Shown one piece after another: positions 1-64,000 of a DNA stretch of 64,000 nucleotides. Each line of letters begins with the position of its first letter. The first letter of the stretch is position 1. The stretch comes from an uncultured Nitrospiraceae bacterium (lineage in GTDB: Bacteria > Nitrospirota > Thermodesulfovibrionia > Thermodesulfovibrionales > Dissulfurispiraceae). Both the position numbers and the translations under genes were made by a program. Location of the stretch: NCBI GenBank assembly GCA_903822005.1, contig CAIJNL010000041.1, forward strand, positions 1 to 64,000. The letters are read 5' to 3'. A model generated the notes under the pieces. The model saw only the letters and a program-made list of their open reading frames with translations. It was not told where the DNA came from and did not search any database.

Positions 1-74
1 CCCTCAAGGACAAGCTTGACCGCCTCTTCCTTAAACTGCTTGTCGTACTTCCTCCGACCTCCGTGTTCCTGCAT
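1..74 (-). CDS. IS3-family transposase OrfA, N-terminal fragment
   Basis: The minus strand from 74 reads MQEHGGRRKYDKQFKEEAVK and continues with LVLEG to the window edge. This is the characteristic first helix of the IS3/IS911 OrfA helix-turn-helix (HTH_Tnp_1), which binds the element's ends during transposition. A GGGAGG ribosome-binding site at 81-86 sits about six bases from the ATG, which settles the start. Only 24 codons are present, so the element's subgroup and whether it is intact cannot be judged. In this family OrfB is normally made by -1 frameshifting from OrfA. Confidence 0.75.
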   Translation of the reverse strand, partial: MQEHGGRRKYDKQFKEEAVKLVLE

Positions 75-140
75 GTGACACCTCCCAAGGTTATATTTTA
101 CCTAACCTTTCGATGTGTCCGTCATTTCGGGGCAGGATCA
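1..140 (-). mobile_element. IS3-family insertion sequence, one end (partial)
   Basis: Positions 1-74 encode, on the minus strand, the N-terminus of an IS3-type OrfA, and about 66 bases lie between its start codon and the presumed element tip. Read outward-in from 140, the tip begins TGATCCTGCCCC and continues to GGACAC, which has the 5'-TG start and composition expected of an IS3-family terminal inverted repeat. The plus strand thus ends in CA at 140. Just beyond, the sequence becomes an open frame matching a Yip1-family C-terminus. The other end, and hence the target duplication, lies outside the window, so the exact boundary is inferred. Confidence 0.7.
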
Positions 141-338
141 TTCGTTGCTGCTATTTACGGATGGTATCTTCTCTATCTTGGACTTCCTGTATTGATGAAA
201 GCTCCACAAGACAAAGCTGTCGTATATACAATTGTTGTAATAGTCGTTTCTATCGTTGCTATGGTTATTTGTATGATGATCCCAGCAGCAATAGCGGCAA
301 TGTTATTTGTATCTGCTGGCTCAATGATGATGCGCTAA
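141..338 (+). pseudogene. Yip1-family membrane protein, C-terminal remnant cut by IS3
   Basis: Directly after the presumed IS tip, an open frame runs FVAAIYGWYLLYLGLPVLMK and on through two hydrophobic segments to a stop at 336-338. The GWYLLYLGLPVLM and DKAVVYTIVVI stretches match the last transmembrane helices of bacterial Yip1-domain (PF04893) proteins, which are usually about 200 residues with five helices. Here the first two-thirds is missing and the frame enters from IS sequence without its own start codon or ribosome-binding site. I read it as the 3' part of a gene interrupted by the insertion. The upstream half should lie on the far side of the element. Confidence 0.65.
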
Positions 339-367
339 AAGGCGCAAACATAACCGGGTTGTAGAGA

Positions 368-413
368 AATAAGGGGCGCGGATGGCAGTCATCCGCGCCC
401 CTTATTGTTTTTT
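368..413 (+). terminator. Rho-independent terminator
   Basis: A long perfect stem (AATAAGGGGCGCGGATG at 368-384, complement at 390-406) closes on a 5-base loop and is followed by a T-run at 408-413. It terminates the Yip1 remnant on the plus strand. It also lies just past the stop of the convergent 72-residue gene and may act on both strands, although the T-run is better on the plus side. Confidence 0.85.
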
Positions 414-423
414 AAGCAGCGGG

Positions 424-642
424 CTAATAGCCGCCCGATTGTCTCTTTTCCTTTTGTCTGGAATCCGAACTCCTTTTTGCCATAAAATCGTCCAGCCTGA
501 ACGAGTCGGCAACGTCAGCGATGGAATAAAGATTGACCCCGGTTTTAGCGGCAATAAGCCGTACATAATCCCCGCCCCTGAAGATTGAGGATACGACGAA
601 TACCAGGCCAAGAAGCATAAGCAGGTAAAATAGTTTTTTCAT
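424..642 (-). CDS. small single-pass membrane protein, unknown function
   Basis: A 72-residue protein with an N-terminal hydrophobic helix (about residues 3-21, FYLLMLLGLVFVVSSIF) and a polar basic tail (KRSSDSRQKEKRQ). There is no lipobox cysteine, so a signal anchor is more likely than a lipoprotein. A GAGGT ribosome-binding site lies about seven bases before the ATG. An overlapping 69-residue frame on the same strand (402-611) has no such support. I do not recognise a family. The gene is monocistronic and ends against the strong terminator at 368-413. Confidence 0.5.
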   Translation of the reverse strand: MKKLFYLLMLLGLVFVVSSIFRGGDYVRLIAAKTGVNLYSIADVADSFRLDDFMAKRSSDSRQKEKRQSGGY

Positions 643-896
643 ATGGCAGACCTCACTCCCTGATATAGTTTCTTATAAATTATAGCATCCGGGGTGCTGA
701 ATATAAAAAAGTGACAGTTATGGACGGGCGGCGGCCACAACTGCCACACAGGCAAGAAGGAAGGGTTTTCCTGATTTAACTATATCAGCTTCATACAAAA
801 AATAAAGTGATCTGCGTCACGAATAGCATTTAGGCCCGATTGCTGTTAAACTTAGTAGTGTCATGTAGGTCATGAACATTTCACAGGAGGTCTAAA

Positions 897-1241
897 ATGA
901 AGAATGAAGATGGTGTTAAGGTTGCAGCGGCTTTTCTGATAGGAGGCGCCATAGGAGCGGCTATTGCTCTCCTGTATGCCCCGCAGTCCGGCCGCGAAAC
1001 GAGAAAGGACATAAAACGCACGGCCCGTCGCGTCAGAAATGAGGCTGCTGACCTTGTTGAAGAGACGATAAACAGGGTTGACGACTTTGTTGATGAGACC
1101 AAAGAGATGGTGTCAGAAATAATCGGCAGGGGAGTTGAACTCTCCGGCGCGGCAAAGAAAGAGATAGTCAAGACGCTGGAACAGGGGCAGAAGTCGCTGG
1201 AGAAGCAGAAAAACAGGGTCATGGAGGCGATTGGCATCTAG
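897..1241 (+). CDS. YtxH-like membrane-associated protein
   Basis: A 114-residue protein with one N-terminal glycine/alanine-rich transmembrane segment (residues 8-27, VAAAFLIGGAIGAAIALLYA) followed directly by PQSGRETRKDIK, the signature of YtxH-domain proteins (PF12732). The rest is a charged amphipathic helix with repeated valine/aspartate/glutamate positions, likely coiled coil. Homologues are often stress-associated and have no defined biochemical role. The ribosome-binding site AGGAGG stands eight bases before the ATG. It lies 18 bases upstream of mutS2 on the same strand, so the two may be cotranscribed. Confidence 0.75.
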   Translation: MKNEDGVKVAAAFLIGGAIGAAIALLYAPQSGRETRKDIKRTARRVRNEAADLVEETINRVDDFVDETKEMVSEIIGRGVELSGAAKKEIVKTLEQGQKSLEKQKNRVMEAIGI

Positions 1242-1259
1242 CAGTACCAAAACGCTCCA

Positions 1260-3641
1260 ATGACATCTGCAAATACTCTTCAGCAACTCGAATTCGACAG
1301 ACTTTTAAGGATAATCGCGGGTTTCGCAAACAGCGGGTCTACCGAGGCCGCGGTGGCGAAACTCGCGCCTTTCTCTGCTCTAAGCGACATAGAGACCAGG
1401 CAGGGTGGGATCAGAGATATACTACGGCTCCACTCAGAAGGGGTGGCCCTTGCACTCTCTCCCTTTCCGGACCTTAGCCTTCTTTTTGCGAGAGTGAGAC
1501 CCGAGGGCGCGGTCCTTGAAGGAGTCGAGCTTGCGGGTTTCACACCCGTTATCGGTATAATCGACGAAATCTCCTCTCAACTTGCCACACACGAAGAGAT
1601 CCCGTTTCTCAGACAGCTCACCGAAGGCCTCTGCGGTTTTCCTGAGCTGCTCAAATTACTCAAGAGATCTCTCGACAGCGAGGGCAATATACTCGATACG
1701 GCCTCGTCAGCGCTTGCCGGGCTGCGCGCCGACATACGCAAGATAGAGGCCCGCATCAGGAAGAAGCTTGAGGAGATGACCCGCAGCGAGGGAGTAGCGG
1801 TCTTTCTGCAGGACGACTTTGTGACAACGCGGTCCGGCAGATGGGTGATCCCGGTAAGGATGGACTCTAAGGGACAGGTTGCCGGAGTTGTGCATGATGT
1901 CTCCAAATCGGGCGAGACCGCCTTTATCGAACCTGTCGCCATTATCAGCCTCTCAAACGAACTCGAAAACCTCAATGCGGAACAGAAGGCCGAAGAGATA
2001 CGCATACTCAGGAACATCACGTCGAAGATACGCGAACAGCTTGAAGACATAGAAAGCCAGTTCAGGACCCTGATACATCTCGACATGCTTAACTGTATGG
2101 CCCGCCTTGCAGTGCAGCTGAAGATGGCCATACCTGAGATAAACGAGACCGGCTTTGTCAGCCTTGTAAACGCGCGCCATCCTCTTCTGGAGATTGCTTT
2201 TCAGAAGCACGGAAGCGACAGGCAGGTGGTCCCGCTTACTGTAAGGCTGGGGGGTGAGAGCACGGTAATGGTCATTACCGGCTCGAACGCGGGCGGAAAG
2301 ACCATCAGCATAAAGACCATTGGCCTGCTTACCATGATGGCGCTGACCGGTATGCCTATACCTGCCGATCCTTCATCAAACATCCCCCTGGTGAGCAACT
2401 TTCTGATAGATATCGGGGATGAGCAGTCCATTGAAGACGACCTTTCGACCTTTTCGGCGCACATGGGCCATATTGCCGAGATACTTAAAAAGGCGGATAC
2501 AAGGGCGCTTATACTTCTTGACGAACTCGGCACAGGCACTGATCCTTCAGAGGGAGCTGCAATAGCCTGTGCTGTACTGAATGAGATCCGTGAGAGGGGA
2601 TCTCTCCTGTTCGCTACCACGCATCTCATGGACATCAAGGGCTTTGTGCACAGGACGCCCGGGATGCTGAATTCATCCATGGAGTTTGACCAGAAAACCC
2701 TGACCCCGCTCTATCGTCTGCGCACTGGCGAGCCGGGGCAGTCTCACGCTATCGAGATCGCGAAAAGATACGGCCTGCCTGACAGCATAATAGATTCAGC
2801 CAGGGCATTGCTCGGCGGAGTCAAGGTCGAGTTCGACAAGCTCATCAGGGACCTGTCCGAAAAGAGGGCCTATTATGAAAAAGCTATCGAAGATGCGGAC
2901 GCAGTCAAAGCTGAACTCGAAAGCAGGAGCAGGAGGCTTGAAGAACTCCAGGCTTCCGTAAAAAAAGAGAGCGACGCGGCAATCGCAAAGGCATGTGCAG
3001 ATGCCGCAGATATAATAAGCGGGACAAAGAGGGAATTGTATGCCCTGCTCGATGCGGCCAAAAAGGCCGATAAGGAGAAGATTAAGGCATCGCTGAAGGT
3101 GGTAGAAGAGAAGAAGGCAAAGATAGAAAGCATAGCCTCGGCTGTGGCAACCGACAAAGGCGCGACTATCACTATTGAAGATGTCAGTCTGGGCGATACT
3201 GTGTATATAAGATCGATTGAAGCTGCCGCAGAGGTCATAGGGATAGACAAACGTCATGACAGGATTCGCGTGAAGCGCGGCAGTGTCGAGGTAGAGGTCC
3301 CCTTTATAGGAATAAGCAGGGGCACAAAACCGCCAAAAGAGAGTTCAGGCGGGGCTGCAGCCGGACAGAAAGATCCTGCCGGTGATCTCGGTGATCTGAC
3401 CGTGACCAGCCTGAACATAATCGGGCTTCGTGTTGATGACGCGTTGTCTCAGATCGAGCCTTTCCTTAACAGGGCAGCGCTTGCGGGCATACGGCAGGTA
3501 TCCATCATACATGGCATTGGCGCAGGTATTCTAATGAAGGCGGTTGGGGAACATCTGAAGGGGCATCCGCTTGTAGAGAGCTGGCATGGCGAAGAGCCGC
3601 AAAAAGGCGGCAAAGGCGTAACTGTTGTATTGCTTAAGTGA
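1260..3641 (+). CDS. mutS2: endonuclease MutS2
   Basis: At 793 residues this has the normal MutS2 length and domain order. The N-terminal core and clamp come first, then the ABC-type ATPase with Walker A GSNAGGKT at residues 341-348 and Walker B LILLDELGTGTDPSEG near 415. A lysine/glutamate-rich coiled-coil arm follows (about 520-630), and a C-terminal Smr nuclease domain (about 715-793) has the HGIGAG motif. MutS2 lacks the mismatch-recognition domain of MutS. It acts on branched DNA in suppression of recombination and, in Bacillus, on collided ribosomes through Smr. The ATG at 1260 has only a poor ribosome-binding site, so coupling to the YtxH-like gene is possible. Confidence 0.93.
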   Translation: MTSANTLQQLEFDRLLRIIAGFANSGSTEAAVAKLAPFSALSDIETRQGGIRDILRLHSEGVALALSPFPDLSLLFARVRPEGAVLEGVELAGFTPVIGIIDEISSQLATHEEIPFLRQLTEGLCGFPELLKLLKRSLDSEGNILDTASSALAGLRADIRKIEARIRKKLEEMTRSEGVAVFLQDDFVTTRSGRWVIPVRMDSKGQVAGVVHDVSKSGETAFIEPVAIISLSNELENLNAEQKAEEIRILRNITSKIREQLEDIESQFRTLIHLDMLNCMARLAVQLKMAIPEINETGFVSLVNARHPLLEIAFQKHGSDRQVVPLTVRLGGESTVMVITGSNAGGKTISIKTIGLLTMMALTGMPIPADPSSNIPLVSNFLIDIGDEQSIEDDLSTFSAHMGHIAEILKKADTRALILLDELGTGTDPSEGAAIACAVLNEIRERGSLLFATTHLMDIKGFVHRTPGMLNSSMEFDQKTLTPLYRLRTGEPGQSHAIEIAKRYGLPDSIIDSARALLGGVKVEFDKLIRDLSEKRAYYEKAIEDADAVKAELESRSRRLEELQASVKKESDAAIAKACADAADIISGTKRELYALLDAAKKADKEKIKASLKVVEEKKAKIESIASAVATDKGATITIEDVSLGDTVYIRSIEAAAEVIGIDKRHDRIRVKRGSVEVEVPFIGISRGTKPPKESSGGAAAGQKDPAGDLGDLTVTSLNIIGLRVDDALSQIEPFLNRAALAGIRQVSIIHGIGAGILMKAVGEHLKGHPLVESWHGEEPQKGGKGVTVVLLK

Positions 3642-3779
3642 CGAGCAATCCTATATTATTTGCATAGTGACGCGAATCCCCGTATCCGTGATAAGGCTTT
3701 CCACTATTTAAATCAGGCTTTCCTGATAATGAATACAGCCGGAGCGTTGTCCGGTAAAAAAAAGGTGAGGTATGAGTTG

Positions 3780-4547
3780 ATGAAAAATTCCCTGAAGTCC
3801 AGGCTGAAAAAAGGCGAGCGCGTAATCGGAACAATGATTACGATATTCGACAATCCGGAGATCGCAAAAATAGTCAAGGTATGCGGTTTTGATTATTTTA
3901 TTATTGATTGCGAGCATGGTTCATACAATTACAGTTCTGTTGCCAATATGCTTGCAGTTGCGAGAGAGGCCGGAATATCCGGTGTGGTCCGCATCCCCGA
4001 AGTGAAGCGTGAGGTAGTGCTGAAGTATATGGAAATGGGGGCTGCCGGACTTTTGTTGCCCAATACCGAAACTGCCGGGCAGGCCCGGTTGCTGGTTGAA
4101 TATTCGAAGTATTCTCCCCTCGGAAACAGGGGTGTATCTTTGCTGCGCCCCCATACCGGTTTTGAAGAAGTCAAAAGTGCTGTTGACTACATGAAAAATC
4201 TGAATGAAGAAACCCTGCTCATGACGCAGATTGAATCTCCGACAGGCCTGAAAAATCTGGGTGACATCCTTGAGGTAGAGGGAATCGACGCAGCTTTTAT
4301 AGGCCCCAATGATCTTTCACAGAGCATGGGTATCATGGGACAGATAAATCACCCGGACTTTGTTGCTGCCCTGGACCATGTTATTAAGACTGCAAAAGAG
4401 AAAGGTAAATATTCGGGTATCCATCTGACTACGCCTGAATCCCTCGTGCCGTGGGTCGAAAAAGGCATGGTACTGAACCTGCTTGCGAATGAAGTTATAT
4501 ATATGATGAACGGAGCAAAAGACACGCTGTCAAGACTCAGAAAATAA
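3780..4547 (+). CDS. HpcH/HpaI-family aldolase
   Basis: The 255-residue protein starts MKNSLKSRLKKGERVIGTMI, typical for class II 2-keto-acid aldolases of the HpcH/HpaI family (2,4-dihydroxyhept-2-enedioate or 2-keto-3-deoxyrhamnonate aldolase type). It shows the family landmarks: a metal-site region DCEHGSYNY, AAGLLLPNTE, the metal-binding glutamate in QIESPTG, and FIGPNDLSQSMG. The open frame extends 40 codons upstream to 3660, but ATG 3780 has GGTGAGG nine bases before it and matches the family N-terminus. Substrate cannot be assigned, because neighbours (rnhA, trhP) give no pathway hint. It probably heads a run aldolase-rnhA-trhP with short or overlapping junctions. Confidence 0.85.
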   Translation: MKNSLKSRLKKGERVIGTMITIFDNPEIAKIVKVCGFDYFIIDCEHGSYNYSSVANMLAVAREAGISGVVRIPEVKREVVLKYMEMGAAGLLLPNTETAGQARLLVEYSKYSPLGNRGVSLLRPHTGFEEVKSAVDYMKNLNEETLLMTQIESPTGLKNLGDILEVEGIDAAFIGPNDLSQSMGIMGQINHPDFVAALDHVIKTAKEKGKYSGIHLTTPESLVPWVEKGMVLNLLANEVIYMMNGAKDTLSRLRK

Positions 4548-4568
4548 ATTCCGATAATATACAAGATT

Positions 4569-5033
4569 ATGAATACGGACAAAAAACCTTCTGTAGAGAT
4601 ATTTGCGGACGGCGCATGCAGCGGCAATCCGGGGCCGGGCGGTTATGCGGCCATTCTCAGGACCGACAACAAAGAGAAAGAGATCTCCGGCAGCGAAGGG
4701 CATACGACCAACAACCGCATGGAACTGATGGCTGTCATCTCGGCCATCGAAGCGCTCAGGCTGCCATGCAGGATCAGGGTGACCACAGACTCAAAGTATA
4801 TAGTGAAAGGCATGACCGAGTGGGTGCATGGCTGGATGAAAAACGGCTGGAGAAACTCTCAGAAAAAAGATGTGTTGAACAGGGACCTCTGGGAAAGGCT
4901 GCTTAAGGCCGTTAACGGGCATGAGGTGGAGTGGAACTGGATCAAGGGGCATAGCGGCCACGCGGAGAATGAACGCTGCGATGAGCTGGCCCGGCTCGAA
5001 ATAGAGAAGGGAAGAGGAAGGCCGGCGCGGTGA
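4569..5033 (+). CDS. rnhA: ribonuclease HI
   Basis: A 154-residue RNase HI that cleaves the RNA strand of RNA-DNA hybrids. The DEDD catalytic set is in place: Asp14 in [14 protein letters not shown], Glu52 in NNRMEL, Asp74 in TTDSKY and Asp138 in NERCDELAR. The basic protrusion is represented by [17 protein letters not shown], and the flexible-loop histidine lies in [10 protein letters not shown]. Length equals E. coli RNase HI. It lies 21 bases after the aldolase, and its stop codon overlaps the GTG start of the next gene (GTGA at 5030-5033), which implies translational coupling. Confidence 0.95.
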
Positions 5034-6241
5034 AGAAACCGGAGCTTTTGTCGCCCGCGGGCGATCTGGACAGGATGAAGGCGGCCATTCATTACGGCGC
5101 TGATGCGGTATATCTCGGCGATCCAAAATTCAGCCTGAGAAACAGGGCCGGAAAATTCGGCCCTGATGGGCTTGCCGAAGCCGTACGGTATTCTCATGAA
5201 CGCGGAGTGAAGGTTTATGTGACCGTAAATATCTTTGCGCGTAACAGCGACCTGCCGGATATCAGGGACCAGATCTCATTGCTGAATGATATAAAACCGG
5301 ACGCCGTAATCGTATCAGACCCTGGAGTCTTCACGATGTTCAGGGAAAAGGCGCCCGGTATTGATATACATGTCTCGACCCAGGCAAATATTACAAATGC
5401 CGAATCAGCGCGTTTCTGGGAGAAGATGGGGGCCCGCAGACTGATCATGGCGAGGGAATTGTCCATTGAGGAGATACGCGGGATTGCCGGTGAAACGGAC
5501 ATTGAACTCGAGGCATTTGTGCATGGAGCGGTCTGTCTCTCATACTCAGGCAAGTGCTACTTGAGCAGCTTTATGGCATCGAGAGGCGCTAATACCGGCG
5601 AGTGCACTAACTCGTGCAGATGGAAATACGCGCTGATGGAAGAAAAAAGGCCGGGGGAGTATTTTCCGGTGATGGAAGATGAGCGCGGCGCGTATGTGAT
5701 GAACTCGCGCGATCTCTGCCTTATCGATCATCTGCCACTGCTAGTAAGCGCAGGGGTTACGGGCTTCAAGATCGAGGGCAGGATGAAGGGCATCCATTAT
5801 GCGGCAGGGGTCACCAAGGTATATCGTGAAGCAGTGGACCAAATTAACGACCCAAAAAACTACCAGGCCAGTCTCGCCAGATGGCATTCTGAACTTTCAT
5901 ATTATGGCAACAGGGGATACACGACAGGGCTGCTCTTTCCCGGGAAAGAAGACCTCTATAATTTTACTGGTGAAGGCGAATTTCCAGAGGCGGAGATAGC
6001 CGGTACAGTGCTTGAGATAAAGGGCAACCTGGCAAAGGTTTTGCTCAGGTCAAAGCTTGCGCTTGGGGACAATATAGAGTTTATGACATCCGGCTGCGAG
6101 GGGCATTTTGCGTCGGTGGGTTCCCTGAAACATGAGGATGGCATTTCTGCTGTGTCGGCGCAGGCTGATGAGACAGTGCTGCTTGAAGCTTTGCCCGGAG
6201 TTCGCAAGGGTGATTTGATTAGAAAGCTCGCTACGAAATAA
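5030..6241 (+). CDS. trhP: U32-family protein TrhP-like, tRNA hydroxylation
   Basis: A 403-residue peptidase-U32-family protein beginning (GTG start) [20 protein letters not shown]. It carries the U32 signature [20 protein letters not shown] and the later cysteines in [13 protein letters not shown], which are thought to ligate a 4Fe-4S cluster. The sequence follows E. coli TrhP/YegQ ([27 protein letters not shown]) more closely than RlhA. TrhP makes 5-hydroxyuridine at the wobble position of tRNA using prephenate-derived oxygen. It is about 50 residues shorter than YegQ. The start overlaps the rnhA stop. Despite the family name, protease activity is not expected. Confidence 0.82.
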
Positions 6242-6618
6242 AAACGGCAATGTCTTAGAAAATCAAACCAGGCTATACGACGGCAAGGGCAACCGCCTCT
6301 TGTCTCGCTGAATAAGCTCACTTCAACCTATCAACCGCATCATCTGAAATACGCATGGCGCATCTGCTGATTAGAATCGAAAGGAAGGTCACACCGAGAC
6401 ATCGAGCCGGCTGCCCTTGCCGTCTATCAAGAAACAACACGAATTGTAGTTGCGAACTGTCGGCGGAGGCGATAGGATCGAAGGTTCGCCGCTGTCGTTG
6501 AGAAACTAATGAGAAAGATGAAACTTATTTTTTTTGATTCACAGTCAGACGGAGATATCTGAGCTTATTTGGCGAACCAAGATTCAGAGCCTTCGACGAC
6601 AGCAAAATCAGGATTATA
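6242..6618. other. intergenic stretch between convergent genes, rich in inverted repeats
   Basis: This 377-base gap between convergent trhP and slp has no convincing reading frame. It holds a 13-base perfect inverted pair (6279-6291 with 6412-6424) and a second, interleaved set: GGTTCGCC 6483-6490 with GGCGAACC 6571-6578, TCGAAGG 6478-6484 with CCTTCGA 6590-6596, and GCTGTCGT 6491-6498 with ACGACAGC 6596-6603. An eight-T run lies near 6529-6536. No tRNA or known riboswitch was recognised. It could be a degenerate miniature element or a structured RNA. Confidence 0.5.
6279..6424. repeat. 146-bp segment bounded by 13-bp inverted repeats
   Basis: GACGGCAAGGGCA at 6279-6291 is the exact reverse complement of 6412-6424. 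Counting one mismatch the match extends inward for four further bases (A/G then CCG). The enclosed 120 bases have no open frame with a ribosome-binding site. This layout resembles a miniature inverted-repeat element or a remnant of one. Genome-wide copy number would decide. Confidence 0.4.
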
Positions 6619-7164
6619 TTATCGCCAGCGATGGTAGTGGTGGGGCCACCATGGATCGTACCAGAAATATACGGCAGGGTAAGGTCCGTAATAGTATGGT
6701 GCACCGTAATAGTAAATCCTCTCTTCCCATAGCCTTACTCCTACTATCTGGAAATAGGCGTAACCGTATTCCAGGTTATCGATCTTCTGGGTCCTTATCC
6801 CTTTATACATGCCGGCTATAGTAACCTCTCTGCCCTGCCTGAAAAGCATGGGATCGAGCATCCCTTTTTCCTTGGGGAGTATCGCCAGAAACCTTCCCTC
6901 GTACTTGTCACTCGATTTTATATGTCCTCGGGAGTTTACAGGCAGGTACATTGCCTCGATAACGAAACCGTCCTTAGTGGTCCGGGTATTAATAATCTTG
7001 CCGCCTAATAAAAAGAGCTTGTCCTGGAAATCAGCCGGCGCGGAATTAAGCTCGATCAGGGAAGGGTTCAGCGTCGAGTTTTTCATGATCTCTTCGCGGA
7101 ACACCGGCGCGCAGGCGGTCAAAAAGAGCAGGGCTGCAATCGTTATAAATCCGAACCGTTTCAT
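6619..7164 (-). CDS. Slp-family outer-membrane lipoprotein
   Basis: A 181-residue protein with a lipoprotein signal (MKRFGFITIAALLFLTAC, lipobox LTAC, Cys18), so it is lipidated and sent to the outer membrane. The mature part resembles Slp (PF03843), starvation-inducible lipoproteins, with PADFQDKLFLLGGKIINTR, FLAILP and REVTIAGMYKG. The C-terminal 30 residues are unusually aromatic and histidine-rich (YYYG, YYYGPYP, FWYDPWWPHHYHRW), longer than I expect for Slp. It may bind metal or pack at the membrane surface. The ribosome-binding site is weak. The gene is convergent with trhP across the repeat-rich gap. Confidence 0.75.
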   Translation of the reverse strand: MKRFGFITIAALLFLTACAPVFREEIMKNSTLNPSLIELNSAPADFQDKLFLLGGKIINTRTTKDGFVIEAMYLPVNSRGHIKSSDKYEGRFLAILPKEKGMLDPMLFRQGREVTIAGMYKGIRTQKIDNLEYGYAYFQIVGVRLWEERIYYYGAPYYYGPYPAVYFWYDPWWPHHYHRWR

Positions 7165-7229
7165 AATTTAATTTTACCGAAATCTTCGTTGTTTGACAAG
7201 CCCCTCAAATATATGAACGGAACAGCGGC

Positions 7230-8393
7230 TTAATTCTCAAATACATCCGCGTTAAAGCAGGTAAACACAACGTGCGGGTCAAAATGCGTTCCGGCCAGCG
7301 ACCGGATATGTTCGCGGACCTTTTCTAGGGGCCACGGGGGCCTGTACGTGCGGGCTGATCTCAACGCATCCCATACGTCCGCTATTGCGAAGATGCGGGC
7401 GGCAAGAGGAATTTGTTCGCCTTTCAGGCCACAAGGGTATCCCGTTCCGTCCCACTTCTCGTGGTGGGTATATGGTATGGCAAGGGCCGGACGCAGGTAC
7501 CCGATAGGAGAAAGCATTTCATATGCAAAAACCGGATGTTTCTTCATCACGGTCCATTCCTCCTCGGTCAGTTTATCGTGATTAGGCAGAATTTCATCCG
7601 GGACTCCCATTTTGCCAATATCATGAAGCAGGGCTCCCCAGCGGACATGCATCAACTGTGTCCCGCTTATGCCGAACAGGCCTGCAAGCCTGACGGTCAG
7701 GTCAGCCACACGCTGAGAGTGGCTTTCGGTTTCATTATCGCGCAGGTCCAGTGCTCGTGACCAGCCTTCGATTGTGGCGTCATAAGCCATTACGAGTTCA
7801 TTGCGGAAGCGTCGCAGGGTATCGAACGGCCTGTTCTTTTCAATGGCAAGAGCGGCCCCGGCAGCAAGGTGTTCAGGCTCGGGTCTAATATTCTTGTCAT
7901 CGGGCATGGCGGCGCCGACATCTGTAAATGTGACCGCAACCTGCTGCAAATGCAGATTGCTATCATACTTGGGACTGGCCTTGACTAATACCAGGCCGGA
8001 CCTTCCGTCGTAATGCCGGAGAATTCCCCTGATGAAATTAGTAAGCACTTCTCCTATTGCCGTTATCTGGTGAGAAGGCAGATCATTAAGCTTCATAAGG
8101 GGCTTATCACTGTTGACAAGGTGCGTACCGGATTTGACAGGAGTCCTGTCGGATGAGATTCCGAGCAATTGTGAGGCCTCCCGACCGCTCAGGAGTATAT
8201 GGGTTTCCGGGGTATGAAGAACGATACCGGCCGGCATATGTTCGATGAGCAGCCAATATTCGTTATCCATGGTGCAGGGTTTTGGAGCGGCCGGTGAGCG
8301 GCTGCGGAGCATATGGTTTATTCTCTTTGTGTGGGGCGAAAATTTAATTGAGGCCGAGGCTTTCTTTGCCTTGAACTTGAATGAGCGCTTCAT
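7230..8393 (-). CDS. HD-GYP domain protein, probable cyclic-di-GMP phosphodiesterase
   Basis: 387 residues. The N-terminal 150 or so residues look PAS-like (YWLLIEHMPAGIVLHTPETH, then ILLSGREASQLLGI). The C-terminal half is a complete HD-GYP domain: TESHSQRVADL, GALLHDIGKMGVPDEIL, HPVFAYEML, HHEKWDGTGYPCGLKGEQIP and IFAIADVWDALRSARTYRPP. The HD pair and the GYP triad (here GYP in GTGYPCGLKG) are intact, so metal-dependent hydrolysis of cyclic di-GMP is likely. There is no transmembrane segment and no REC domain. A GGAG ribosome-binding site precedes the ATG. It is the only cyclic-di-GMP-degrading candidate in the window; a PilZ protein lies at 48896. Confidence 0.88.
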   Translation of the reverse strand: MKRSFKFKAKKASASIKFSPHTKRINHMLRSRSPAAPKPCTMDNEYWLLIEHMPAGIVLHTPETHILLSGREASQLLGISSDRTPVKSGTHLVNSDKPLMKLNDLPSHQITAIGEVLTNFIRGILRHYDGRSGLVLVKASPKYDSNLHLQQVAVTFTDVGAAMPDDKNIRPEPEHLAAGAALAIEKNRPFDTLRRFRNELVMAYDATIEGWSRALDLRDNETESHSQRVADLTVRLAGLFGISGTQLMHVRWGALLHDIGKMGVPDEILPNHDKLTEEEWTVMKKHPVFAYEMLSPIGYLRPALAIPYTHHEKWDGTGYPCGLKGEQIPLAARIFAIADVWDALRSARTYRPPWPLEKVREHIRSLAGTHFDPHVVFTCFNADVFEN

Positions 8394-8708
8394 GTATGAT
8401 CTCCAGCCGTTGGGCCAATAATCTGATTACTAAGCAATTGCTGCTCTGTCCGATTAATAAAAACCCAAAAGCTGCCATGCTTCGCACTTCAAAACAAACC
8501 CTGACCGCTTGATAGATAAATTGTACTGCAATCAGGCCCCTTTACCAAGGCCGCAAAAAATTAACTGTATCCGGTAAAAAAACACCCGTATTCAGCTAAA
8601 CTTGAGTAGGTTATAATACCGGGACAAAAAGTTAGATACCTGTAACGGCAGGTCGACTCTGCACGAAGACCTTAAAAGGTATATAATATATAATCCGAAG
8701 GGGATATC
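8394..8708. other. intergenic region upstream of abrB-family gene
   Basis: This 315-base gap separates two divergent genes. It shows no gene-length frame. An AT-rich run at 8691-8702 contains TATAAT at 8692-8697, a possible -10 element for the small frame at 8709 and the abrB-family gene, but there is no good -35. Nothing else is recognised. Confidence 0.4.
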
Positions 8709-8768
8709 ATGAAACCTGTGGCATCTCAATTTCAGGATATAGAAAATATTTTGGGCAAAGAATGGTGA
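8709..8768 (+). CDS. possible 19-residue leader peptide upstream of abrB-family gene
   Basis: ATG 8709 follows GAAGGGG at a good distance and opens a 19-codon frame (MKPVASQFQDIENILGKEW) that stops at 8766-8768, three bases before the GTG start of the membrane protein. The downstream GTG lacks its own strong ribosome-binding site, so ribosomes finishing this frame could re-initiate there. This may be a coupling or leader peptide. Alternatively it is chance. No conservation data are available. Confidence 0.35.
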   Translation: MKPVASQFQDIENILGKEW

Positions 8769-8771
8769 AAC

Positions 8772-9845
8772 GTGGTACTGAAGTATCTTGCAATATTTGC
8801 TGTTTCGAGTATGGGCGGATGGCTGTTCAGCCTTGTACATTTCCCCCTGCCATGGACGTTGGGACCGCTGGCCACGGTAATAATCGTAAAGCTCGGGTTT
8901 AAACAGGACATTCAATGGCCGGTTAAGATCAGGAATATCGCGATGATGGTGCTGGGGTTCGTCATGGGAAGTCCTTTTACCCCACTGACGGGCCAGCATA
9001 TTATATCGCAGCTGCCTGCCATGATGGTGATGACCCTGCTGACTATCGTGCTCTGTCTGACCGGTGGATATATAGTCGGCAAATTTATGAATCTGCACAT
9101 ATCAACCAGTCTGATCGGCAGCATGCCGGGGGGCCTTGCGCAGATGGCAATCGTATGTGAGGATGTGGAAGGTTCGGATGCCGCGGCGGTAACACTTATG
9201 CAGACGGTAAGGGTCATAACCACAGTATTTGTTGTGCCGTTTCTGGTCCTGCATGGGTTTGCCGACCATGTTGATCCGATCACCCGTACCGCGGCCCAGG
9301 AGTTCGGAGTGGAAAAGCTTCCGATGCTGTTTGCATTTGCGGCCGTTATCATAGGATTGCTGTATCTCGGAAAATACATCAGGATGCCAAGTCCTTATCT
9401 TATTGCTCCCGTGGTAGGGACCGCCACCATGGTGTTGTCCGGCATTGATGCTCCTGTGCTGCCTTATTCAGTTATAGCCGTTGCCCAGATCTGCGTTGGC
9501 ATCAGGATGGGCATGGCGGTTGAGCTTTCGAGCCTGGCCAACTGGAAAAAACTGCTCGCGCTTAATTTCGCGAGTGTTCTTGCGGTCATCATATTATTTA
9601 TGGGTATCGATTATATCTTCATGCTGATTTCGGGGACCCCTTTTGTTACTGCTTTCATAAGTACTGCGCCTGGCGGGATAAATGAAATGGGGTTGACCGC
9701 TATGATGGTCCATGCTGACCTGTCAACGGTAATAGCGTTTCAGCTTTTTCGGTTATTGTTTGTGCTTCTTGTAGCCGTGCCGCTTATCAGATGGTGGCTC
9801 TGCCGCACCGGGAAGACATGTATACCTTATTGCCCGCTGGAATAA
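8772..9845 (+). CDS. AbrB-family membrane protein (PF05145)
   Basis: A 357-residue polytopic protein (about ten hydrophobic helices) of the bacterial AbrB/'ammonia monooxygenase' family, unrelated to the Bacillus regulator AbrB. The family is built from two repeated halves. Both are visible: LPWTLGPLATVII with GSMPGGLAQMAIV in the first half, and MPSPYLIAPVVGTA with STAPGGINEMGLTAMMV in the second. The duplicated PGG-[LI] motifs are the hallmark. E. coli AbrB is linked to regulation of aidB; transport substrate is unknown. The start is GTG 8772 with poor ribosome-binding site, probably coupled to the 19-codon frame just upstream. It is convergent with the gene at 9855. Confidence 0.8.
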   Translation: MVLKYLAIFAVSSMGGWLFSLVHFPLPWTLGPLATVIIVKLGFKQDIQWPVKIRNIAMMVLGFVMGSPFTPLTGQHIISQLPAMMVMTLLTIVLCLTGGYIVGKFMNLHISTSLIGSMPGGLAQMAIVCEDVEGSDAAAVTLMQTVRVITTVFVVPFLVLHGFADHVDPITRTAAQEFGVEKLPMLFAFAAVIIGLLYLGKYIRMPSPYLIAPVVGTATMVLSGIDAPVLPYSVIAVAQICVGIRMGMAVELSSLANWKKLLALNFASVLAVIILFMGIDYIFMLISGTPFVTAFISTAPGGINEMGLTAMMVHADLSTVIAFQLFRLLFVLLVAVPLIRWWLCRTGKTCIPYCPLE

Positions 9846-9863
9846 CGCTATCCGTTATTTTAT
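9841..9863. terminator. short bidirectional hairpin between convergent genes
   Basis: AATAACG (9841-9847) pairs with CGTTATT (9853-9859) around a five-base loop and is followed by TTAT. It overlaps the stop of the abrB-family gene and abuts the stop of the convergent gene. Stem GC is low, so it is a modest terminator at best. Confidence 0.4.
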
Positions 9864-10331
9864 GGCTACAATTATTCCTTCCAGCGTATAGACGGTTACC
9901 TTTGTGTCGGGCGCAATCTCCACATAACGCTGCTGGTTTGGGGGGCCGCCGGCCACTCCCTGTATGCCCAGTTTGTTGTCCTTGTCGTCAACAGCATAGC
10001 CTTTAAGCAGGCTGCCGTTTGTTTCTTTCGAATTCGGGCAAACTATCCTGACCGCCCGGAAAAAGGCCCTGCTAACGGTTACATCAGCTACCACATCACC
10101 GAGGATCACGCAGTCTTTCAGGGGGATCTCTTTGTCGCCGTTTCCGGCGGGGTTCGCCGTGGCAATAATAGCCAAAGAGATACTCTGTGCAGTCGCGGTT
10201 TCTGCCGGGGCGAAAGTCCCGAACATTGTCGACCCTTCTATCCTGGTCCCGGCCGGCACGATGATATCGGCTGCAAACAGGTTCCCGGCTGATACAAGAA
10301 GCATGCACGCAGAAAGCAGTATTCCCTTCAT
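9855..10331 (-). CDS. secreted protein resembling the TraB/VirB10 beta-barrel domain
   Basis: Starting at ATG 10331 (GGGAG-type ribosome-binding site; the frame extends 16 codons further up without support), this is a 158-residue protein with a Sec signal (MKGILLSACMLLVSAGNLFA, cleavage after AA). The mature part carries VPAGTRIEGSTMFGTFAPAE, then IPLKDCVILGDVVADVTVSR and KGYAVDDKDNKLGIQGVAGG. By eye these follow the C-terminal periplasmic barrel of conjugation protein TraB/VirB10 (PAG, KGC.V.G...GD...SRA..R....C, GY..G.DG..G..G). Typical VirB10 proteins exceed 350 residues and have a transmembrane anchor and proline-rich region, which are absent. No other conjugation gene is in the window. 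Function is unknown. Confidence 0.55.
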   Translation of the reverse strand: MKGILLSACMLLVSAGNLFAADIIVPAGTRIEGSTMFGTFAPAETATAQSISLAIIATANPAGNGDKEIPLKDCVILGDVVADVTVSRAFFRAVRIVCPNSKETNGSLLKGYAVDDKDNKLGIQGVAGGPPNQQRYVEIAPDTKVTVYTLEGIIVAIK

Positions 10332-10421
10332 GGTCTTGCTCTCCCTAGGAAAGTGATTTAACAAAAGTATAGCATACACTCCGTGCCTGAGCGCCAGCCG
10401 GTTATGGCGCCCGGATCTCCG

Positions 10422-10895
10422 TCAGGCGTCCGGATTTTCGAGTCTGAGCAGTAATTCCTTTACCTTTACTCCGCCGCTGGAATATCCGGTAAGAGAACCG
10501 TCAGAAGCGATTACCCTGTGACAGGGTACAATTATTGGGAGCGGGTTTTTGCCGAGTGCCTGCCCCGCGGCACGCACGGCCTTCGGACTTCCGGCCTGTT
10601 CAGCGATCCATTTATAGGTGCGTGTCTGTCCCGAGGGTATCTTTTTCAGGGCGCGCCATACCTTGTGCTCGAACGGGGTGCCCGAAATGAATTTGATCTT
10701 CTGACTGAATCTTTTGAGTCTTCCCGCGAAGTATTCGTGGAGTTCCTTCTTCAATCCGCTGTTTTCGACCAGCTGGCATCCTGTCGGCGCAAAAAGAGGC
10801 CGTTCTTTAATGGCGATTTCAACAAGACGCTCTCCTTCAAATACGCAACTGAGTTCTCCCAAAGGACTCTTGTATCGCATGAGCGCAATTCGCAT
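10422..10895 (-). CDS. ogt: methylated-DNA--protein-cysteine methyltransferase
   Basis: A 157-residue O6-alkylguanine-DNA alkyltransferase. The active-site motif IIVPCHRVIASDG carries the methyl-accepting cysteine in PCHRV. FEHKVWRALKKIPSGQTRTY and KAVRAAGQALGKNPLPI form the helix-turn-helix that flips the damaged base. It lacks the Ada N-terminal regulatory domain. The start lies three bases from the stop of pbpC on the same strand, so it is the distal gene of a pbpC-ogt transcript. It repairs O6-methylguanine and O4-methylthymine by suicide transfer. Confidence 0.92.
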   Translation of the reverse strand: MRIALMRYKSPLGELSCVFEGERLVEIAIKERPLFAPTGCQLVENSGLKKELHEYFAGRLKRFSQKIKFISGTPFEHKVWRALKKIPSGQTRTYKWIAEQAGSPKAVRAAGQALGKNPLPIIVPCHRVIASDGSLTGYSSGGVKVKELLLRLENPDA

Positions 10896-10898
10896 GTT

Positions 10899-13127
10899 TT
10901 ACTCCTCCATGATTAATACGTCTTCGGTCTGCTGCTTTTGAGTGGTGGCTTCATCAAGCGGTCTGCCGCGCACCTCGAATTTAACTGAATCGATAATTTT
11001 GCCTTGTCTGTCCACGAGAGATAATTTATATTTTCCGTATTGAGGCTTCCACGAAACGAGGCGTGAACCGCTTCCGATCTTGTCATTATTCAATGTCCAG
11101 TCGAAGCGGCCTTTTGCCGATGCTTCAAAAAAGATGAGGCTGTTTTCTGCGGGTATATCAGGGTCGATGGCGATTATGGTGCCATTTGCCGGATAAAGAA
11201 TCGCCGGCTTTTCAGTTGTCCCGGCTGTCTCCGGAACATTTGCGACTGTGCCGTCGGGCTCAGTGCCTTTTATAAACCACTCGTCCCGTTCAGGCTCGGC
11301 ATTATTGCTGAATGATACTTTATGCGCAATCACTTCTGATGGAGGCTGCGCGGGTCTGCTCAGCCTCTGACGATGCAGATAATTCATGACCTCAAGCCAG
11401 ACCGGCGCCGCACCCGAGATTCCGGATACGTTCCACATCGGGGCCCCCGAAAAGTTGCCGACCCAGACCCCGACCGTGTAACGGTCCGAAAAGCCGATGC
11501 ACCAGTTGTCCCGCATGTCTTTGCTCGTACCGGTCTTGACAGCAGTCCAGTAACGGGTAGAAAGCGGATTTTCGTATCCAAAGGTCAGACTCCTTGCCGC
11601 GCGGTCAGACAGTACATCCGAGATAATGAAGGCGGCGCCGCGCCCCATGGCGCGTCTTGGCGCGCGGTTTTTTTGAGAGACCTCCATAGTCATCCCGCTC
11701 CATCTCCCGCCGTTGGCAATCGTCCTATACGCATTGACCAGGTCGTAGAGACTTACATCCACTGAACCGAGGGCCATGGAGAGGCCGTAATAATCGCCTT
11801 CTTTCAGGTCGCGGAACCCCAGTGCCCTGAGCCGCCTGGTGAAATCGTCAGGCTCAACCAGCATCAGGGCCCTGACTGCCGGGACATTAAGAGATGATGA
11901 GAGCGCGGTCCTGACACTCACAAGACCCTTGAACTCGCTGTCGTAGTTGTGAGGGATGTAAAGGCCGGACGGAGTCGGCACGTTAACAGCCGAATCGTCA
12001 AGCAGCGAGGCTGCGGTCAGGAGGCCGTTCTCGAGGGCAAGTCCATATAGAAAAGGTTTAAGTGTCGAGCCCGCCTGCCTCATCGCCATAATGCCGTCAA
12101 CATGGCGCGCGGAGGAAGATGCGCCTGAATTTGCTACGTAGGCAAGGATTTCTCCTGTCCTGTTATCAGCGACAAGGACAGCCCCGTCGTGCACATTGCG
12201 ATCGGCAAGAGACTTCAACTGATAGACAAGTGTATCGAGCGCGAATTTCTGCAGAGGGCCGTCAATGGTAGAGACGGCTTTTTGTTTTCCATCGGCCAGA
12301 AGCTGCAAAGCCGCGTGAGGGGCCAGACTATGGCGAAGTGTAATGCGATATGGACCCGTAAGGGTGTTCGTAGCCAGGGTTTTCAGATCAGAGCAGGCGA
12401 CAGACGATTTCATTGCATCAGCAAGCGCGCAGGCCCGCGCCGCGACGGAATCAGCAGCTGCATTGGGCGCCCTGATAAGCACTGCGAGAAGAAGGGCCTC
12501 TTTGTCGTCGAGGCCGTCCGGTTCTTTGCCGAAGAGACCTCTTGCCGCGGCATCAATGCCCTGCAGTTCGCTCCTGAAAGTTACGAGATTCAGATATGCC
12601 TCGAGTATGCTGTCTTTTGTCCAGGTTGCGTCAAGTTCGCGCGCCGCGCTTATCTGGTCCCATTTCTGGGAAAGGGTGCGCTTTGTTTTCTTTGGGCGCA
12701 GCTTTTTTTCGAGCATGGACGCCAGCTGCATAGTTATGGTGCTTGCGCCCCTTTGCGACCCGCTGAATACATTTTCTACGGCTGCCGTGCCGAGGGCCGT
12801 CCAGTCTACCCCGCTGTGCTCATAAAATCTTCTGTCTTCGGACCATATGACCGCTTTTACAAGAGCGGGCGATATATTCCGGAGGCCGGTCCAGTCAAGC
12901 CTTCTGCCTTTTGAATCAACCCGAAGGTCATGAATCACATTGCCATGGCGGTCGAGAAGGACAGCGTCCGATTTCTTATACGAAGCCCGGACTTCTTCAA
13001 CGGAGGTCAGGGCGTATGCAGGCGAGGCAAAAAAGGCCAACAAGATAATGACAGCGAGATATCCCACGGTCTTCGCAGGAAAAGGCTTTGAGCAGATAGT
13101 GGCACTGAGGCAATTATAAGGGAGCAT
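10899..13127 (-). CDS. pbpC: penicillin-binding protein 1C
   Basis: 742 residues, with a signal-anchor helix near 20-40 (VGYLAVIILLAFFASPAYA). A GT51 glycosyltransferase domain follows (EDRRFYEHSGVDWTALG, RGASTITMQLA, ILEAYLNLV). The transpeptidase domain has SxxK in QAGSTLKPF, SxN in SSSLNVPAV and KTG in VKTGTSKDM. The C-terminal part (about 640-735, FDWTLNNDKIGSGSRLVSW) is the BiPBP_C beta domain special to PBP1C. This class is linked in many bacteria to an alpha-2-macroglobulin gene; one is present nearby at 17029. It polymerises and crosslinks peptidoglycan in the periplasm. Confidence 0.93.
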   Translation of the reverse strand: MLPYNCLSATICSKPFPAKTVGYLAVIILLAFFASPAYALTSVEEVRASYKKSDAVLLDRHGNVIHDLRVDSKGRRLDWTGLRNISPALVKAVIWSEDRRFYEHSGVDWTALGTAAVENVFSGSQRGASTITMQLASMLEKKLRPKKTKRTLSQKWDQISAARELDATWTKDSILEAYLNLVTFRSELQGIDAAARGLFGKEPDGLDDKEALLLAVLIRAPNAAADSVAARACALADAMKSSVACSDLKTLATNTLTGPYRITLRHSLAPHAALQLLADGKQKAVSTIDGPLQKFALDTLVYQLKSLADRNVHDGAVLVADNRTGEILAYVANSGASSSARHVDGIMAMRQAGSTLKPFLYGLALENGLLTAASLLDDSAVNVPTPSGLYIPHNYDSEFKGLVSVRTALSSSLNVPAVRALMLVEPDDFTRRLRALGFRDLKEGDYYGLSMALGSVDVSLYDLVNAYRTIANGGRWSGMTMEVSQKNRAPRRAMGRGAAFIISDVLSDRAARSLTFGYENPLSTRYWTAVKTGTSKDMRDNWCIGFSDRYTVGVWVGNFSGAPMWNVSGISGAAPVWLEVMNYLHRQRLSRPAQPPSEVIAHKVSFSNNAEPERDEWFIKGTEPDGTVANVPETAGTTEKPAILYPANGTIIAIDPDIPAENSLIFFEASAKGRFDWTLNNDKIGSGSRLVSWKPQYGKYKLSLVDRQGKIIDSVKFEVRGRPLDEATTQKQQTEDVLIMEE

Positions 13128-13176
13128 CAGGAGATATTATATCACGGCATAATCCCCTAAGGAATTAACATCAAAA

Positions 13177-13782
13177 TTATTTCTGAAAGAGCTTCAGGTA
13201 TTGTCCGTAGCCTTCCTTTTCGAGATCTTCCTTCGGGATGAAGCGCAGCGCGGCCGAGTTCATGCAATAACGCAGGCCTGTCGGTTTTGGGCCGTCGGGG
13301 AATACATGCCCGAGGTGCGAGTCGGCATGTTTGCTTCTCACCTCGGTGCGGGTGTGAAACAGGCTTTTGTCTTCTTTTTCTATTATATTCGCCGGTTCCA
13401 TGGGTTTAGTAAAACTCGGCCAGCCGGTCCCTGAATCGTATTTGTCGAGGGAACTGTACAGGGCTTCGCCGGAGACGATATCTACATAGATGCCATCTTT
13501 TTTGTTTGTATCATATTCATTCCTGAAAGGGGGTTCGGTCCCTTCTTCCTGGGTCACCTTATACTGTATGGGGGTAAGCTTCTTTTTCAGCTCTTCTTTC
13601 GATGGTTTCACGTATGTCCTCCGGGGGTCCTGTGCGGCATCCTTGGCAACTGTTGCAGCCGAGGCTTCAGCTGCAGGTTTAACCGCAACCTGATCAGAAC
13701 TCTTTGAGCAGGCCTGCAACATAAAAACATCCAGCATCAGTAAACCGATGACCAAGGCCATGGCAAATATCTTTTTCATCAT
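13177..13782 (-). CDS. msrB: lipoprotein methionine-R-sulfoxide reductase MsrB
   Basis: 201 residues. The signal sequence ends in LQAC with a lipidation cysteine near residue 25, then a 40-residue alanine/lysine linker, then a full MsrB domain. That domain has [46 protein letters not shown] and the catalytic [11 protein letters not shown]. The structural-zinc CxxC pairs found in many MsrBs are missing. The protein therefore works outside the cytoplasm, repairing oxidised methionine in envelope proteins, and would need an extracytoplasmic reductant. The start could be ATG 13782 or 13779. It sits 49 bases upstream of pbpC on the same strand. Confidence 0.88.
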
Positions 13783-13860
13783 AGTTTAATTATAACGGCG
13801 CAGAACTATTTTTCAAGTAGGCATTCAAACGGATAAGACAAGTGTTTCCCTTTGCAGCGC

Positions 13861-13889
13861 TTGACTCTTTAAAAGATACGACGTACAAT
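13861..13889 (+). promoter_or_regulatory. sigma-70-type promoter for the sensor kinase
   Basis: TTGACT at 13861-13866 and TACAAT at 13884-13889 are spaced by exactly 17 bases. The kinase start codon (GTG 13988) is about 95 bases downstream. No operator was recognised. Confidence 0.6.
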
Positions 13890-13987
13890 TCTCTAATGCC
13901 AGGAAGATCAGTGACAACAGGCTGTTTTTTGTCCGGACAAATGCGGCTGCTTTTCACCACGCAGTTTAGCGGCCGGTAGCGGGCGGC

Positions 13988-16960
13988 GTGTTCTACTTCG
14001 GTTACGAGCGCAAAATCCCACGTAAAATGCTCCTTGTTTTTGCGGCCATCGTTTTGGCCGTTAGTGCCATTGGATACTATTATTACGAAAATCAGAAATC
14101 CCAGATCAGACAGCGCATTGAAAACGAGCTTGCCGCCATCGCCAACCTGAAGGCTGACCAGATCGTCAACTGGCGCAGGGAACGACTGGGAGATGCGGAG
14201 ACCATTTTCAATAATTCGTTTATAGTCCCGGACATACGGCGTTTTCTGAATGGCCGGACCGAGCCGGAAGTCAGGGACAGGCTTCTCAGATGGATGAGGT
14301 CCTTTAAAAACAGTTATCAGTATGAGAACATAATTCTGATAGACAGGGACCGGAATGCCAGGCTTTCTGCCAGATGGGACAGGCATGGCCTGGGGCCCGA
14401 TGCAGTGAGGCTTGCCCGGGAAGCGATCGTGACCCGGAAGGTAAGATTTTCAGACCTCTATATAAGCAAGGTGGCAGGCACTGTCCGGCAGAGTCTTGTT
14501 GTCCCCGTTATCGCGGAAAGCGGTAATAATTCCGAACCCGTAGGCGTGATCCTTCTGCGTATAAACCCGGATGACTTTCTATACCCCCTGCTCGACAGAT
14601 GGCCCACCCCGAGTGGGACTGCCGAGACTATGCTTGTCCGCCGTGAGGGGGATGAAGTAGTGTTTCTTAACCGACACCGAAAAGGCGCCGCACTCACTCT
14701 TCGCCTGCCGATTGAGACCTCGATGCTCCCCGCGGCAGTGGCGGCGAGGGGGGAAGAACGTATTTTCGGAGGGGTAGACTATCGCGGAGTGCAGGTGCTT
14801 GCGGCAACCAGATCTATTCAGGGATCTCCCTGGCATATTGTCGCCAAGGTAGATATGGACGAGATCTTTGCGCCCATCTCCGAGCTGGCCTGGAAAATGG
14901 CCTTTTTGGTAATCGGCCTGATAGGCGCCTCGGGCGCGAGCATAGCCCTGGTTTGGCGAGACCAGACAGCCAGGTATTACAAGGTCCAGTACGAGTCTGA
15001 GCTTAATCGGGTGGCACTTCTTCGGCATTACGAACCTTTGACCCGGCACGCAAATGACAGCATCCTGCTCTTCGATGCAGAGGGCAATATCCTCGAAGCG
15101 AATGAAAAATCCTGCCTTATGCTCGGATACCAGCTTGAAGAGATGCTGCATATGAACGTCCGCACCATCGGGACTACCTGCGCGCTTTTTGACATGGATG
15201 AAGTCGGGAAGAAGCTCAACATGTCCGAAGAAAAAGGGGTGGTCTTTGAATCGGAATATACGAGGAAGGATGGTTCGTCGCTGCCGGTAGAGGTGAGTCT
15301 CAGGGCCTTCGAGATTGAAGACAGGGTTTTCTTTCAGGCCATTATCAGGGATGTCACGGAACGCAAAGAGAGCGAGAGACGCATAAGCGCGATGAACGCG
15401 CTGCTAAATCGCTTTATGAAGAAGACGTCCAGGCAGGACTATCTTGCATCCGTAGTGAATCTCTTCCGGGCATGGAGCGGCTGCCGTTGCGCCGGCATCA
15501 GGATGCTCGACAGGCAGGGCAATATCCGGTATGAGTCCCAGGTCGGATTCGGGGCAGAGTTTCTGGATGCCGAGGGACGGCTGTCGACAAGGCGTCACGA
15601 GTGCGTATGCATACGTGTCGTTCTGGAAAGACCGGATGAACGGGATGCTAAATGCACGACTCAACACGGTTCTTTTGTCTGCAATGACCTGGAGGCATTC
15701 ATTAAAGGCCTTTCAGAGGAAGAGCGCGAAAGATACAGGGGGCGCTGTTATGAGGAGGGCTTCAGGTCTCTGGCAGTTGTGCCTATACGGTACCAGGATG
15801 AGATCTTCGGCGTAATACATCTGGCTGACGAAAAGGCGTGCAATATAACGGCCAAATCACTCGAACTGATAGAGGCCATGTCCCCCCTGATAGGCGAGGC
15901 GATCTGCAGGTTTGCGACCGAAGAAGCGCTTAAATTGTCGGAAGAGCACTACAGGTCTCTTATAGAAAGCTCTGCGGACTGCATATACCAGTTGACTCTG
16001 GACGGCGTATACCTGAGTATGAATACGAAGATGGTCGCTTTTCTTGGGGGGGCGGACGGCGGCGAGTTTGCGGGCAGGCATTTTGCGGCGCAGATCGATG
16101 GGAGGGCCGACGTAGTGCTCATGTCAATCAGCAGGGCCGCCCAGGGCGAGAACGTTTCTGTCCGCTACAAGTCGCTTGACCGGCAGGGGAATGAGGTCTG
16201 GTGGGATGCAGTGCTCAGCCCGGGACAGGACCTCGACGGCAGGGTCATAAGCATCCTCGGAATATCAAGGGATATTACTGATCGGATCAGGTCTGAGAAA
16301 GAGTTGCGAAGTTCGCATGCCCAGCTCCGCAGGCTTTCCGCCCATCTGCAGGCAATAACCGAGGAGGAACGGACAAAAATAGCGCGTGAAGTGCATGACG
16401 AACTTGGACAGGTACTGACTGCGCTGAAGATGGATACCGTATGGCTTGCGAAGAGGCTGCCTGAAGGACAGACTGAACTGACGGACAAATCCGGAGCTAT
16501 GGTGAAACTGATTGACAGCGTCATCCAGTCCGTCAAAAGAATATGCACGGAGCTCAGACCGACATTGCTTGATCATCTCGGCATCGCTGCAGCTATCGAA
16601 TGGCAGACTGAGGAGTTCCGGAAGAGGACCGGCATTGAGTGCGACCTTCATCTTTATGTTGTTTCAGCGAATAAGCAGGTTAGCACTGTGCTTTTCAGGG
16701 TTTTGCAGGAGGCCCTTACCAATGTGGCCCGCCATGCCAATGCCACAAAGGTCAAGGTAATGCTCAGGAAAGAGGGCGGCAATATCATCATGAGGATCAC
16801 TGACAACGGTAAAGGGATAAAAACGGATCAGATCAGGAAGCCGCAATCCTTCGGGCTGCTCGGCATGAGGGAGAGGGTGCACAGCCTGGGCGGAGTGTTC
16901 AGTATCAGGGGGTTCCGCGGCGGCGGGACGTCCGTCAAGGTAACGGTTCCAGTAGAATGA
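13988..16960 (+). CDS. membrane PAS-GAF-PAS sensor histidine kinase, NarL type
   Basis: 990 residues from GTG 13988. Order: transmembrane helix 14-32; periplasmic sensor about 40-300, containing QIVNWRRERLGDAETI and many arginines; second helix about 303-323; PAS (350-465, ending DVTERKESER); a GAF-like domain (480-650) unusually rich in cysteine (SGCRCAG, HECVCIRV, KCTT, SFVCND, GRCYEEG); a second PAS (660-780, ending ISRDITDR); a HisKA_3 dimerisation helix with phospho-acceptor His803 in KIAREVHDELGQ; and an ATPase with ITDNGKGI and FGLLGMRERV. Kinases of this subclass phosphorylate LuxR/NarL-type regulators. None is encoded nearby, so it is an orphan here. The cysteine cluster hints at redox or metal sensing. 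Confidence 0.88.
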   Translation: MFYFGYERKIPRKMLLVFAAIVLAVSAIGYYYYENQKSQIRQRIENELAAIANLKADQIVNWRRERLGDAETIFNNSFIVPDIRRFLNGRTEPEVRDRLLRWMRSFKNSYQYENIILIDRDRNARLSARWDRHGLGPDAVRLAREAIVTRKVRFSDLYISKVAGTVRQSLVVPVIAESGNNSEPVGVILLRINPDDFLYPLLDRWPTPSGTAETMLVRREGDEVVFLNRHRKGAALTLRLPIETSMLPAAVAARGEERIFGGVDYRGVQVLAATRSIQGSPWHIVAKVDMDEIFAPISELAWKMAFLVIGLIGASGASIALVWRDQTARYYKVQYESELNRVALLRHYEPLTRHANDSILLFDAEGNILEANEKSCLMLGYQLEEMLHMNVRTIGTTCALFDMDEVGKKLNMSEEKGVVFESEYTRKDGSSLPVEVSLRAFEIEDRVFFQAIIRDVTERKESERRISAMNALLNRFMKKTSRQDYLASVVNLFRAWSGCRCAGIRMLDRQGNIRYESQVGFGAEFLDAEGRLSTRRHECVCIRVVLERPDERDAKCTTQHGSFVCNDLEAFIKGLSEEERERYRGRCYEEGFRSLAVVPIRYQDEIFGVIHLADEKACNITAKSLELIEAMSPLIGEAICRFATEEALKLSEEHYRSLIESSADCIYQLTLDGVYLSMNTKMVAFLGGADGGEFAGRHFAAQIDGRADVVLMSISRAAQGENVSVRYKSLDRQGNEVWWDAVLSPGQDLDGRVISILGISRDITDRIRSEKELRSSHAQLRRLSAHLQAITEEERTKIAREVHDELGQVLTALKMDTVWLAKRLPEGQTELTDKSGAMVKLIDSVIQSVKRICTELRPTLLDHLGIAAAIEWQTEEFRKRTGIECDLHLYVVSANKQVSTVLFRVLQEALTNVARHANATKVKVMLRKEGGNIIMRITDNGKGIKTDQIRKPQSFGLLGMRERVHSLGGVFSIRGFRGGGTSVKVTVPVE

Positions 16961-16968
16961 ACACCATA

Positions 16969-17020
16969 GCTGTCAAGCGCATCCGTATCTCGGCTGCGCC
17001 TGACAGCATGAATGTTTTTG
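16969..17020 (+). terminator. hairpin terminator after the sensor kinase
   Basis: GCTGTCAAGCGCA (16969-16981) pairs with TGCGCCTGACAGC (16995-17007), with a single A-C mismatch, across a 13-base loop. A TTTTT run follows at 17014-17018. It sits nine bases past the kinase stop and before the stop of the convergent macroglobulin gene. Confidence 0.6.
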
Positions 17021-17028
17021 CCTGAGTG

Positions 17029-20000
17029 CTACTTTTCTACCTGCATCTTTTTATTCGGCGACATGCCGAACATCTCGGGAGCGTACATTGCCTCTACCCG
17101 CGTCTCGGGCAGACCGAATGCTCCGTCGTTGTTCAGCCGCATGGTGTATTCCACCGTCCATTTGCCTTTTGGAACATATTCGTAATAGGCCCTGAATGAC
17201 TCGAAGGAGCGCTCCTCGAATGCAGGCCAGACCCAGCCTGTCTTCTTCTCATCCCGGGTAAGCAGTTCCGAGTCGCGGCCGAGGCCTGTTCCCAGGATGC
17301 TCGATCCAGCGGGGACCGGATCGTTAACTACCACCCATGTCATATCTGCCTGCGATTCGAGTTCGAGCTTTACCCTCACCACATCACCCCGGCTCCATCT
17401 TCCGGATTCCTTTTGAGAAACCGGTGTAAGGGTTTTCCTGATCTTATATCCGCTCGATACGGATTCTTTAAGCGGTATCGCCGCCATGCTCCTCACAGTG
17501 GCCCAGGGATTTCCTGTGCCCTGATGCGAAACAACGAGACTTTCCCTGCCTTTCGGCCAATTGAGCATGACCGCGCCCCCCTTGGGTGAGCCTGCCCAGT
17601 TTATGGACTTCTCCTGGTTTGCGATGGCAGCAGATGTCTTTCCGGTCACTGCAACCGATTCATATTTTTTCGAGAACTTTTCGAGCGCGAGCACGCCCCA
17701 TGCGTTCGCTGTCGTCGTGCTCCACCTGCCTTTTTGTTGGCGGGCCACTGCTCCGGTCACAAGACGCGGCATGTCATCCTTCCATTTATCGATGTCGAGC
17801 AGGGTAAGAATGCTCTTCACCGCGTTGGTATCGATCGAGACCATCAGCCACCAGAGATAGTCCGTCTTTTCCGTAGAAAAGGTCATGGACGTTCCCTGGA
17901 AATTGAGCCTCGAGCGCAGTATCTGCTCGGCTGACTGGAGCCTCTTCTCCCTGTCGGGGAGCTGTTTTGAGCGCAGCAGTACATTCATCCAGTCAATGAC
18001 GGCTGAAGTTGGCCAGAGATTCGGATCAATCGAAATGGACCCGAGTATTTCGGGTTTTATCTGCGTGTAACGTGTGAGGGCTTCGAGGGCTGCCATCTTT
18101 CTTATGGAAAGATCAGCTGTCGGCATCGAGGAATACCTGTTTACCCTGCCGTTAACGAAGCCTGTCAGTCCGCTGATAAGGCTAGCCTTAATCTGTTGTG
18201 GTATTTCCAATCCTGCTTCGGCCGATATCGAGAGCACATACGCGGTGAGCGCGTCGCTGCCCTGCGGCATGAGCGGGAAATATTTGAGCAGGCCGTCGGA
18301 ATCGAGATAAGAAGGCATTTCCGCTATAACATTCTTCCACAGGGCCTTGCTCCTGAGCGCAATAGCTACCGATACTTTCTGCTCAAGGCAGGTATAGGGA
18401 TACAATTTCATGTAATCTGATATCCCGGTAAGCCCTTCAGCAAGCTTCGGGCGAAGGGTCACGTTGATACCTCCCCTGCCGGCAATCGCGTCTTTAGGTT
18501 TTTCTACATCTATTGTCAGCTTCTCTTTTACCTGTGCAATCGTTGCCTGATATGTGGATACCGGGACAGCAACACTCACCTTCTGCTTTATCTTTAACCT
18601 GTCAGAAGCGTCGCCAGCTGTTTCTTTTGCCGAGATCTCCCATGAAATAGAGTCTATGCCGACCGGCACGCTGACATTCCAGGCAAGCTCTTTTGCCTCG
18701 CCCGGCTGCAAAGAAACTGCCAGAGGCTGCAGGTCTTTAATGGCCGAAGACGAAGCGGACACTATTATATTCAAAGACCTCTTTGATGCGTTCCTGACAG
18801 TCACGCCTGCACTGAACGTATCGCCCTCCCTGACCATAGGGGGGATGCCGGAAAGAAGCATTATGTCCTGGGTGGTCCTTATCGAAGTCTGGCCGGTGCC
18901 GAACAGTCCTGCCGCGGCATTGGCAACAGCGACTATCCTGAAAGAGGTGAGCGAATCATTCAGGGGTATTTCCACTGCCGCCTCCCCGTTGTCATCCAGC
19001 TTTACCCGTCCCTTCCAGATCAGCAGGGTATCGAACATCTCCCTGGTCGGCTGCTTGCCTCCTCCTCCGCCCTGGACGATGGCTTTAAGCCCGTAATGTC
19101 TCTTGCCTACAACCTGCATTTGTGCTGTCGAGGTGGATATTTCGTAACCGCGTCTCGACATCATCGCCTCCAGAAGCTTCCAGCTGCTGTTGGGCATCAG
19201 CTCAAGCAGTCCTTCATCAACAGCGGCAAGCGCAATCTCGCCTCCGGCAGGCGGAAGCTTTCCGTCAGCTGTCCGCACTTTTATTTTTACAGGCACCTTG
19301 TCACGCACTTTGTATACATCACTGGACGCGGCCACATCTACCTTCAGCTCATGGGCCTTCCAGCCCACCCGGATCTCGGCTATGCCCAGTTTATAGGCCG
19401 GCTTCCCGAGATCTATGAGCGCAGTAGGCTTGACGCCGTCTGCCCTACCGCGGACGCAGAGCGCAGATACGAAGACATTCGGCGAATAGCCGCCCTTAAG
19501 CGGCACTTCGATCACGGTATTCTTGCCCGAAAGCTTTTTTATGAAGGCATCGATTATGCCTTCACGCTCAACGGTAACGAGCACGGTAGCTTCCCGGAAA
19601 GGCATGCGCACCTGGAACTTGGCGGTCTCTCCCGGTTCGTAGCGCTTCTTTTCGGGCAATAGGTCGATCCTGTCGTTGTCTGACACATCGAACCACCAGT
19701 CGCCCTTGCCGTAGACCCAGACATCGCGGTTGGCAGAGGCCTGATTGCCCTTCGCATCAGTTGCAACTGCCTGGACGATAACGTTGCCGGACACAGGAGA
19801 CTTCACGTCACATATGAGAAGTCCTTTGTCATCCGTGACGCCTTCGCAGGCCCTGCCGATCTTCTTTGTTTCGATGGTATGTTCGTATGAATAGAAGCCG
19901 CCGATGAGCCGCTTTCTGTGAGTGTAATTTTTCCTCTCGAGCAGGTCGGCCTTTATGGCCACGCCGCGCTGTGGAGTGCCTTTAAGGTCCAGGGCAAGAA

Positions 20001-22935
20001 GATGAAACTTGAAAGACTCCTTTGAAGCCGCCCATGAGTCGGGCTTTATGCCCACTATAACGCCGGAATTCCATAACGGGATTCTCTTTGATACTGTCTG
20101 TATCTCCCCATTAGGGTCTCTGAATTCGAGTTCGGTCAGAACCTCCTGGGGGGTGTCTGATTTCCCGAAGGGTCCCAGTTTTGTTCTCAATGCTCCAGAG
20201 GCATCCAGCTTGAGAGATTTTGTCTCGATCTTCGGCTTCTTTGCGCCTTCTTCTTCATTGTCTTCCGCATACGAGCCGGAACGCACAAGGCCTTCTTTTA
20301 CAACACCATTGGCGAACGAAAAGTCTTCATAATCATCGAAGCGGACCTGTTTTGGCTGAAGCGAACTGCGAAGTTTGACATCAGCATTTCCGGCGCCGCC
20401 GCCCGACAGATAGGCGACCATCAGATCGGCCTCGATTTCAGCTGCTCCGACCGCGGGCTCTTTTGGCGGCTGGATGGTCCCCTTCATAAGAGGCACCCGG
20501 AACTCCTCGACCCTGAAGCGGCCTGAAGTCCAGCTCGTTTCGGAATCGTAAGTTCTTGCCTGCTTGCCCTTGACCTGTTTTTTGGTCTTCTTTGCAAGAG
20601 ATATCTGATACTCGCCGAGGTTTGCGTCGGCCGGTATTTTCCATGTTGTCTCGGCTATGCCTGAGGCGTCCCATTTGAGGTCAAACTCGAACTTCTTGTC
20701 GCTGCCCAGGTGTTCGATAACAGCTCTTTCAGGAAGTCCCTGGACAGAAGGAATATCAAAGCCCGACATGGTCTGCCTTCTCATGATATGTTTCATGCTG
20801 ACCGTCTCGCCCGCCCTCAAAAGGGTCCTGTCGAAAACAGTATGGGCTATCACGGGTCCGCGATAGGAGGCAGAAGGCAGGTTAAACCTCCATTGCTCAA
20901 TGCCATCGTCCCAGCTTGAATGCACGAAAGACATGTCATTGTCTTTTTTTGCAAATGCAAAGAGTCCGCCTCTCATGCCCTGCAGGGCCTTGAGCTGGGG
21001 CCAGTCACTATTGTCCTGGTCAGGTTCGCGGCTGCATGAAGCCGTCTCGCTGCGCTCCGGCAGGGCCTTTTGTATCCTGGCGATACCGCGGGCGTCGGTC
21101 TTGCCGCTCCATATGGGCTTCCCCGCGCAATCGGTAATCGAGACAGCCGCATCCTGCACCGGCTTTGCGCTGTCAAGGGCGGTTACCCAAACGAGTGAAG
21201 ATTCCCTGCCCCGCTTGAAGTGAACGGCCAGGTTTGTTACGAGCGCTATTGTCGGTACAAATATGGGCCTTTTCTGCAGGGTGCCTTGTTTATCATCAAG
21301 CAGGGCCGAGCCGAGTATCTGGCTCTCCAACTCGACTATGTATAATCCCGGCTCTTTGAACGCAATGCCCACAACCTCAAATGCCCTCGCGCCCTCGGGT
21401 TTGGGTAGGCCGAACTCATTCACCCCGTCAGCTCCCCGGAGCAGAGAACGGGTCCTGCCGACTGCCGCAACAGAATTCAGCCAGGCAATGATCTTTTCTT
21501 CCTTGTTCATGCCTAGCCTGCGCATCCTGCCCTTCAGCCCGTCAACTGTTTCTCCTGACTTCTTTTTCGCCTTATCCTGTGACTTGACATCGGCTTTGGC
21601 GCCCGGTTTTGAGGCCGCGCCAGACTCTGTTTTGTCTTCCTCTACCTTGACTGTTCTTGTCTTGACTACCGGTTCAAGGTTTCGAAGTGTCACGGGAAGT
21701 ATGGCATCTCCTTTGAACTCCACTATTCCGAAACGCGAAGAAAATTTTGCCAGGGGCGGGTATTCCGCGGTCTTGACAGTAAGCGGGAACTTGTCGGCAT
21801 TTACCAGTGTCCTGCCCGCGTCATCTTTCAGCTGCTTTGGCAGTTCGAGCACAAACGAAGAATTTTCGGGCAGGGGGGCCCTGAAGAAGACGGCCGATAC
21901 GAACTCCGGTGCCTCTTTCGGCTGTTCATCAGAGGGCGGGTTATAATATTCGCTTTCGTCAGAATCATCGGATGCAGAGCCCTTGGAGGCATCAGGCCTT
22001 GCCTTGTAAATTTTGCCGCCCGGACCCTTCAACCTTATTTCCTGCGCTGTCGCCCAGGGTACGGCCGCAGAAAATGTCAGGCGCACAGGCAGTATCGGTA
22101 TGCAGGCCGCGTCCTTTCGCTCTCTCTGGCAGGAGAAGACGGCCGTAAATGGTTTGCGCGTCTTGAAAGACAGCACCTGGTCTTTTTCATTCGATACGCC
22201 TGACAGTGCGGTCACGCCTTTGCCCCATACCAGCCTGACATCAGACTGGCTCGGGAAGCGCTGTTTTGCCTGTATGACCACCACCGGAGGCATATCGTCC
22301 TGTTTTACTTTCTCTGATCTCAGGATAACAATCTGTTTGCTTATTGACGCGGCCATCGAGCGGAAATTGACCGCCTCTAGCACCTTTTGCCTCTGCTCTC
22401 CTGTTATGATGCGTATGCCTATCTTTTCATTAATACCCGAGACAGAGAAATAGACGTTTTCGAGCAGGGTATTCCCGGCAGTTTCTGCATCCAGGACAAG
22501 GACAAAGATCTGTTCCTCGTCTATGACAGTATTACCTTCACGGGGCTGGGTGAGTCTTATGGCCGGGCCGCCGGTAGAAAATGAGAAGGACTGTTCTTTT
22601 ACATTTTTACCCGCGAGTGTTTTGAGGCGGCCGGCAGTCCGGAATTCGCACTTGATGCCGGCCGGCAGATCATTGTCGAAATCATATATCCAGTTTCTGC
22701 CGTCGGCCCATCTGCCTTTTCCTTTTTGTGCGCAGGATATCTCGAAAGGATCGGACAGGCGGGGGTCTCCGAAGGGCACCATGGGTTCGGAAAAGCGGGC
22801 GCTGACCTGCCTCACTGCCTTCACACTGCCTTTTGGAGAGAAAAATTCTACTGATGCCGTGTCATCAGCCATGGCAAGACCGGCCGCGGGCAGGATAAGG
22901 ATGAAAGAAAGGATTGCGGAAAGGATTAACGGCAT
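17029..22935 (-). CDS. bacterial alpha-2-macroglobulin with thioester motif
   Basis: 1968 residues, larger than E. coli YfhM (about 1650). A Sec signal (LILSAILSFILILPAAGLAMA) lacks a lipobox cysteine, so the protein is probably periplasmic or secreted rather than lipidated. The A2M core (MG2 through A2M, about 560-1450) includes FDRTLLRAGETVSMKHIMRR and ISALCVRG-like beta strands. The complement-like helical domain carries the thioester motif CLEQ at Cys1516 in YPYTCLEQKVSVAIALRSK. Bacterial A2Ms trap attacking proteases by covalent linkage after bait cleavage. They often pair with PBP1C, which here lies about 3.9 kb downstream on the same strand. The N-terminal part has a lysine/proline-rich insert (about 430-480). 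Confidence 0.92.
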   Translation of the reverse strand: MPLILSAILSFILILPAAGLAMADDTASVEFFSPKGSVKAVRQVSARFSEPMVPFGDPRLSDPFEISCAQKGKGRWADGRNWIYDFDNDLPAGIKCEFRTAGRLKTLAGKNVKEQSFSFSTGGPAIRLTQPREGNTVIDEEQIFVLVLDAETAGNTLLENVYFSVSGINEKIGIRIITGEQRQKVLEAVNFRSMAASISKQIVILRSEKVKQDDMPPVVVIQAKQRFPSQSDVRLVWGKGVTALSGVSNEKDQVLSFKTRKPFTAVFSCQRERKDAACIPILPVRLTFSAAVPWATAQEIRLKGPGGKIYKARPDASKGSASDDSDESEYYNPPSDEQPKEAPEFVSAVFFRAPLPENSSFVLELPKQLKDDAGRTLVNADKFPLTVKTAEYPPLAKFSSRFGIVEFKGDAILPVTLRNLEPVVKTRTVKVEEDKTESGAASKPGAKADVKSQDKAKKKSGETVDGLKGRMRRLGMNKEEKIIAWLNSVAAVGRTRSLLRGADGVNEFGLPKPEGARAFEVVGIAFKEPGLYIVELESQILGSALLDDKQGTLQKRPIFVPTIALVTNLAVHFKRGRESSLVWVTALDSAKPVQDAAVSITDCAGKPIWSGKTDARGIARIQKALPERSETASCSREPDQDNSDWPQLKALQGMRGGLFAFAKKDNDMSFVHSSWDDGIEQWRFNLPSASYRGPVIAHTVFDRTLLRAGETVSMKHIMRRQTMSGFDIPSVQGLPERAVIEHLGSDKKFEFDLKWDASGIAETTWKIPADANLGEYQISLAKKTKKQVKGKQARTYDSETSWTSGRFRVEEFRVPLMKGTIQPPKEPAVGAAEIEADLMVAYLSGGGAGNADVKLRSSLQPKQVRFDDYEDFSFANGVVKEGLVRSGSYAEDNEEEGAKKPKIETKSLKLDASGALRTKLGPFGKSDTPQEVLTELEFRDPNGEIQTVSKRIPLWNSGVIVGIKPDSWAASKESFKFHLLALDLKGTPQRGVAIKADLLERKNYTHRKRLIGGFYSYEHTIETKKIGRACEGVTDDKGLLICDVKSPVSGNVIVQAVATDAKGNQASANRDVWVYGKGDWWFDVSDNDRIDLLPEKKRYEPGETAKFQVRMPFREATVLVTVEREGIIDAFIKKLSGKNTVIEVPLKGGYSPNVFVSALCVRGRADGVKPTALIDLGKPAYKLGIAEIRVGWKAHELKVDVAASSDVYKVRDKVPVKIKVRTADGKLPPAGGEIALAAVDEGLLELMPNSSWKLLEAMMSRRGYEISTSTAQMQVVGKRHYGLKAIVQGGGGGKQPTREMFDTLLIWKGRVKLDDNGEAAVEIPLNDSLTSFRIVAVANAAAGLFGTGQTSIRTTQDIMLLSGIPPMVREGDTFSAGVTVRNASKRSLNIIVSASSSAIKDLQPLAVSLQPGEAKELAWNVSVPVGIDSISWEISAKETAGDASDRLKIKQKVSVAVPVSTYQATIAQVKEKLTIDVEKPKDAIAGRGGINVTLRPKLAEGLTGISDYMKLYPYTCLEQKVSVAIALRSKALWKNVIAEMPSYLDSDGLLKYFPLMPQGSDALTAYVLSISAEAGLEIPQQIKASLISGLTGFVNGRVNRYSSMPTADLSIRKMAALEALTRYTQIKPEILGSISIDPNLWPTSAVIDWMNVLLRSKQLPDREKRLQSAEQILRSRLNFQGTSMTFSTEKTDYLWWLMVSIDTNAVKSILTLLDIDKWKDDMPRLVTGAVARQQKGRWSTTTANAWGVLALEKFSKKYESVAVTGKTSAAIANQEKSINWAGSPKGGAVMLNWPKGRESLVVSHQGTGNPWATVRSMAAIPLKESVSSGYKIRKTLTPVSQKESGRWSRGDVVRVKLELESQADMTWVVVNDPVPAGSSILGTGLGRDSELLTRDEKKTGWVWPAFEERSFESFRAYYEYVPKGKWTVEYTMRLNNDGAFGLPETRVEAMYAPEMFGMSPNKKMQVEK

Positions 22936-23125
22936 AAGAACCTCCTGTAAAGCGAGTAATCAGAAAAAAGAGCCTGTGTGGTAATTGCTTACTTTATAGC
23001 ATATTTTGAGCGGCTTGTCACTATTTAATTGATTCCTGAGGCCGCATGGCGAAACAATACTGCTGTCAAGGATACCGTTTCCCGCAGGCATTGTAAAATT
23101 GAATTTAACAGGCTTATAATATCAG

Positions 23126-25420
23126 ATGCGTCTGAAAATCATAATTGCCGTATCAATTGTCTTAATCGGCTCGATCGTTGGTGCTTTCATAGCACTGGCC
23201 ATGGGCATACCGTCGGTAGAGGAGCTCAAGAAGCAGGACTATGCTTCCGGAACAAAGATCTATGCTGATGACGACATCCTGATTGGAGAAATCAAGCTCC
23301 AGAAGGGGATATTTGTACCGCTCTCAAAGATGCCTGACGGTCTGAAGAACGCGGTAATAGCGGTTGAGGACTCACGGTTCTGGCAGCATAGCGGTATCGA
23401 CTACATCGGCATCGCACGTGCATTGTTCAAGGACGTGATGTACATGAGCCTGAAGGAGGGCGGCAGCACTATCACGCAGCAACTCGCCAAGATAGTCTTT
23501 CTCTCCTCTGAAAAGACCATTATCCGCAAGGTAAAAGAGGCCCAGCTCGCGCTTACCATGGAAAAGGAACTCTCCAAAAAAGAGATACTCGAACTCTATC
23601 TTAACAGGGCCTTTTTCGGGCATGGCGCATACGGGATCGAGATGGCATCCAGGACCTACTTCGGCAAATCCGTTACGCAGATCAATCTTGCTGAAGCCGC
23701 AATGCTTGCGGGTCTGGTAAAGGCGCCAAATTCCTATTCCCCGTTCAACGATCTGGTCAAGGCAAAAGAGCGCCAGGCCCTGGTGCTCAACCGAATGGTT
23801 GAAGAGGGATATCTCAAACCGGCCCAGGCCGAGGCCGTGAAAAGGCAGCCTCTGCTCTTGTCCCAGACGAGGGCCGCCACAGAGACATTTAACTACTTTA
23901 TAGATTACATAAGGCAGTATCTGCTTGCGAAGTATGGAGAGGACAAGGTATACAAGGGAGATCTGAGGGTCCATACGACACTTAACAGGAACGCGCAGGT
24001 GCAGGCGCAGAAGGCCCTGCAGGAGGGTCTGCGCGATGTTGACAAAAGAAGAGGATGGCGCGGACCTATTGCCAACAGGGAGAAAGTACAAGAGGTCGAC
24101 AGCGACAGGATATCATTTTCAGCCACTCCGGGAGATATCTCGAGGGGCGTTGTCATGTCGGTCAGCCCCAAGGAGGCGATTATCAGAAGCCGCGGCATAA
24201 GCGGGAAACTCGCACTGGCTGATTCAATGTGGGCGGCAACGGTCCTGGACAAGCCGAACGGCAAACCGAGGACACTCAAGCATTTCAGTCTTACCGACAT
24301 ACTTAAAAAGGGTGATGTGATTTCGGTCAAATTCAAGAACATCGCACGCAAGAACATAACCTTCAGTCTTGAGCAAGAGCCCGAGATCGAGGGCGCTGTG
24401 GCTGCTGTTGAACCGGCCACCGGTTTTTTACGCGCGCTGGTAGGCGGATTCAGCTATACAAAGAGCGATTATAACAGGGCCATTATGGCACAGCGGCAGC
24501 CTGGGTCTGCCTTCAAGCCAATCATATACGCGACCGCAATGGAGCGTGGCTTTACCCCGGCCTCCATAGTTATCGACGAACCGGTAGCTTATTCAAAGGG
24601 CGCACCGGGTGAAGAATGGAAGCCGGAGAATTATGACAGGAAATTCCTTGGCCCGACGCGTCTGAGGGAAGCGCTTGCATATTCCAGAAATGTTGTGACC
24701 GTCAAACTGGTTGATGCCATAGGCGTGTCGAGAGTGATAGAGCTTGCAAGAAACCTCGGCATCCAGGGCAATATGGAGCAAAATCTCAGCATAGCGCTCG
24801 GGTCTACAGGTGCGACGCCACTTGATATGTCTTCGGCCTTTGCAGTCTTTGCAAACGGCGGCATAAAAATGAAGACCACTGCGATAAAGTTTATTACAGA
24901 CGGACGCGGTGAGATACTCGAGAGCAGTCAGCCCGAGGCCACCACTGTCCTGTCCGCGACCAGCGCCTTCCTCATAACATCCATGATGGAGGATGTCATA
25001 AGATACGGCACCGGACAGAGGGCAAATATCGGAAGACCCGCTGCCGGCAAGACAGGCACAAGCAACGATTATAAAGATGCCTGGTTTGTCGGGTATACCC
25101 CTGATCTGGCTGCTGCGGTCTGGGTCGGATTCGACGACATGCGCCGGTCGCTCGGCAGCGGCGAAGTTGGCGGAAGGGCGGCCGCGCCGATTTGGAGGAA
25201 CTTCATGAGCAATACCCTGAGCGGCCATGCCGCAACAGGATTCAGTGTGCCCGGCGGGCTTGTAAGGGCGCGCATAGATAAGGCCACGGGGCTTCTTGCT
25301 GATCCGCTTTCGGCCGACTCGGCTACTCTAATGGAATACTTCAAGGAAGGCACTGCTCCGGCAGATACTGCAGGCCGTTTTTCGGGTCCGAGGCAGTCGG
25401 TCCCGCATGTGTCTGATTAA
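23126..25420 (+). CDS. mrcA: penicillin-binding protein 1A, bifunctional
   Basis: 764 residues. An N-terminal anchor helix (LKIIIAVSIVLIGSIVGAF) is followed by the GT51 domain with EDSRFWQHSGIDYIG, EGGSTITQQLAK and KKEILELYLNRAFFGHGAYG. An OB-like insert comes next (about 300-430). The transpeptidase has SxxK in RQPGSAFKPIIYATAME, SxN in AYSRNVVTVKL and KTG in AGKTGTSNDYKDAW. Length and order are standard for PBP1A of Gram-negatives. It is divergent from the macroglobulin gene, with a 190-base shared upstream region and no obvious strong ribosome-binding site. Confidence 0.93.
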   Translation: MRLKIIIAVSIVLIGSIVGAFIALAMGIPSVEELKKQDYASGTKIYADDDILIGEIKLQKGIFVPLSKMPDGLKNAVIAVEDSRFWQHSGIDYIGIARALFKDVMYMSLKEGGSTITQQLAKIVFLSSEKTIIRKVKEAQLALTMEKELSKKEILELYLNRAFFGHGAYGIEMASRTYFGKSVTQINLAEAAMLAGLVKAPNSYSPFNDLVKAKERQALVLNRMVEEGYLKPAQAEAVKRQPLLLSQTRAATETFNYFIDYIRQYLLAKYGEDKVYKGDLRVHTTLNRNAQVQAQKALQEGLRDVDKRRGWRGPIANREKVQEVDSDRISFSATPGDISRGVVMSVSPKEAIIRSRGISGKLALADSMWAATVLDKPNGKPRTLKHFSLTDILKKGDVISVKFKNIARKNITFSLEQEPEIEGAVAAVEPATGFLRALVGGFSYTKSDYNRAIMAQRQPGSAFKPIIYATAMERGFTPASIVIDEPVAYSKGAPGEEWKPENYDRKFLGPTRLREALAYSRNVVTVKLVDAIGVSRVIELARNLGIQGNMEQNLSIALGSTGATPLDMSSAFAVFANGGIKMKTTAIKFITDGRGEILESSQPEATTVLSATSAFLITSMMEDVIRYGTGQRANIGRPAAGKTGTSNDYKDAWFVGYTPDLAAAVWVGFDDMRRSLGSGEVGGRAAAPIWRNFMSNTLSGHAATGFSVPGGLVRARIDKATGLLADPLSADSATLMEYFKEGTAPADTAGRFSGPRQSVPHVSD

Positions 25421-25430
25421 ATTCGGCTGT

Positions 25431-28061
25431 TTATAATCCTGTCCCGCCCCGCAAGACAGTTCTGATCTTCTCAAAAAGCTCTTTTGGCGAAACCGGCTTA
25501 GGGATAAAATGGACCTCTTCTTCCACTCTTAGTTTGTCGGACAGGAAGTCTCCCGCATAGCCGCTCATCAGTATGATTTCCAGGTCCGGCTTTATGGCCC
25601 TGAGTTCCAGATAGGCATCTCCTCCGCTCTTGCGCGGCATGATAACATCCATCAGCACCAGATGAATGTCATCTTTATGCCGGCGAAATTTAGTGACGGC
25701 GTCGTCTCCATCATATGCTTCTATTACAGTATGCCCGAATCGTTGCAGCATCTGGGTCAGCGCCCGCCTTAAATTGCGGTCATCCTCAACCAGCAGTATT
25801 GTCTCTGTAGCGCCGTCAGGTTTAAAGTGGCCATCGTCTTCCTTTTCTTCCACTTGTATTTCAAGTGCCGGCAGATAAATCTTAAAAGCAGTTCCCTTGC
25901 CTGCCTTGCTGTTTGCGTCGATATATCCTTCGTGCTGCTTTACTATGCCGTAAACCATTGAAAGGCCGAGGCCTGTGCCTTTTCCCACTTCTTTTGTCGT
26001 GAAAAAAGGCTCGAAGGCCCTCTGGAGAGTAGCTGCGTCCATGCCCGCGCCACTGTCGGTAAATGTCATTAATATATAATCGCCACTTCTTCCATAGCTG
26101 TGCATTTTCATGAAGTCTTCGTCCAGGAATATGCGTTCAGTGCTTATGGTCAATTCTCCACCCTTAGGCATTGCGTCCCGGGCATTTGCCGCAAGGTTAA
26201 TAAGTATCTGGGCTATCTGGTTATCGTCCGCATTCACTGTTGTGTTTTGTTCAGTCAGGCGCAGGACAAGATGGATGTCTTCACCGATAGTCCTGGCCAG
26301 GATCTTTTCCGTTTTTTGGATGGTTGTATTCAGATTAATAGGCTTCGGATTACTGTGCTGCTTTCTGCTGAAGGCCAGAAGACTTTGCGTAAGTCCTGCC
26401 GCCCGGTCAGCCGCGTGGAGTATTTCTGAAACATAGGACATAGCCGTATCATTTTCTTTTAACTGCATCTGCAAAAGATATCCGATACTGACAATCACAG
26501 CGAGAATATTGTTGAAATCATGAGCGACGCCGCCTGCAAGCTGGCCGACGGCCTCCATCTTATGGGCCTGGCGAAGCTGGGCTTCAAGATTTTCTTTTTC
26601 TTTCTCGGCCAGCTTGCGTTCCGTTATATCGCGGTTTATAGCGTGATATTCTGTAATATTGCCCTGCTCGTCCCTGATCGCCACAGCGGATGCCAGTATA
26701 TTCAGTACCCTGCCGTCTTTTCTTTTCAGTCGCAGTTCGTAATCCTTAACAAACCCCTGTTCTTCTATTATCTTCTTATATGCAGCCCTTTCTTCCGGAT
26801 CACTATAAAGATCCCTGGCGATGTCCACCGCCAGTATCTCCTCTTTCGATCCATATCCAAAAATCTCAATTCCTGCCGGATTCATGTCGAGATATCTGCC
26901 ATCCGGAGTGGCGACAGAAATGATCTCATTTGTCTCTTCAAAAAACTTGCGGTAGTTTTCTTCTGATATGCTCCGCTTTTGATTCTGGATCTCCAGAGCC
27001 TCCGCCATCCTGTTAAAATCAGCCCCCAGCCTGCTTATTTCATCATCATTGCCGGTCACATCAACCCTGGCTTTCAGGTTGCCTTTTTCGAGCTCGGCGG
27101 TGGCCTTCTGGAGCAACTTCAGGCGGCGCATTACAAAATAATCACTGCCATACCATGCAACTATCAGAGCCAGCAGGGTTATTGCCAGGAGAGCGATCAG
27201 ATTGCTTATGAGCATCCCGTTAATGTTCGAAAAAACCGCTGCCCGTGAGATACCGTACCTGATCAGAATTGTGTCGTCCAGGCCCGGTACGGAAGTATAT
27301 GCATAAATTCGCTCGATGCCGTCCAGCGCTGATGATGCCGTAACAACCCCCTCTTTTAAAGCGCCTATCTTATTTGTGAGTTCAGTATTCGAGGCGCTCT
27401 TTCCGATCCATTTTGACGAGTCGCCACTGCGGTACAGAATTGTCGAGTTGTGATCAACTACCGTCAGCGTAGGCTCATACTCCCGTTGCAAATTTATCTT
27501 TCCGAGTTCGTCCTTTAACCAATCGAGTCCAATGGAGGCAAATACTATAGCCCTTAATTGCTTTTTATTGTCCAGCACCGGCAGGGCCGCGGTTATGGCA
27601 GGTTTGTTATAGACCCGTGTTATCACATATTCGCCAACGGCAAATCCTCTTTTATTGACAGCACTCTTAAAATAAAGCCGGTCCGCGACATTTACGGCCT
27701 TTGCAGTAGCAACTGCGCTGCAGAAAATGTCCCCATTCGGCTTTACCGCGGCAATATTTGCATACATGGGCAGATTTTTTTTGAGCGAAGAAACATACGC
27801 AGTGCATGCGGCATTATCGTACTCTCGTACCGCGGGCAATTCCGCGAGGGAGGTTAGCATCTGGCGCGACCCTGAGAATAGCTGCTCGAGACTGTGTGCT
27901 GCCAGTCGCGCTGTAATGATCGCGTCCCTTTCTATTTCAGAGTCCCGTTTTTTTAGCTGTTCGGAGGATGTATAAAATATGAATATAAGAGCCGGGATGA
28001 CTGCCAATGCAATAAGAAGTATAAGGCGAGTTCGCAGACTTTTTATAGCAATCATGCGCAT
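25431..28061 (-). CDS. hybrid sensor kinase, Cache-HAMP-PAS-HisKA-REC
   Basis: 876 residues. Order: transmembrane helix about 12-30; periplasmic double-Cache sensor about 35-270 (LPMYANIAAVKPNGDIFC, GEYVITRVYNKPAITAALPV, TLTVVDHNSTILYRSGDS); second helix about 280-305; HAMP; PAS about 370-480; HisKA with His514 in GVAHDFNNILAV; ATPase with TDSGAGMD and GTGLGLSMVYGI; C-terminal receiver with Asp805 in LVLMDVIMP. The internal receiver suggests a phosphorelay or feedback role, as in many deltaproteobacterial kinases. It lies 103 bases downstream of the heme oxygenase-like gene on the same strand and could be the output of that sensory block, but the link is only positional. Confidence 0.88.
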   Translation of the reverse strand: MRMIAIKSLRTRLILLIALAVIPALIFIFYTSSEQLKKRDSEIERDAIITARLAAHSLEQLFSGSRQMLTSLAELPAVREYDNAACTAYVSSLKKNLPMYANIAAVKPNGDIFCSAVATAKAVNVADRLYFKSAVNKRGFAVGEYVITRVYNKPAITAALPVLDNKKQLRAIVFASIGLDWLKDELGKINLQREYEPTLTVVDHNSTILYRSGDSSKWIGKSASNTELTNKIGALKEGVVTASSALDGIERIYAYTSVPGLDDTILIRYGISRAAVFSNINGMLISNLIALLAITLLALIVAWYGSDYFVMRRLKLLQKATAELEKGNLKARVDVTGNDDEISRLGADFNRMAEALEIQNQKRSISEENYRKFFEETNEIISVATPDGRYLDMNPAGIEIFGYGSKEEILAVDIARDLYSDPEERAAYKKIIEEQGFVKDYELRLKRKDGRVLNILASAVAIRDEQGNITEYHAINRDITERKLAEKEKENLEAQLRQAHKMEAVGQLAGGVAHDFNNILAVIVSIGYLLQMQLKENDTAMSYVSEILHAADRAAGLTQSLLAFSRKQHSNPKPINLNTTIQKTEKILARTIGEDIHLVLRLTEQNTTVNADDNQIAQILINLAANARDAMPKGGELTISTERIFLDEDFMKMHSYGRSGDYILMTFTDSGAGMDAATLQRAFEPFFTTKEVGKGTGLGLSMVYGIVKQHEGYIDANSKAGKGTAFKIYLPALEIQVEEKEDDGHFKPDGATETILLVEDDRNLRRALTQMLQRFGHTVIEAYDGDDAVTKFRRHKDDIHLVLMDVIMPRKSGGDAYLELRAIKPDLEIILMSGYAGDFLSDKLRVEEEVHFIPKPVSPKELFEKIRTVLRGGTGL

Positions 28062-28164
28062 TCAGTTTTCCCGGAAAGAAGCTGGTACGTGAATAACGTC
28101 AGATCCTTGTAAATCTTCCAATATATTCTAAGATAGCATTTAAGATCGTCTAAATCCAACAGTT

Positions 28165-29448
28165 TCAAACCGCAACAGAACGAGCCTGGGCAATTGTTTC
28201 ACGAACGGCGGAACACCATGCAGCATTGAAGCGTTCCGCATCTGTCAGCCAGGCCTCAAGCCCCGGCACAGCCATCTCAATCCCGGACTTTTCATCGCAT
28301 ACAGCAGAAACTATGAGGGAGGCCGTATTTTTCATTCTCCCGCCTAATTCATTGTCAGTCTTGGCAATGAAAGCCTGACATAGCGAGTTGAACACTTCTG
28401 AGCCTATGTGTCTGAGACGTTCTTTCTCAAGCCATGATACCGCGCCCAATAGCTTGTCATATTCATTCTGCTTTTCAGGAACTGTCTTTCCCAGCTCTTT
28501 GTGGAGATAGACAAGCTGGCGCTCCATAGTTATGCGCGGCATGCCCCGACTGGCAAGAACGCCGCTCAGCCAGACAACCTGGGAGATAATGAATGGAGGC
28601 ATGAGTGCTGTTAGTGTTGTCAGCCAGGCCGCATCACTATCCGTGAATCGTTTTCCGCGTTCGCCGTAGCGCTCATCAAAATAGGGGAACTCTTCGCGGC
28701 ATAATTTTCCCGAAGTTATTGCAGCTGCGATTTCCCTTTCATCGGCAGGCACTGCATGATTGCCTGCTTCAGGATTGAGGCTGGTGGATGTAAATGTCAT
28801 ACCGTCAGCCGCCGGCAATGGGAAAAGGCAGGCATGTATATCCTGCAGAAAACCGAAGGCTTCATGCGCCGCGGCAAGTATTCTCCCGGCAACCGCCCTG
28901 TCAGCCGTAAAACTGTTCATAAGATTCACAAAAGTATTCCAGTAATCACTCAGTCTGTTGCCATATCCTTCATAAAACGCTGCGCCGTTTGAGGCGTCAA
29001 CATTGAATGTCCGTTTTATATCAGGCAGGTGAACGCGGTTCCCAAGAACAGTTCCCTGGAGAACGTAGATATAGCCTAAAAGGGAAACCGGATCTTCAAT
29101 GCTTAACAGCCGTATTCTGGCCGCCATGGCATCCGCATGTCTCTTTACAGAAATGATTTCCGGAATCATCTTATAACCAAAACAGGCAATATCGCGAAGA
29201 AGATGAGTGAAGCGGCTCTCTCCGGCATCAAGAACAGCGCGCACGGACGGTTCCGCGCCAGACCTAGTTTCATGCTCAAGCGTGCCGAATGCCGCGGCAA
29301 ATGCCCTGATCTGATTGACATATGAGGCAAGAGGCAATGTCCCGCAGGTGAGGGCGGTAAAAAAAGGAAGTTCCTGTATCTTTTTGTGGAGCGGTTCTGT
29401 TTCCTGTCTGAGACGGAACATCAGAAGCCGGGACTTGTCCTGCTCCAT
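28165..29448 (-). CDS. heme oxygenase-like protein with extra C-terminal domain
   Basis: 427 residues. The first 210 match the bacterial heme oxygenase fold (BphO/HemO type): FRLRQETEPLHKKIQEL with candidate proximal His21, SYVNQIRAFAAAFGTLE, the distal-helix glycine motif GYIYVLQGTVLGNRV and FYEGYGNRLSDYWNTFVN. Such enzymes open heme to biliverdin, the chromophore of bacteriophytochromes; no phytochrome is in the window. The last 200 residues (from about 230) are an all-helical domain I cannot name. It includes WLTTLTALMPPFIISQ, then VVWLSGVLASRGMPRI, and by eye parallels the N-terminal domain of the cobalamin protein two genes upstream. A sensory role using heme or bilin is possible instead of, or beside, catalysis. 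The ribosome-binding site is AGGAGG. Confidence 0.65.
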   Translation of the reverse strand: MEQDKSRLLMFRLRQETEPLHKKIQELPFFTALTCGTLPLASYVNQIRAFAAAFGTLEHETRSGAEPSVRAVLDAGESRFTHLLRDIACFGYKMIPEIISVKRHADAMAARIRLLSIEDPVSLLGYIYVLQGTVLGNRVHLPDIKRTFNVDASNGAAFYEGYGNRLSDYWNTFVNLMNSFTADRAVAGRILAAAHEAFGFLQDIHACLFPLPAADGMTFTSTSLNPEAGNHAVPADEREIAAAITSGKLCREEFPYFDERYGERGKRFTDSDAAWLTTLTALMPPFIISQVVWLSGVLASRGMPRITMERQLVYLHKELGKTVPEKQNEYDKLLGAVSWLEKERLRHIGSEVFNSLCQAFIAKTDNELGGRMKNTASLIVSAVCDEKSGIEMAVPGLEAWLTDAERFNAAWCSAVRETIAQARSVAV

Positions 29449-29513
29449 AGGTCAATGCCTCCTGTCCTGTTCTGCATAAATACAATAATTAATGTCTCTA
29501 TTGTTTTGTCATT

Positions 29514-30146
29514 CTATTCTGCTTTATCCTGATATTGCGGGAAGAGCTTTGTCATGCAATCATCGCAAATGCCGTGACTGAATACTGCTTCGGAATGTGT
29601 AGTGATGTATTCCTCCAGTTGGTTCCAATATCCTTTATCGTCTCGTATTTTCTTGCAATACGAGCAGATCGGCAGCAGACCCTTGAGGACTTTGATCTCT
29701 TCCATTGCCTGTTGAAGGGCAACGTTTTTCCTGTGTAATTCCCGGGTAAGGTTGCTCAGTTCATTGTTCATCACTGTCATATGTTTCATTACAACCGCTT
29801 CAGTCGCCATGATCTGCTCGCTGAAGACAAGCATGTTGTCTTTGCGGTATACCACCCTGCATACAAGCATATGAGAAGACTGCCTGTCATTTGAAAAAAT
29901 AAGCTTCATGCCGTCAATTATCTTGCCTCCGGCTTCGTCGAGCAGTTTCACGCTTTCCGGAGTCAACAACTCTCTGATGTTCAGGCCCTCCACCGGCAAC
30001 TGTCTGCCGAACATTTCTTTAAAGGCATTGTTCACCCGGACAATAGACCCATCGTCTCCAAGTATAAACATGATAATCGTAGTTTGCCTCGAAAGAGAAC
30101 TGATGAGGCCCTCTGCATAATCCCTGAGAATCCCGTTATCTTCCAT
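29514..30146 (-). CDS. PAS-domain protein with C-terminal cysteine motif
   Basis: 210 residues with no transmembrane helix. A PAS fold occupies about 15-110 (TTIIMFILGDDGSIVRVNNA, FKEMFGRQLPVEGLNIRELL). A helical linker follows with coiled-coil heptads (about 120-160). The end has the conserved tail LPICSYCKKIRDDKGYWNQL and HGICDDCMTKLFP, two CxxC pairs often attached to PAS, REC or kinase proteins in deltaproteobacteria-like genomes and of unknown role (possible zinc or redox site). No output domain is present, so it probably works by protein contact. It starts nine bases after the cobalamin gene stop with AGAGGAT as ribosome-binding site. Confidence 0.75.
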   Translation of the reverse strand: MEDNGILRDYAEGLISSLSRQTTIIMFILGDDGSIVRVNNAFKEMFGRQLPVEGLNIRELLTPESVKLLDEAGGKIIDGMKLIFSNDRQSSHMLVCRVVYRKDNMLVFSEQIMATEAVVMKHMTVMNNELSNLTRELHRKNVALQQAMEEIKVLKGLLPICSYCKKIRDDKGYWNQLEEYITTHSEAVFSHGICDDCMTKLFPQYQDKAE

Positions 30147-30155
30147 GATATCCTC

Positions 30156-31277
30156 TCATGAGCAAAGCCGCTGTGCCGCAGTAACTGCTTCCCGAGCGTT
30201 TCCTGCAGTCGCATCAGCGCCAATTTCAGACCAAATATCCGGAACGGTCATGAAAACCCTGCCTCCCACCATGATTTTTATCCCCCTCAATGATTCTTTG
30301 TTCCGGATAGCAGTTATGAGTTTCTTGACCTCATCCAGATTAAACGGCATGATCACTGAGATCGCGAGCAATTGAGGCCTGAAGTCCTCCAGCAGTTCCA
30401 TCAGATCCTCCATAGGGGTGTTAGCGCCAAGATACCTTACCTGCCAACCATCCAGTTCAAGCAGGTCGGATACCATCCAGGCGCCGAGTTCATGAAGCTC
30501 GTTCGGGGCAGCCGTTATTACTGCCCGGCCCTTTGTAGGTTTTACAGCGACAATTGCTGAGTATAGCTGTGACATCACCCGACTCACTATCGAAGAGGCG
30601 AGATGTTCCTGAGCTACAGATATTTTCCCTTTCTCCCAGAGCCTGCCAATTTCATACATGGATGGCTGTATCACGCACAGGAGAAAGAATTCGAAATCTT
30701 CTGCATTTTTCACTTTGCGTGCCATTGCAAGGGCTTCCGTATGGTCGGCGCCAAGCAAGGCATCAAGAAACCTGCTTTGCTGCCCATCAGTAATCGTAAA
30801 CTCATTCACTGGAGCGTCAGAAGACATGTCTGCTATAAGGACCAGTCTTTCATGTGCCGTTAATATCCACCTGTAGACCTCAAGAATCAGGGGTTGATGC
30901 TCCGTGGCAAGTTGCCTCTCAACAGCAGCTATCCAGGCCCCGATTTCAATCGGGAAATAACCATATGAAAATCCGTGCGCCCGGTATATGCGATAGTCCC
31001 AGGAAATATTCTTCACAAGAAGCTCGAACTGGTTAAGTAACAAGACAGTAGCCATAAAAGACGCAAAGTTCTTATGACGCGTTGTCATTATCTCCATAGG
31101 ATTCCCGCCGGTAAGTGAAGTCAAATCCTCTCGGGCAGACATGGCAGCAGTTACTTCGTTGACAAGAGATTGCTTTATCGAGGAGAAGGCCTCTGCAGCC
31201 TCGGCAGAAACGGGCTTCAGCTTTTTAGCTTCGGCAATGAGTCGATAAAGATCTGCAGGCATGCTGTTTTCAGTCAT
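30156..31277 (-). CDS. cobalamin-binding sensor protein with CarH-type signature
   Basis: Starting at ATG 31277 (GGGGGAG six bases before; the frame extends seven codons more) this gives 373 residues. The C-terminal two-thirds is a B12-binding module: a four-helix cap with W214-x9-E224-H225 (WEKGKISVAQEH), the signature of AdoCbl photoreceptors such as CarH, then a Rossmann part with the lower-ligand His262 in ELHELGAWM and VGGRVF near the end. No MerR helix-turn-helix, methyltransferase or mutase domain is present. The N-terminal 150 residues are helical and unfamiliar (FMATVLLLNQFELLVKNISW, RAHGFSYGYFPIE). This organisation resembles AerR/CarH-like signalling proteins. It heads a run with a PAS protein and a heme oxygenase-like protein. 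Confidence 0.75.
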   Translation of the reverse strand: MTENSMPADLYRLIAEAKKLKPVSAEAAEAFSSIKQSLVNEVTAAMSAREDLTSLTGGNPMEIMTTRHKNFASFMATVLLLNQFELLVKNISWDYRIYRAHGFSYGYFPIEIGAWIAAVERQLATEHQPLILEVYRWILTAHERLVLIADMSSDAPVNEFTITDGQQSRFLDALLGADHTEALAMARKVKNAEDFEFFLLCVIQPSMYEIGRLWEKGKISVAQEHLASSIVSRVMSQLYSAIVAVKPTKGRAVITAAPNELHELGAWMVSDLLELDGWQVRYLGANTPMEDLMELLEDFRPQLLAISVIMPFNLDEVKKLITAIRNKESLRGIKIMVGGRVFMTVPDIWSEIGADATAGNAREAVTAAQRLCS

Positions 31278-31405
31278 CTGAAGCTCCCCCGGAAACATTT
31301 GGCAAACTATTAGTATAGTATAAGTGATTTCGTTTGATTTAAGAATTGTGTTGAAGCCCCGGGAACAAAACAGAATCCTTATCGCTGCTTTTCAGCACGG
31401 ATATT

Positions 31406-31446
31406 GAAAAAAACTCCCCCGGCTATCTGAGATGAGCCGGGGGAGT
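31406..31446 (-). terminator. Rho-independent terminator after lactate permease gene
   Basis: ACTCCCCCGGCT (31413-31424) pairs perfectly with AGCCGGGGGAGT (31435-31446) around a ten-base loop. On the minus strand the stem is followed by seven T residues (31406-31412). It ends the lactate permease transcript and separates it from the cobalamin gene downstream. Confidence 0.88.
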
Positions 31447-31491
31447 CTGACGCCACTAACCGATTTGGGCAGCGCGCTTAACCCGGGGGAG

Positions 31492-33168
31492 TTATGCGAA
31501 CTGGGTAAGCATACCCGCCGTTATTTTCGGCAGCATATCCGGGAATATCCAGGCCTGCAGTAAAATGATGGCCATAACGAACAGCAGGAGATATATCGAA
31601 TATTTGAGGGTCAGTCTTAAAATATCTGATTCATGCCCGACAAGGCCGACAGCGGCGCATGCAACAGCAATGGACTGGGGAGAGATCAGCTTGCCTATGT
31701 CAGCTCCGAACAGGTTTGCCGAGATCGTCAGCATCGGATTGAATCCGAGCTGGGTGGCGGTGACCTGCTGAAGTTTGCCGAATAGTGCGGCCGAAGAAGT
31801 GACCGATCCGGTCAGGAATACGCCCAGGTAGCCGATAATAGGAGAGACGACCGGGAAGAACATTCCTGTGTAAGTCGCAAAGGCCAGTCCGAGAGTGTAA
31901 GACATGCCCGAATAGTTGGCCAGGAAGCCGATGCCGAGGACCGAAGCAAGGGTGATGAGAGAATACATCAGCTGCCTGAAGGTCTTGGCCATGACCCTTA
32001 CGCCTGTTGCGGGGCTAAGCTTCAGGACAATCATCGACAATAAGCCCGAAATGAGCATCGCCGTGCCGGGAGCGCCGAAGTAATCCCAGCGGTAGCTGGC
32101 AGCGTACTTGGCGGGTGCGGCTACGATGGGGGCCGTGCGGAATACGACTCCGTCCAGACCGGGCCAGGAAGGAATCATCATAAACCATTTAAGGTCATTG
32201 GCAACGAATTTCTTGAAAGCCGGCATGCCCCATACACCCATGACGATCATGAGAATAAGGAACGGAGACCAGGCCTTGAAAATCTGGCCAAAGGAGTACT
32301 GGACTGCAGTGTCCTGTGCGGCATCAGTATCGTTAGGGAAGCGCCATATGGTGGCGGGATGCCAGACTTTCAGGAACACGCCCAGGCAGAGCATGGACAC
32401 GAAAGACGACAGAATGGCAGGCAGTTCCGGGCCCATGTACTGGCTTACAATCCAGTTGGTGATGGCATAGCTGATACCTGCCACAAGCGCCGCAGGTGCT
32501 ACGCCCATGATATTCCTCCATCCGGCCACAACACCCAGCATAAAGAAGGGAATTACTATAGCCAGTATGGTCATATCCAGACCGATGGCCTGAGATACGA
32601 TCAGGGGATTAAGTTCGGTTACCGTGGCCATCATAATGGTCGGAGTGCCAACCGGGCCGAAAGGAACTGGCGGTGTATTTGCCACAAGACAGATAACGGC
32701 TGCCGGCAGCGCCGGGAATCCAAGGCCTATAAGCATGGCCGCCGCAACGGCGACAGGAGCGCCCTGGCCTGACACACCTTCCATGAAAGCCGAAAAACAG
32801 AAAGCAACCAGAAGGGCCTGCAGTCTGCGGTCGGTCGACAATGAGGAAATGGAACTCTTTATGATTTCAAACTGACCTGATTCTACTGTCAGGTTGTAAA
32901 GGAAAACGGCTGTGAGAATGATCCAGCCTATCGGGAACAGGCCGGTGAACATTCCGAGTACCGAGGCGGACACCGCTGCCGTGATCGGCATATCGTAAGC
33001 TACAACCACAATCACAATCGTGAGCAGCAAGGTCGATACGCCTGCAATATGCCCCTTCATTCTCTGTACGGCCAGTGCCCAGAAAAGATAGAAAATAGGA
33101 ATTGATACCACGAGGGCGGTGAGTCCAAGGCTGCCGCCAAAAGCTGAGTAGTTATGTAACCATTGCAT
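31492..33168 (-). CDS. L-lactate permease family transporter
   Basis: A 558-residue polytopic protein (about 13-14 hydrophobic helices) of the LctP/LldP family (PF02652), which imports lactate or glycolate with protons. Family landmarks are VSGQGAPVAVAAAMLIGLG, NTPPVPFGPVGTPTIMM and near the end SSAALFGKLQQVTATQLG with NLFGADIGKLISPQSIAVAC. The length is normal. GAGAGG lies 11 bases before ATG 33168. No lactate dehydrogenase (lldD or lutABC) or LldR regulator is adjacent, so the substrate is assigned by family only. Confidence 0.9.
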   Translation of the reverse strand: MQWLHNYSAFGGSLGLTALVVSIPIFYLFWALAVQRMKGHIAGVSTLLLTIVIVVVAYDMPITAAVSASVLGMFTGLFPIGWIILTAVFLYNLTVESGQFEIIKSSISSLSTDRRLQALLVAFCFSAFMEGVSGQGAPVAVAAAMLIGLGFPALPAAVICLVANTPPVPFGPVGTPTIMMATVTELNPLIVSQAIGLDMTILAIVIPFFMLGVVAGWRNIMGVAPAALVAGISYAITNWIVSQYMGPELPAILSSFVSMLCLGVFLKVWHPATIWRFPNDTDAAQDTAVQYSFGQIFKAWSPFLILMIVMGVWGMPAFKKFVANDLKWFMMIPSWPGLDGVVFRTAPIVAAPAKYAASYRWDYFGAPGTAMLISGLLSMIVLKLSPATGVRVMAKTFRQLMYSLITLASVLGIGFLANYSGMSYTLGLAFATYTGMFFPVVSPIIGYLGVFLTGSVTSSAALFGKLQQVTATQLGFNPMLTISANLFGADIGKLISPQSIAVACAAVGLVGHESDILRLTLKYSIYLLLFVMAIILLQAWIFPDMLPKITAGMLTQFA

Positions 33169-33467
33169 AACTGTTATTACCTCTCTTATTTATAAGATTT
33201 TCGTCTCCAAAAAAGCGTCCCTCCCACATCCACTTTTGCACAACGATTTTCCCCAATCGGTCATGTCTTGCGCCGTAATATTCTGATAGGCTCCCCCTCC
33301 TTTTTCATGCAAATTGCCATAACTTAGCACGCAGTCAAGCCGGTCGTCAACAGTATTGGCGTGAATGGTCATTATTGCGACGTCAATGGCAATAATCCGC
33401 TTTAGTATGGCCGGCGTTATGCCGGGCGCCTGCAGGCACTTACGCAAGCAGGTTTATTCCGTGTCCG

Positions 33468-36131
33468 TTATGAACCGTCATCAATGCCGGGCTGCTTTGA
33501 GGCTTCAATCCTGTAATGCTCAAGGTTCTTTTTCACAAACTCTATCTCGTCTTTTTTTGCAGGCAGTTTTTTCATCAGCTTCTCGTTCAGCACGTCAGCG
33601 AATATTTTTGAATAGAGAGGGCCGGGCGGCAGTCCCAGAGCCTTCAGGTCCTCACCCTTGATAAGCGGTCTTATTGACCGTGACTCAAGAAGGTACTGCG
33701 ATATCGCCTTCTTTTTTTCATTGTCCTGCATCGACGCCATGCTGAAGAGCATGTCTTCAATTCCGCATTCCGAGAGCAGATGGTAATTCATCACCGGGTT
33801 GCCCGGCAGCAGGCCGCGTGAAATTTTCTGGGCAGTCTGGAGCCCTTTCAGTATGAGATTGCGGGTCTTCTCCGCGACCGCAAGGCGGCTCAGGGCGGCT
33901 TCGCGCTCATCCCTGCCGAGCCCTGACAAAAGCGCCATTATGTAGAGCAGCCCCTTGTCGCGCTTCTCTTCAAGAAAGAGGAGATCGAACCAGGATATGG
34001 TGTCATGCATCGACTGCATTACCGCCTCAAGCTCTGATGAGAACGCGAGCTTCGGATGGATCACCTTCAGCAGGTCATAAGTCCCCAGTCGCCTGATAGA
34101 CTTGATCGGGTCCGTTTCACTGAATATCAGTGCGAGCTCGTCATACAGCCGGGTGCCTGCCAGCTTGTCGAATATATTCATCCTGACAGCGAGCTTTATA
34201 AGGTTTTCAGTATGTTTTGTGAGCTTGAAGCCGAAGCGTTCAGAGAAGCGGATGGCCCTGAAGGCGCGGGTCGGGTCCTCCACAAAACTGAGGTTATGCA
34301 GCACCCTGATAGTTTTGTCCTTCAGGTCGCGCTGGCCCCCGAAGAAATCGAGCAGCAGTCCGAAATCTTTTTTGTTGATCCCGATGGCAAGAGTATTGAT
34401 GGTAAAGTCCCTGCGCTTCAGGTCTCTCTTGAGCGAAGAGGTCTCAACCTTTGGCAATGCTGCCGGGGACTCATAATATTCGGTACGCGCCGTGGCCACG
34501 TCGAGTTTGAAGGCATCTTTTTTTACGACGGCCGTGCCAAAGGACTGGTGGACAGTGACTTTGGCCCCAAGTATCTCTCCGAGCTTTTTAGCAAAAGCGA
34601 TGCCGTCCCCTTCGATTACGATATCTATGTCGAGATTCCGTTCTCTCCTTATTATGTCGCGCACGCAGCCGCCTACAAGATAAGCCCCGTATCCGAGATC
34701 GTCCGCGATGCCGCCGGCCATTACCAGGAAATCGTAAAGGCTTTCAGGCAGGGTCTCTTTAAGAAGCGGCGTCACGTTCCTGCCGAACCCCTGGAAACCT
34801 TCGCCGGTCATGGCGCGGTCAGGCAGTATCCTGCTTTTTCTGAGCACATCCTCATAGAGCGACCTGAGTATGTCGGTGCGTGTTATCGCGCCCACAATCT
34901 TCTTTCCCTCCATTACGGCAACGAACCTCTGGTTATGCTCTACCATCGTCTTCTCGATCTCGGTAAGGTATGTGCCGGGCAATACGGTGACAGCGTCAGT
35001 AGTGGCAAAGTCGATGCAACGGCTCTTTCCGAATCCGTGAAAGAGAGCCTTTCGTATAACCTCGCGTGTGATAATGCCCTTATACCCGCTGTCCTTGAGC
35101 ACGGGAAGCACATTTACACCGTAGCGGGTCATCATGTCCTCTGCTTCTTTTATGGCGCTATCTCCGTTTATAACCACCACGGGAGTCGTCATAACATCCG
35201 AAGCGAGTTTCATTGGTCTGATATGCCTGTTGAGCGACTCGATAAGGCGTTCTTCGGCTATGTCGAAAGGCACGTCTTTTATGGTTGCTGATGCAGCTGT
35301 AGAATGTCCTCCTCCGCCGAAATCAGAAAGCAGCAGCCCCACATTCAGCTCAGGCACCTTGCTCCTGGCAACCAGCAGCAACTTGTCGGCCATGCCTATC
35401 AGCATGATCAGGGCGTCCATATCGAGGTCTTCCATGTCCATGATCCTGTGGGCGAGAGGCGATACATCATTGAAGCTTTCAATGGAGGCTTTTGCGATGC
35501 GGATGCGCACTCCGTTTATGACCACCTCTTTAAGAGACTGAATGAGTTCGTTAAGCAGTGCCACGGATTCCATGCTCATCTCATCCTTCAGGAAGTCCGA
35601 GACAATGTTCAGGTTGGCGCCATGCTTCAGGAGGAAAGCGGCAGCCATAAGGTCCTTTGGAGTAGTGGAGGTGAAGACAAGGGAACCGGTCTCTTCGTAT
35701 ATGCCCAGGCAGAGAAGGGTCGCCTCCATGGGCGTGATCGGAAATTTTTTTTTCTGGATAATTTCCGCGAATATGCTGGAGGCCGCACCGACATTGTCCA
35801 GGACCATTACAGCACCCTTTATATCATCCGGAGTTACGGGATGATGATCGTAGATGTGGACCGCAACCCCAGGCCTTGAAAGGAGTTCCTTCAGAGGGCC
35901 TATCCTGTCGGGATGTTTGGTATCAACGATGATAAGTCTCGAAACTTTATCGAGAGGGACATCTTTGAGCCTGGTGATTTCCGCGGGGTTGAATACATCG
36001 ATGAAATCCCTCACGCGTTTTTCGAGGGAGCCGGGGAAGGCAATGACGGCGCCGGGATAAAGCTTCCTGGCTGCAATGGCACACGCCAGAGAATCGAAGT
36101 CGGCACTGAGATGAGAGGTAATAAGGTCCAT
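33468..36131 (-). CDS. DHH-CBS-tRNA nucleotidyltransferase fusion
   Basis: 887 residues in three blocks. Residues 1-300 form a DHH/DHHA1 phosphoesterase-like part (SHLSADFDSLACAI, IVDTKHPDR, YDHHPVT, then GGGHSTAASATI). About 310-430 is a CBS pair (SDVMTTPVVVI, GVNVLPVLKD). About 460-880 is a class II poly(A)-polymerase/tRNA nucleotidyltransferase with YLVGGCVRDII, the catalytic DIDIVIEGDG, RRDFTINTLAIG and DPTRAFRAIRFSERFGF. Such fusions are known in Aquifex/deltaproteobacteria-like lineages, where the A-adding and CC-adding steps of CCA synthesis may be split between two enzymes. Which activity this one has cannot be told. It is divergent from the LytS-like gene. Confidence 0.9.
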   Translation of the reverse strand: MDLITSHLSADFDSLACAIAARKLYPGAVIAFPGSLEKRVRDFIDVFNPAEITRLKDVPLDKVSRLIIVDTKHPDRIGPLKELLSRPGVAVHIYDHHPVTPDDIKGAVMVLDNVGAASSIFAEIIQKKKFPITPMEATLLCLGIYEETGSLVFTSTTPKDLMAAAFLLKHGANLNIVSDFLKDEMSMESVALLNELIQSLKEVVINGVRIRIAKASIESFNDVSPLAHRIMDMEDLDMDALIMLIGMADKLLLVARSKVPELNVGLLLSDFGGGGHSTAASATIKDVPFDIAEERLIESLNRHIRPMKLASDVMTTPVVVINGDSAIKEAEDMMTRYGVNVLPVLKDSGYKGIITREVIRKALFHGFGKSRCIDFATTDAVTVLPGTYLTEIEKTMVEHNQRFVAVMEGKKIVGAITRTDILRSLYEDVLRKSRILPDRAMTGEGFQGFGRNVTPLLKETLPESLYDFLVMAGGIADDLGYGAYLVGGCVRDIIRRERNLDIDIVIEGDGIAFAKKLGEILGAKVTVHQSFGTAVVKKDAFKLDVATARTEYYESPAALPKVETSSLKRDLKRRDFTINTLAIGINKKDFGLLLDFFGGQRDLKDKTIRVLHNLSFVEDPTRAFRAIRFSERFGFKLTKHTENLIKLAVRMNIFDKLAGTRLYDELALIFSETDPIKSIRRLGTYDLLKVIHPKLAFSSELEAVMQSMHDTISWFDLLFLEEKRDKGLLYIMALLSGLGRDEREAALSRLAVAEKTRNLILKGLQTAQKISRGLLPGNPVMNYHLLSECGIEDMLFSMASMQDNEKKKAISQYLLESRSIRPLIKGEDLKALGLPPGPLYSKIFADVLNEKLMKKLPAKKDEIEFVKKNLEHYRIEASKQPGIDDGS

Positions 36132-36272
36132 ATGTCCTTGATTTTATAAGGTAGTCGAAAAAATAGCAAATGATTGCCGCCGTGTTTAAATGATTAAAGG
36201 TGAGATTGGTGTATAGCGGCCTCTGCTTTGCGCCTTGTAGCCTCAAGCCCCGGTGATATGCGATAATTAATC

Positions 36273-37961
36273 ATGACTGATCTATTTATCAGCCTTATTG
36301 AGCGGCTCGGCATCTTTGCCATTCTTTTCATATTCAGCATGCGCTTCGAAAGCGTAAAGAAGCTGCTGACAGGCAGGGCAAGCCGGTACGAAAAGCTCAG
36401 CCTTGCTGTTGTGTTTGGCTTTGTCGGCATAGCCGGAACCTACCTGGGAGTGCCGATCCATAATGCGATCGCCAACTCGAGGGTCATTGGAGTTGCCCTG
36501 GGCGGTATACTGGGGGGGCCGCTTGTCGGATTTGCGGCCGGAGTAATCGCAGGCGGTCATCGCTATCTTATCGACATAGGCGGGTTCACGGCCGTAGCCT
36601 GCTGCGTGGCAACTATCGCGGAAGGCGTGGTCGGAGGGGTCCTCTATTCAATACTCAAGAGGAAGCCCTTTGACCCGTTTGCGGCGCTTATTACAGGCGT
36701 TGCTGTAGAAATACTCCAGATGGGCATCATACTCCTGGTAGCCCGGCCGTTTGAGGCCGCCCTTAACCTTGTAAATCTTATCGGGGCGCCGATGATCATT
36801 GTCAACTCCATCGGTCTGGCCATATTTGTCGAACTCATATCATCTGTTTCGCGCGAGCAGGAGAGGGTTGGCGCGTTTCAGGCGCAGACGGCCCTCAGGA
36901 TAGCGCTAAAGACATTGCCGTTTCTGAGGGGGGGGCTTAATATTCAGACCGCTTCCGAAACATCTCGGATCATTTTGGGGATGACGGACCTTGACGCGGT
37001 GGCTATTACCGATGAGTCCAGGATACTTGCCCACAAAGGGGTGGGCGAGGACCACCATAAGCCCGGAATGGCCATGATGACAGCTGCCACGAAAAAAGCC
37101 CTGGCAGAAGGCGGCATAAGCGTTGCGTCGACAAGGGCCGAGGTCGGCTGCAGCAATGCCGGTTGCAAGCTCGGATCAACCATCATAGTTCCTCTCAAGA
37201 GGGACGACCGGATAATCGGAACGCTCAAGCTGTACCGTGTAAAGGAAAACCGAATAAGCCCCCTTGACGTTGAGCTTGCAAACGGGCTGGCGCATCTCTT
37301 TTCGAACCAGCTTGAACTCGCAGAAATAGACAACGCAAAAAAGCTGCTGAAAGATGCCGAGATCAAGGCCCTTCAGGCGCAGATAAATCCGCATTTTCTC
37401 TTTAACGCGATCAATACCATAATAAGCCATATCAGGACCAGCCCCTCAGCGGCGTCCGAGCTGCTTGTAAAGCTGGCAGATTTCTTCAGGCGAAACATCA
37501 ATCCGGGCGCGGAATGTGTAACGCTCGAAAAAGAACTGGAGCACTGCGACGCTTATATAGGAATTGAAAAAGCGCGGTTTGAGGACAGGGTAAAAGTCAG
37601 GTGCGAGATAGAGGATGGGGCCAAGGGCTGTAAACTGCCGCCGCTTATCCTGCAGCCTCTTGTCGAAAATGCGCTGAAGCACGGCATTTTGGCGCAGGAA
37701 TCCGGAGGCGAGGTAATAATAGCGGCGCACCGCGATAACGGGACTATTGTTGTGTCCGTGAAAGATAATGGTATAGGCATGGATGAAGAGCATGTCGGGA
37801 TGCTGTTTACAGAAGGCCTGAAGACACAGGACTCCGGAGGCATAGGACTTAAGAATGTAAACGCCAGGCTCATAGCCTTTTATGGAAAGGACAGCGGACT
37901 GTCTGTAGAGAGCAGGCGTGGACTTGGCACTACCGTAAGTTTTATAATCCCCGCGTCATGA
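36273..37961 (+). CDS. LytS/BtsS-type sensor histidine kinase
   Basis: 562 residues: a 5TM-LYT membrane sensor (about 1-195, VFGFVGIAGTYLGVP, GGPLVGFAAGVIAGGHRY), a GAF domain (about 215-350, with VGCSNAGCKLGSTIIVPLKR) and a His_kinase/ATPase part with phospho-acceptor His374 in QINPHFLFNAINTI, DNGIGMDEEH and GGIGLKNVNARL. This is the architecture of E. coli BtsS and YpdA, kinases responding to external pyruvate. The gene overlaps its response regulator by ATGA (37958-37961). It precedes a CstA-family gene, the same trio as BtsS-BtsR-BtsT, so pyruvate or a related carbon signal is the likely input. Confidence 0.92.
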   Translation: MTDLFISLIERLGIFAILFIFSMRFESVKKLLTGRASRYEKLSLAVVFGFVGIAGTYLGVPIHNAIANSRVIGVALGGILGGPLVGFAAGVIAGGHRYLIDIGGFTAVACCVATIAEGVVGGVLYSILKRKPFDPFAALITGVAVEILQMGIILLVARPFEAALNLVNLIGAPMIIVNSIGLAIFVELISSVSREQERVGAFQAQTALRIALKTLPFLRGGLNIQTASETSRIILGMTDLDAVAITDESRILAHKGVGEDHHKPGMAMMTAATKKALAEGGISVASTRAEVGCSNAGCKLGSTIIVPLKRDDRIIGTLKLYRVKENRISPLDVELANGLAHLFSNQLELAEIDNAKKLLKDAEIKALQAQINPHFLFNAINTIISHIRTSPSAASELLVKLADFFRRNINPGAECVTLEKELEHCDAYIGIEKARFEDRVKVRCEIEDGAKGCKLPPLILQPLVENALKHGILAQESGGEVIIAAHRDNGTIVVSVKDNGIGMDEEHVGMLFTEGLKTQDSGGIGLKNVNARLIAFYGKDSGLSVESRRGLGTTVSFIIPAS

Positions 37962-38737
37962 AGCTCAAGGTCTTTATCGTTGATGATGAAGCGCCGGCCC
38001 GCAGAGAGCTGAAGTATCTGCTTGGCCAGACCGGAGAGGTAGAGATTGTCGGCGAGGCGGCGAGCGGGTCTGTAGCTCTCCGGGGGATTATGGAAAGCAC
38101 GCCGCAGGTTGTATTCCTCGATGTCCAGATGCCGTCGCTGAACGGGATCGAACTTTCCAATCTGTTGGGACGCCTGCCCGAAAAACCGCTGATAATCTTT
38201 TCCACGGCATTCGAAAAGTACGCCCTCGCTGCCTTTGATGTAGAGGCCTTTGACTATATACTCAAACCTTTTACTATCGAGAGGATACAAAAGGCCGTCA
38301 CAAGGGCGATCAAATTCCTTCATCTGAAAGAGATGTCTGCGGCGCCGGACGCCAGGCAGGAGCCGGCGCGGGCGGGCGATCCGAGGCATGAAGGGCTTGA
38401 AGTCTCGCGGAAGATTCCGCTCTATTGCGGCGAAAAGATCATACCTACAATGCCGCAATCCATCCTGTATGCAAGGATAGAAGAGGGGGAGATCGTGGTA
38501 AGGGCTGTCGACGGCGGATACAGGACGAAGTCTACGCTTAGTGAACTGGAAGCCAGGCTCTCGCAGTATGGCTTTGTCCGGGTTCACCGGAGCGCGCTCG
38601 TAAACACCAATCATGTGAAAGAGGTCATCCCGTGGTTTAACGGCAGTTACAAGCTCGTAATGAATGACAGGGACAGGACAGAGATTCTGGTCAGCCGGTA
38701 CAACGTCAAAGAGCTCAAACAGTATCTCAACCTATAA
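37958..38737 (+). CDS. LytTR-family response regulator
   Basis: 259 residues. The receiver domain (1-120) has the DDEAPARRE start, phospho-acceptor Asp55 in VVFLDVQMPSLNG and FDYILKPF. A linker of about 25 residues follows, then a LytTR DNA-binding domain (about 155-259) with LYARIEEGEIVV, FVRVHRSALVNTNHVKEV and VSRYNVKELKQYL. LytTR proteins bind pairs of direct repeats about two helical turns apart. A fitting triple repeat lies at 38920-38969, in front of the cstA-family gene. The start overlaps the kinase stop. Confidence 0.93.
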   Translation: MKLKVFIVDDEAPARRELKYLLGQTGEVEIVGEAASGSVALRGIMESTPQVVFLDVQMPSLNGIELSNLLGRLPEKPLIIFSTAFEKYALAAFDVEAFDYILKPFTIERIQKAVTRAIKFLHLKEMSAAPDARQEPARAGDPRHEGLEVSRKIPLYCGEKIIPTMPQSILYARIEEGEIVVRAVDGGYRTKSTLSELEARLSQYGFVRVHRSALVNTNHVKEVIPWFNGSYKLVMNDRDRTEILVSRYNVKELKQYLNL

Positions 38738-38919
38738 CTATGCCTGCCCCCGGGTGGCGGCGCTAATTTCGTCAAATAGCAACTCAGATATGTGCAATCC
38801 AGGGCTGCTCTTCACAGCGCAGCCTTTTGAAATATCAAAAAAATGCGATAAGTTGAAAGGCCATGGCGCCCATGTACAGCCAAGCCTGAATCCCCTTATT
38901 AAGGGCAGAAAAAGGGCTT

Positions 38920-38969
38920 GCCGTTCAGGGAGCAAAAATTGTCATTCGCGCCGTATATCTGACCATTCA
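38920..38969 (+). promoter_or_regulatory. three direct repeats at 21-bp period, probable LytTR regulator sites
   Basis: GCCGTTCA (38920-38927), GTCATTCG (38941-38948) and ACCATTCA (38962-38969) are each exactly 21 bases apart, with consensus RYCRTTCR. Two turns of helix between 8-9-bp direct repeats is the classic LytTR binding layout and resembles what I recall for the BtsR site before E. coli btsT. The last repeat ends ten bases before a -35 hexamer, a normal activator position. The regulator gene lies directly upstream. Confidence 0.65.
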
Positions 38970-38979
38970 ATGAATATAA

Positions 38980-39009
38980 TTGATGTTACATACCGTTCCC
39001 TAGTAATAT
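38980..39009 (+). promoter_or_regulatory. probable cstA promoter
   Basis: TTGATG at 38980-38985 and TAATAT at 39004-39009 are spaced by 18 bases. They lie just downstream of the direct repeats and about 43 bases before the cstA start codon. The -35 is imperfect, as expected of an activator-dependent promoter. Confidence 0.5.
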
Positions 39010-39051
39010 TATAGTAAGCAGTGAAGTAATAAATCTTAACAGGGGGATGCT

Positions 39052-40935
39052 ATGAATGCTGTAACACTAGTCTTTATAGCCCTATGTGTTTTTGCCATAG
39101 GCTATAGGTTGTATGGTGTTTTTATTGCCAACAAGGTGCTTGGCCTGCGTGCCGACCGCCCGACCCCGGCCGAGACGTGTGCGGACGGGATCGACTATGT
39201 AAAAACCAATAAATTCGTGCTCTATGGTCATCATTTTGCGGCCATTGCGGCAGCTGGTCCGCTCCTCGGGCCGGTGCTGGCAGCGCAGTGGGGTTTTATG
39301 CCCGGAGCGCTCTGGATTATCGTAGGCTGCGTATTTGCAGGCGCGGTGCACGACATGGTTGTGCTCTTTGCCTCGATGCGTCACAAGGGACAGAGCCTCG
39401 CAAAGATCGCGGAAGCCGAGATCGGCAAGACGGTCGGAACAGTGGCCTCTTTCGCATTCCTTTTTATCCTTATCCTTACACTGGCCGGACTTTCGATTGC
39501 CTGTCTCAATGCACTTTTTGAGAGCTTCTGGGGCATATTTGTTGTTGGCTCCACTATCCCGATTGCAGTACTTATGGGCTTCTGGATGTACAAGATCCGC
39601 CCGGGCGATATCAAGGGCGCCAGTATCATGGGTGTTGCATTGCTTGCCGCTGCCGTATATTTCGGAGGGGCCATTGATCCGGCTTCTCCTCTTGCCGCTG
39701 CGCTGAAGCTCAGCAAGAAAGAGATAGCGGTCGCAATACCGCTCTATGCATTTGTCGCCTCAGTACTTCCTGTCTGGATGCTGCTGGCGCCGAGAGACTA
39801 TCTCTCGACATATCTGAAGATCGCTACGGTTGTGACACTCGCTGTCGGAATCCTCTTTGTACAGCCTGAGTTGAAGATGCCGGCCCTCACCCAGTTTATC
39901 GGCGGCGGCGGGCCCGTATTGCCGGGCAGCGTTTTCCCGTTTATGTTCATTACAATCGCTTGCGGTGCAATATCCGGCTTCCATGCAATTATCGGTTCGG
40001 GCACAACGCCCAAGATGATAGGCAATGAGCGTGATGTGCTTTTTGTAGGTTATGGCGCCATGCTCACAGAGGGCTTCGTTGCTACTATGGCCCTGATTTC
40101 AGCATGCGTACTTATCCCTGCTGACTATTTCGCTATCAACTCAGCCCCTGCGGCCTTCGCAAATCTCGGTATCCCAACAGTCGAACTCGACAGGCTGGCG
40201 GCCGAAGTGCAGGAAAAGATCCAGGGCAGGCCGGGCGGCGCGGTTTCCCTCGCAGTCGGTATGGCCTACATTTTTGATACGATTCCCTTCATGAAGGGCC
40301 TGATGAAATACTGGTACCACTTTGCGATCATGTTCGAGGCGGTCTTTATACTGACTGCAGTCGACGCAGGCACCAGGGTAGGCCGTTTCCTGCTTCAGGA
40401 AATATTCGGCAAGTTTGTTCCCAAGTTCAATGAGAGGAAGTGGGTCCCGGGCATAATCATCACCGGCGGTCTCTTTACTCTGTCATGGGGCTATCTGGTC
40501 TATACCGGAGATATCGCCACAATATGGCCGCTCTTCGGCATGAGCAACCAGCTCCTTGCATCGAGCGCCCTCATTATCTGCACCACAATGCTCATCCGCA
40601 TGGGCAAGGCAAAATATATGTGGGTAACCGCAATACCGGGCATAGTCCTTGGTTTTATTGTCATGTATGCCGGTTATCTGACCGTTACAAATGTATTCAT
40701 ACCAAAGCAACTCTATCTGCTTGCTACCATGGCATGCATCGTTATGGTCATGATGGTCATCGTGTTTGTGGCCAGCTTCAGAAAATGGGCTGAACTGCTT
40801 CAGATCAAGGAGCGCGTTGTCGACATCTGGGGCGATTCCGTTATCTCCCCGATGGAAGGCGAGGCATGCCTTATCTCCCCTGAACCTGGCAAGAAACTGA
40901 AGACAACAAGCGCAGAGGAGAAGTGGACAGGATAG
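39052..40935 (+). CDS. cstA: CstA-family pyruvate/peptide transporter
   Basis: A 627-residue polytopic membrane protein (about 16 helices) of the carbon-starvation CstA family. It has YRLYGVFIANKVLGL, YGHHFAAIAAAGPLLGPVLA, HDMVVLFASMRHKGQS, SGFHAIIGSGTTPKMI, VDAGTRVGRFLLQE and LFGMSNQLLASSAL. E. coli homologues CstA and BtsT import pyruvate (and peptides) with protons. The gene follows a LytS/LytTR pair with likely regulator sites in the gap, matching the BtsSR-BtsT arrangement. AGGGGG precedes ATG 39052 by five or six bases, and a strong terminator follows, so it is a single-gene transcript. Confidence 0.92.
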   Translation: MNAVTLVFIALCVFAIGYRLYGVFIANKVLGLRADRPTPAETCADGIDYVKTNKFVLYGHHFAAIAAAGPLLGPVLAAQWGFMPGALWIIVGCVFAGAVHDMVVLFASMRHKGQSLAKIAEAEIGKTVGTVASFAFLFILILTLAGLSIACLNALFESFWGIFVVGSTIPIAVLMGFWMYKIRPGDIKGASIMGVALLAAAVYFGGAIDPASPLAAALKLSKKEIAVAIPLYAFVASVLPVWMLLAPRDYLSTYLKIATVVTLAVGILFVQPELKMPALTQFIGGGGPVLPGSVFPFMFITIACGAISGFHAIIGSGTTPKMIGNERDVLFVGYGAMLTEGFVATMALISACVLIPADYFAINSAPAAFANLGIPTVELDRLAAEVQEKIQGRPGGAVSLAVGMAYIFDTIPFMKGLMKYWYHFAIMFEAVFILTAVDAGTRVGRFLLQEIFGKFVPKFNERKWVPGIIITGGLFTLSWGYLVYTGDIATIWPLFGMSNQLLASSALIICTTMLIRMGKAKYMWVTAIPGIVLGFIVMYAGYLTVTNVFIPKQLYLLATMACIVMVMMVIVFVASFRKWAELLQIKERVVDIWGDSVISPMEGEACLISPEPGKKLKTTSAEEKWTG

Positions 40936-40962
40936 ATTTATCTGCATTTTAAGCTGAGCATT

Positions 40963-41004
40963 ATCCGGCGGTCTGGGTCCTGCATCCGGCCGCCGGATTT
41001 TTTT
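40963..41004 (+). terminator. Rho-independent terminator of cstA
   Basis: ATCCGGCGG (40963-40971) pairs perfectly with CCGCCGGAT (40990-40998) and runs into a seven-T tract ending at 41004. It lies 28 bases past the cstA stop. Confidence 0.88.
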
Positions 41005-41075
41005 ATGGCTAATCGAAAAGCCCCGCTTTTATACCCCTGCCTGTCTGGGAGGTAATATTGGTTTCAGCCCCGGCA

Positions 41076-41104
41076 TTGACAAATTCTTTAAAAGTACGTA
41101 AAAT
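41076..41104 (+). promoter_or_regulatory. sigma-70 promoter of the tetR-efflux operon
   Basis: A consensus TTGACA (41076-41081) and TAAAAT (41099-41104) are separated by exactly 17 bases. This is the best promoter in the window. Transcription should begin near 41111, inside the adjoining operator, leaving a short leader before ATG 41137. Confidence 0.85.
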
Positions 41105-41124
41105 GTGACTGAACGTTCACTCAT
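41105..41124. promoter_or_regulatory. palindromic operator, probable TetR-family autoregulatory site
   Basis: GTGACTGAAC and GTTCACTCAT form an inverted repeat matching at eight of ten positions, with a perfect TGAACGTTCA core. It begins immediately after the -10 hexamer and covers the expected start point. Binding by the TetR-family protein encoded next would block the promoter. The TGAACGTTCA-like core is common at AcrR/TtgR-type operators. Confidence 0.75.
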
Positions 41125-41136
41125 TTATGAAAAGTT

Positions 41137-41727
41137 ATGGAAAAAAAGAAAAGAGATAAAAGGGAAGCGATCCTCAGGGCAGCACTCGAATTAATCGCGG
41201 AGCATGGTTTCCATGGGGCGCCTACTGCCATGATAGCAGCCAAGGCAAATGTTGCCATTGGTTCAATCTACAGGTATTTTGAGAATAAAGATGCCCTTAT
41301 TATTACGCTGCACAACGAAATTGAGTGCGCGGCCATGAAAATAATAACGGTTGATTATGACAGGGGGAAGCCCCTTAAGGAGAGGTTCTTCCATGTGGCA
41401 AGACGGATGCTTAAATATATGATCGAGCATCCCCTTGAGTTCAGGTTTGTGGAACAATTTTTTTATTCGCCTTACGGCATCGCATTCCGCCGTGACAAGT
41501 TCTTTGCGGATACAGCGATAGACAATGATGAAGACATCCTTAAAGGGCTTTATGATGATGGCAGATCGCAGCAGATAATCAAGGATTTCGAGTTATCGGT
41601 ATTTTTTTCGCTCGCGTTCGGGATCCTTTTCAATATCGCCAGGGACAATGTGGTCGGATTCAACAAGCTGGACGACATCGTTATTGACAAGATTGTTGGG
41701 GCCTGCTGGGATGCGATAAAGCTTTAA
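41137..41727 (+). CDS. TetR/AcrR-family repressor of the efflux operon
   Basis: 196 residues. The N-terminal helix-turn-helix is clear (RDKREAILRAALELIAEHGF, TAMIAAKANVAIGSIYRYFE with NKDAL). The C-terminal part is the variable ligand and dimer domain (RFVEQFFYSPYGIAFRRD, LAFGILFNIARDNVVG). It lies 87 bases upstream of an RND pump operon in the same direction, and a palindrome overlaps its promoter, so repression of itself and probably of the pump is expected. There is no good ribosome-binding site before ATG 41137, and the leader is very short. Confidence 0.9.
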   Translation: MEKKKRDKREAILRAALELIAEHGFHGAPTAMIAAKANVAIGSIYRYFENKDALIITLHNEIECAAMKIITVDYDRGKPLKERFFHVARRMLKYMIEHPLEFRFVEQFFYSPYGIAFRRDKFFADTAIDNDEDILKGLYDDGRSQQIIKDFELSVFFSLAFGILFNIARDNVVGFNKLDDIVIDKIVGACWDAIKL

Positions 41728-41814
41728 AAATAAAAAAACAGGCAGAGATAAAGAGAGTGAAAGGTCACTTGCAGGATAATTAGCAGCGTAAAAATTTATC
41801 GTTGAGGTGTATTT

Positions 41815-43023
41815 ATGCAAACCGGGCAGAGAATTCATTTCGTTTCCATTGTCTCATTCCTTGCAGCGGCATTGACGTTGACCGCTTGCGGCGGCCAGGC
41901 GCCGAGTCAGCAAATGCCCACCCCTGAAGTGTCGGTAATAGTAGTCAAACAGGAGCGTGTCGCGCTTACTATGGAACTGCCCGGCAGGACATCGCCCTAT
42001 CTGATCGCGGAGGTGCGACCGCAGGTGAGCGGCATTATCCAGAAGCGTCTCTTCACTGAAGGTGGTTATGTCCAGGCCGGACAGGTACTGTACCAGATTG
42101 ATCCGTCCACCTACAGGGCCGCCTTTGACAGCGCCATGGCCGGCCTCTCCAGGGCCGAGGCGAATCTGACAACTATCCGGCTTAAGGAAGGGCGATATAA
42201 GGAGTTGATCGCCATTAATGCAGTCAGCAGACAGGAATATGATGATATGGTGGCCGCGCTCAAACAGGCAGAGGCAGATGTTGCCGGCAATAAGGCCGCT
42301 GTCGAGGCCACCCGCATCAATCTTGCATACACCAGCGTAAAAGCGCCCATATCGGGACGAATAGGCAAATCCTCCGTCACAGATGGTGCACTTGTCACGG
42401 CAAGTCAGCCGTCATCGCTTGCCGTTATTCAGCAGCTTGATCCGATGTATGTAGACGTGACCCAGTCAAGCGCCGATCTCTTGCGCCTGAAAAATGACAT
42501 GGCCACAGGAAAGCTCAAAAAGGACGGGGCCAACCAGGCAAGGGTCAAACTTGTCCTTGAAAACAGCGCTCCTTACCCGCAGGCAGGCACTTTGAAATTC
42601 TCGGACGTGACCGTTGATCAGAGCACAGGATCTGTCACACTGCGCTCTCTCTTTCCGAACAGGCAGAATATCCTGCTGCCCGGCATGTATGTGCGAGCAA
42701 TTGTTGAGGAGGGCGCGATCGAAAAGGCCATACTGATCCCGCAGCAGGCAGTAACCCGCGATCCCCAGGGGAACGCCGTTGCCATGGTTGTGGATAGTTC
42801 CGAAAAAGTTGCGCCGCGCGTATTGAAGGCTGAGAGGGCCATTGGCGACAAATGGCTGGTAGGCGAAGGGCTGAAACCTGGGGACAGGGTCATCATGGAG
42901 GGCCTGATGAAGGTCCGGCCCGGAATGCCCGTAAAGGCCGTGCTGTTTGGGACCGCTCCGGCTGCAGCCCCGGCAGCGGCAACTCATTCAGAAAAGACCA
43001 AAAGCCCGGGCGCCGCAAAGTAA
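41815..43023 (+). CDS. acrA: RND efflux periplasmic adaptor, AcrA/MexA type
   Basis: 402 residues with a lipoprotein signal (LAAALTLTAC, Cys25-26 region then GGQ), so it is anchored in the inner membrane facing the periplasm. The order is barrel-sandwich (RTSPYLIAEVRPQVSGIIQK, FTEGGYVQAGQVLYQIDP), helical hairpin (about 100-165), the return lipoyl strand (YTSVKAPISGRIGKSSVTDG), a beta-barrel (VDVTQSSADLLRLKND) and the membrane-proximal domain. It bridges the AcrB-type pump and outer-membrane channel encoded next. GAGGTG precedes the ATG. The C-terminal tail is alanine/proline-rich. Confidence 0.93.
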   Translation: MQTGQRIHFVSIVSFLAAALTLTACGGQAPSQQMPTPEVSVIVVKQERVALTMELPGRTSPYLIAEVRPQVSGIIQKRLFTEGGYVQAGQVLYQIDPSTYRAAFDSAMAGLSRAEANLTTIRLKEGRYKELIAINAVSRQEYDDMVAALKQAEADVAGNKAAVEATRINLAYTSVKAPISGRIGKSSVTDGALVTASQPSSLAVIQQLDPMYVDVTQSSADLLRLKNDMATGKLKKDGANQARVKLVLENSAPYPQAGTLKFSDVTVDQSTGSVTLRSLFPNRQNILLPGMYVRAIVEEGAIEKAILIPQQAVTRDPQGNAVAMVVDSSEKVAPRVLKAERAIGDKWLVGEGLKPGDRVIMEGLMKVRPGMPVKAVLFGTAPAAAPAAATHSEKTKSPGAAK

Positions 43024-43035
43024 AGGAGAAGCCAC

Positions 43036-46000
43036 ATGTCAAAGTTTTTTATAAACAGACCTATCTTTGCCTGGGTCATTGCCATCATCATCATGCTGGC
43101 AGGACTTTTGGCCATAAAGACCTTGCCGGTTTCACAATATCCGGCCATTGCTCCCCCTGAGATCGCCATCAATGCAATCTACCCCGGCGCGTCCGCAAAG
43201 ACCGTGCAGGACACTGTCACCCAGGTCATAGAGCAGAAGATGAACGGCATCGACCATCTGACCTATATGTCTTCTACCAGCGACTCATCCGGGTATATCA
43301 CCATTACCCTTACCTTTGATGCAGGCACTGATCCGAATATCGCGCAGGTGCAGGTGCAGAACAAGTTGCAGCTCGCTACGCCTCTGCTGCCCCAAGTTGT
43401 GCAGCAGCAGGGTATACAGGTCACCAAGTCTACAAGAAACTTCCTTCTGATAGCAGGGTTTTATTCCGCTGACGGCAGCATGTCGCGATACGATCTGACC
43501 GACTATATGGTTGCAAATGTCCAGGACATCATAAGCCGGGTAGAGGGTGTTGGAGAGGTCATGACATTCGGATCGCAGTATGCGATGCGGATCTGGCTTG
43601 ATCCTAACCGTCTGAACAGTTATAAACTGACGCCGGCTGATGTGAAACAGGCCATAAGGAACAATAACGTACAGATTTCCGCAGGACAGCTTGGAGGGAC
43701 CCCGATTGCAAAAGGTCAACAGCTTAACGCGACCATAACCGCAAAGACATTGCTCCAGACCCCGGAGCAGTTCCGTGAAATCCCTCTCAGGATAAACAGT
43801 GACGGTTCTATAGTCCGCCTGCGTGATGTGGCCCGCGTCGAACTGGGCAGTGAAAACTATGATGCAATTGGAAACTATAACGGCGCGCCCGCGTCAGGCA
43901 TGGCCCTGAAACTGGCGTCGGGAGCCAATGCCCTTGATACAGCCGACCGGATCAAGGCCAAGCTGGAGGAACTCTCCAGATTCTTCCCCCAGGGGATGAC
44001 GCTTGTATATCCCTACGACACTACCCCATTTGTCAGGATATCGATAAAAGAGGTGATTATAACCCTGGCCGAAGCAATTGTTCTCGTCTTCCTGGTGATG
44101 TTCCTCTTTCTCCAGAACCTCAGGGCGACCCTGATACCGACTATTGCCATCCCGGTCGTGCTACTCGGCACCTTCGGCGTGCTGTCCGCGTTCGGGTATT
44201 CGATTAACACTCTGACCATGTTTGCCATGGTGCTGGCTATAGGACTGCTGGTCGATGACGCAATAGTTGTGGTCGAAAATGTCGAGCGTGTGATGAGCGA
44301 AGAAGGACTTTCTCCTGTTGAGGCGACCCGCAAGTCCATGGACCAGATCACAGGAGCTCTCGTCGGAATCGCCATGGTACTCTCCGCAGTATTTATACCG
44401 ATGGCCTTTTTCGGCGGCTCGACAGGAGTAATCTATCGCCAGTTTTCAGTCACTATTGTATCGGCCATGATACTGTCTGTAATCGTGGCCCTTGTTCTGA
44501 CACCCGCGCTCTGCGCTACGCTCCTTAAACCGGTTGAAAAAGGGCACCAGGCCTGCGAGACCGGAAGGTTGAGCAAGTTCTTCTGCAAGTTCAACCTGTA
44601 TTATGGCCGCGGCAGCAGTAAGTATCAATCCATGGTCAGCCGGATAATCGTTGCCGGCAAGCGTTATCTGATCGTCTATGTTGCCATCGGTATCGCGATG
44701 GTCTTTCTCTTTCTTCGCCTGCCGACCGCTTATCTTCCTGACGAAGACCAGGGCATACTGCTGAACCTGGTACAGCTGCCTCCTGGCGCAACCCAGGAGC
44801 GTACTATTAAGGTGCTTGAGCAGATCAAGAGGCATTATCTTGAGGATGAAAAGGACGCGGTCGAATCGGTATTCTATGCTGTAGGCTTCAGCTTTGCAGG
44901 CCGCGGCCAGAACACAGGCATCGCTTTCGCCAAACTTAAGGATTGGGACCTGCGCAAAGGCCGCAATCTGCGCGTAGATGCTATTGCCCAAAGGGCCATG
45001 ATGGTTTTTTCGCAGATCAAGGATGCGATGGCATTTGCCTTCGCGCCGCCTGCTGTCATTGAAATGGGGACTGCCAACGGCTTCGACTTTCAGCTGCAGG
45101 ACCGGGCCGGACTCGGACATGAGAAGCTGACTGAGGCGCGGAACCAGCTCCTCGGCATGGCAGCACAAAACAAAACCCTGATCGGCGTGCGACCAAACGG
45201 GCAGAATGATAATCCGGAATATCAGCTGGATATAGATGAAAAACGGGCGGGGGCGCTCGGTCTTTCGATGGGTGATATCAATGATGCGCTATCGACCGCC
45301 TGGGGCAGCTCGTATGTCAATGACTTTATAGATCGCGGTCGCACCAAGAAGGTCTATGTACAGGCGGATGCGCCGTACCGCATGCTTCCTGAAGACCTTA
45401 ACAAGTGGTATGTGCGTAACAATGCGGGAACCATGGTCCCCTTCTCGGCCTTTGCATCGGCCCATTGGGGCTACGGCTCGCCAAGGCTCGAGAGATTTAA
45501 CGGGATGCCGTCCATGGAGATCCTGGGTCAGGCCGCGCCCGGCAAGAGTACCGGCGAGGCCATGGCCGCCATGGAAGAGATGGCCTCAAAACTGCCTGCC
45601 GGCATAGGATATGAATGGACGGGCCTTTCATATCAGGAGCGGATGACAGGTAGCCAGGCGCCGGCGTTATATGCCATCTCGATCCTCGTAGTCTTCCTCT
45701 GCCTGGCCGCTCTATATGAAAGCTGGGCGATCCCTTTTTCCGTACTGCTGGTGATACCTCTCGGCATTATCGGAGCACTGCTGGCGTCCACATTGAGGGG
45801 CCTCTCCGACGATGTCTATTTCCAGGTAGGACTTCTTACCATAATCGGGCTCGCTTCAAAAAATGCGATCCTGATCGTAGAGTTCGCCAAGGAGCAGATG
45901 GAGCAGGGCATGGGTCTGCTCGAGGCGACCAGGGAAGCGGCCCGTATCCGTCTGCGGCCGATATTGATGACATCTCTCGCGTTCGTTCTCGGCGTGCTGC

Positions 46001-46200
46001 CGCTCGCGATCAGTTCAGGTGCGGGTTCGGGCGCCCAGAATTCGATCGGCACATGCGTTATCGGCGGCATGCTTACAGCCACATTCCTGGCTATTTTTTA
46101 TATCCCACTGTTCTTTGTGATGGTGCGGCGTTACTTTAAAGGCAAACAAACGGCACCGTCCCGGCAGCCGGGGGCGCCCTCTCCGGCGGAGGTGAAATGA
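43036..46200 (+). CDS. acrB: RND multidrug efflux pump, AcrB/MexB (HAE1) type
   Basis: 1054 residues, full HAE1 length. The first helix is [20 protein letters not shown]. The proton-relay aspartates stand in [20 protein letters not shown] (helix 4). Two large periplasmic loops flank the central helices, and [17 protein letters not shown] marks the second half. It shares family features with AcrB such as [20 protein letters not shown]. The pump uses the proton gradient to expel hydrophobic drugs, detergents or solvents. It starts 12 bases after acrA and ends one base before the channel gene, a tight operon. The C-terminal tail is proline/alanine-rich. Confidence 0.95.
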
Positions 46201-46201
46201 C

Positions 46202-47671
46202 ATGGCCGAAAAAATAATATTAAGAATAATAATATTAGCAGTCCTGACAATGGCCTGCCTCTCCGGATGCACAATGGCGCCGACCTATACGCGCCCTGCG
46301 ACTCCGACGCCTGCTGCCTGGCCGGAAGGAGCGGCCTATAAGACCGATGCTGATTCGAAGCAGGGACTGGCTGCGACTGATATAGCATGGAGAGATTTTT
46401 TTATCGACAGGAACCTGCAGAAGGTGATCGAACTTGCGCTTGCGAACAACCGTGACCTGCGCATGGCCGTGCTAAATATTGAAAAAGCCCAGGGGCAATT
46501 TCAGATAAAAGTTTCCGATCTGTTTCCGCATGTCAACGCAGCCGGAAGCCGCACAGACCAGAGGGTCCCAAAGGATTTGTCGCTGACCGGGCACGCAATG
46601 ACCACCCGACAGTATAGTGTAGGACTCGGCTTCAGTGCATACGAACTGGACCTCTTTGGCCGAATCCAGAGCCTGAAGGACCAGGCGCTGGAACAGTATC
46701 TTGCGACTGAAGAGGCCCGTCGCAGCGCACAGATCGCCCTTGTGGCTGAAGTTGCGAGCGTTTATCTTTCCCTGGCCGCTGATCGGGAACTGCTGCAGCT
46801 GTCGAGTGACACCCTCAAAACGCAGGAGGCGACCTTCGAGTTGATTCAGCGTCGTTTTGACGTCGGGTTCTCCTCCGAACTTGACCTGCGTCAGGCGCAG
46901 ACCCGTCTGGATGCGGCCCGTGTGGATATCGCCAGGTTCACCGGGCAGGTGGCGAGGGATGAAAACGCGTTGATGCTGCTGGTTGGGTCAGCTGTCCCGG
47001 CTGAACTGCTGCCAAAAGAACTTGGAACTATTGCGCTGCTGAAGGACATTTCTCCAGGGTTGCCGTCAGAGACGCTGTTGCGCCGCCCGGACATATTGCA
47101 GGCAGAGCATATACTTAAAGGTGCTAACGCAAACATCGGTGCGGCCAGAGCGGCCTTTTTCCCGCGCATCACTCTCGTCGCAAACGGGGGATACGCAAGC
47201 ATCAGACTCACCGACCTTTTCCATCCCGAGTCTCTTGCCTGGAGTTTTGTGCCGCAGATCAGTGTTCCGATCTTTGACGGCGGCGCCAATATAGCCGGCC
47301 TGGATATTGCCAAGGCAGATCACGCTATCATGCTTGCACAGTACGAGAAGGCCATCCAGGTCGCATTCAGAGAAGTAGCCGATGCGCTGGCCCAGCACGG
47401 AACCATAGGGGACCAGATGGCGGCGCAACAGTCCCTGGCAGATGCAAGTGCGAAAGCCTATAGCCTGTCAGAAGCACGTTACAAGGCAGGGATTGACAGT
47501 TATCTGACTGCCCTCGATGCCCATCGCTCCCTTTACAGCGCGCAGCAGGGGCTGATATCTGTCCGCCTGTTGCAGCTGACCAATCTGGTGACTCTGTACA
47601 AGGTGCTTGGCGGCGGGGTGGATGTGCCGGTTGAAGCAGCGGATAAGCCGGTCACTAAGATCACTGATTGA
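46202..47671 (+). CDS. outer-membrane efflux channel, OprM/NodT lipoprotein
   Basis: 489 residues. A lipoprotein signal ends MACLSGC with the lipidated cysteine near residue 24. Two outer-membrane-efflux repeats follow (about 75-265 and 280-475), with [78 protein letters not shown] and [20 protein letters not shown]. This is the OprM/NodT branch of TolC-like trimeric channels. It starts one base after the acrB stop (translational coupling) and completes a tripartite pump. Confidence 0.93.
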
Positions 47672-47680
47672 AGACTGCCG

Positions 47681-48784
47681 TCAGGACTTAAACATTTTCC
47701 TGAAGGCCTTTCCTGCAAGCGTATCTTTGGTTTCGAGCGCGCCGTGAGGGCATACCTCAATACAGCAGTAACATCTTATGCATTTGTCGTAATCAAATAC
47801 GACACAATTCTTTTCGGGGGTTATCGCCTTTGCGGGGCAATATTTTGAGCACTCGCCGCAAGATCTGCAGAGAGCGGCCTTAACCACAGGACGCTGGGTG
47901 ACATATTTTCTCAGAAATTTATGGAACCTGCGCGGGCCGAAGACTAACGGTATCATAAGCGGCAATCTGAAATCATCTATCTGCGGCAGTTGGCCCTCAA
48001 TATGATATTCGGGAACCAGTCCCATTTTTGAGGCCATCCTGTTGGTCGGCAGCTCATCGGGTCCGAGACCGAACATGCGGCATACTGCCATGTCGAGCGC
48101 CAGCGCGTTGTCGCTTGCCATAAGAACATTCAGTTCGCGGGGTTTGCCCGACCTGCCGGGTCCCTGCCCCTGCATTGCAAGTATTCCGTCAAGTATGGTT
48201 ACGGAGGGTTTGACGACAGCATAAATCTGCACGAGCAGCCGTGCAAACATGTCCCTGTCCACACCTGCCCTGAGATGCCATTCCGGCTTTCTGAGCCCGA
48301 CAATACAGCCGAACAGGTTCTTGACCCCGAGTGTCAAAAGCATCTGGCAATGCGTTTTGAGTTTTGGCAGGTTGATCAGCACATCAGCCTCCAGCGCGTC
48401 CGCAGCCATTTCTATCTTGCCGAAGGGTTCGCCGATGTCAACGAGCACAGACCTCCTGAACTCCCTGAATTCGACATCGAGGCCTTCAAGGGCCGTCGCA
48501 AATCCGCCTGTTTTAAGAATGCGGCTGAAACTGCCGACTGCCTGGCTGTCGGCTATGACAGGCTTTGCTCCTTTTTCGAGCACATATTCCACAACGGCAC
48601 GAACAACAAAAGGATTTGTAAGAATAGCGGATTCAGGAGTGGCAGGCGCCAGAAAATTCGGCTTTATAACAATGACTTTTCCAGGTGAAACCGCACTCCC
48701 GACGAATTCCTCGAGCAGCGAATGGATATTCGGCTTAAGTTGTTTATAATCATAAGATGAGGTTTTGACAACGACCCTTGGCAT
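47681..48784 (-). CDS. DUF362 protein with C-terminal 2x4Fe-4S ferredoxin domain
   Basis: 367 residues. The DUF362 domain (about 1-290) has VIKPNFLAPATPESAILTNP, DSQAVGSFSRIL, INLPKLKTHCQMLLTLGVKN and ILDGILAMQGQGPGRSGKPR. The C-terminus carries two ferredoxin motifs, CRSCGECSKYCPAKAI and CIRCYCCIEVCPHGAL. The family is common in anaerobes and its role is unsettled (electron transfer or cofactor chemistry). It is convergent with the efflux operon with only nine bases between stops. It appears monocistronic. Confidence 0.85.
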   Translation of the reverse strand: MPRVVVKTSSYDYKQLKPNIHSLLEEFVGSAVSPGKVIVIKPNFLAPATPESAILTNPFVVRAVVEYVLEKGAKPVIADSQAVGSFSRILKTGGFATALEGLDVEFREFRRSVLVDIGEPFGKIEMAADALEADVLINLPKLKTHCQMLLTLGVKNLFGCIVGLRKPEWHLRAGVDRDMFARLLVQIYAVVKPSVTILDGILAMQGQGPGRSGKPRELNVLMASDNALALDMAVCRMFGLGPDELPTNRMASKMGLVPEYHIEGQLPQIDDFRLPLMIPLVFGPRRFHKFLRKYVTQRPVVKAALCRSCGECSKYCPAKAITPEKNCVVFDYDKCIRCYCCIEVCPHGALETKDTLAGKAFRKMFKS

Positions 48785-48895
48785 GCGGGTATGCTATCAG
48801 TTTGGCGGTTATCAGTTCAAGTAGTCTATGATTGGACAAATGAGCTGTTTTATGGTAAAGTTTTCTGAATTTCGGACGATAATAAAAGTGGTACT

Positions 48896-49303
48896 ATGGA
48901 CACATTAGCCCATAAAAATGTTGCTCCTATTGAGGTGCTCTCTGACGGAAGGCGTTACAAACGCTTTTCGAGGGAAGAGACTGTCAGGATAGATTTTCGC
49001 GGTCAGACGGCTACGGGGAACCTTGCCAATCTCAGCGCTACCGGCCTGCTGGCAACTTTCAGCAGCAGCAGTATCCTGCCGGCTTGCTCTGAAACTGTGT
49101 CAGTGCATATTGATATCGACGGCAGGGAGAATGTGCTGGATGTCCAGGGCCTGGTTGTCAGGATACAGATACCGACTGAATACGAAGTGAAGGACGTTAT
49201 AGAGATCGCGGTCAACTTCAGCGACCTCCGCCCGGCTGCCAAACACAGCCTTCAGAAGCTCATCAATTTTCTGCTCATTAAAGACAAAAACTACAAGACC
49301 TAG
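48896..49303 (+). CDS. PilZ-domain protein
   Basis: 135 residues. The motif RRYKRFSREETVRIDF carries the basic RxxxR-like start of a PilZ domain, followed by TGNLANLSATGLLATFS (the D/N-x-S-x-x-G element, here NLSATG) and VQGLVVRIQ. PilZ proteins usually bind cyclic di-GMP as adaptors for motility, polysaccharide or secretion systems. The second motif has asparagine in place of aspartate, which may weaken binding. No partner domain is attached. The ribosome-binding site is weak. An HD-GYP protein at 7230 is the only cyclic-di-GMP enzyme candidate in the window. Confidence 0.75.
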   Translation: MDTLAHKNVAPIEVLSDGRRYKRFSREETVRIDFRGQTATGNLANLSATGLLATFSSSSILPACSETVSVHIDIDGRENVLDVQGLVVRIQIPTEYEVKDVIEIAVNFSDLRPAAKHSLQKLINFLLIKDKNYKT

Positions 49304-49312
49304 CCCGTTGTG

Positions 49313-49340
49313 CTAAAATTCAGAAGATCCTGAATTTTAG
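49313..49340. repeat. perfect 11-bp inverted repeat between pilZ and plsC genes
   Basis: CTAAAATTCAG (49313-49323) and CTGAATTTTAG (49330-49340) form a perfect stem with a six-base loop. It begins nine bases after the PilZ stop and ends 31 bases before the PlsC start. There is no T-run after the stem, so an operator or mRNA hairpin is as likely as a terminator. Confidence 0.6.
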
Positions 49341-49371
49341 ATCCTGGGAGTCAGTTTTCAGAAATCTTGCG

Positions 49372-50136
49372 ATGCTTCTTAAAACATACAGAACACTTTT
49401 ATTGATTACCCTGAATTTTATGCTCCTCTTTCCGGGCATGCTCCTGAACCTGTTTTTTCTTCCAGCGGGACGAAGCCGCGCAAAGATGCAGGCTGTCATG
49501 ACCATGCTCTGGTCCCGGGCGATGTGCAGCATTCTGGGCATACGCGTCGCAAAGGGGGGCCGCCGGACGAAAAGCGTATTTTTTACTGTCTGCAACCATG
49601 CCAGTTATGTTGATGTTCTTGCAATGGGAAGCCTCAAGCCGACGGCGTTTCTCTCAAACCATGAGGTGAAAGGCTGGCCGTTAATCGGATGGCTGGCAAG
49701 GCTCGGCGGAACAGTATTCGTCAACCGCAATTCCAAAAGGGCCTCTCTTCGGTCTATGCTCGAGATAGAGAGGAAGATCGATTATGGCATCAGGGTGGTC
49801 ATTTTTCCTGAAGGCACGACCTCCGACGGCAGGTCTGTAAAAGCTTTCAAGAGTACATTTTTTAATATACCTGCAAGGCATAATATGCATGTCCGGCCGG
49901 TCAGCATCAGATACGCCGGAGAGGTTGTTGACAAGGTGGCCTGGCATGGGGGCAAAAAGATAGGGCCTCACTTCTGGACCCTTGCGGGCCTCAGAAAGAT
50001 AAATGTTGCGGTGCTTTACGGCAACCCGATACCTCCCCAGTCAGTGGGTGTCTCGACAGTTGAGGCGAGAAAGCGGCTTCGTGATCTTGCCCATGAAAGC
50101 ATTGTGCAAGGGTTTGAGGCCCTGAAAAGAAACTAA
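49372..50136 (+). CDS. plsC: 1-acyl-sn-glycerol-3-phosphate acyltransferase (PlsC family)
   Basis: 254 residues. A hydrophobic N-terminal helix (TLLLITLNFMLLFPGMLLNL) anchors it to the inner membrane. The acyltransferase motifs are present: NHASYVD (HxxxxD catalytic pair), LGGTVFVNRN, FPEGTTSDG and VRPVSIRYAG. It should transfer an acyl chain to lysophosphatidic acid or a related lysolipid. The start codon lacks a clear ribosome-binding site. It lies 11 bases upstream of a ferredoxin-nitroreductase gene. Confidence 0.88.
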   Translation: MLLKTYRTLLLITLNFMLLFPGMLLNLFFLPAGRSRAKMQAVMTMLWSRAMCSILGIRVAKGGRRTKSVFFTVCNHASYVDVLAMGSLKPTAFLSNHEVKGWPLIGWLARLGGTVFVNRNSKRASLRSMLEIERKIDYGIRVVIFPEGTTSDGRSVKAFKSTFFNIPARHNMHVRPVSIRYAGEVVDKVAWHGGKKIGPHFWTLAGLRKINVAVLYGNPIPPQSVGVSTVEARKRLRDLAHESIVQGFEALKRN

Positions 50137-50147
50137 CAGGAGGAATA

Positions 50148-51056
50148 ATGGATAATCAGAAAATGGTTGAGATAAACTCGGGGCGTTGTATCGGCTGCGG
50201 GCTTTGTATCAAGGTCTGCCCTTTTGAGACACTTTCTCTTGAGAAGGGGAAGGCCGAGGTCACCGGCGAGTTGTGTATATCATGCGGCCATTGCGCTGCA
50301 GCCTGCTCCTGCGGGGCGATTAATGTTCCGCGCATAGATTCGTCAGCCCTCGAGTTCGCCACTTTTTCTCTGGACCATTGGTGGCTGCCTTTTGGGGAAT
50401 ATGATACGGCCGGTCTTGTTAGATTAATGACGTCGCGTCGATCATGCCGCAATTATCTCGATCAGCCTGTAGCCAGGCAGGTGCTCGAAGACCTGGCGAA
50501 AATCGGGACCACCGCGCCGTCCGGCACTAACAGCCAGTGCTGGACCTTCACGATACTGCCGACCCGCAAGGCGGTGATAACTCTGGCCGAAGAGGTCGCA
50601 TCCTTTTTCAGAAAACTGAACAGGATGGCGGAGAATGTAATCCTGAGGAAGGCGCTAAAGCTTGTTGGCAAGGGTGAACTCGACGACTATTATGAAAAGT
50701 ATTATGCGCTGGTAAAGAAATCGCTGGATGAATGGAAGGAGTCAGGCAAAGACAGGCTCTTTCATGGGGCTACGGCCGTCATTATCGTTGCCTCAAAACC
50801 GGGGGCAACCTGTCCTTCAGAGGACGCGCTGCTTGCCACGCAGAATATCCTGCTCGCGGCGCACAGCATGGGGCTCGGCACCTGCCTGATCGGATACGCT
50901 GTGGCAGCAATGGCGCAGGGCACTGATATGCAGTGCAGGCTGGGCATGACTTCGAGGGAAAAAGTTTACGCGGTAATCGCGATAGGGCATCCGAATGAGA
51001 AATACGAGACGGTTGCCGGGCGCAAGCAGGCGACTCTCCGGTATTTCGAGGGATAG
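50148..51056 (+). CDS. nitroreductase-family protein with N-terminal 2x4Fe-4S ferredoxin
   Basis: 302 residues. Two ferredoxin motifs, CIGCGLCIKVCPFETL and CISCGHCAAACSCGAI, are followed by an FMN-dependent nitroreductase fold (RRSCRNYLDQPVARQVLED, APSGTNSQCWTF, AHSMGLGTCLIGYA, IAIGHPNEKYE). Such proteins, frequent in anaerobes, use ferredoxin-level electrons to reduce unknown nitro or flavin-linked substrates. A strong AGGAGG lies six or seven bases before the ATG. The gene follows plsC closely and may be cotranscribed. Confidence 0.9.
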   Translation: MDNQKMVEINSGRCIGCGLCIKVCPFETLSLEKGKAEVTGELCISCGHCAAACSCGAINVPRIDSSALEFATFSLDHWWLPFGEYDTAGLVRLMTSRRSCRNYLDQPVARQVLEDLAKIGTTAPSGTNSQCWTFTILPTRKAVITLAEEVASFFRKLNRMAENVILRKALKLVGKGELDDYYEKYYALVKKSLDEWKESGKDRLFHGATAVIIVASKPGATCPSEDALLATQNILLAAHSMGLGTCLIGYAVAAMAQGTDMQCRLGMTSREKVYAVIAIGHPNEKYETVAGRKQATLRYFEG

Positions 51057-51165
51057 TACCTTGCCGTCAAAGGCAGCTGTTTCTCGCGTCCAGAAATATT
51101 GATATACTTATTACAACTGTAACTCCACGACACTGAGAGATGAAGACGCTCTGGAGGGAAAAGCC

Positions 51166-52059
51166 TTGAAAGTGTTATATCTTGCGGTGCTGTTGACCTT
51201 TTTATCCGCCTGCGCATCGAACCCGCCGGTTAAGGCGGAATCACCCCGGGAAACCCTGAATCAATACGTTTCCCAGCTGCAGAATAATCCCGATGGTCAT
51301 GAGCTCAGGGAGAAGATCATCAGGCATGCGCAGACCATGGAGCAAAAGCCTGCCAGACCGCAGGAAGCTGACAGGTATATGGCCCGTGGCGCCGCGGCGG
51401 CCAGGGACGCCCAAAATGCCAATGACTATAAAGATGCAGTACGGGAATATGAAAAAGCGTCACTCGCCGCTCCCTGGCTCGCCGATGTTTATTACAAACT
51501 CGCGGTTGCTCAGGACCGGGCAGGTCTGTATTCCGAGGCCATAAATAGTATGCTGCTTTATCTCCTGGCAGCACCGGGCGAGTCAGGCGCCAGGGACCTG
51601 CTTTACGAGATTGAATACAGGAAAGAGAAGGCGGCAAAGGCCGCGATGGAGCCGACTGCGCCGAAGGAGGAGCCCGGTCCCAAAGACATTACTGTTCGTG
51701 AAGACAATAAGCCGGACGACTGGCTTATAAAGATTGACGGCAGAAGATATGCGAACAATTCAGATCCCAATTATACAATGACAATAGACGTGCGGGGCAG
51801 GGTCATCGTATTGGGAGTGATATGGCCTGACGGCAGCCAGTTTCGCACCGGATACCAGGAACTGACCGGGACCAATAACCGGTTTGAGATTAAAGGTCGT
51901 GAGTTTACGCAGCAGCTGGCTCCGCCGGGGCCTAACATCATGCAGGTCTGGGCAGAGGAGATCACTTTCAAAATCAGCGAAGAGGGCGACAGCATAATTC
52001 GCCATATCCGTTACAGCGACGGCACTGCGCGCGACGTGACTTACACCTGGCAAAGATGA
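51166..52059 (+). CDS. tetratricopeptide-like lipoprotein
   Basis: 297 residues from TTG 51166 (GGAGGG seven bases before). A lipoprotein signal ends LLTFLSAC (Cys16). Helical TPR-like repeats occupy about 60-150 (DAVREYEKASLAAPWLADVY, KLAVAQDRAGLYSEAINSML), followed by a lysine/glutamate/proline linker and a C-terminal beta domain (YTMTIDVRGRVIVLGVIWPD, NRFEIKGREF, IRHIRYSDGTARDVTYTW). I do not recognise the second domain. It is probably an outer-membrane or periplasmic lipoprotein of unknown role. It lies 260 bases upstream of nifH but before the nif promoter, so is not part of the nif operon. Confidence 0.75.
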   Translation: MKVLYLAVLLTFLSACASNPPVKAESPRETLNQYVSQLQNNPDGHELREKIIRHAQTMEQKPARPQEADRYMARGAAAARDAQNANDYKDAVREYEKASLAAPWLADVYYKLAVAQDRAGLYSEAINSMLLYLLAAPGESGARDLLYEIEYRKEKAAKAAMEPTAPKEEPGPKDITVREDNKPDDWLIKIDGRRYANNSDPNYTMTIDVRGRVIVLGVIWPDGSQFRTGYQELTGTNNRFEIKGREFTQQLAPPGPNIMQVWAEEITFKISEEGDSIIRHIRYSDGTARDVTYTWQR

Positions 52060-52170
52060 AGGAGTAGCATCTTTTAATCTTCAATCATCTCCGTAACATC
52101 ATCCCCGCATTAATACAAAGAAATCGCCCGACCAAAGATCAGTAGAGTCTTGCCACAAATACTACAAAAG

Positions 52171-52186
52171 TGTAATAAAGCTAACA
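52171..52186. promoter_or_regulatory. NifA-type upstream activator sequence of nifH
   Basis: TGT at 52171-52173 and ACA at 52184-52186 are separated by exactly ten bases, the NifA recognition layout. The site lies about 78 bases upstream of the -24 element of the sigma-54 promoter, a normal enhancer distance. Confidence 0.7.
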
Positions 52187-52260
52187 ATAATGCGCAGATT
52201 GAGGTATTGCAGGCTTATTGCAAAAAACCCGCAAACGCCGTAAATACGCCATTTCAGGCC

Positions 52261-53159
<899 letters not shown>

Positions 53160-53193
53160 CTGGTGATAAAGGGCCTCAAAATATCGGTGGTTT

Positions 53194-53208
53194 CGGCCCT
53201 CCGGGCCG
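53194..53208 (+). promoter_or_regulatory. intercistronic hairpin between nifH and nifD
   Basis: CGGCCC (53194-53199) pairs perfectly with GGGCCG (53203-53208) around a three-base loop. ATCGG at 53183-53187 can compete for or extend pairing with CCGAT at 53206-53210. There is no T-run, so it is not a simple terminator. Such hairpins after nifH can stabilise the upstream message and favour NifH over NifDK. Confidence 0.55.
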
Positions 53209-53226
53209 ATGAAGAATGGAGGACAT

Positions 53227-54657
53227 ATGAGTACTGCAATTGACGATACCAGAAAAATTATAGATGAGGTCCTTGAGGCCTATCCCGAGAAAGTACGCAA
53301 GGCCCGTGCGAGGCATCTGGCACCTAACGATCCGGCCGGCAGCTGCGCCTCATGCAAGATACAGAAGTCGAACATCAAATCGCGGCCCGGCGTCATGACA
53401 GTGAGGGGATGCGCTTACGCCGGCGCGAAAGGCGTCGTATTCGGACCCGTGAAGGACCAGATATGTATCAGTCACGGTCCTGTCGGCTGCGGGTCATACA
53501 GCTGGGCGTCACGCCGCAACTATTATAACGGCGAGACCGGCGTGAATGCCTTCGGTACCATGGCCTTTACAACTGACTTCCAGGAAAAGGACATCGTATA
53601 CGGCGGAGATAAAGGACTGGACGCCGCGATCAGCGAGATAAACGGACTCTTTCCCCTGGCAAAAGGGATCAGCATACTATCTGAATGCCCGGTCGGCCTG
53701 ATTGGCGACGACATAGAATCGGTGGCCAAGAAAAAGGCTAAAGAGCTCAATCTCAATATAGTGCCGGTGAGATGCGAAGGCTTTCGCGGGGTAAGCCAGT
53801 CGCTGGGACATCATATTGCGAATGATTCAATACGCGACCATATGCTAGGCAAGGGGAAACTGGAGAAGACCACGCCCTACGATGTGGTGCTGATGGGCGA
53901 TTACAACATAGGCGGCGATGCCTGGGTAGCGAGAAAGATCCTTGAAGAGATGGGGCTTAGGGTAATCGCACAATGGACGGGAGACGGGACTGTCAATGAA
54001 ATAGGCAACGCGCCAAAAGCGAAACTGATTCTCATCCATTGCTATCGGTCCATGAATTACATTTGCAGGCACATGGAGGAAACTTACGGCACGCCATGGG
54101 TCGAGTTCAACTTCTTCGGCCCGACGAAGATAATCGGGAGCATAAGGAAGATAGCCGAGCAGTTCGATAATTCGATCAGGGAAAAGGCCGAGGCCGTAAT
54201 AGCCAGGTACCAGCCGATGATGGATGCGGTAATCGCAAAATACCGTCCCAGGCTTGAGGGCAAAAAGGTCATGCTCTTTGTGGGCGGTTTGCGGCCGAGG
54301 CATACTATCGGCGCCTATGAAGACCTGGGTATGGAGATAGTGGCCACCGGTTATGAGTTCGCGCATGATGACGATTATACCCGTACATATCCGCTTATGA
54401 AAGAAGGCGCGCTGATAATGGACGACGCATCAGAATACGAGCTGGAAGAGTTCACCCACAGGGTGAGGCCGGATCTTGTCGGCGCCGGCATCAAGGAAAA
54501 GTATACGTATCACAAGATGGGTGTGCCTTTCAGGCAGATGCACTCATGGGATTATTCGGGGCCCTATCACGGGTTCGACGGATTTGGGGTATTCGCGCGG
54601 GACATGGACGCTGCGGTCAACAGCCCCACGTGGAGTCTGATCAGGCGCAGGAAATAA
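53227..54657 (+). CDS. nifD: nitrogenase molybdenum-iron protein alpha chain
   Basis: 476 residues from ATG 53227 (GGAGG at 53218-53222). An ATG six codons upstream, at 53209, has no ribosome-binding site. FeMo-co ligands are present as Cys272 (IHCYRSMNY) and His439 (MHSWDYSGP). P-cluster cysteines lie in [17 protein letters not shown] and [12 protein letters not shown]. At this length it lacks the roughly 50-residue insertion found in clostridial-type NifD. With NifK it forms the alpha2-beta2 dinitrogenase. It follows nifH by 67 bases including the hairpin. Confidence 0.98.
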
Positions 54658-54686
54658 GACAGAGCAATTATTGAACGGAGGACGAT

Positions 54687-56201
54687 ATGTCAAAACTGAA
54701 AATAAAAGATCACAGCGAATTGTTCCTCGAGCCGGAATATGTCGATTTGTTCGAGAGAAAGAAGGAGTTTGAAGACGCCTGTCCGGACGAAGAGGTCAAG
54801 AGGGTCCTTGACTGGACCAAGACAGAGGAGTATAAGGAGAAGAACTTTAGCCGGAAGCATATAAAGATCAATCCTGCAAAGGCCTGTCAGCCTCTGGGCG
54901 CGCTCTTCTGCGCATGTGGCTTCGAGAATACGCTGCCGTTCATACAGGGAGCGCAGGGGTGCGCGGCATATTTCAGAAGTCAGCTTAACCGTCACTTCAA
55001 GGAACCGGTGCAGGCTGTCTCAACCTCCATGACGGAAGACGCGGCCGTATTCGGCGGGTTGAACAATATGACAGAGGGCCTCGAAAACGCATGGTCGCTA
55101 TATAAGCCGAAGATGATGGCGATATTTACGACATGTATGGCGGAAGTCATAGGCGACGATCTCAACTCATTTCTCAAGGGCGCTCGCGAGAAGAAGATAA
55201 TACCCGACGATCTGCTGACTCCCTTTGCGAATACACCGAGTTTTGTAGGGACGCATATCACAGGTTACGACAATATGCTCAGGGGCATACTGAAATCCCT
55301 GACCGACGGCAAAAAAGGGGAACCCAACGGCAAGGTGAATGTAATACCGGGATTTGACGGGTATGTCGGCAACATACGCGAGGTCAAGAGAATGCTCAAC
55401 CTGATGGGCATCGAACATACCGTGCTTGCTGATGTGAGTGACCAGTTTGATTCGCCCAATACCGGGACGGCAAAGATATACACTGGCGGCACGCCGCTGG
55501 CAGATGTGGCCGACTCCATAAATGCGTTGGCAACTGTTTCGCTGCAGAAGTATTCGACGGCAAAGACCATGGACTATGTCAAAAAAACATGGAACCAGGA
55601 GACCCTTGTCGCAAACCCGGTCGGAGTAAAAAATACCGACGCGCTTCTGGATGAGTTGAGCAGGATTACCGGCAAGGCGATACCGGCCGAGCTTGAAGAT
55701 GAACGCGGAAGGCTCGTGGATGCCATGATCGATTCTCATCCGTATGTGCATGGCAAACGGTTTGCACTGGTCGGAGATCAGGACACTCTGCTGGGCATCA
55801 TGAGCTTTATCATGGAGATGGGCGGCGAACCGGTGCATGTAGTATGTACTGCCGACGATAAGGCATTTCAGCAGGAGGCCGAGGCGCTTCTGGCATCGAG
55901 CCCGTATGGGGCAGAGGGCAAGGTATATATCAACGCGGACATGTGGCATCTGCGGTCCCTGATGTTTACGGAGCCGGTTGACCTGCTGATGGGCAGTTCA
56001 TATGCAAAATATCTCTGGAGAGACACAGGGACACCGCTTATCAGGTACGGATTTCCGATACTCGACAGGCACCATATGCACCGCTACGCGACAATCGGAT
56101 ACCAGGGCGGTCTGAATATCCTTAACTGGATCGTGAATACAGTACTTGATGAACTTGATCGCAAGACCATGCATACAACGAGCTTTGATGTCATCAGGTA
56201 A
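54687..56201 (+). CDS. nifK: nitrogenase molybdenum-iron protein beta chain
   Basis: 504 residues. The P-cluster cysteines are seen in INPAKACQPLGALFCACGFE, IQGAQGCAAYFRS and TTCMAEVIGDDLNSF. The N-terminal extension of about 50 residues (SELFLEPEYVDLFERKKEF, VKRVLDWTKTEEYKEKNF) is that of molybdenum NifK. The C-terminal part has PLIRYGFPILDRHHMHRY. GGAGG precedes the ATG. It is 29 bases after nifD, and the two products assemble together. Confidence 0.98.
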   Translation: MSKLKIKDHSELFLEPEYVDLFERKKEFEDACPDEEVKRVLDWTKTEEYKEKNFSRKHIKINPAKACQPLGALFCACGFENTLPFIQGAQGCAAYFRSQLNRHFKEPVQAVSTSMTEDAAVFGGLNNMTEGLENAWSLYKPKMMAIFTTCMAEVIGDDLNSFLKGAREKKIIPDDLLTPFANTPSFVGTHITGYDNMLRGILKSLTDGKKGEPNGKVNVIPGFDGYVGNIREVKRMLNLMGIEHTVLADVSDQFDSPNTGTAKIYTGGTPLADVADSINALATVSLQKYSTAKTMDYVKKTWNQETLVANPVGVKNTDALLDELSRITGKAIPAELEDERGRLVDAMIDSHPYVHGKRFALVGDQDTLLGIMSFIMEMGGEPVHVVCTADDKAFQQEAEALLASSPYGAEGKVYINADMWHLRSLMFTEPVDLLMGSSYAKYLWRDTGTPLIRYGFPILDRHHMHRYATIGYQGGLNILNWIVNTVLDELDRKTMHTTSFDVIR

Positions 56202-56275
56202 AGAGGGCGCCGAAGTAAAGCGCAGCGCAGGATAGGTAGAAACAGAAGAAGCATCAGGATGAAAAGGAGAATGCC

Positions 56276-58876
56276 ATGCTGGTGAACGTGGATAAATTAA
56301 TGGAGAGCGGCTGCGAACGGGAGAAGGGCGAGAAGCTGTGCCGTGCAAGGGGCGGGGAATCATGCGCCTTTGACGGGGCGATGATAGTCCTGCAGCCCAT
56401 CGCGGACACGGCGCATATAGTACACGGACCCATAGCATGCTGCGGCAACTCGTGGGAAGGCAGGGGCTCACTGTCTTCAAAGGGAGGGCTTCACAAGTTC
56501 GGATTCACGACTGACATGAATGAACTCGATATAGTCTATGGCTCCGAAGGCAAGCTTTACAATGCCATCCTGAAGGTGAACGAGGAGATCCGTCCGAAGG
56601 CCGTATTTGTACATGCAACATGCGTCAGCGGACTGATCGGAGAGGACATCGACGCGGTCTGCAAAAAGGCATCAGCAGAACTTGGCATCAGGGTAATACC
56701 AGTGAATGCCCCAGGTTTTGTGGGACCAAAAAACCTCGGCAACAGGATAGCCGGGGAGGTGCTGCTAGACCATGTCATAGGTACGGGAGAGCCTCCCTTT
56801 ACTACAGGCTCAGACATCAACCTGATCGGAGAATTCAACATTGCGGGAGATATGTGGCATGTTGAACCGGTGCTTGAGAGAGCAGGCATACGTGTACTTT
56901 CAAGGATCACCGGTGATTCGACCTTTGAGGAAATAACTTATGCGCATCGGGCGAGGCTCAATGTCATCGTCTGCAGCCGCGCCCTCATAAATATTGCAAA
57001 GGACATGGAAAAGAGATATGGCATTCCTTATGTCGAGGTATCCTTCTTTGGCAAGACCGAAATGGAGAAGGCGCTGCGTGCGATAGGGTCAGGACTTGGG
57101 AACAACAGTGTGGACATCAAGGAGAAAGTGGAAAAAGTAATATCAGAAGAAACAAAACGCCTCGACGCAGGCCTGGAGAAATATGCGCATCTTCGCGGAA
57201 AGAAGGCGGTTCTTTACAGCGGAGGGGTCAAGAGCTGGGCATTCATATCAGCCCTTATGGACCTCGGGATAGAGGTTGTGGCCATAGGCACAAAGAAGAG
57301 CTCCTTTGAGGACGAGGAAAAAATGAAAGAAATACTCGGTCCCAATGCTCCCCTGGTAGAGGACGTCAGCCCGAAGAATCTGCTGAAGCTGCTGCGCGAA
57401 AGAGATGCTGATATGCTGGTAGCCGGCGGCCGCAATAAATATCTCGCGGTCAAAGAGGGCTATCCGTTTATAGATATCAATCAGGAGAGGCACACGCCTT
57501 ATGCCGGGTATGAAGGACTTGTCAATATTGCGGAAGATCTGAGCAACGGGCTGAAATTCTATGAAAGAAATTGCGGTTCAAAAAAAGAAAGCGGTATAAA
57601 GCGTAACCCTGAAATAGTAAACCTGAAATCTGATGTGCTGATAAATCCGCTGAAGCACAGCCCGGCGATAGGGGCGGCAATTGCCTTTCAGGGAATACAC
57701 CGGGCCGTCGCCCTGATGCATGGAACACAAGGCTGCAATTTTCTGGGCAAGGTGCTTGTGACGGGCCATTTCAGGGAACCTGTTGCCATGGAGACCACCA
57801 AGCTCTTTGTTGAGGACGTTGTAATGAACAGCGAGGAAAATATCGAGAAAGCGGTTGAGGGACTGATTGGAAGGTGTGACCCTGCAGTCATTGGTGTAAT
57901 CTCGACCGGGCTGTCGTCGGTCAAGGGCGATGATGTCAGGGCCGCTGTCAGAAAGCTGGAAGAGAACCACGGACTAAGAGCGGTGTTTGTGGATGCGCCT
58001 GACTACGACGGAGGCCTCGAAACAGGATACGCAAAGGCGGTTGAGTCTTTAATAGATGCCTTTTCCTCCGGAAACCGTCATGTTCCGGGCATAAGCAACG
58101 GTAGGGTCAATGTGCTTGCCGGTCCCCATCTGACACCTGCTGACTTTGCAGAGTTAAGGGAGATTATCGAGTCGTTCGGGCTTAGCCCGATAATGGTGCC
58201 TGATCTTGCGGCACTGGACGGGAGTCGTCAGGGCGTGTCTGCCCTTGCTGCGGGCGGAACAACCGTGAATGATCTCATGGATATAGCATATTCGGAGTTT
58301 ACCCTGGTCATAGGCGCCTGCATGGAGGATGGAGCCAAAAGACTGAAGGAACGCTGCGGCGTAGAATACCGGGTCTTCGACAGCATCACCGGGCTCGGAA
58401 ATACCGACACGTTTATGGAGGTTTTATCAGGATTGAGCGGACGGAAGATGGCATCTGCATATGCCAGGCAGAGGCGGATAGCGGCTGACGGTATGCGTGA
58501 CGCGCATTTCTATTTCGGTGGAAAGAAGGCCTGCATTGCTCTTGAGCCGGACCACGCGCTTGCGGTAGCGGGACTGCTGTATGAGATGGGGACAGCGACT
58601 GTAAAGGCGGTGGTGCCGCAGAACGGCCCGTCTTTATCCAGGATACCCGCTGACAAAGTAATGATAGGTGATCTGAATGATATTGGCGACGGGTTCGACC
58701 TGCTCATCTCGAATTCGCATGCCACAGAGGCAGCCGGGAGGCTGAATGCAGCGCTTTATCAAACCGGGTTCCCGCTGCACAAGATCCTGGGGGCAACGGC
58801 CCGCGTAAGCATCGGGTACAGCGGCACCCTGAATCTGGTGAACGATATAGGGAATTTATTGCTAAAGGCCCACTGA
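56276..58876 (+). CDS. nifEN: NifE-NifN fusion, FeMo-cofactor assembly scaffold
   Basis: One uninterrupted 866-residue frame. Residues 1 to about 435 are NifE (GGESCAFDGAMIVLQPIADT, HGPIACCGNSWEGRGSLSS, HATCVSGLIGEDIDAVCKKA, INLIGEFNIAGDMW). From about 445 the sequence restarts as NifN (INPLKHSPAIGAAIAFQGIH, MHGTQGCNFLGKVLVTGHF, VISTGLSSVKGDDV, LAGPHLTPADFAELREIIE). NifE and NifN are normally separate genes forming an alpha2-beta2 scaffold where NifB-co becomes FeMo-co. Here they are covalently joined by a short lysine-rich linker (YERNCGSKKESGIKRNPE). No internal stop or start with a ribosome-binding site was seen at the junction, so a true fusion is likely. Confidence 0.95.
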   Translation: MLVNVDKLMESGCEREKGEKLCRARGGESCAFDGAMIVLQPIADTAHIVHGPIACCGNSWEGRGSLSSKGGLHKFGFTTDMNELDIVYGSEGKLYNAILKVNEEIRPKAVFVHATCVSGLIGEDIDAVCKKASAELGIRVIPVNAPGFVGPKNLGNRIAGEVLLDHVIGTGEPPFTTGSDINLIGEFNIAGDMWHVEPVLERAGIRVLSRITGDSTFEEITYAHRARLNVIVCSRALINIAKDMEKRYGIPYVEVSFFGKTEMEKALRAIGSGLGNNSVDIKEKVEKVISEETKRLDAGLEKYAHLRGKKAVLYSGGVKSWAFISALMDLGIEVVAIGTKKSSFEDEEKMKEILGPNAPLVEDVSPKNLLKLLRERDADMLVAGGRNKYLAVKEGYPFIDINQERHTPYAGYEGLVNIAEDLSNGLKFYERNCGSKKESGIKRNPEIVNLKSDVLINPLKHSPAIGAAIAFQGIHRAVALMHGTQGCNFLGKVLVTGHFREPVAMETTKLFVEDVVMNSEENIEKAVEGLIGRCDPAVIGVISTGLSSVKGDDVRAAVRKLEENHGLRAVFVDAPDYDGGLETGYAKAVESLIDAFSSGNRHVPGISNGRVNVLAGPHLTPADFAELREIIESFGLSPIMVPDLAALDGSRQGVSALAAGGTTVNDLMDIAYSEFTLVIGACMEDGAKRLKERCGVEYRVFDSITGLGNTDTFMEVLSGLSGRKMASAYARQRRIAADGMRDAHFYFGGKKACIALEPDHALAVAGLLYEMGTATVKAVVPQNGPSLSRIPADKVMIGDLNDIGDGFDLLISNSHATEAAGRLNAALYQTGFPLHKILGATARVSIGYSGTLNLVNDIGNLLLKAH

Positions 58877-58898
58877 AAGGGGCAGAAGGAGGTCAGTT

Positions 58899-59291
58899 AT
58901 GAAGATTGGATTTGCGACAACAGACGGCATCAATGTGGACGAGCATTTCGGAAGGGCAGGCATGTTCACGGTGTACGAGATGACACCATCGGAATACAGA
59001 TTTCTCGAGACGCGGCAGTTTGCCGACGGAATGGACCTGGATATTGTTTCCTCGCGCGGTACAGGACAGGTGCATGATGATCTGATTGACGCGAAGGTAG
59101 GCAAGATGGCTGATTGCAAGATCATATATCTTACCGAGATCGGCGGCCCGGCAGCCGCAAAGCTGGTTAGAAAGGGAATAATGCCGGTAAAGGTAAAGGA
59201 GCCGGTCTCGATCAAGGAATCTATGGACAGGCTGCTTGAGACTTACAAGGCCACACCGCCGCCATGGATGAAGAAGGCGATGAACCAGTAA
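58899..59291 (+). CDS. nifX: NifX/NafY-type cofactor carrier protein
   Basis: 130 residues of the dinitrogenase iron-molybdenum cofactor domain (PF02579): MKIGFATTDGINVDEHFGRA, FTVYEMTPSEYRFLETRQFA, CKIIYLTEIGGPAAAKLVRK. It binds NifB-co or FeMo-co in transit between NifB, NifEN and NifDK. The EHFGRA histidine is the usual cofactor-binding candidate. The C-terminal TPPPWMKKA is common in NifX. GGAGG lies eight bases before the ATG, 22 bases after the fused nifEN stop. Confidence 0.92.
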   Translation: MKIGFATTDGINVDEHFGRAGMFTVYEMTPSEYRFLETRQFADGMDLDIVSSRGTGQVHDDLIDAKVGKMADCKIIYLTEIGGPAAAKLVRKGIMPVKVKEPVSIKESMDRLLETYKATPPPWMKKAMNQ

Positions 59292-59338
59292 GACATAAAT
59301 TCAGGATCAGGCCATCAAAATAAAGGAGGAGTAAAAAT

Positions 59339-59656
59339 ATGAAGATGATACGGGCATTTATAAGGCCGGAAAAAGAACAGGAAGTTGTATTGGCGCTCGA
59401 GGGCGCGGGCTATCCGTCGTTGACCAAGATGGCGGTGTTTGGGAGGGGCAAGCAGAAGGGTCTGCAGATAGGAGCGGTACACTACGACGAACTGCCCAAA
59501 ACCCTGATCATGACTGTCGTGGACGACGCTGACGTTAACAGCATTATTACTATCGTTCAGGACAAGGCGAGGACCGGATTTATCGGCGACGGCAAAATAT
59601 TCGTAAGTCCGGTTGATAATGCCTATACGATCAGGACAGGTCAGGAGGGTCTATGA
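59339..59656 (+). CDS. nifI1: nitrogenase-specific PII protein NifI1
   Basis: 105 residues of the PII family. MKMIRAFIRPEKEQEVVLAL, VFGRGKQKGLQIG (T-loop base) and TGFIGDGKIFVSPVDNAY (B-loop) follow the NifI1 (GlnB-like GlnBA) pattern. The T-loop lacks the uridylylated tyrosine of GlnB. In methanogens and anaerobic bacteria NifI1 and NifI2 form a hetero-complex that binds NifDK and blocks NifH docking when ammonium is plentiful. 2-oxoglutarate and ATP release it. Elsewhere the pair usually sits between nifH and nifD; here it is after nifX. The stop overlaps the nifI2 start (ATGA at 59653-59656). Confidence 0.93.
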   Translation: MKMIRAFIRPEKEQEVVLALEGAGYPSLTKMAVFGRGKQKGLQIGAVHYDELPKTLIMTVVDDADVNSIITIVQDKARTGFIGDGKIFVSPVDNAYTIRTGQEGL

Positions 59657-60069
59657 AAGAAATTACCGCGATCATCAGGCGCGACAAGCTGCCTGCCACA
59701 AAAAAGGCCCTTGCAGATCTGGGATATCCGTCTCTCACCATACAGAGCGTGGAGGGAAGAGGCAAGCAGAGGGGGGCCATGTGTGCCGAGATGGACACCG
59801 AGATGCCCGACAGTTTCTGCTCTGCGGTAAAATTGCATCCAACACCATCGAGCTATGCACTCGAACATACCCTTACAAAGGTGGCTCTCTATGTGCCCAA
59901 GAGGATGCTGACAGTAGTGGTGCCTGACGATGTCGTGAGCAGGCTGGTAAAGGAGATAGTAAAGGTCAACAAGACAGGCAAGCGGGGCGACGGCAGGATA
60001 TTTGTGTCCACGATTGAATCGGCCCTCAGACTGCGTACAGGAGAAACCGGCGGCGAGGCCATAATATAG
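59653..60069 (+). CDS. nifI2: nitrogenase-specific PII protein NifI2
   Basis: 138 residues, longer than NifI1 because of an extended T-loop (GAMCAEMDTEMPDSFCSAVK, LHPTPSSYALEHTLTKVALY). PII signatures are SVEGRGKQRG, RMLTVVVPDDVVSRLVKEI and TGKRGDGRIFVSTIESALRL. The family partner of NifI1 in the ammonium switch-off of nitrogenase. GGAGGG lies inside the end of nifI1, five bases before the overlapping start, so the two are translationally coupled, which suits a fixed stoichiometry. Confidence 0.93.
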   Translation: MKEITAIIRRDKLPATKKALADLGYPSLTIQSVEGRGKQRGAMCAEMDTEMPDSFCSAVKLHPTPSSYALEHTLTKVALYVPKRMLTVVVPDDVVSRLVKEIVKVNKTGKRGDGRIFVSTIESALRLRTGETGGEAII

Positions 60070-60085
60070 GAGGAGATAAAAAGTC

Positions 60086-60349
60086 ATGGCAACCATAACA
60101 GGTCTTACAAGGGGAGGCGCAGTATGGGTCCCGAAGTTTATAGAGGCAGTCGACCCGGAAAAGTGCATCGCGTGCGGACGCTGCTTCAAGGTATGCGCAA
60201 GGGCAGTGCTCGAACTGGTGCCGAGGGCCGATGACGGCGATGATGAGAGCGGCAAGGTGATGTCGGCAGCGCATCCGGATGACTGCATCGGCTGCTCCGC
60301 ATGTTCCAGGGTCTGCATGAAAAAGAGCCTCAGCTTTGAGGAGGCTTAG
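60086..60349 (+). CDS. fdxB: nif-specific ferredoxin III-type 2x4Fe-4S protein
   Basis: 87 residues with two cluster motifs: CIACGRCFKVC (about residues 31-41) and CIGCSACSRVC (about 68-78). The N-terminus TGLTRGGAVWVPKFIEAVDP is that of the nif-associated FdxB ferredoxin III family. It probably supplies electrons for cofactor synthesis (NifB) or for NifH. AGGAGG precedes the ATG by 13 bases. It is the last gene of the nifH operon, 16 bases after nifI2, and is followed by a strong hairpin. Confidence 0.9.
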   Translation: MATITGLTRGGAVWVPKFIEAVDPEKCIACGRCFKVCARAVLELVPRADDGDDESGKVMSAAHPDDCIGCSACSRVCMKKSLSFEEA

Positions 60350-60406
60350 CAGCTATTCCGCGAGATCAGAAATAAGATCAGTGTTTACACTTCAGCAGCT
60401 GCCAGG

Positions 60407-60429
60407 CGGGATGCCGGTCAGGCATCCCG
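60407..60429 (+). terminator. hairpin at the end of the nifH operon
   Basis: CGGGATGCC (60407-60415) and GGCATCCCG (60421-60429) pair perfectly around a five-base loop. An A-run, not a T-run, follows, so intrinsic termination is uncertain. It may act with Rho or protect the 3' end. Confidence 0.5.
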
Positions 60430-60513
60430 AAAAATAAATCTCTCAGGCGCTGATGCAAAGTCTTCGGTAATATTCTCCATTCCTGCCAAAATGTCGGTGA
60501 AACACTTCAAAAA

Positions 60514-60529
60514 TGTTGTATTTCCAACA
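60514..60529. promoter_or_regulatory. NifA-type upstream activator sequence of nifB
   Basis: TGT (60514-60516) and ACA (60527-60529) are separated by ten bases. The symmetry extends one step further, TGTTG against CAACA. It is about 67 bases upstream of the -24 element. Confidence 0.75.
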
Positions 60530-60592
60530 AAAATGATAAGTAACTAAATTGTCCGAAGTTCATATAATCTCATGATATCAATCATTTAATGT

Positions 60593-60611
60593 CTTGGCAT
60601 CAGGATTGCAA
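60593..60611 (+). promoter_or_regulatory. sigma-54 (-24/-12) promoter of nifB
   Basis: TGGCAT at 60595-60600 and TTGCA at 60606-60610 put GG (60596-60597) and GC (60608-60609) exactly ten bases apart, very close to the sigma-54 consensus. The start point is expected near 60621, giving a leader of about 34 bases. Confidence 0.85.
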
Positions 60612-60654
60612 TACATAAGAGTTAACTGATAAACAGCACGAAAGGAGATGCAGG

Positions 60655-61551
60655 ATGAAAGAACATGCGAGGCACAGCAGAAAAAAAGACAAGATGAAGA
60701 GCCACCCATGTTTTTCGAAAGAGGCCCACGGCCGCTTTGGAAGAATACATCTTCCTGTAGCTCCGGCCTGCAATATACAGTGCAGGTACTGTACGAGGAA
60801 GTGCGATTGCGTAAACGAGTCGAGACCAGGTGTATGCAGCATTGTACTCAGCCCCGAAGAGGCGCTTTACAGGGTGGCCGCGCTTGTTGAAAGGGACGAG
60901 AACCTGACGGTAATAGGCATTGCCGGTCCGGGAGATCCGCTCGCTAATGACGCGACATTCGAGACCTTCAGCAGGATCAACAGAATGTACCCGGACCTGG
61001 TGCTCTGTGTTTCGACCAATGGACTCTGTCTGCCGGACAGGATCGACGATCTGGTAAAGGCAGGTGTAAGGGGACTTACCATTACCATCAACGGTGTAGG
61101 CCCCGAGACGGTAGAGAAGGTCTGCTCTTGGGTCAACTACAGGGGAAAGCGTTATACAGGCATTGAGGCAGCAGAACTGCTTTATGCAAACCAGTGGCGA
61201 GGGCTGACAAATGCGGTGGATGCGGGCTTGACTGTCAAGGTCAATACCGTATTGATACCGGGGGTCAACGATGCTGATATTCCCTACATCGCATGGCTGG
61301 CCGGCAGCAAGGGCGCTGATATCATGAATGTGCTTCCGCTTATTCCGCAGGCTGAATTTGCCCATATGGAAAAGCCTGCACCCGAGACGGTAAGCGCCAT
61401 GAGACTGGAGTGCGGTCAGTATCTCAAGCAGATGAGCCACTGCGGACAGTGCAGAGCTGATGCCTGCGGCAAGCTTAACGAAGACAAGGACATGGAGCTG
61501 GAAGTACTGACTTCTGTTTTAGGCGAAGAATATTGCAGTGGTGTGAATTAA
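60655..61551 (+). CDS. nifB: radical-SAM NifB, stand-alone form
   Basis: 298 residues. The radical-SAM cluster motif is C39-x3-C43-x2-C46 (PACNIQCRYC), with GIAGPGDPLAN, VSTNGLCLP and NTVLIPGVND. The C-terminal CGQCRADACG supplies ligands for extra clusters. The NifX-like C-terminal domain of proteobacterial NifB is absent, so it is the short form seen in archaea and many anaerobes. It joins two 4Fe-4S clusters with an interstitial carbide to give NifB-co, which passes via NifX to the NifEN fusion. It has its own sigma-54 promoter. Confidence 0.96.
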   Translation: MKEHARHSRKKDKMKSHPCFSKEAHGRFGRIHLPVAPACNIQCRYCTRKCDCVNESRPGVCSIVLSPEEALYRVAALVERDENLTVIGIAGPGDPLANDATFETFSRINRMYPDLVLCVSTNGLCLPDRIDDLVKAGVRGLTITINGVGPETVEKVCSWVNYRGKRYTGIEAAELLYANQWRGLTNAVDAGLTVKVNTVLIPGVNDADIPYIAWLAGSKGADIMNVLPLIPQAEFAHMEKPAPETVSAMRLECGQYLKQMSHCGQCRADACGKLNEDKDMELEVLTSVLGEEYCSGVN

Positions 61552-61561
61552 GGAGGATAAT

Positions 61562-61699
61562 ATGAATAAAAATATATTAGTAAGCTGCCGATGCGTTGCA
61601 ACCAGGCTTGTTTTTGGCGCCCTGCATTCCCGCGAGGCTTTTGTTGTTCGCGCGATAGCATCCGTGGCGGTCATGGGCATCAGATCATTCTTGAACTGA
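61562..61699 (+). CDS. 45-residue ORF between nifB and modA, unknown
   Basis: An AAGGAGG ribosome-binding site, well placed, precedes ATG 61562. The frame encodes 45 residues starting MNKNILVSCRCVATRLVFGA and containing two cysteines and a hydrophobic stretch (FVVRAIASVAVMGI). It begins ten bases after the nifB stop, so it would be made from the nifB message. I know no family. It could be a small nif-linked protein, a leader or a decayed gene; the composition of its second half (alternating V/A/R) is not strongly protein-like. Confidence 0.4.
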   Translation: MNKNILVSCRCVATRLVFGALHSREAFVVRAIASVAVMGIRSFLN

Positions 61700-61732
61700 C
61701 ACGCAGTTGAAGGTAAAATATTTTGTGTCAGT
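61695..61732. repeat. inverted repeat with AT palindrome upstream of modA
   Basis: ACTGACAC (61695-61702) is the reverse complement of GTGTCAGT (61725-61732). Between them lies the palindrome AAAATATTTT (61715-61724). The structure ends 39 bases before modA and overlaps the last codons of the 45-codon ORF. It may be a terminator of the nifB unit, a promoter element or a regulator site for the mod genes. It is not a clear ModE site. Confidence 0.45.
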
Positions 61733-61771
61733 GAACATGGCGAGGCCTTCAGCAAAGACAAGAGGTAAATG

Positions 61772-62545
61772 ATGAAGAAAATATGCCGGTTCATTATATT
61801 GGTCGTGTCTGTTTGCATGCTGCCTGGAACTGTCCCGGCAGCAGAGCAGGACATAACGGTATCTGCTGCAATGAGTCTAAAAAATGCGTTTGAGGACATA
61901 GGCAGGCTGCATTATGCAAAGACCGGCGTGAAGGTCATATTCAATTTCGGGGCTTCCGGAGATCTTATACGCCAGATTTTTGCCGGGGCGCCGGTTGATG
62001 TCTTTGCATCGGCTGCACCAAAAGACATGGAGGACCTGGATCACAAAGGGTTTGTCCTGCCTGCCACGTCTGTAGTGTTTGCAAGAAACAGACTTGTCCT
62101 TATCATGCCGCTGAATTCGAAGTCGCAGGTCAGGGCATTTGCTGATCTCGATTCAGGCACTATAAAGCGGATAGCGATATGCAACCCGAACACCTCACCG
62201 GCGGGGAGGTATGCCGGGGAAGTATTGCAGTATTATAAGGTTGACGACAGAATCAAAGACAGGCTGATCATTGCTGAAAATGTGCGCCAGGTCCTCGATT
62301 ATGTTGCACGGGGAGAGGTGGATGCAGGCATTGTTTATTTGACTGACGCCATGGTCAGGGCGAAAGAGGTCAGGGTGGCAGCAACAGCTTCTGAGGCCAG
62401 TCACAAGCCGGTCGTTTATCCCATTGCGCTTGTCAGGGGATCGAAAATGGAATCAGCGGCAAGGGGATTTATTTCTACGGTCCTGTCCCCCGAAGGAGGC
62501 AGGATTCTCGGACAGTATGGATTCAGAACAGGCGGCAATAAATAG
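61772..62545 (+). CDS. modA: molybdate ABC transporter, periplasmic binding protein
   Basis: 257 residues from ATG 61772 (AGAGG six bases before; another ATG lies one codon earlier). A Sec signal (CRFIILVVSVCMLPGTVPAAE) leads into ITVSAAMSLKNAFEDIGRLH, the ModA start, with VIFNFGASGDLIRQIFAGAP, FARNRLVLIMP, PNTSPAGRYAGEVLQYY, RGEVDAGIVYLTDAM and YPIALVRGS. It binds molybdate or tungstate in the periplasm. It is followed by modB after 12 bases. Location beside nifB suggests supply of molybdenum for FeMo-co. Confidence 0.95.
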   Translation: MKKICRFIILVVSVCMLPGTVPAAEQDITVSAAMSLKNAFEDIGRLHYAKTGVKVIFNFGASGDLIRQIFAGAPVDVFASAAPKDMEDLDHKGFVLPATSVVFARNRLVLIMPLNSKSQVRAFADLDSGTIKRIAICNPNTSPAGRYAGEVLQYYKVDDRIKDRLIIAENVRQVLDYVARGEVDAGIVYLTDAMVRAKEVRVAATASEASHKPVVYPIALVRGSKMESAARGFISTVLSPEGGRILGQYGFRTGGNK

Positions 62546-62557
62546 TGAGGTGTAAAA

Positions 62558-63223
62558 GTGGACAGCTCAGTTATCTTTTCTATGAGGCTTTCGTTGCAGG
62601 TTGCGGCAGTGGCGACGATATTCGTTCTTATCTTCGGCGTCACTGTTGCGTATTTTCTGGCCAGGAAAAATTTTAAAGGAAAAGAAGTGCTGGATGTCCT
62701 TTTCACCCTGCCTCTTGTCCTTCCCCCTACCGTTACCGGATATTATCTGATCATAGCCTTTGGAAGAAATGGTTTCATCGGCAGATATTTATATGAGCTG
62801 ACGGGCTGGAGCATTATGTTCACCTGGTATGCCGCTGTACTGGCATCGTTTGTAGTGGCGCTGCCGCTTATGATAAAGACCAGCCGTGCGGCCATTGAGT
62901 CCGTAGATAAAAATCTCATCAATGCCTCATTCACACTTGGGCATACGGAAACCGGGACGGCCTTAAAGGTCATTCTTCCCCTCGCCAAAAAGGGAATTAT
63001 CGCCGGCGCCGTACTTTCCTTTGCGCGCGCCCTGGGCGAATTCGGGGCAACGCTCATGCTCGCCGGGAATCTGCCCGGCAAGACCGACACAATGCCGCTC
63101 GCCATATATTCGCTGGCAGGCAGCGGAGACTGGGATAAGGCAGGCGGCATGGTCCTCCTGCTTACAATCATGGCGGGTCTGTTTCTCTACATGGCCAACC
63201 GCTACAGCAGAAAGGTGTTCTGA
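62558..63223 (+). CDS. modB: molybdate ABC transporter, permease
   Basis: 221 residues from GTG 62558 (GAGGTG upstream). There are five or six transmembrane helices. FTLPLVLPPTVTGYYLIIAF and the permease EAA loop, with NASFTLGHTETGTALKVILP and GIIAGAVLSFARALGEFGAT, are typical of ModB. ALGEFGATLMLAGN is the coupling-helix region that contacts ModC. The stop overlaps the modC start (TGATG, 63221-63225). Confidence 0.95.
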   Translation: MDSSVIFSMRLSLQVAAVATIFVLIFGVTVAYFLARKNFKGKEVLDVLFTLPLVLPPTVTGYYLIIAFGRNGFIGRYLYELTGWSIMFTWYAAVLASFVVALPLMIKTSRAAIESVDKNLINASFTLGHTETGTALKVILPLAKKGIIAGAVLSFARALGEFGATLMLAGNLPGKTDTMPLAIYSLAGSGDWDKAGGMVLLLTIMAGLFLYMANRYSRKVF

Positions 63224-64000
63224 TGGGACTGACAGTCGACATAAAAAAGAGGCTTAACGGCTTCACTCTTGATGCTTCATGGGAGATCGGCAATGAACTG
63301 GCTGTGCTGTTCGGACAGTCCGGCGCCGGCAAGTCCCTTACGCTCCAGCTCATCGCCGGCCTGATGAAACCTGACAGCGGTATCATCAGCTCGGGAGAAA
63401 ACGACTATTTTGACCAGGCGCGGGGCATAAACATACCGCCTTACAAAAGGTCGTTCGGTTATGTGTTTCAGGACCTCGCGCTCTTTCCGCATATGACGGT
63501 CAGGGAGAACATACTTTATGGCTCAAAAGGCGTGCCTGATGAAGAGAGGCTGGAGAGGCTTGCTGATTTGACAGGCAAGTTCAGAATCAGCGGCATTGAG
63601 GACAAGATGCCTTCAGAGATATCAGGCGGTCAGAAACAGCGTGTTGCCTTTGCGCGGGCCCTTATACGGAGGCCCGAGGTGCTGCTGCTGGATGAGCCCT
63701 TTTCAGCGCTGGACAATCCGTTAAGGATAGAGATGCGCGCGTTTCTAATGCAGGTGAGGGAAGATTTTAATCTGCCCGTAGTGCTTGTGACCCATGATGT
63801 ATATGAGGCCTTTACCATGCCCGACCAGTTGATTGTCTATTCAAACGGCAGGGTAGCGCAGACAGGTGCGCCGTCAGAGGTCTTCAGCAGGCCAGCCTCA
63901 AAAGAGGTTGAACTGCTCGTGTCCGCAAAGGACATTTATTCGGAAATGTCCGGGATGAAGAAGGTTGTTCATTTTGACCGGCCAGGTCCCGATTTGCATC
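63223..64000 (+). CDS. modC: molybdate ABC transporter, ATP-binding protein (runs off the window)
   Basis: ATG 63223 opens a frame that continues to the window edge, giving at least 259 residues. Walker A is GQSGAGKS, the Q-loop is in YVFQDLALFPHMTVRENILY, the signature is EISGGQKQRVAFARAL, Walker B is LLLDEPFSALD and the switch histidine is in VLVTHDVYEA. The C-terminal part, which in ModC carries a molybdate-binding MOP domain of about 65-70 residues, is only beginning or is cut off. The start overlaps the modB stop, completing modABC. Confidence 0.93.
   Translation, partial: MGLTVDIKKRLNGFTLDASWEIGNELAVLFGQSGAGKSLTLQLIAGLMKPDSGIISSGENDYFDQARGINIPPYKRSFGYVFQDLALFPHMTVRENILYGSKGVPDEERLERLADLTGKFRISGIEDKMPSEISGGQKQRVAFARALIRRPEVLLLDEPFSALDNPLRIEMRAFLMQVREDFNLPVVLVTHDVYEAFTMPDQLIVYSNGRVAQTGAPSEVFSRPASKEVELLVSAKDIYSEMSGMKKVVHFDRPGPDLH

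Follow-up and report, generated by a model that had tools for sequence, protein, structure and literature searches.

Gene layout of the locus

The window, meaning the whole stretch of 64,000 nucleotides that was analysed, carries three closely spaced genes on the minus strand. They encode a cobalamin (B12) protein in an open reading frame at 30156-31298, a PAS protein at 29514-30146 and a heme oxygenase (HO) protein at 28165-29448. The preliminary description had placed these genes 9 and 65 bases apart, and all of the reading frames and gaps were found where it had put them (9 bases between the B12 and PAS genes, 65 between the PAS and HO genes). The B12 protein has an alternative upstream start at 31298, which yields 380 amino acids; the start at 31277 is preferable, since a Shine-Dalgarno sequence, GGGGGAG (31284-31290), lies 6 bases 5' of its ATG. 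The genes and their features are as follows.

30156 to 31277, minus strand: gene of the putative B12-binding photoreceptor, 373 aa (Pfam, NCBIfam and PDB matches)
30825 to 31247, minus strand: predicted divergent photoglobin domain, residues ~18-158 in the 380-aa frame (structure model and family profile)
30159 to 30797, minus strand: cobalamin-binding domain with W221-x9-E231-H232 and the lower-ligand His269 (motif and fold match)
29514 to 30146, minus strand: PAS protein with a coiled linker, 210 aa
29517 to 29696, minus strand: C-terminal CxxC...CxxC module, predicted to be zinc-ribbon-like (shared with receiver-domain proteins)
28165 to 29448, minus strand: HO-photoglobin fusion protein, 427 aa
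28834 to 29427, minus strand: heme oxygenase domain with proximal His21 and distal Gly132 and Gly136 (PF01126, 59.3 bits)
28411 to 28761, minus strand: C-terminal photoglobin with Asp272 and Trp293, after which a conserved helical tail runs to residue 427 (VIA-align and hhalign)

A hybrid histidine kinase (25431-28061) of dCache-HAMP-PAS composition, with an extracellular dCache sensor (Pfam), begins 103 bases past the HO gene, at the distance first reported. It was rejected as a core part of the unit because its place next to these genes is not conserved among the relatives examined. A lactate permease gene lies at 31492-33168 and, upstream of it, positions 33468-36131 encode a large protein that, by eye, resembles a single chain of DHH, CBS and tRNA nucleotidyltransferase parts. 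Rfam, tRNA and promoter scans gave nothing useful.

The B12 protein and the PAS protein

Pfam detected two domains in the B12 protein, B12-binding_2 (2.7e-14) and B12-binding (1.7e-22). The light-type motif and the lower ligand, previously numbered W214-x9-E224-H225 and His262, are W221-x9-E231-H232 and His269 (motif E267-L-H269) in the 380-aa frame. The W-x9-EH signature has been described as the mark of light-responsive AdoCbl domains (PMC11796333), and the protein has both this signature and the E/DxH lower ligand that characterise the AdoCbl domain of photocobilins. The earlier label of a CarH-type sensor without a DNA-binding domain was borne out in part. The AdoCbl light-sensor motif (CarH) and the domain fold are shared with CarH/LitR and AerR, and no MerR-type DNA-binding domain was found by Pfam or NCBIfam, a difference from those families; nevertheless, the closest relatives are photocobilins, not CarH or AerR. 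The score against the NCBIfam CarH equivalog was 79.7 bits, where 400 are required, and the best PDB sequence matches were those of the photocobilin SasPcob (8j2w/8j2x), ahead of CarH. When the structure model of the protein (pLDDT 85.6) was compared by VIA-align, its B12 domain matched best the photocobilin structures 8j2y (Z 24.0, 2.3 A, 208 residues) and 8j2w (Z 23.7, 2.4 A, 207 residues), and the top Foldseek matches of the model were a MerR-family B12 domain and SasPcob.

Two photoglobin-type domains had been overlooked in the preliminary description, one at the start of the B12 protein and the other in the second half of the HO protein. In the former, the N-terminal ~160 residues were modelled with high confidence as all-helical. 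This domain has no PDB sequence match, and it is missing from the structure-match lists of the protein because the B12 domain fills them. Nevertheless, its family profile matched a set of N-terminal photoglobins, the globin-like domains of B12 proteins from other Nitrospirota and from Desulfosoma, with an hhalign score of 35.6 (E 2.5e-5), against a maximum of 16.7 in 60 column shuffles. The same set matched the SasPcob globin in a profile comparison (E 2.5e-7), and an HMMER search with it found SasPcob and phycocyanin. Through this chain of shuffle-controlled profile comparisons, from the N-terminus to the N-terminal photoglobins and from these to the SasPcob globin, the window protein thus appears to be a photoglobin fused to an AdoCbl domain, that is, a globin-first photocobilin. 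Among photocobilins, both orders have been reported, with the B12 domain first or last (PMC10979010).

The B12-linked globin keeps a tryptophan, Trp100, and has Arg74 at the position of the biliverdin-contacting Asp270 of SasPcob, a position held by Asn in most close relatives of the window protein. This substitution makes bilin binding by this globin doubtful. A further photocobilin, AbPcob, has His at the same site, binds biliverdin weakly and is still named a photocobilin (PMC10979010).

The middle protein gave a weak PAS match (3.5e-5, Pfam) and has two CxxC pairs, as initially described; the accompanying statement that it has no output domain is probably wrong. Its C-terminal tail, CxxC...HSEAxFSHGIC..C, is covered by no Pfam match in the window PAS protein and occurs in eight copies in the window genome (G000, on contigs that include C36, C29, C6, C37, C2 and C25), carried by PAS, receiver and other sensor proteins. 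The tail is a widespread unnamed signalling module. Its presence on response regulators had also gone unnoticed; one relative encodes a Response_reg domain with this CxxC tail, and in several fusion-related loci a separate receiver protein with the tail adjoins a PAS kinase. These receiver proteins with an identical tail beside a PAS kinase suggest that the tail is probably the output module of the PAS protein. A homologous PAS module lies 3' of the B12 gene in most relatives, where the output is a histidine kinase, GGDEF or the CxxC tail. The exact window arrangement, globin-B12 and then PAS-CxxC, was also found in four other loci (L060, L154, L162 and L170).

The HO protein and its C-terminal photoglobin

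Residues 11-202 of the HO protein matched the Pfam Heme_oxygenase family (PF01126) at 6.1e-16, the 59.3 bits exceeding the curated cut-off of 23. The proximal His21 is kept in 33/33 fusions, and the distal-helix residues Gly132 and Gly136 in 34/34. To judge from this match and these residues, the HO domain is intact-looking. The protein is therefore a genuine member of the HO family, as had been proposed, although it is not a plain HO, since it is fused to a photoglobin. The HO domain was poorly modelled (pLDDT 30-45), and Foldseek returned no significant match for the HO protein model (best E 0.24), because the HO half had been modelled from three sequences.

The sole informative structure search of this protein was that performed by VIA-align on its well-modelled C-terminal half, a region in which, from residue ~215 onward, no Pfam family matched. 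SasPcob (8j2x) ranked first with Z 9.5 (2.4 A, 110 residues), followed by a Gloeobacter phycobilisome subunit with Z 7.4; haemoglobins reached about 4. Furthermore, the domain matched the N-terminal photoglobins with an hhalign score of 44 (E 1.8e-6), the maximum in 50 column shuffles being 18.3. The direct match to SasPcob alone was weak (HMMER E ~1; hhalign 27%), and when the profiles of the HO globin and the B12-linked globin were compared with each other, the result did not rise above noise (E 0.3); other photoglobins thus provide the only connection between the operon's two globins.

In the profile alignment, Asp272 and Trp293 of the HO globin fall on Asp270 and Trp296 of SasPcob, the equivalence of the Asp requiring a gap; both SasPcob residues contact biliverdin (PMC10979010). 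Asp272, Trp275 and Trp293 are invariant in 34/34 fusions. The domain hence combines a globin fold nearest to those of photocobilins and phycobiliproteins with the pocket Asp and Trp. The cysteine site of BBAG-2 (bilin biosynthesis-associated globin), RGMC, is absent and reads RGMP in the fusions, with Pro304 in 34/34. It could be argued that the C-terminal domain is a bilin-free, globin-like structural element for docking to the B12 protein only, which would fit both the weak direct match to bilin-binding globins and the absence of the phycobiliprotein and BBAG-2 cysteine. We regard this as very improbable, given that SasPcob also lacks the phycobiliprotein-type Cys and yet binds biliverdin (PMC10979010), that the three pocket residues are invariant and that the domain is fused to a putative ligand-making enzyme.

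Distribution, history and proposed function

When the B12 protein alone served as the query, a scan of the genome collection returned nothing. When 84,980 species genomes were scanned with an alignment of the HO fusions, a query that contained no B12 sequence, 79 loci were obtained. Together with the relatives' set, this gave about 37 distinct loci with both HO and photoglobin domains. To judge by record titles and kinship, the hosts belong to about ten phyla, which comprise Thermodesulfobacteriota, Nitrospirota, Pseudomonadota, Acidobacteriota, Chloroflexota, Spirochaetota, Bdellovibrionota, Omnitrophota, Hydrogenedentes and SAR324. A light-type B12 gene was located at most 5 kb from the fusion in 13/20 loci with at least 3 kb of flank on both sides, as against 0/25 HO-only loci of the same scan (Fisher p 1e-6, the loci not being fully independent). 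The other 7/20 fusion loci had no nearby B12 gene. A related B12 gene, usually with the light motif and an adjoining PAS gene, was found in 14/16 fusion genomes searched, nearly all of which had been picked for having no B12 gene nearby. Nearly all intact B12 genes adjoining fusions have the light-type motif. The HO, B12 and PAS genes therefore share a neighbourhood across relatives, the conserved co-occurrence for which the preliminary description had proposed a search.

On the observed gene order, domain composition, conserved residues and recurrence across phyla, the three genes probably encode a photocobilin-type light sensor whose bilin-making enzyme also carries a bilin-holding globin. 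Heme would be converted to biliverdin by the HO domain, and the fused photoglobin would hold the biliverdin via the conserved pair Asp272 and Trp293. The fusion protein might then dock on the AdoCbl-loaded B12 protein, as the globin of SasPcob does on the B12 domain of the same chain, and the bilin, placed in trans near the corrin, would widen the green-light sensitivity towards red. Light is expected to break the Co-C bond with loss of adenosine, upon which the B12 dimer would rearrange. This change would be received by the adjacent PAS protein with its CxxC tail, which in relatives is replaced by a kinase or GGDEF. Counted against this reading are Arg74 in place of the key Asp, the weak similarity of the HO globin to SasPcob, the gap needed for the Asp equivalence, the low pLDDT of the HO domain and the seven loci without a B12 gene.

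Many of the B12 proteins adjoining fusions have no globin, so that the HO-borne globin, the only one available, may be regarded as their natural partner. This argues against an alternative that we hold to be unlikely, in which the HO makes biliverdin, the fused globin is a carrier that hands this bilin to a photocobilin globin, and the B12 protein is the sole light sensor. Most of the adjoining B12 proteins have no globin to receive the bilin, and the B12-linked globin of the window lacks the biliverdin-binding Asp. The alternative agrees better with the window, L060 and a few other loci, where both proteins carry a globin, and with the frequent location of the fusion on a different contig from the B12 gene.

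Two further arrangements were observed. In L052 (4608-6429), the gene order begins with a plain, globin-free HO of 219 aa, immediately followed by a globin-B12 protein and a PAS histidine kinase; this is the unfused form of the HO/globin-B12/PAS association. In L049 (6264-7742), and also in L050, L051 and L059, a photocobilin is followed by a protein with ABM (IsdG/HmoA-like), PAS and histidine kinase parts, which is possibly a second, unrelated coupling of a heme-degrading-type domain to a photocobilin. These four loci come from genomes of the same phylum, and Pfam was run on L049.

Among 60 relatives of the window genome, PF01126 was encoded in three, in all of them as the HO-photoglobin fusion, and the fusion is also the one HO of the window genome. 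In the tree, the three same-family fusions fell in three places, and that of the window was placed inside a Desulfuromonadales/Geobacteraceae group (100/99 support). The local G+C is 0.48, compared with 0.52 in the surroundings. Horizontal spread of the fusion is likely on these sequence data, and mis-binned contigs may be an alternative cause of the scattered placement. A same-family genome also contains a probable decayed copy (G005:C50:3499-3737), in the form of fragments that share 60-70% identity with the C-terminal end of the window's B12 protein and include an internal stop codon.

The window genome encodes a cobalamin adenosyltransferase, as well as cytochrome bd and heme-copper oxidases. 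The presence of both terminal oxidase types makes an oxygen supply for the HO plausible in this host. According to another explanation, heme is what the fusion senses or degrades, AdoCbl or redox state is what the B12 protein responds to, and light is incidental in mostly dark-living lineages. In favour of it, many of the hosts live in sediments or bioreactors and some belong to usually anaerobic groups, where HO needs O2; the CxxC tail could also be redox-active. Such sensing of heme, oxygen or redox state is nevertheless improbable in view of the conserved W-x9-EH light signature (PMC11796333) and of the bilin-pocket Asp/Trp pair, which is invariant in the HO globin.

BphO-type HOs, paired with a bacteriophytochrome, feed a photoreceptor. 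The window HO keeps the same proximal His and distal Gly residues and may likewise feed a photoreceptor; it differs in bearing its own bilin-type globin, and a genome search found no phytochrome in its host.

The coupling of a B12 sensor with an HO-like protein, initially presented as one not recognised, has precedents in print. The light response of photocobilins, which bind both AdoCbl and biliverdin, spans the visible range (PMC10979010), and HO has been noted in association with bilin-binding globins and B12-binding proteins (PMC10151467). The photocobilins (SasPcob 8J2W/8J2X and AbDPcob 8J2Y) resemble the window system in their light-type AdoCbl domain and photoglobin and are the top sequence and fold matches of its B12 protein; in the window, by contrast, the biliverdin Asp is missing from the globin on the B12 protein and present in a second photoglobin, the one fused to HO, and in many relatives the B12 protein is globin-free and the sole globin is on the HO. 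HO is not mentioned in the main text of the photocobilin paper (PMC10979010). BBAG-2, which binds biliverdin, differs in that the described clusters encode separate proteins, in its RGMC with Cys instead of RGMP and, for BBAG-2 proper, in its link to pre-2, a bilin reductase. The main text of the BBAG-2 paper (PMC10151467), the only one in the searched literature with both photoglobin and heme oxygenase, describes no HO fusion. No report of an HO-photoglobin fusion was found in that literature, the original photoglobin paper (Schneider 2022) lying outside it. The candidate novelty may hence be the fusion itself, with priority subject to Schneider 2022.

Tentatively, and with chances that we put slightly below even, the HO-photoglobin may be a photoreceptor subunit that supplies itself with chromophore, producing biliverdin and retaining it in the fused globin, and that, together with an AdoCbl protein in trans, forms a split photocobilin, as part of a widespread HO-globin/B12/PAS module outside photosynthetic bacteria. 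If so, chromophore synthesis and binding would reside in one polypeptide, a two-colour B12/bilin receptor would be assembled from separate parts, and there would be a dedicated source of biliverdin, left unidentified in the photocobilin paper (PMC10979010). The co-encoded proteins would also offer a ready-made red/green optogenetic set, and photocobilin-like sensing would reach Nitrospirota, Thermodesulfobacteriota and several further phyla that are not noted for responding to light.
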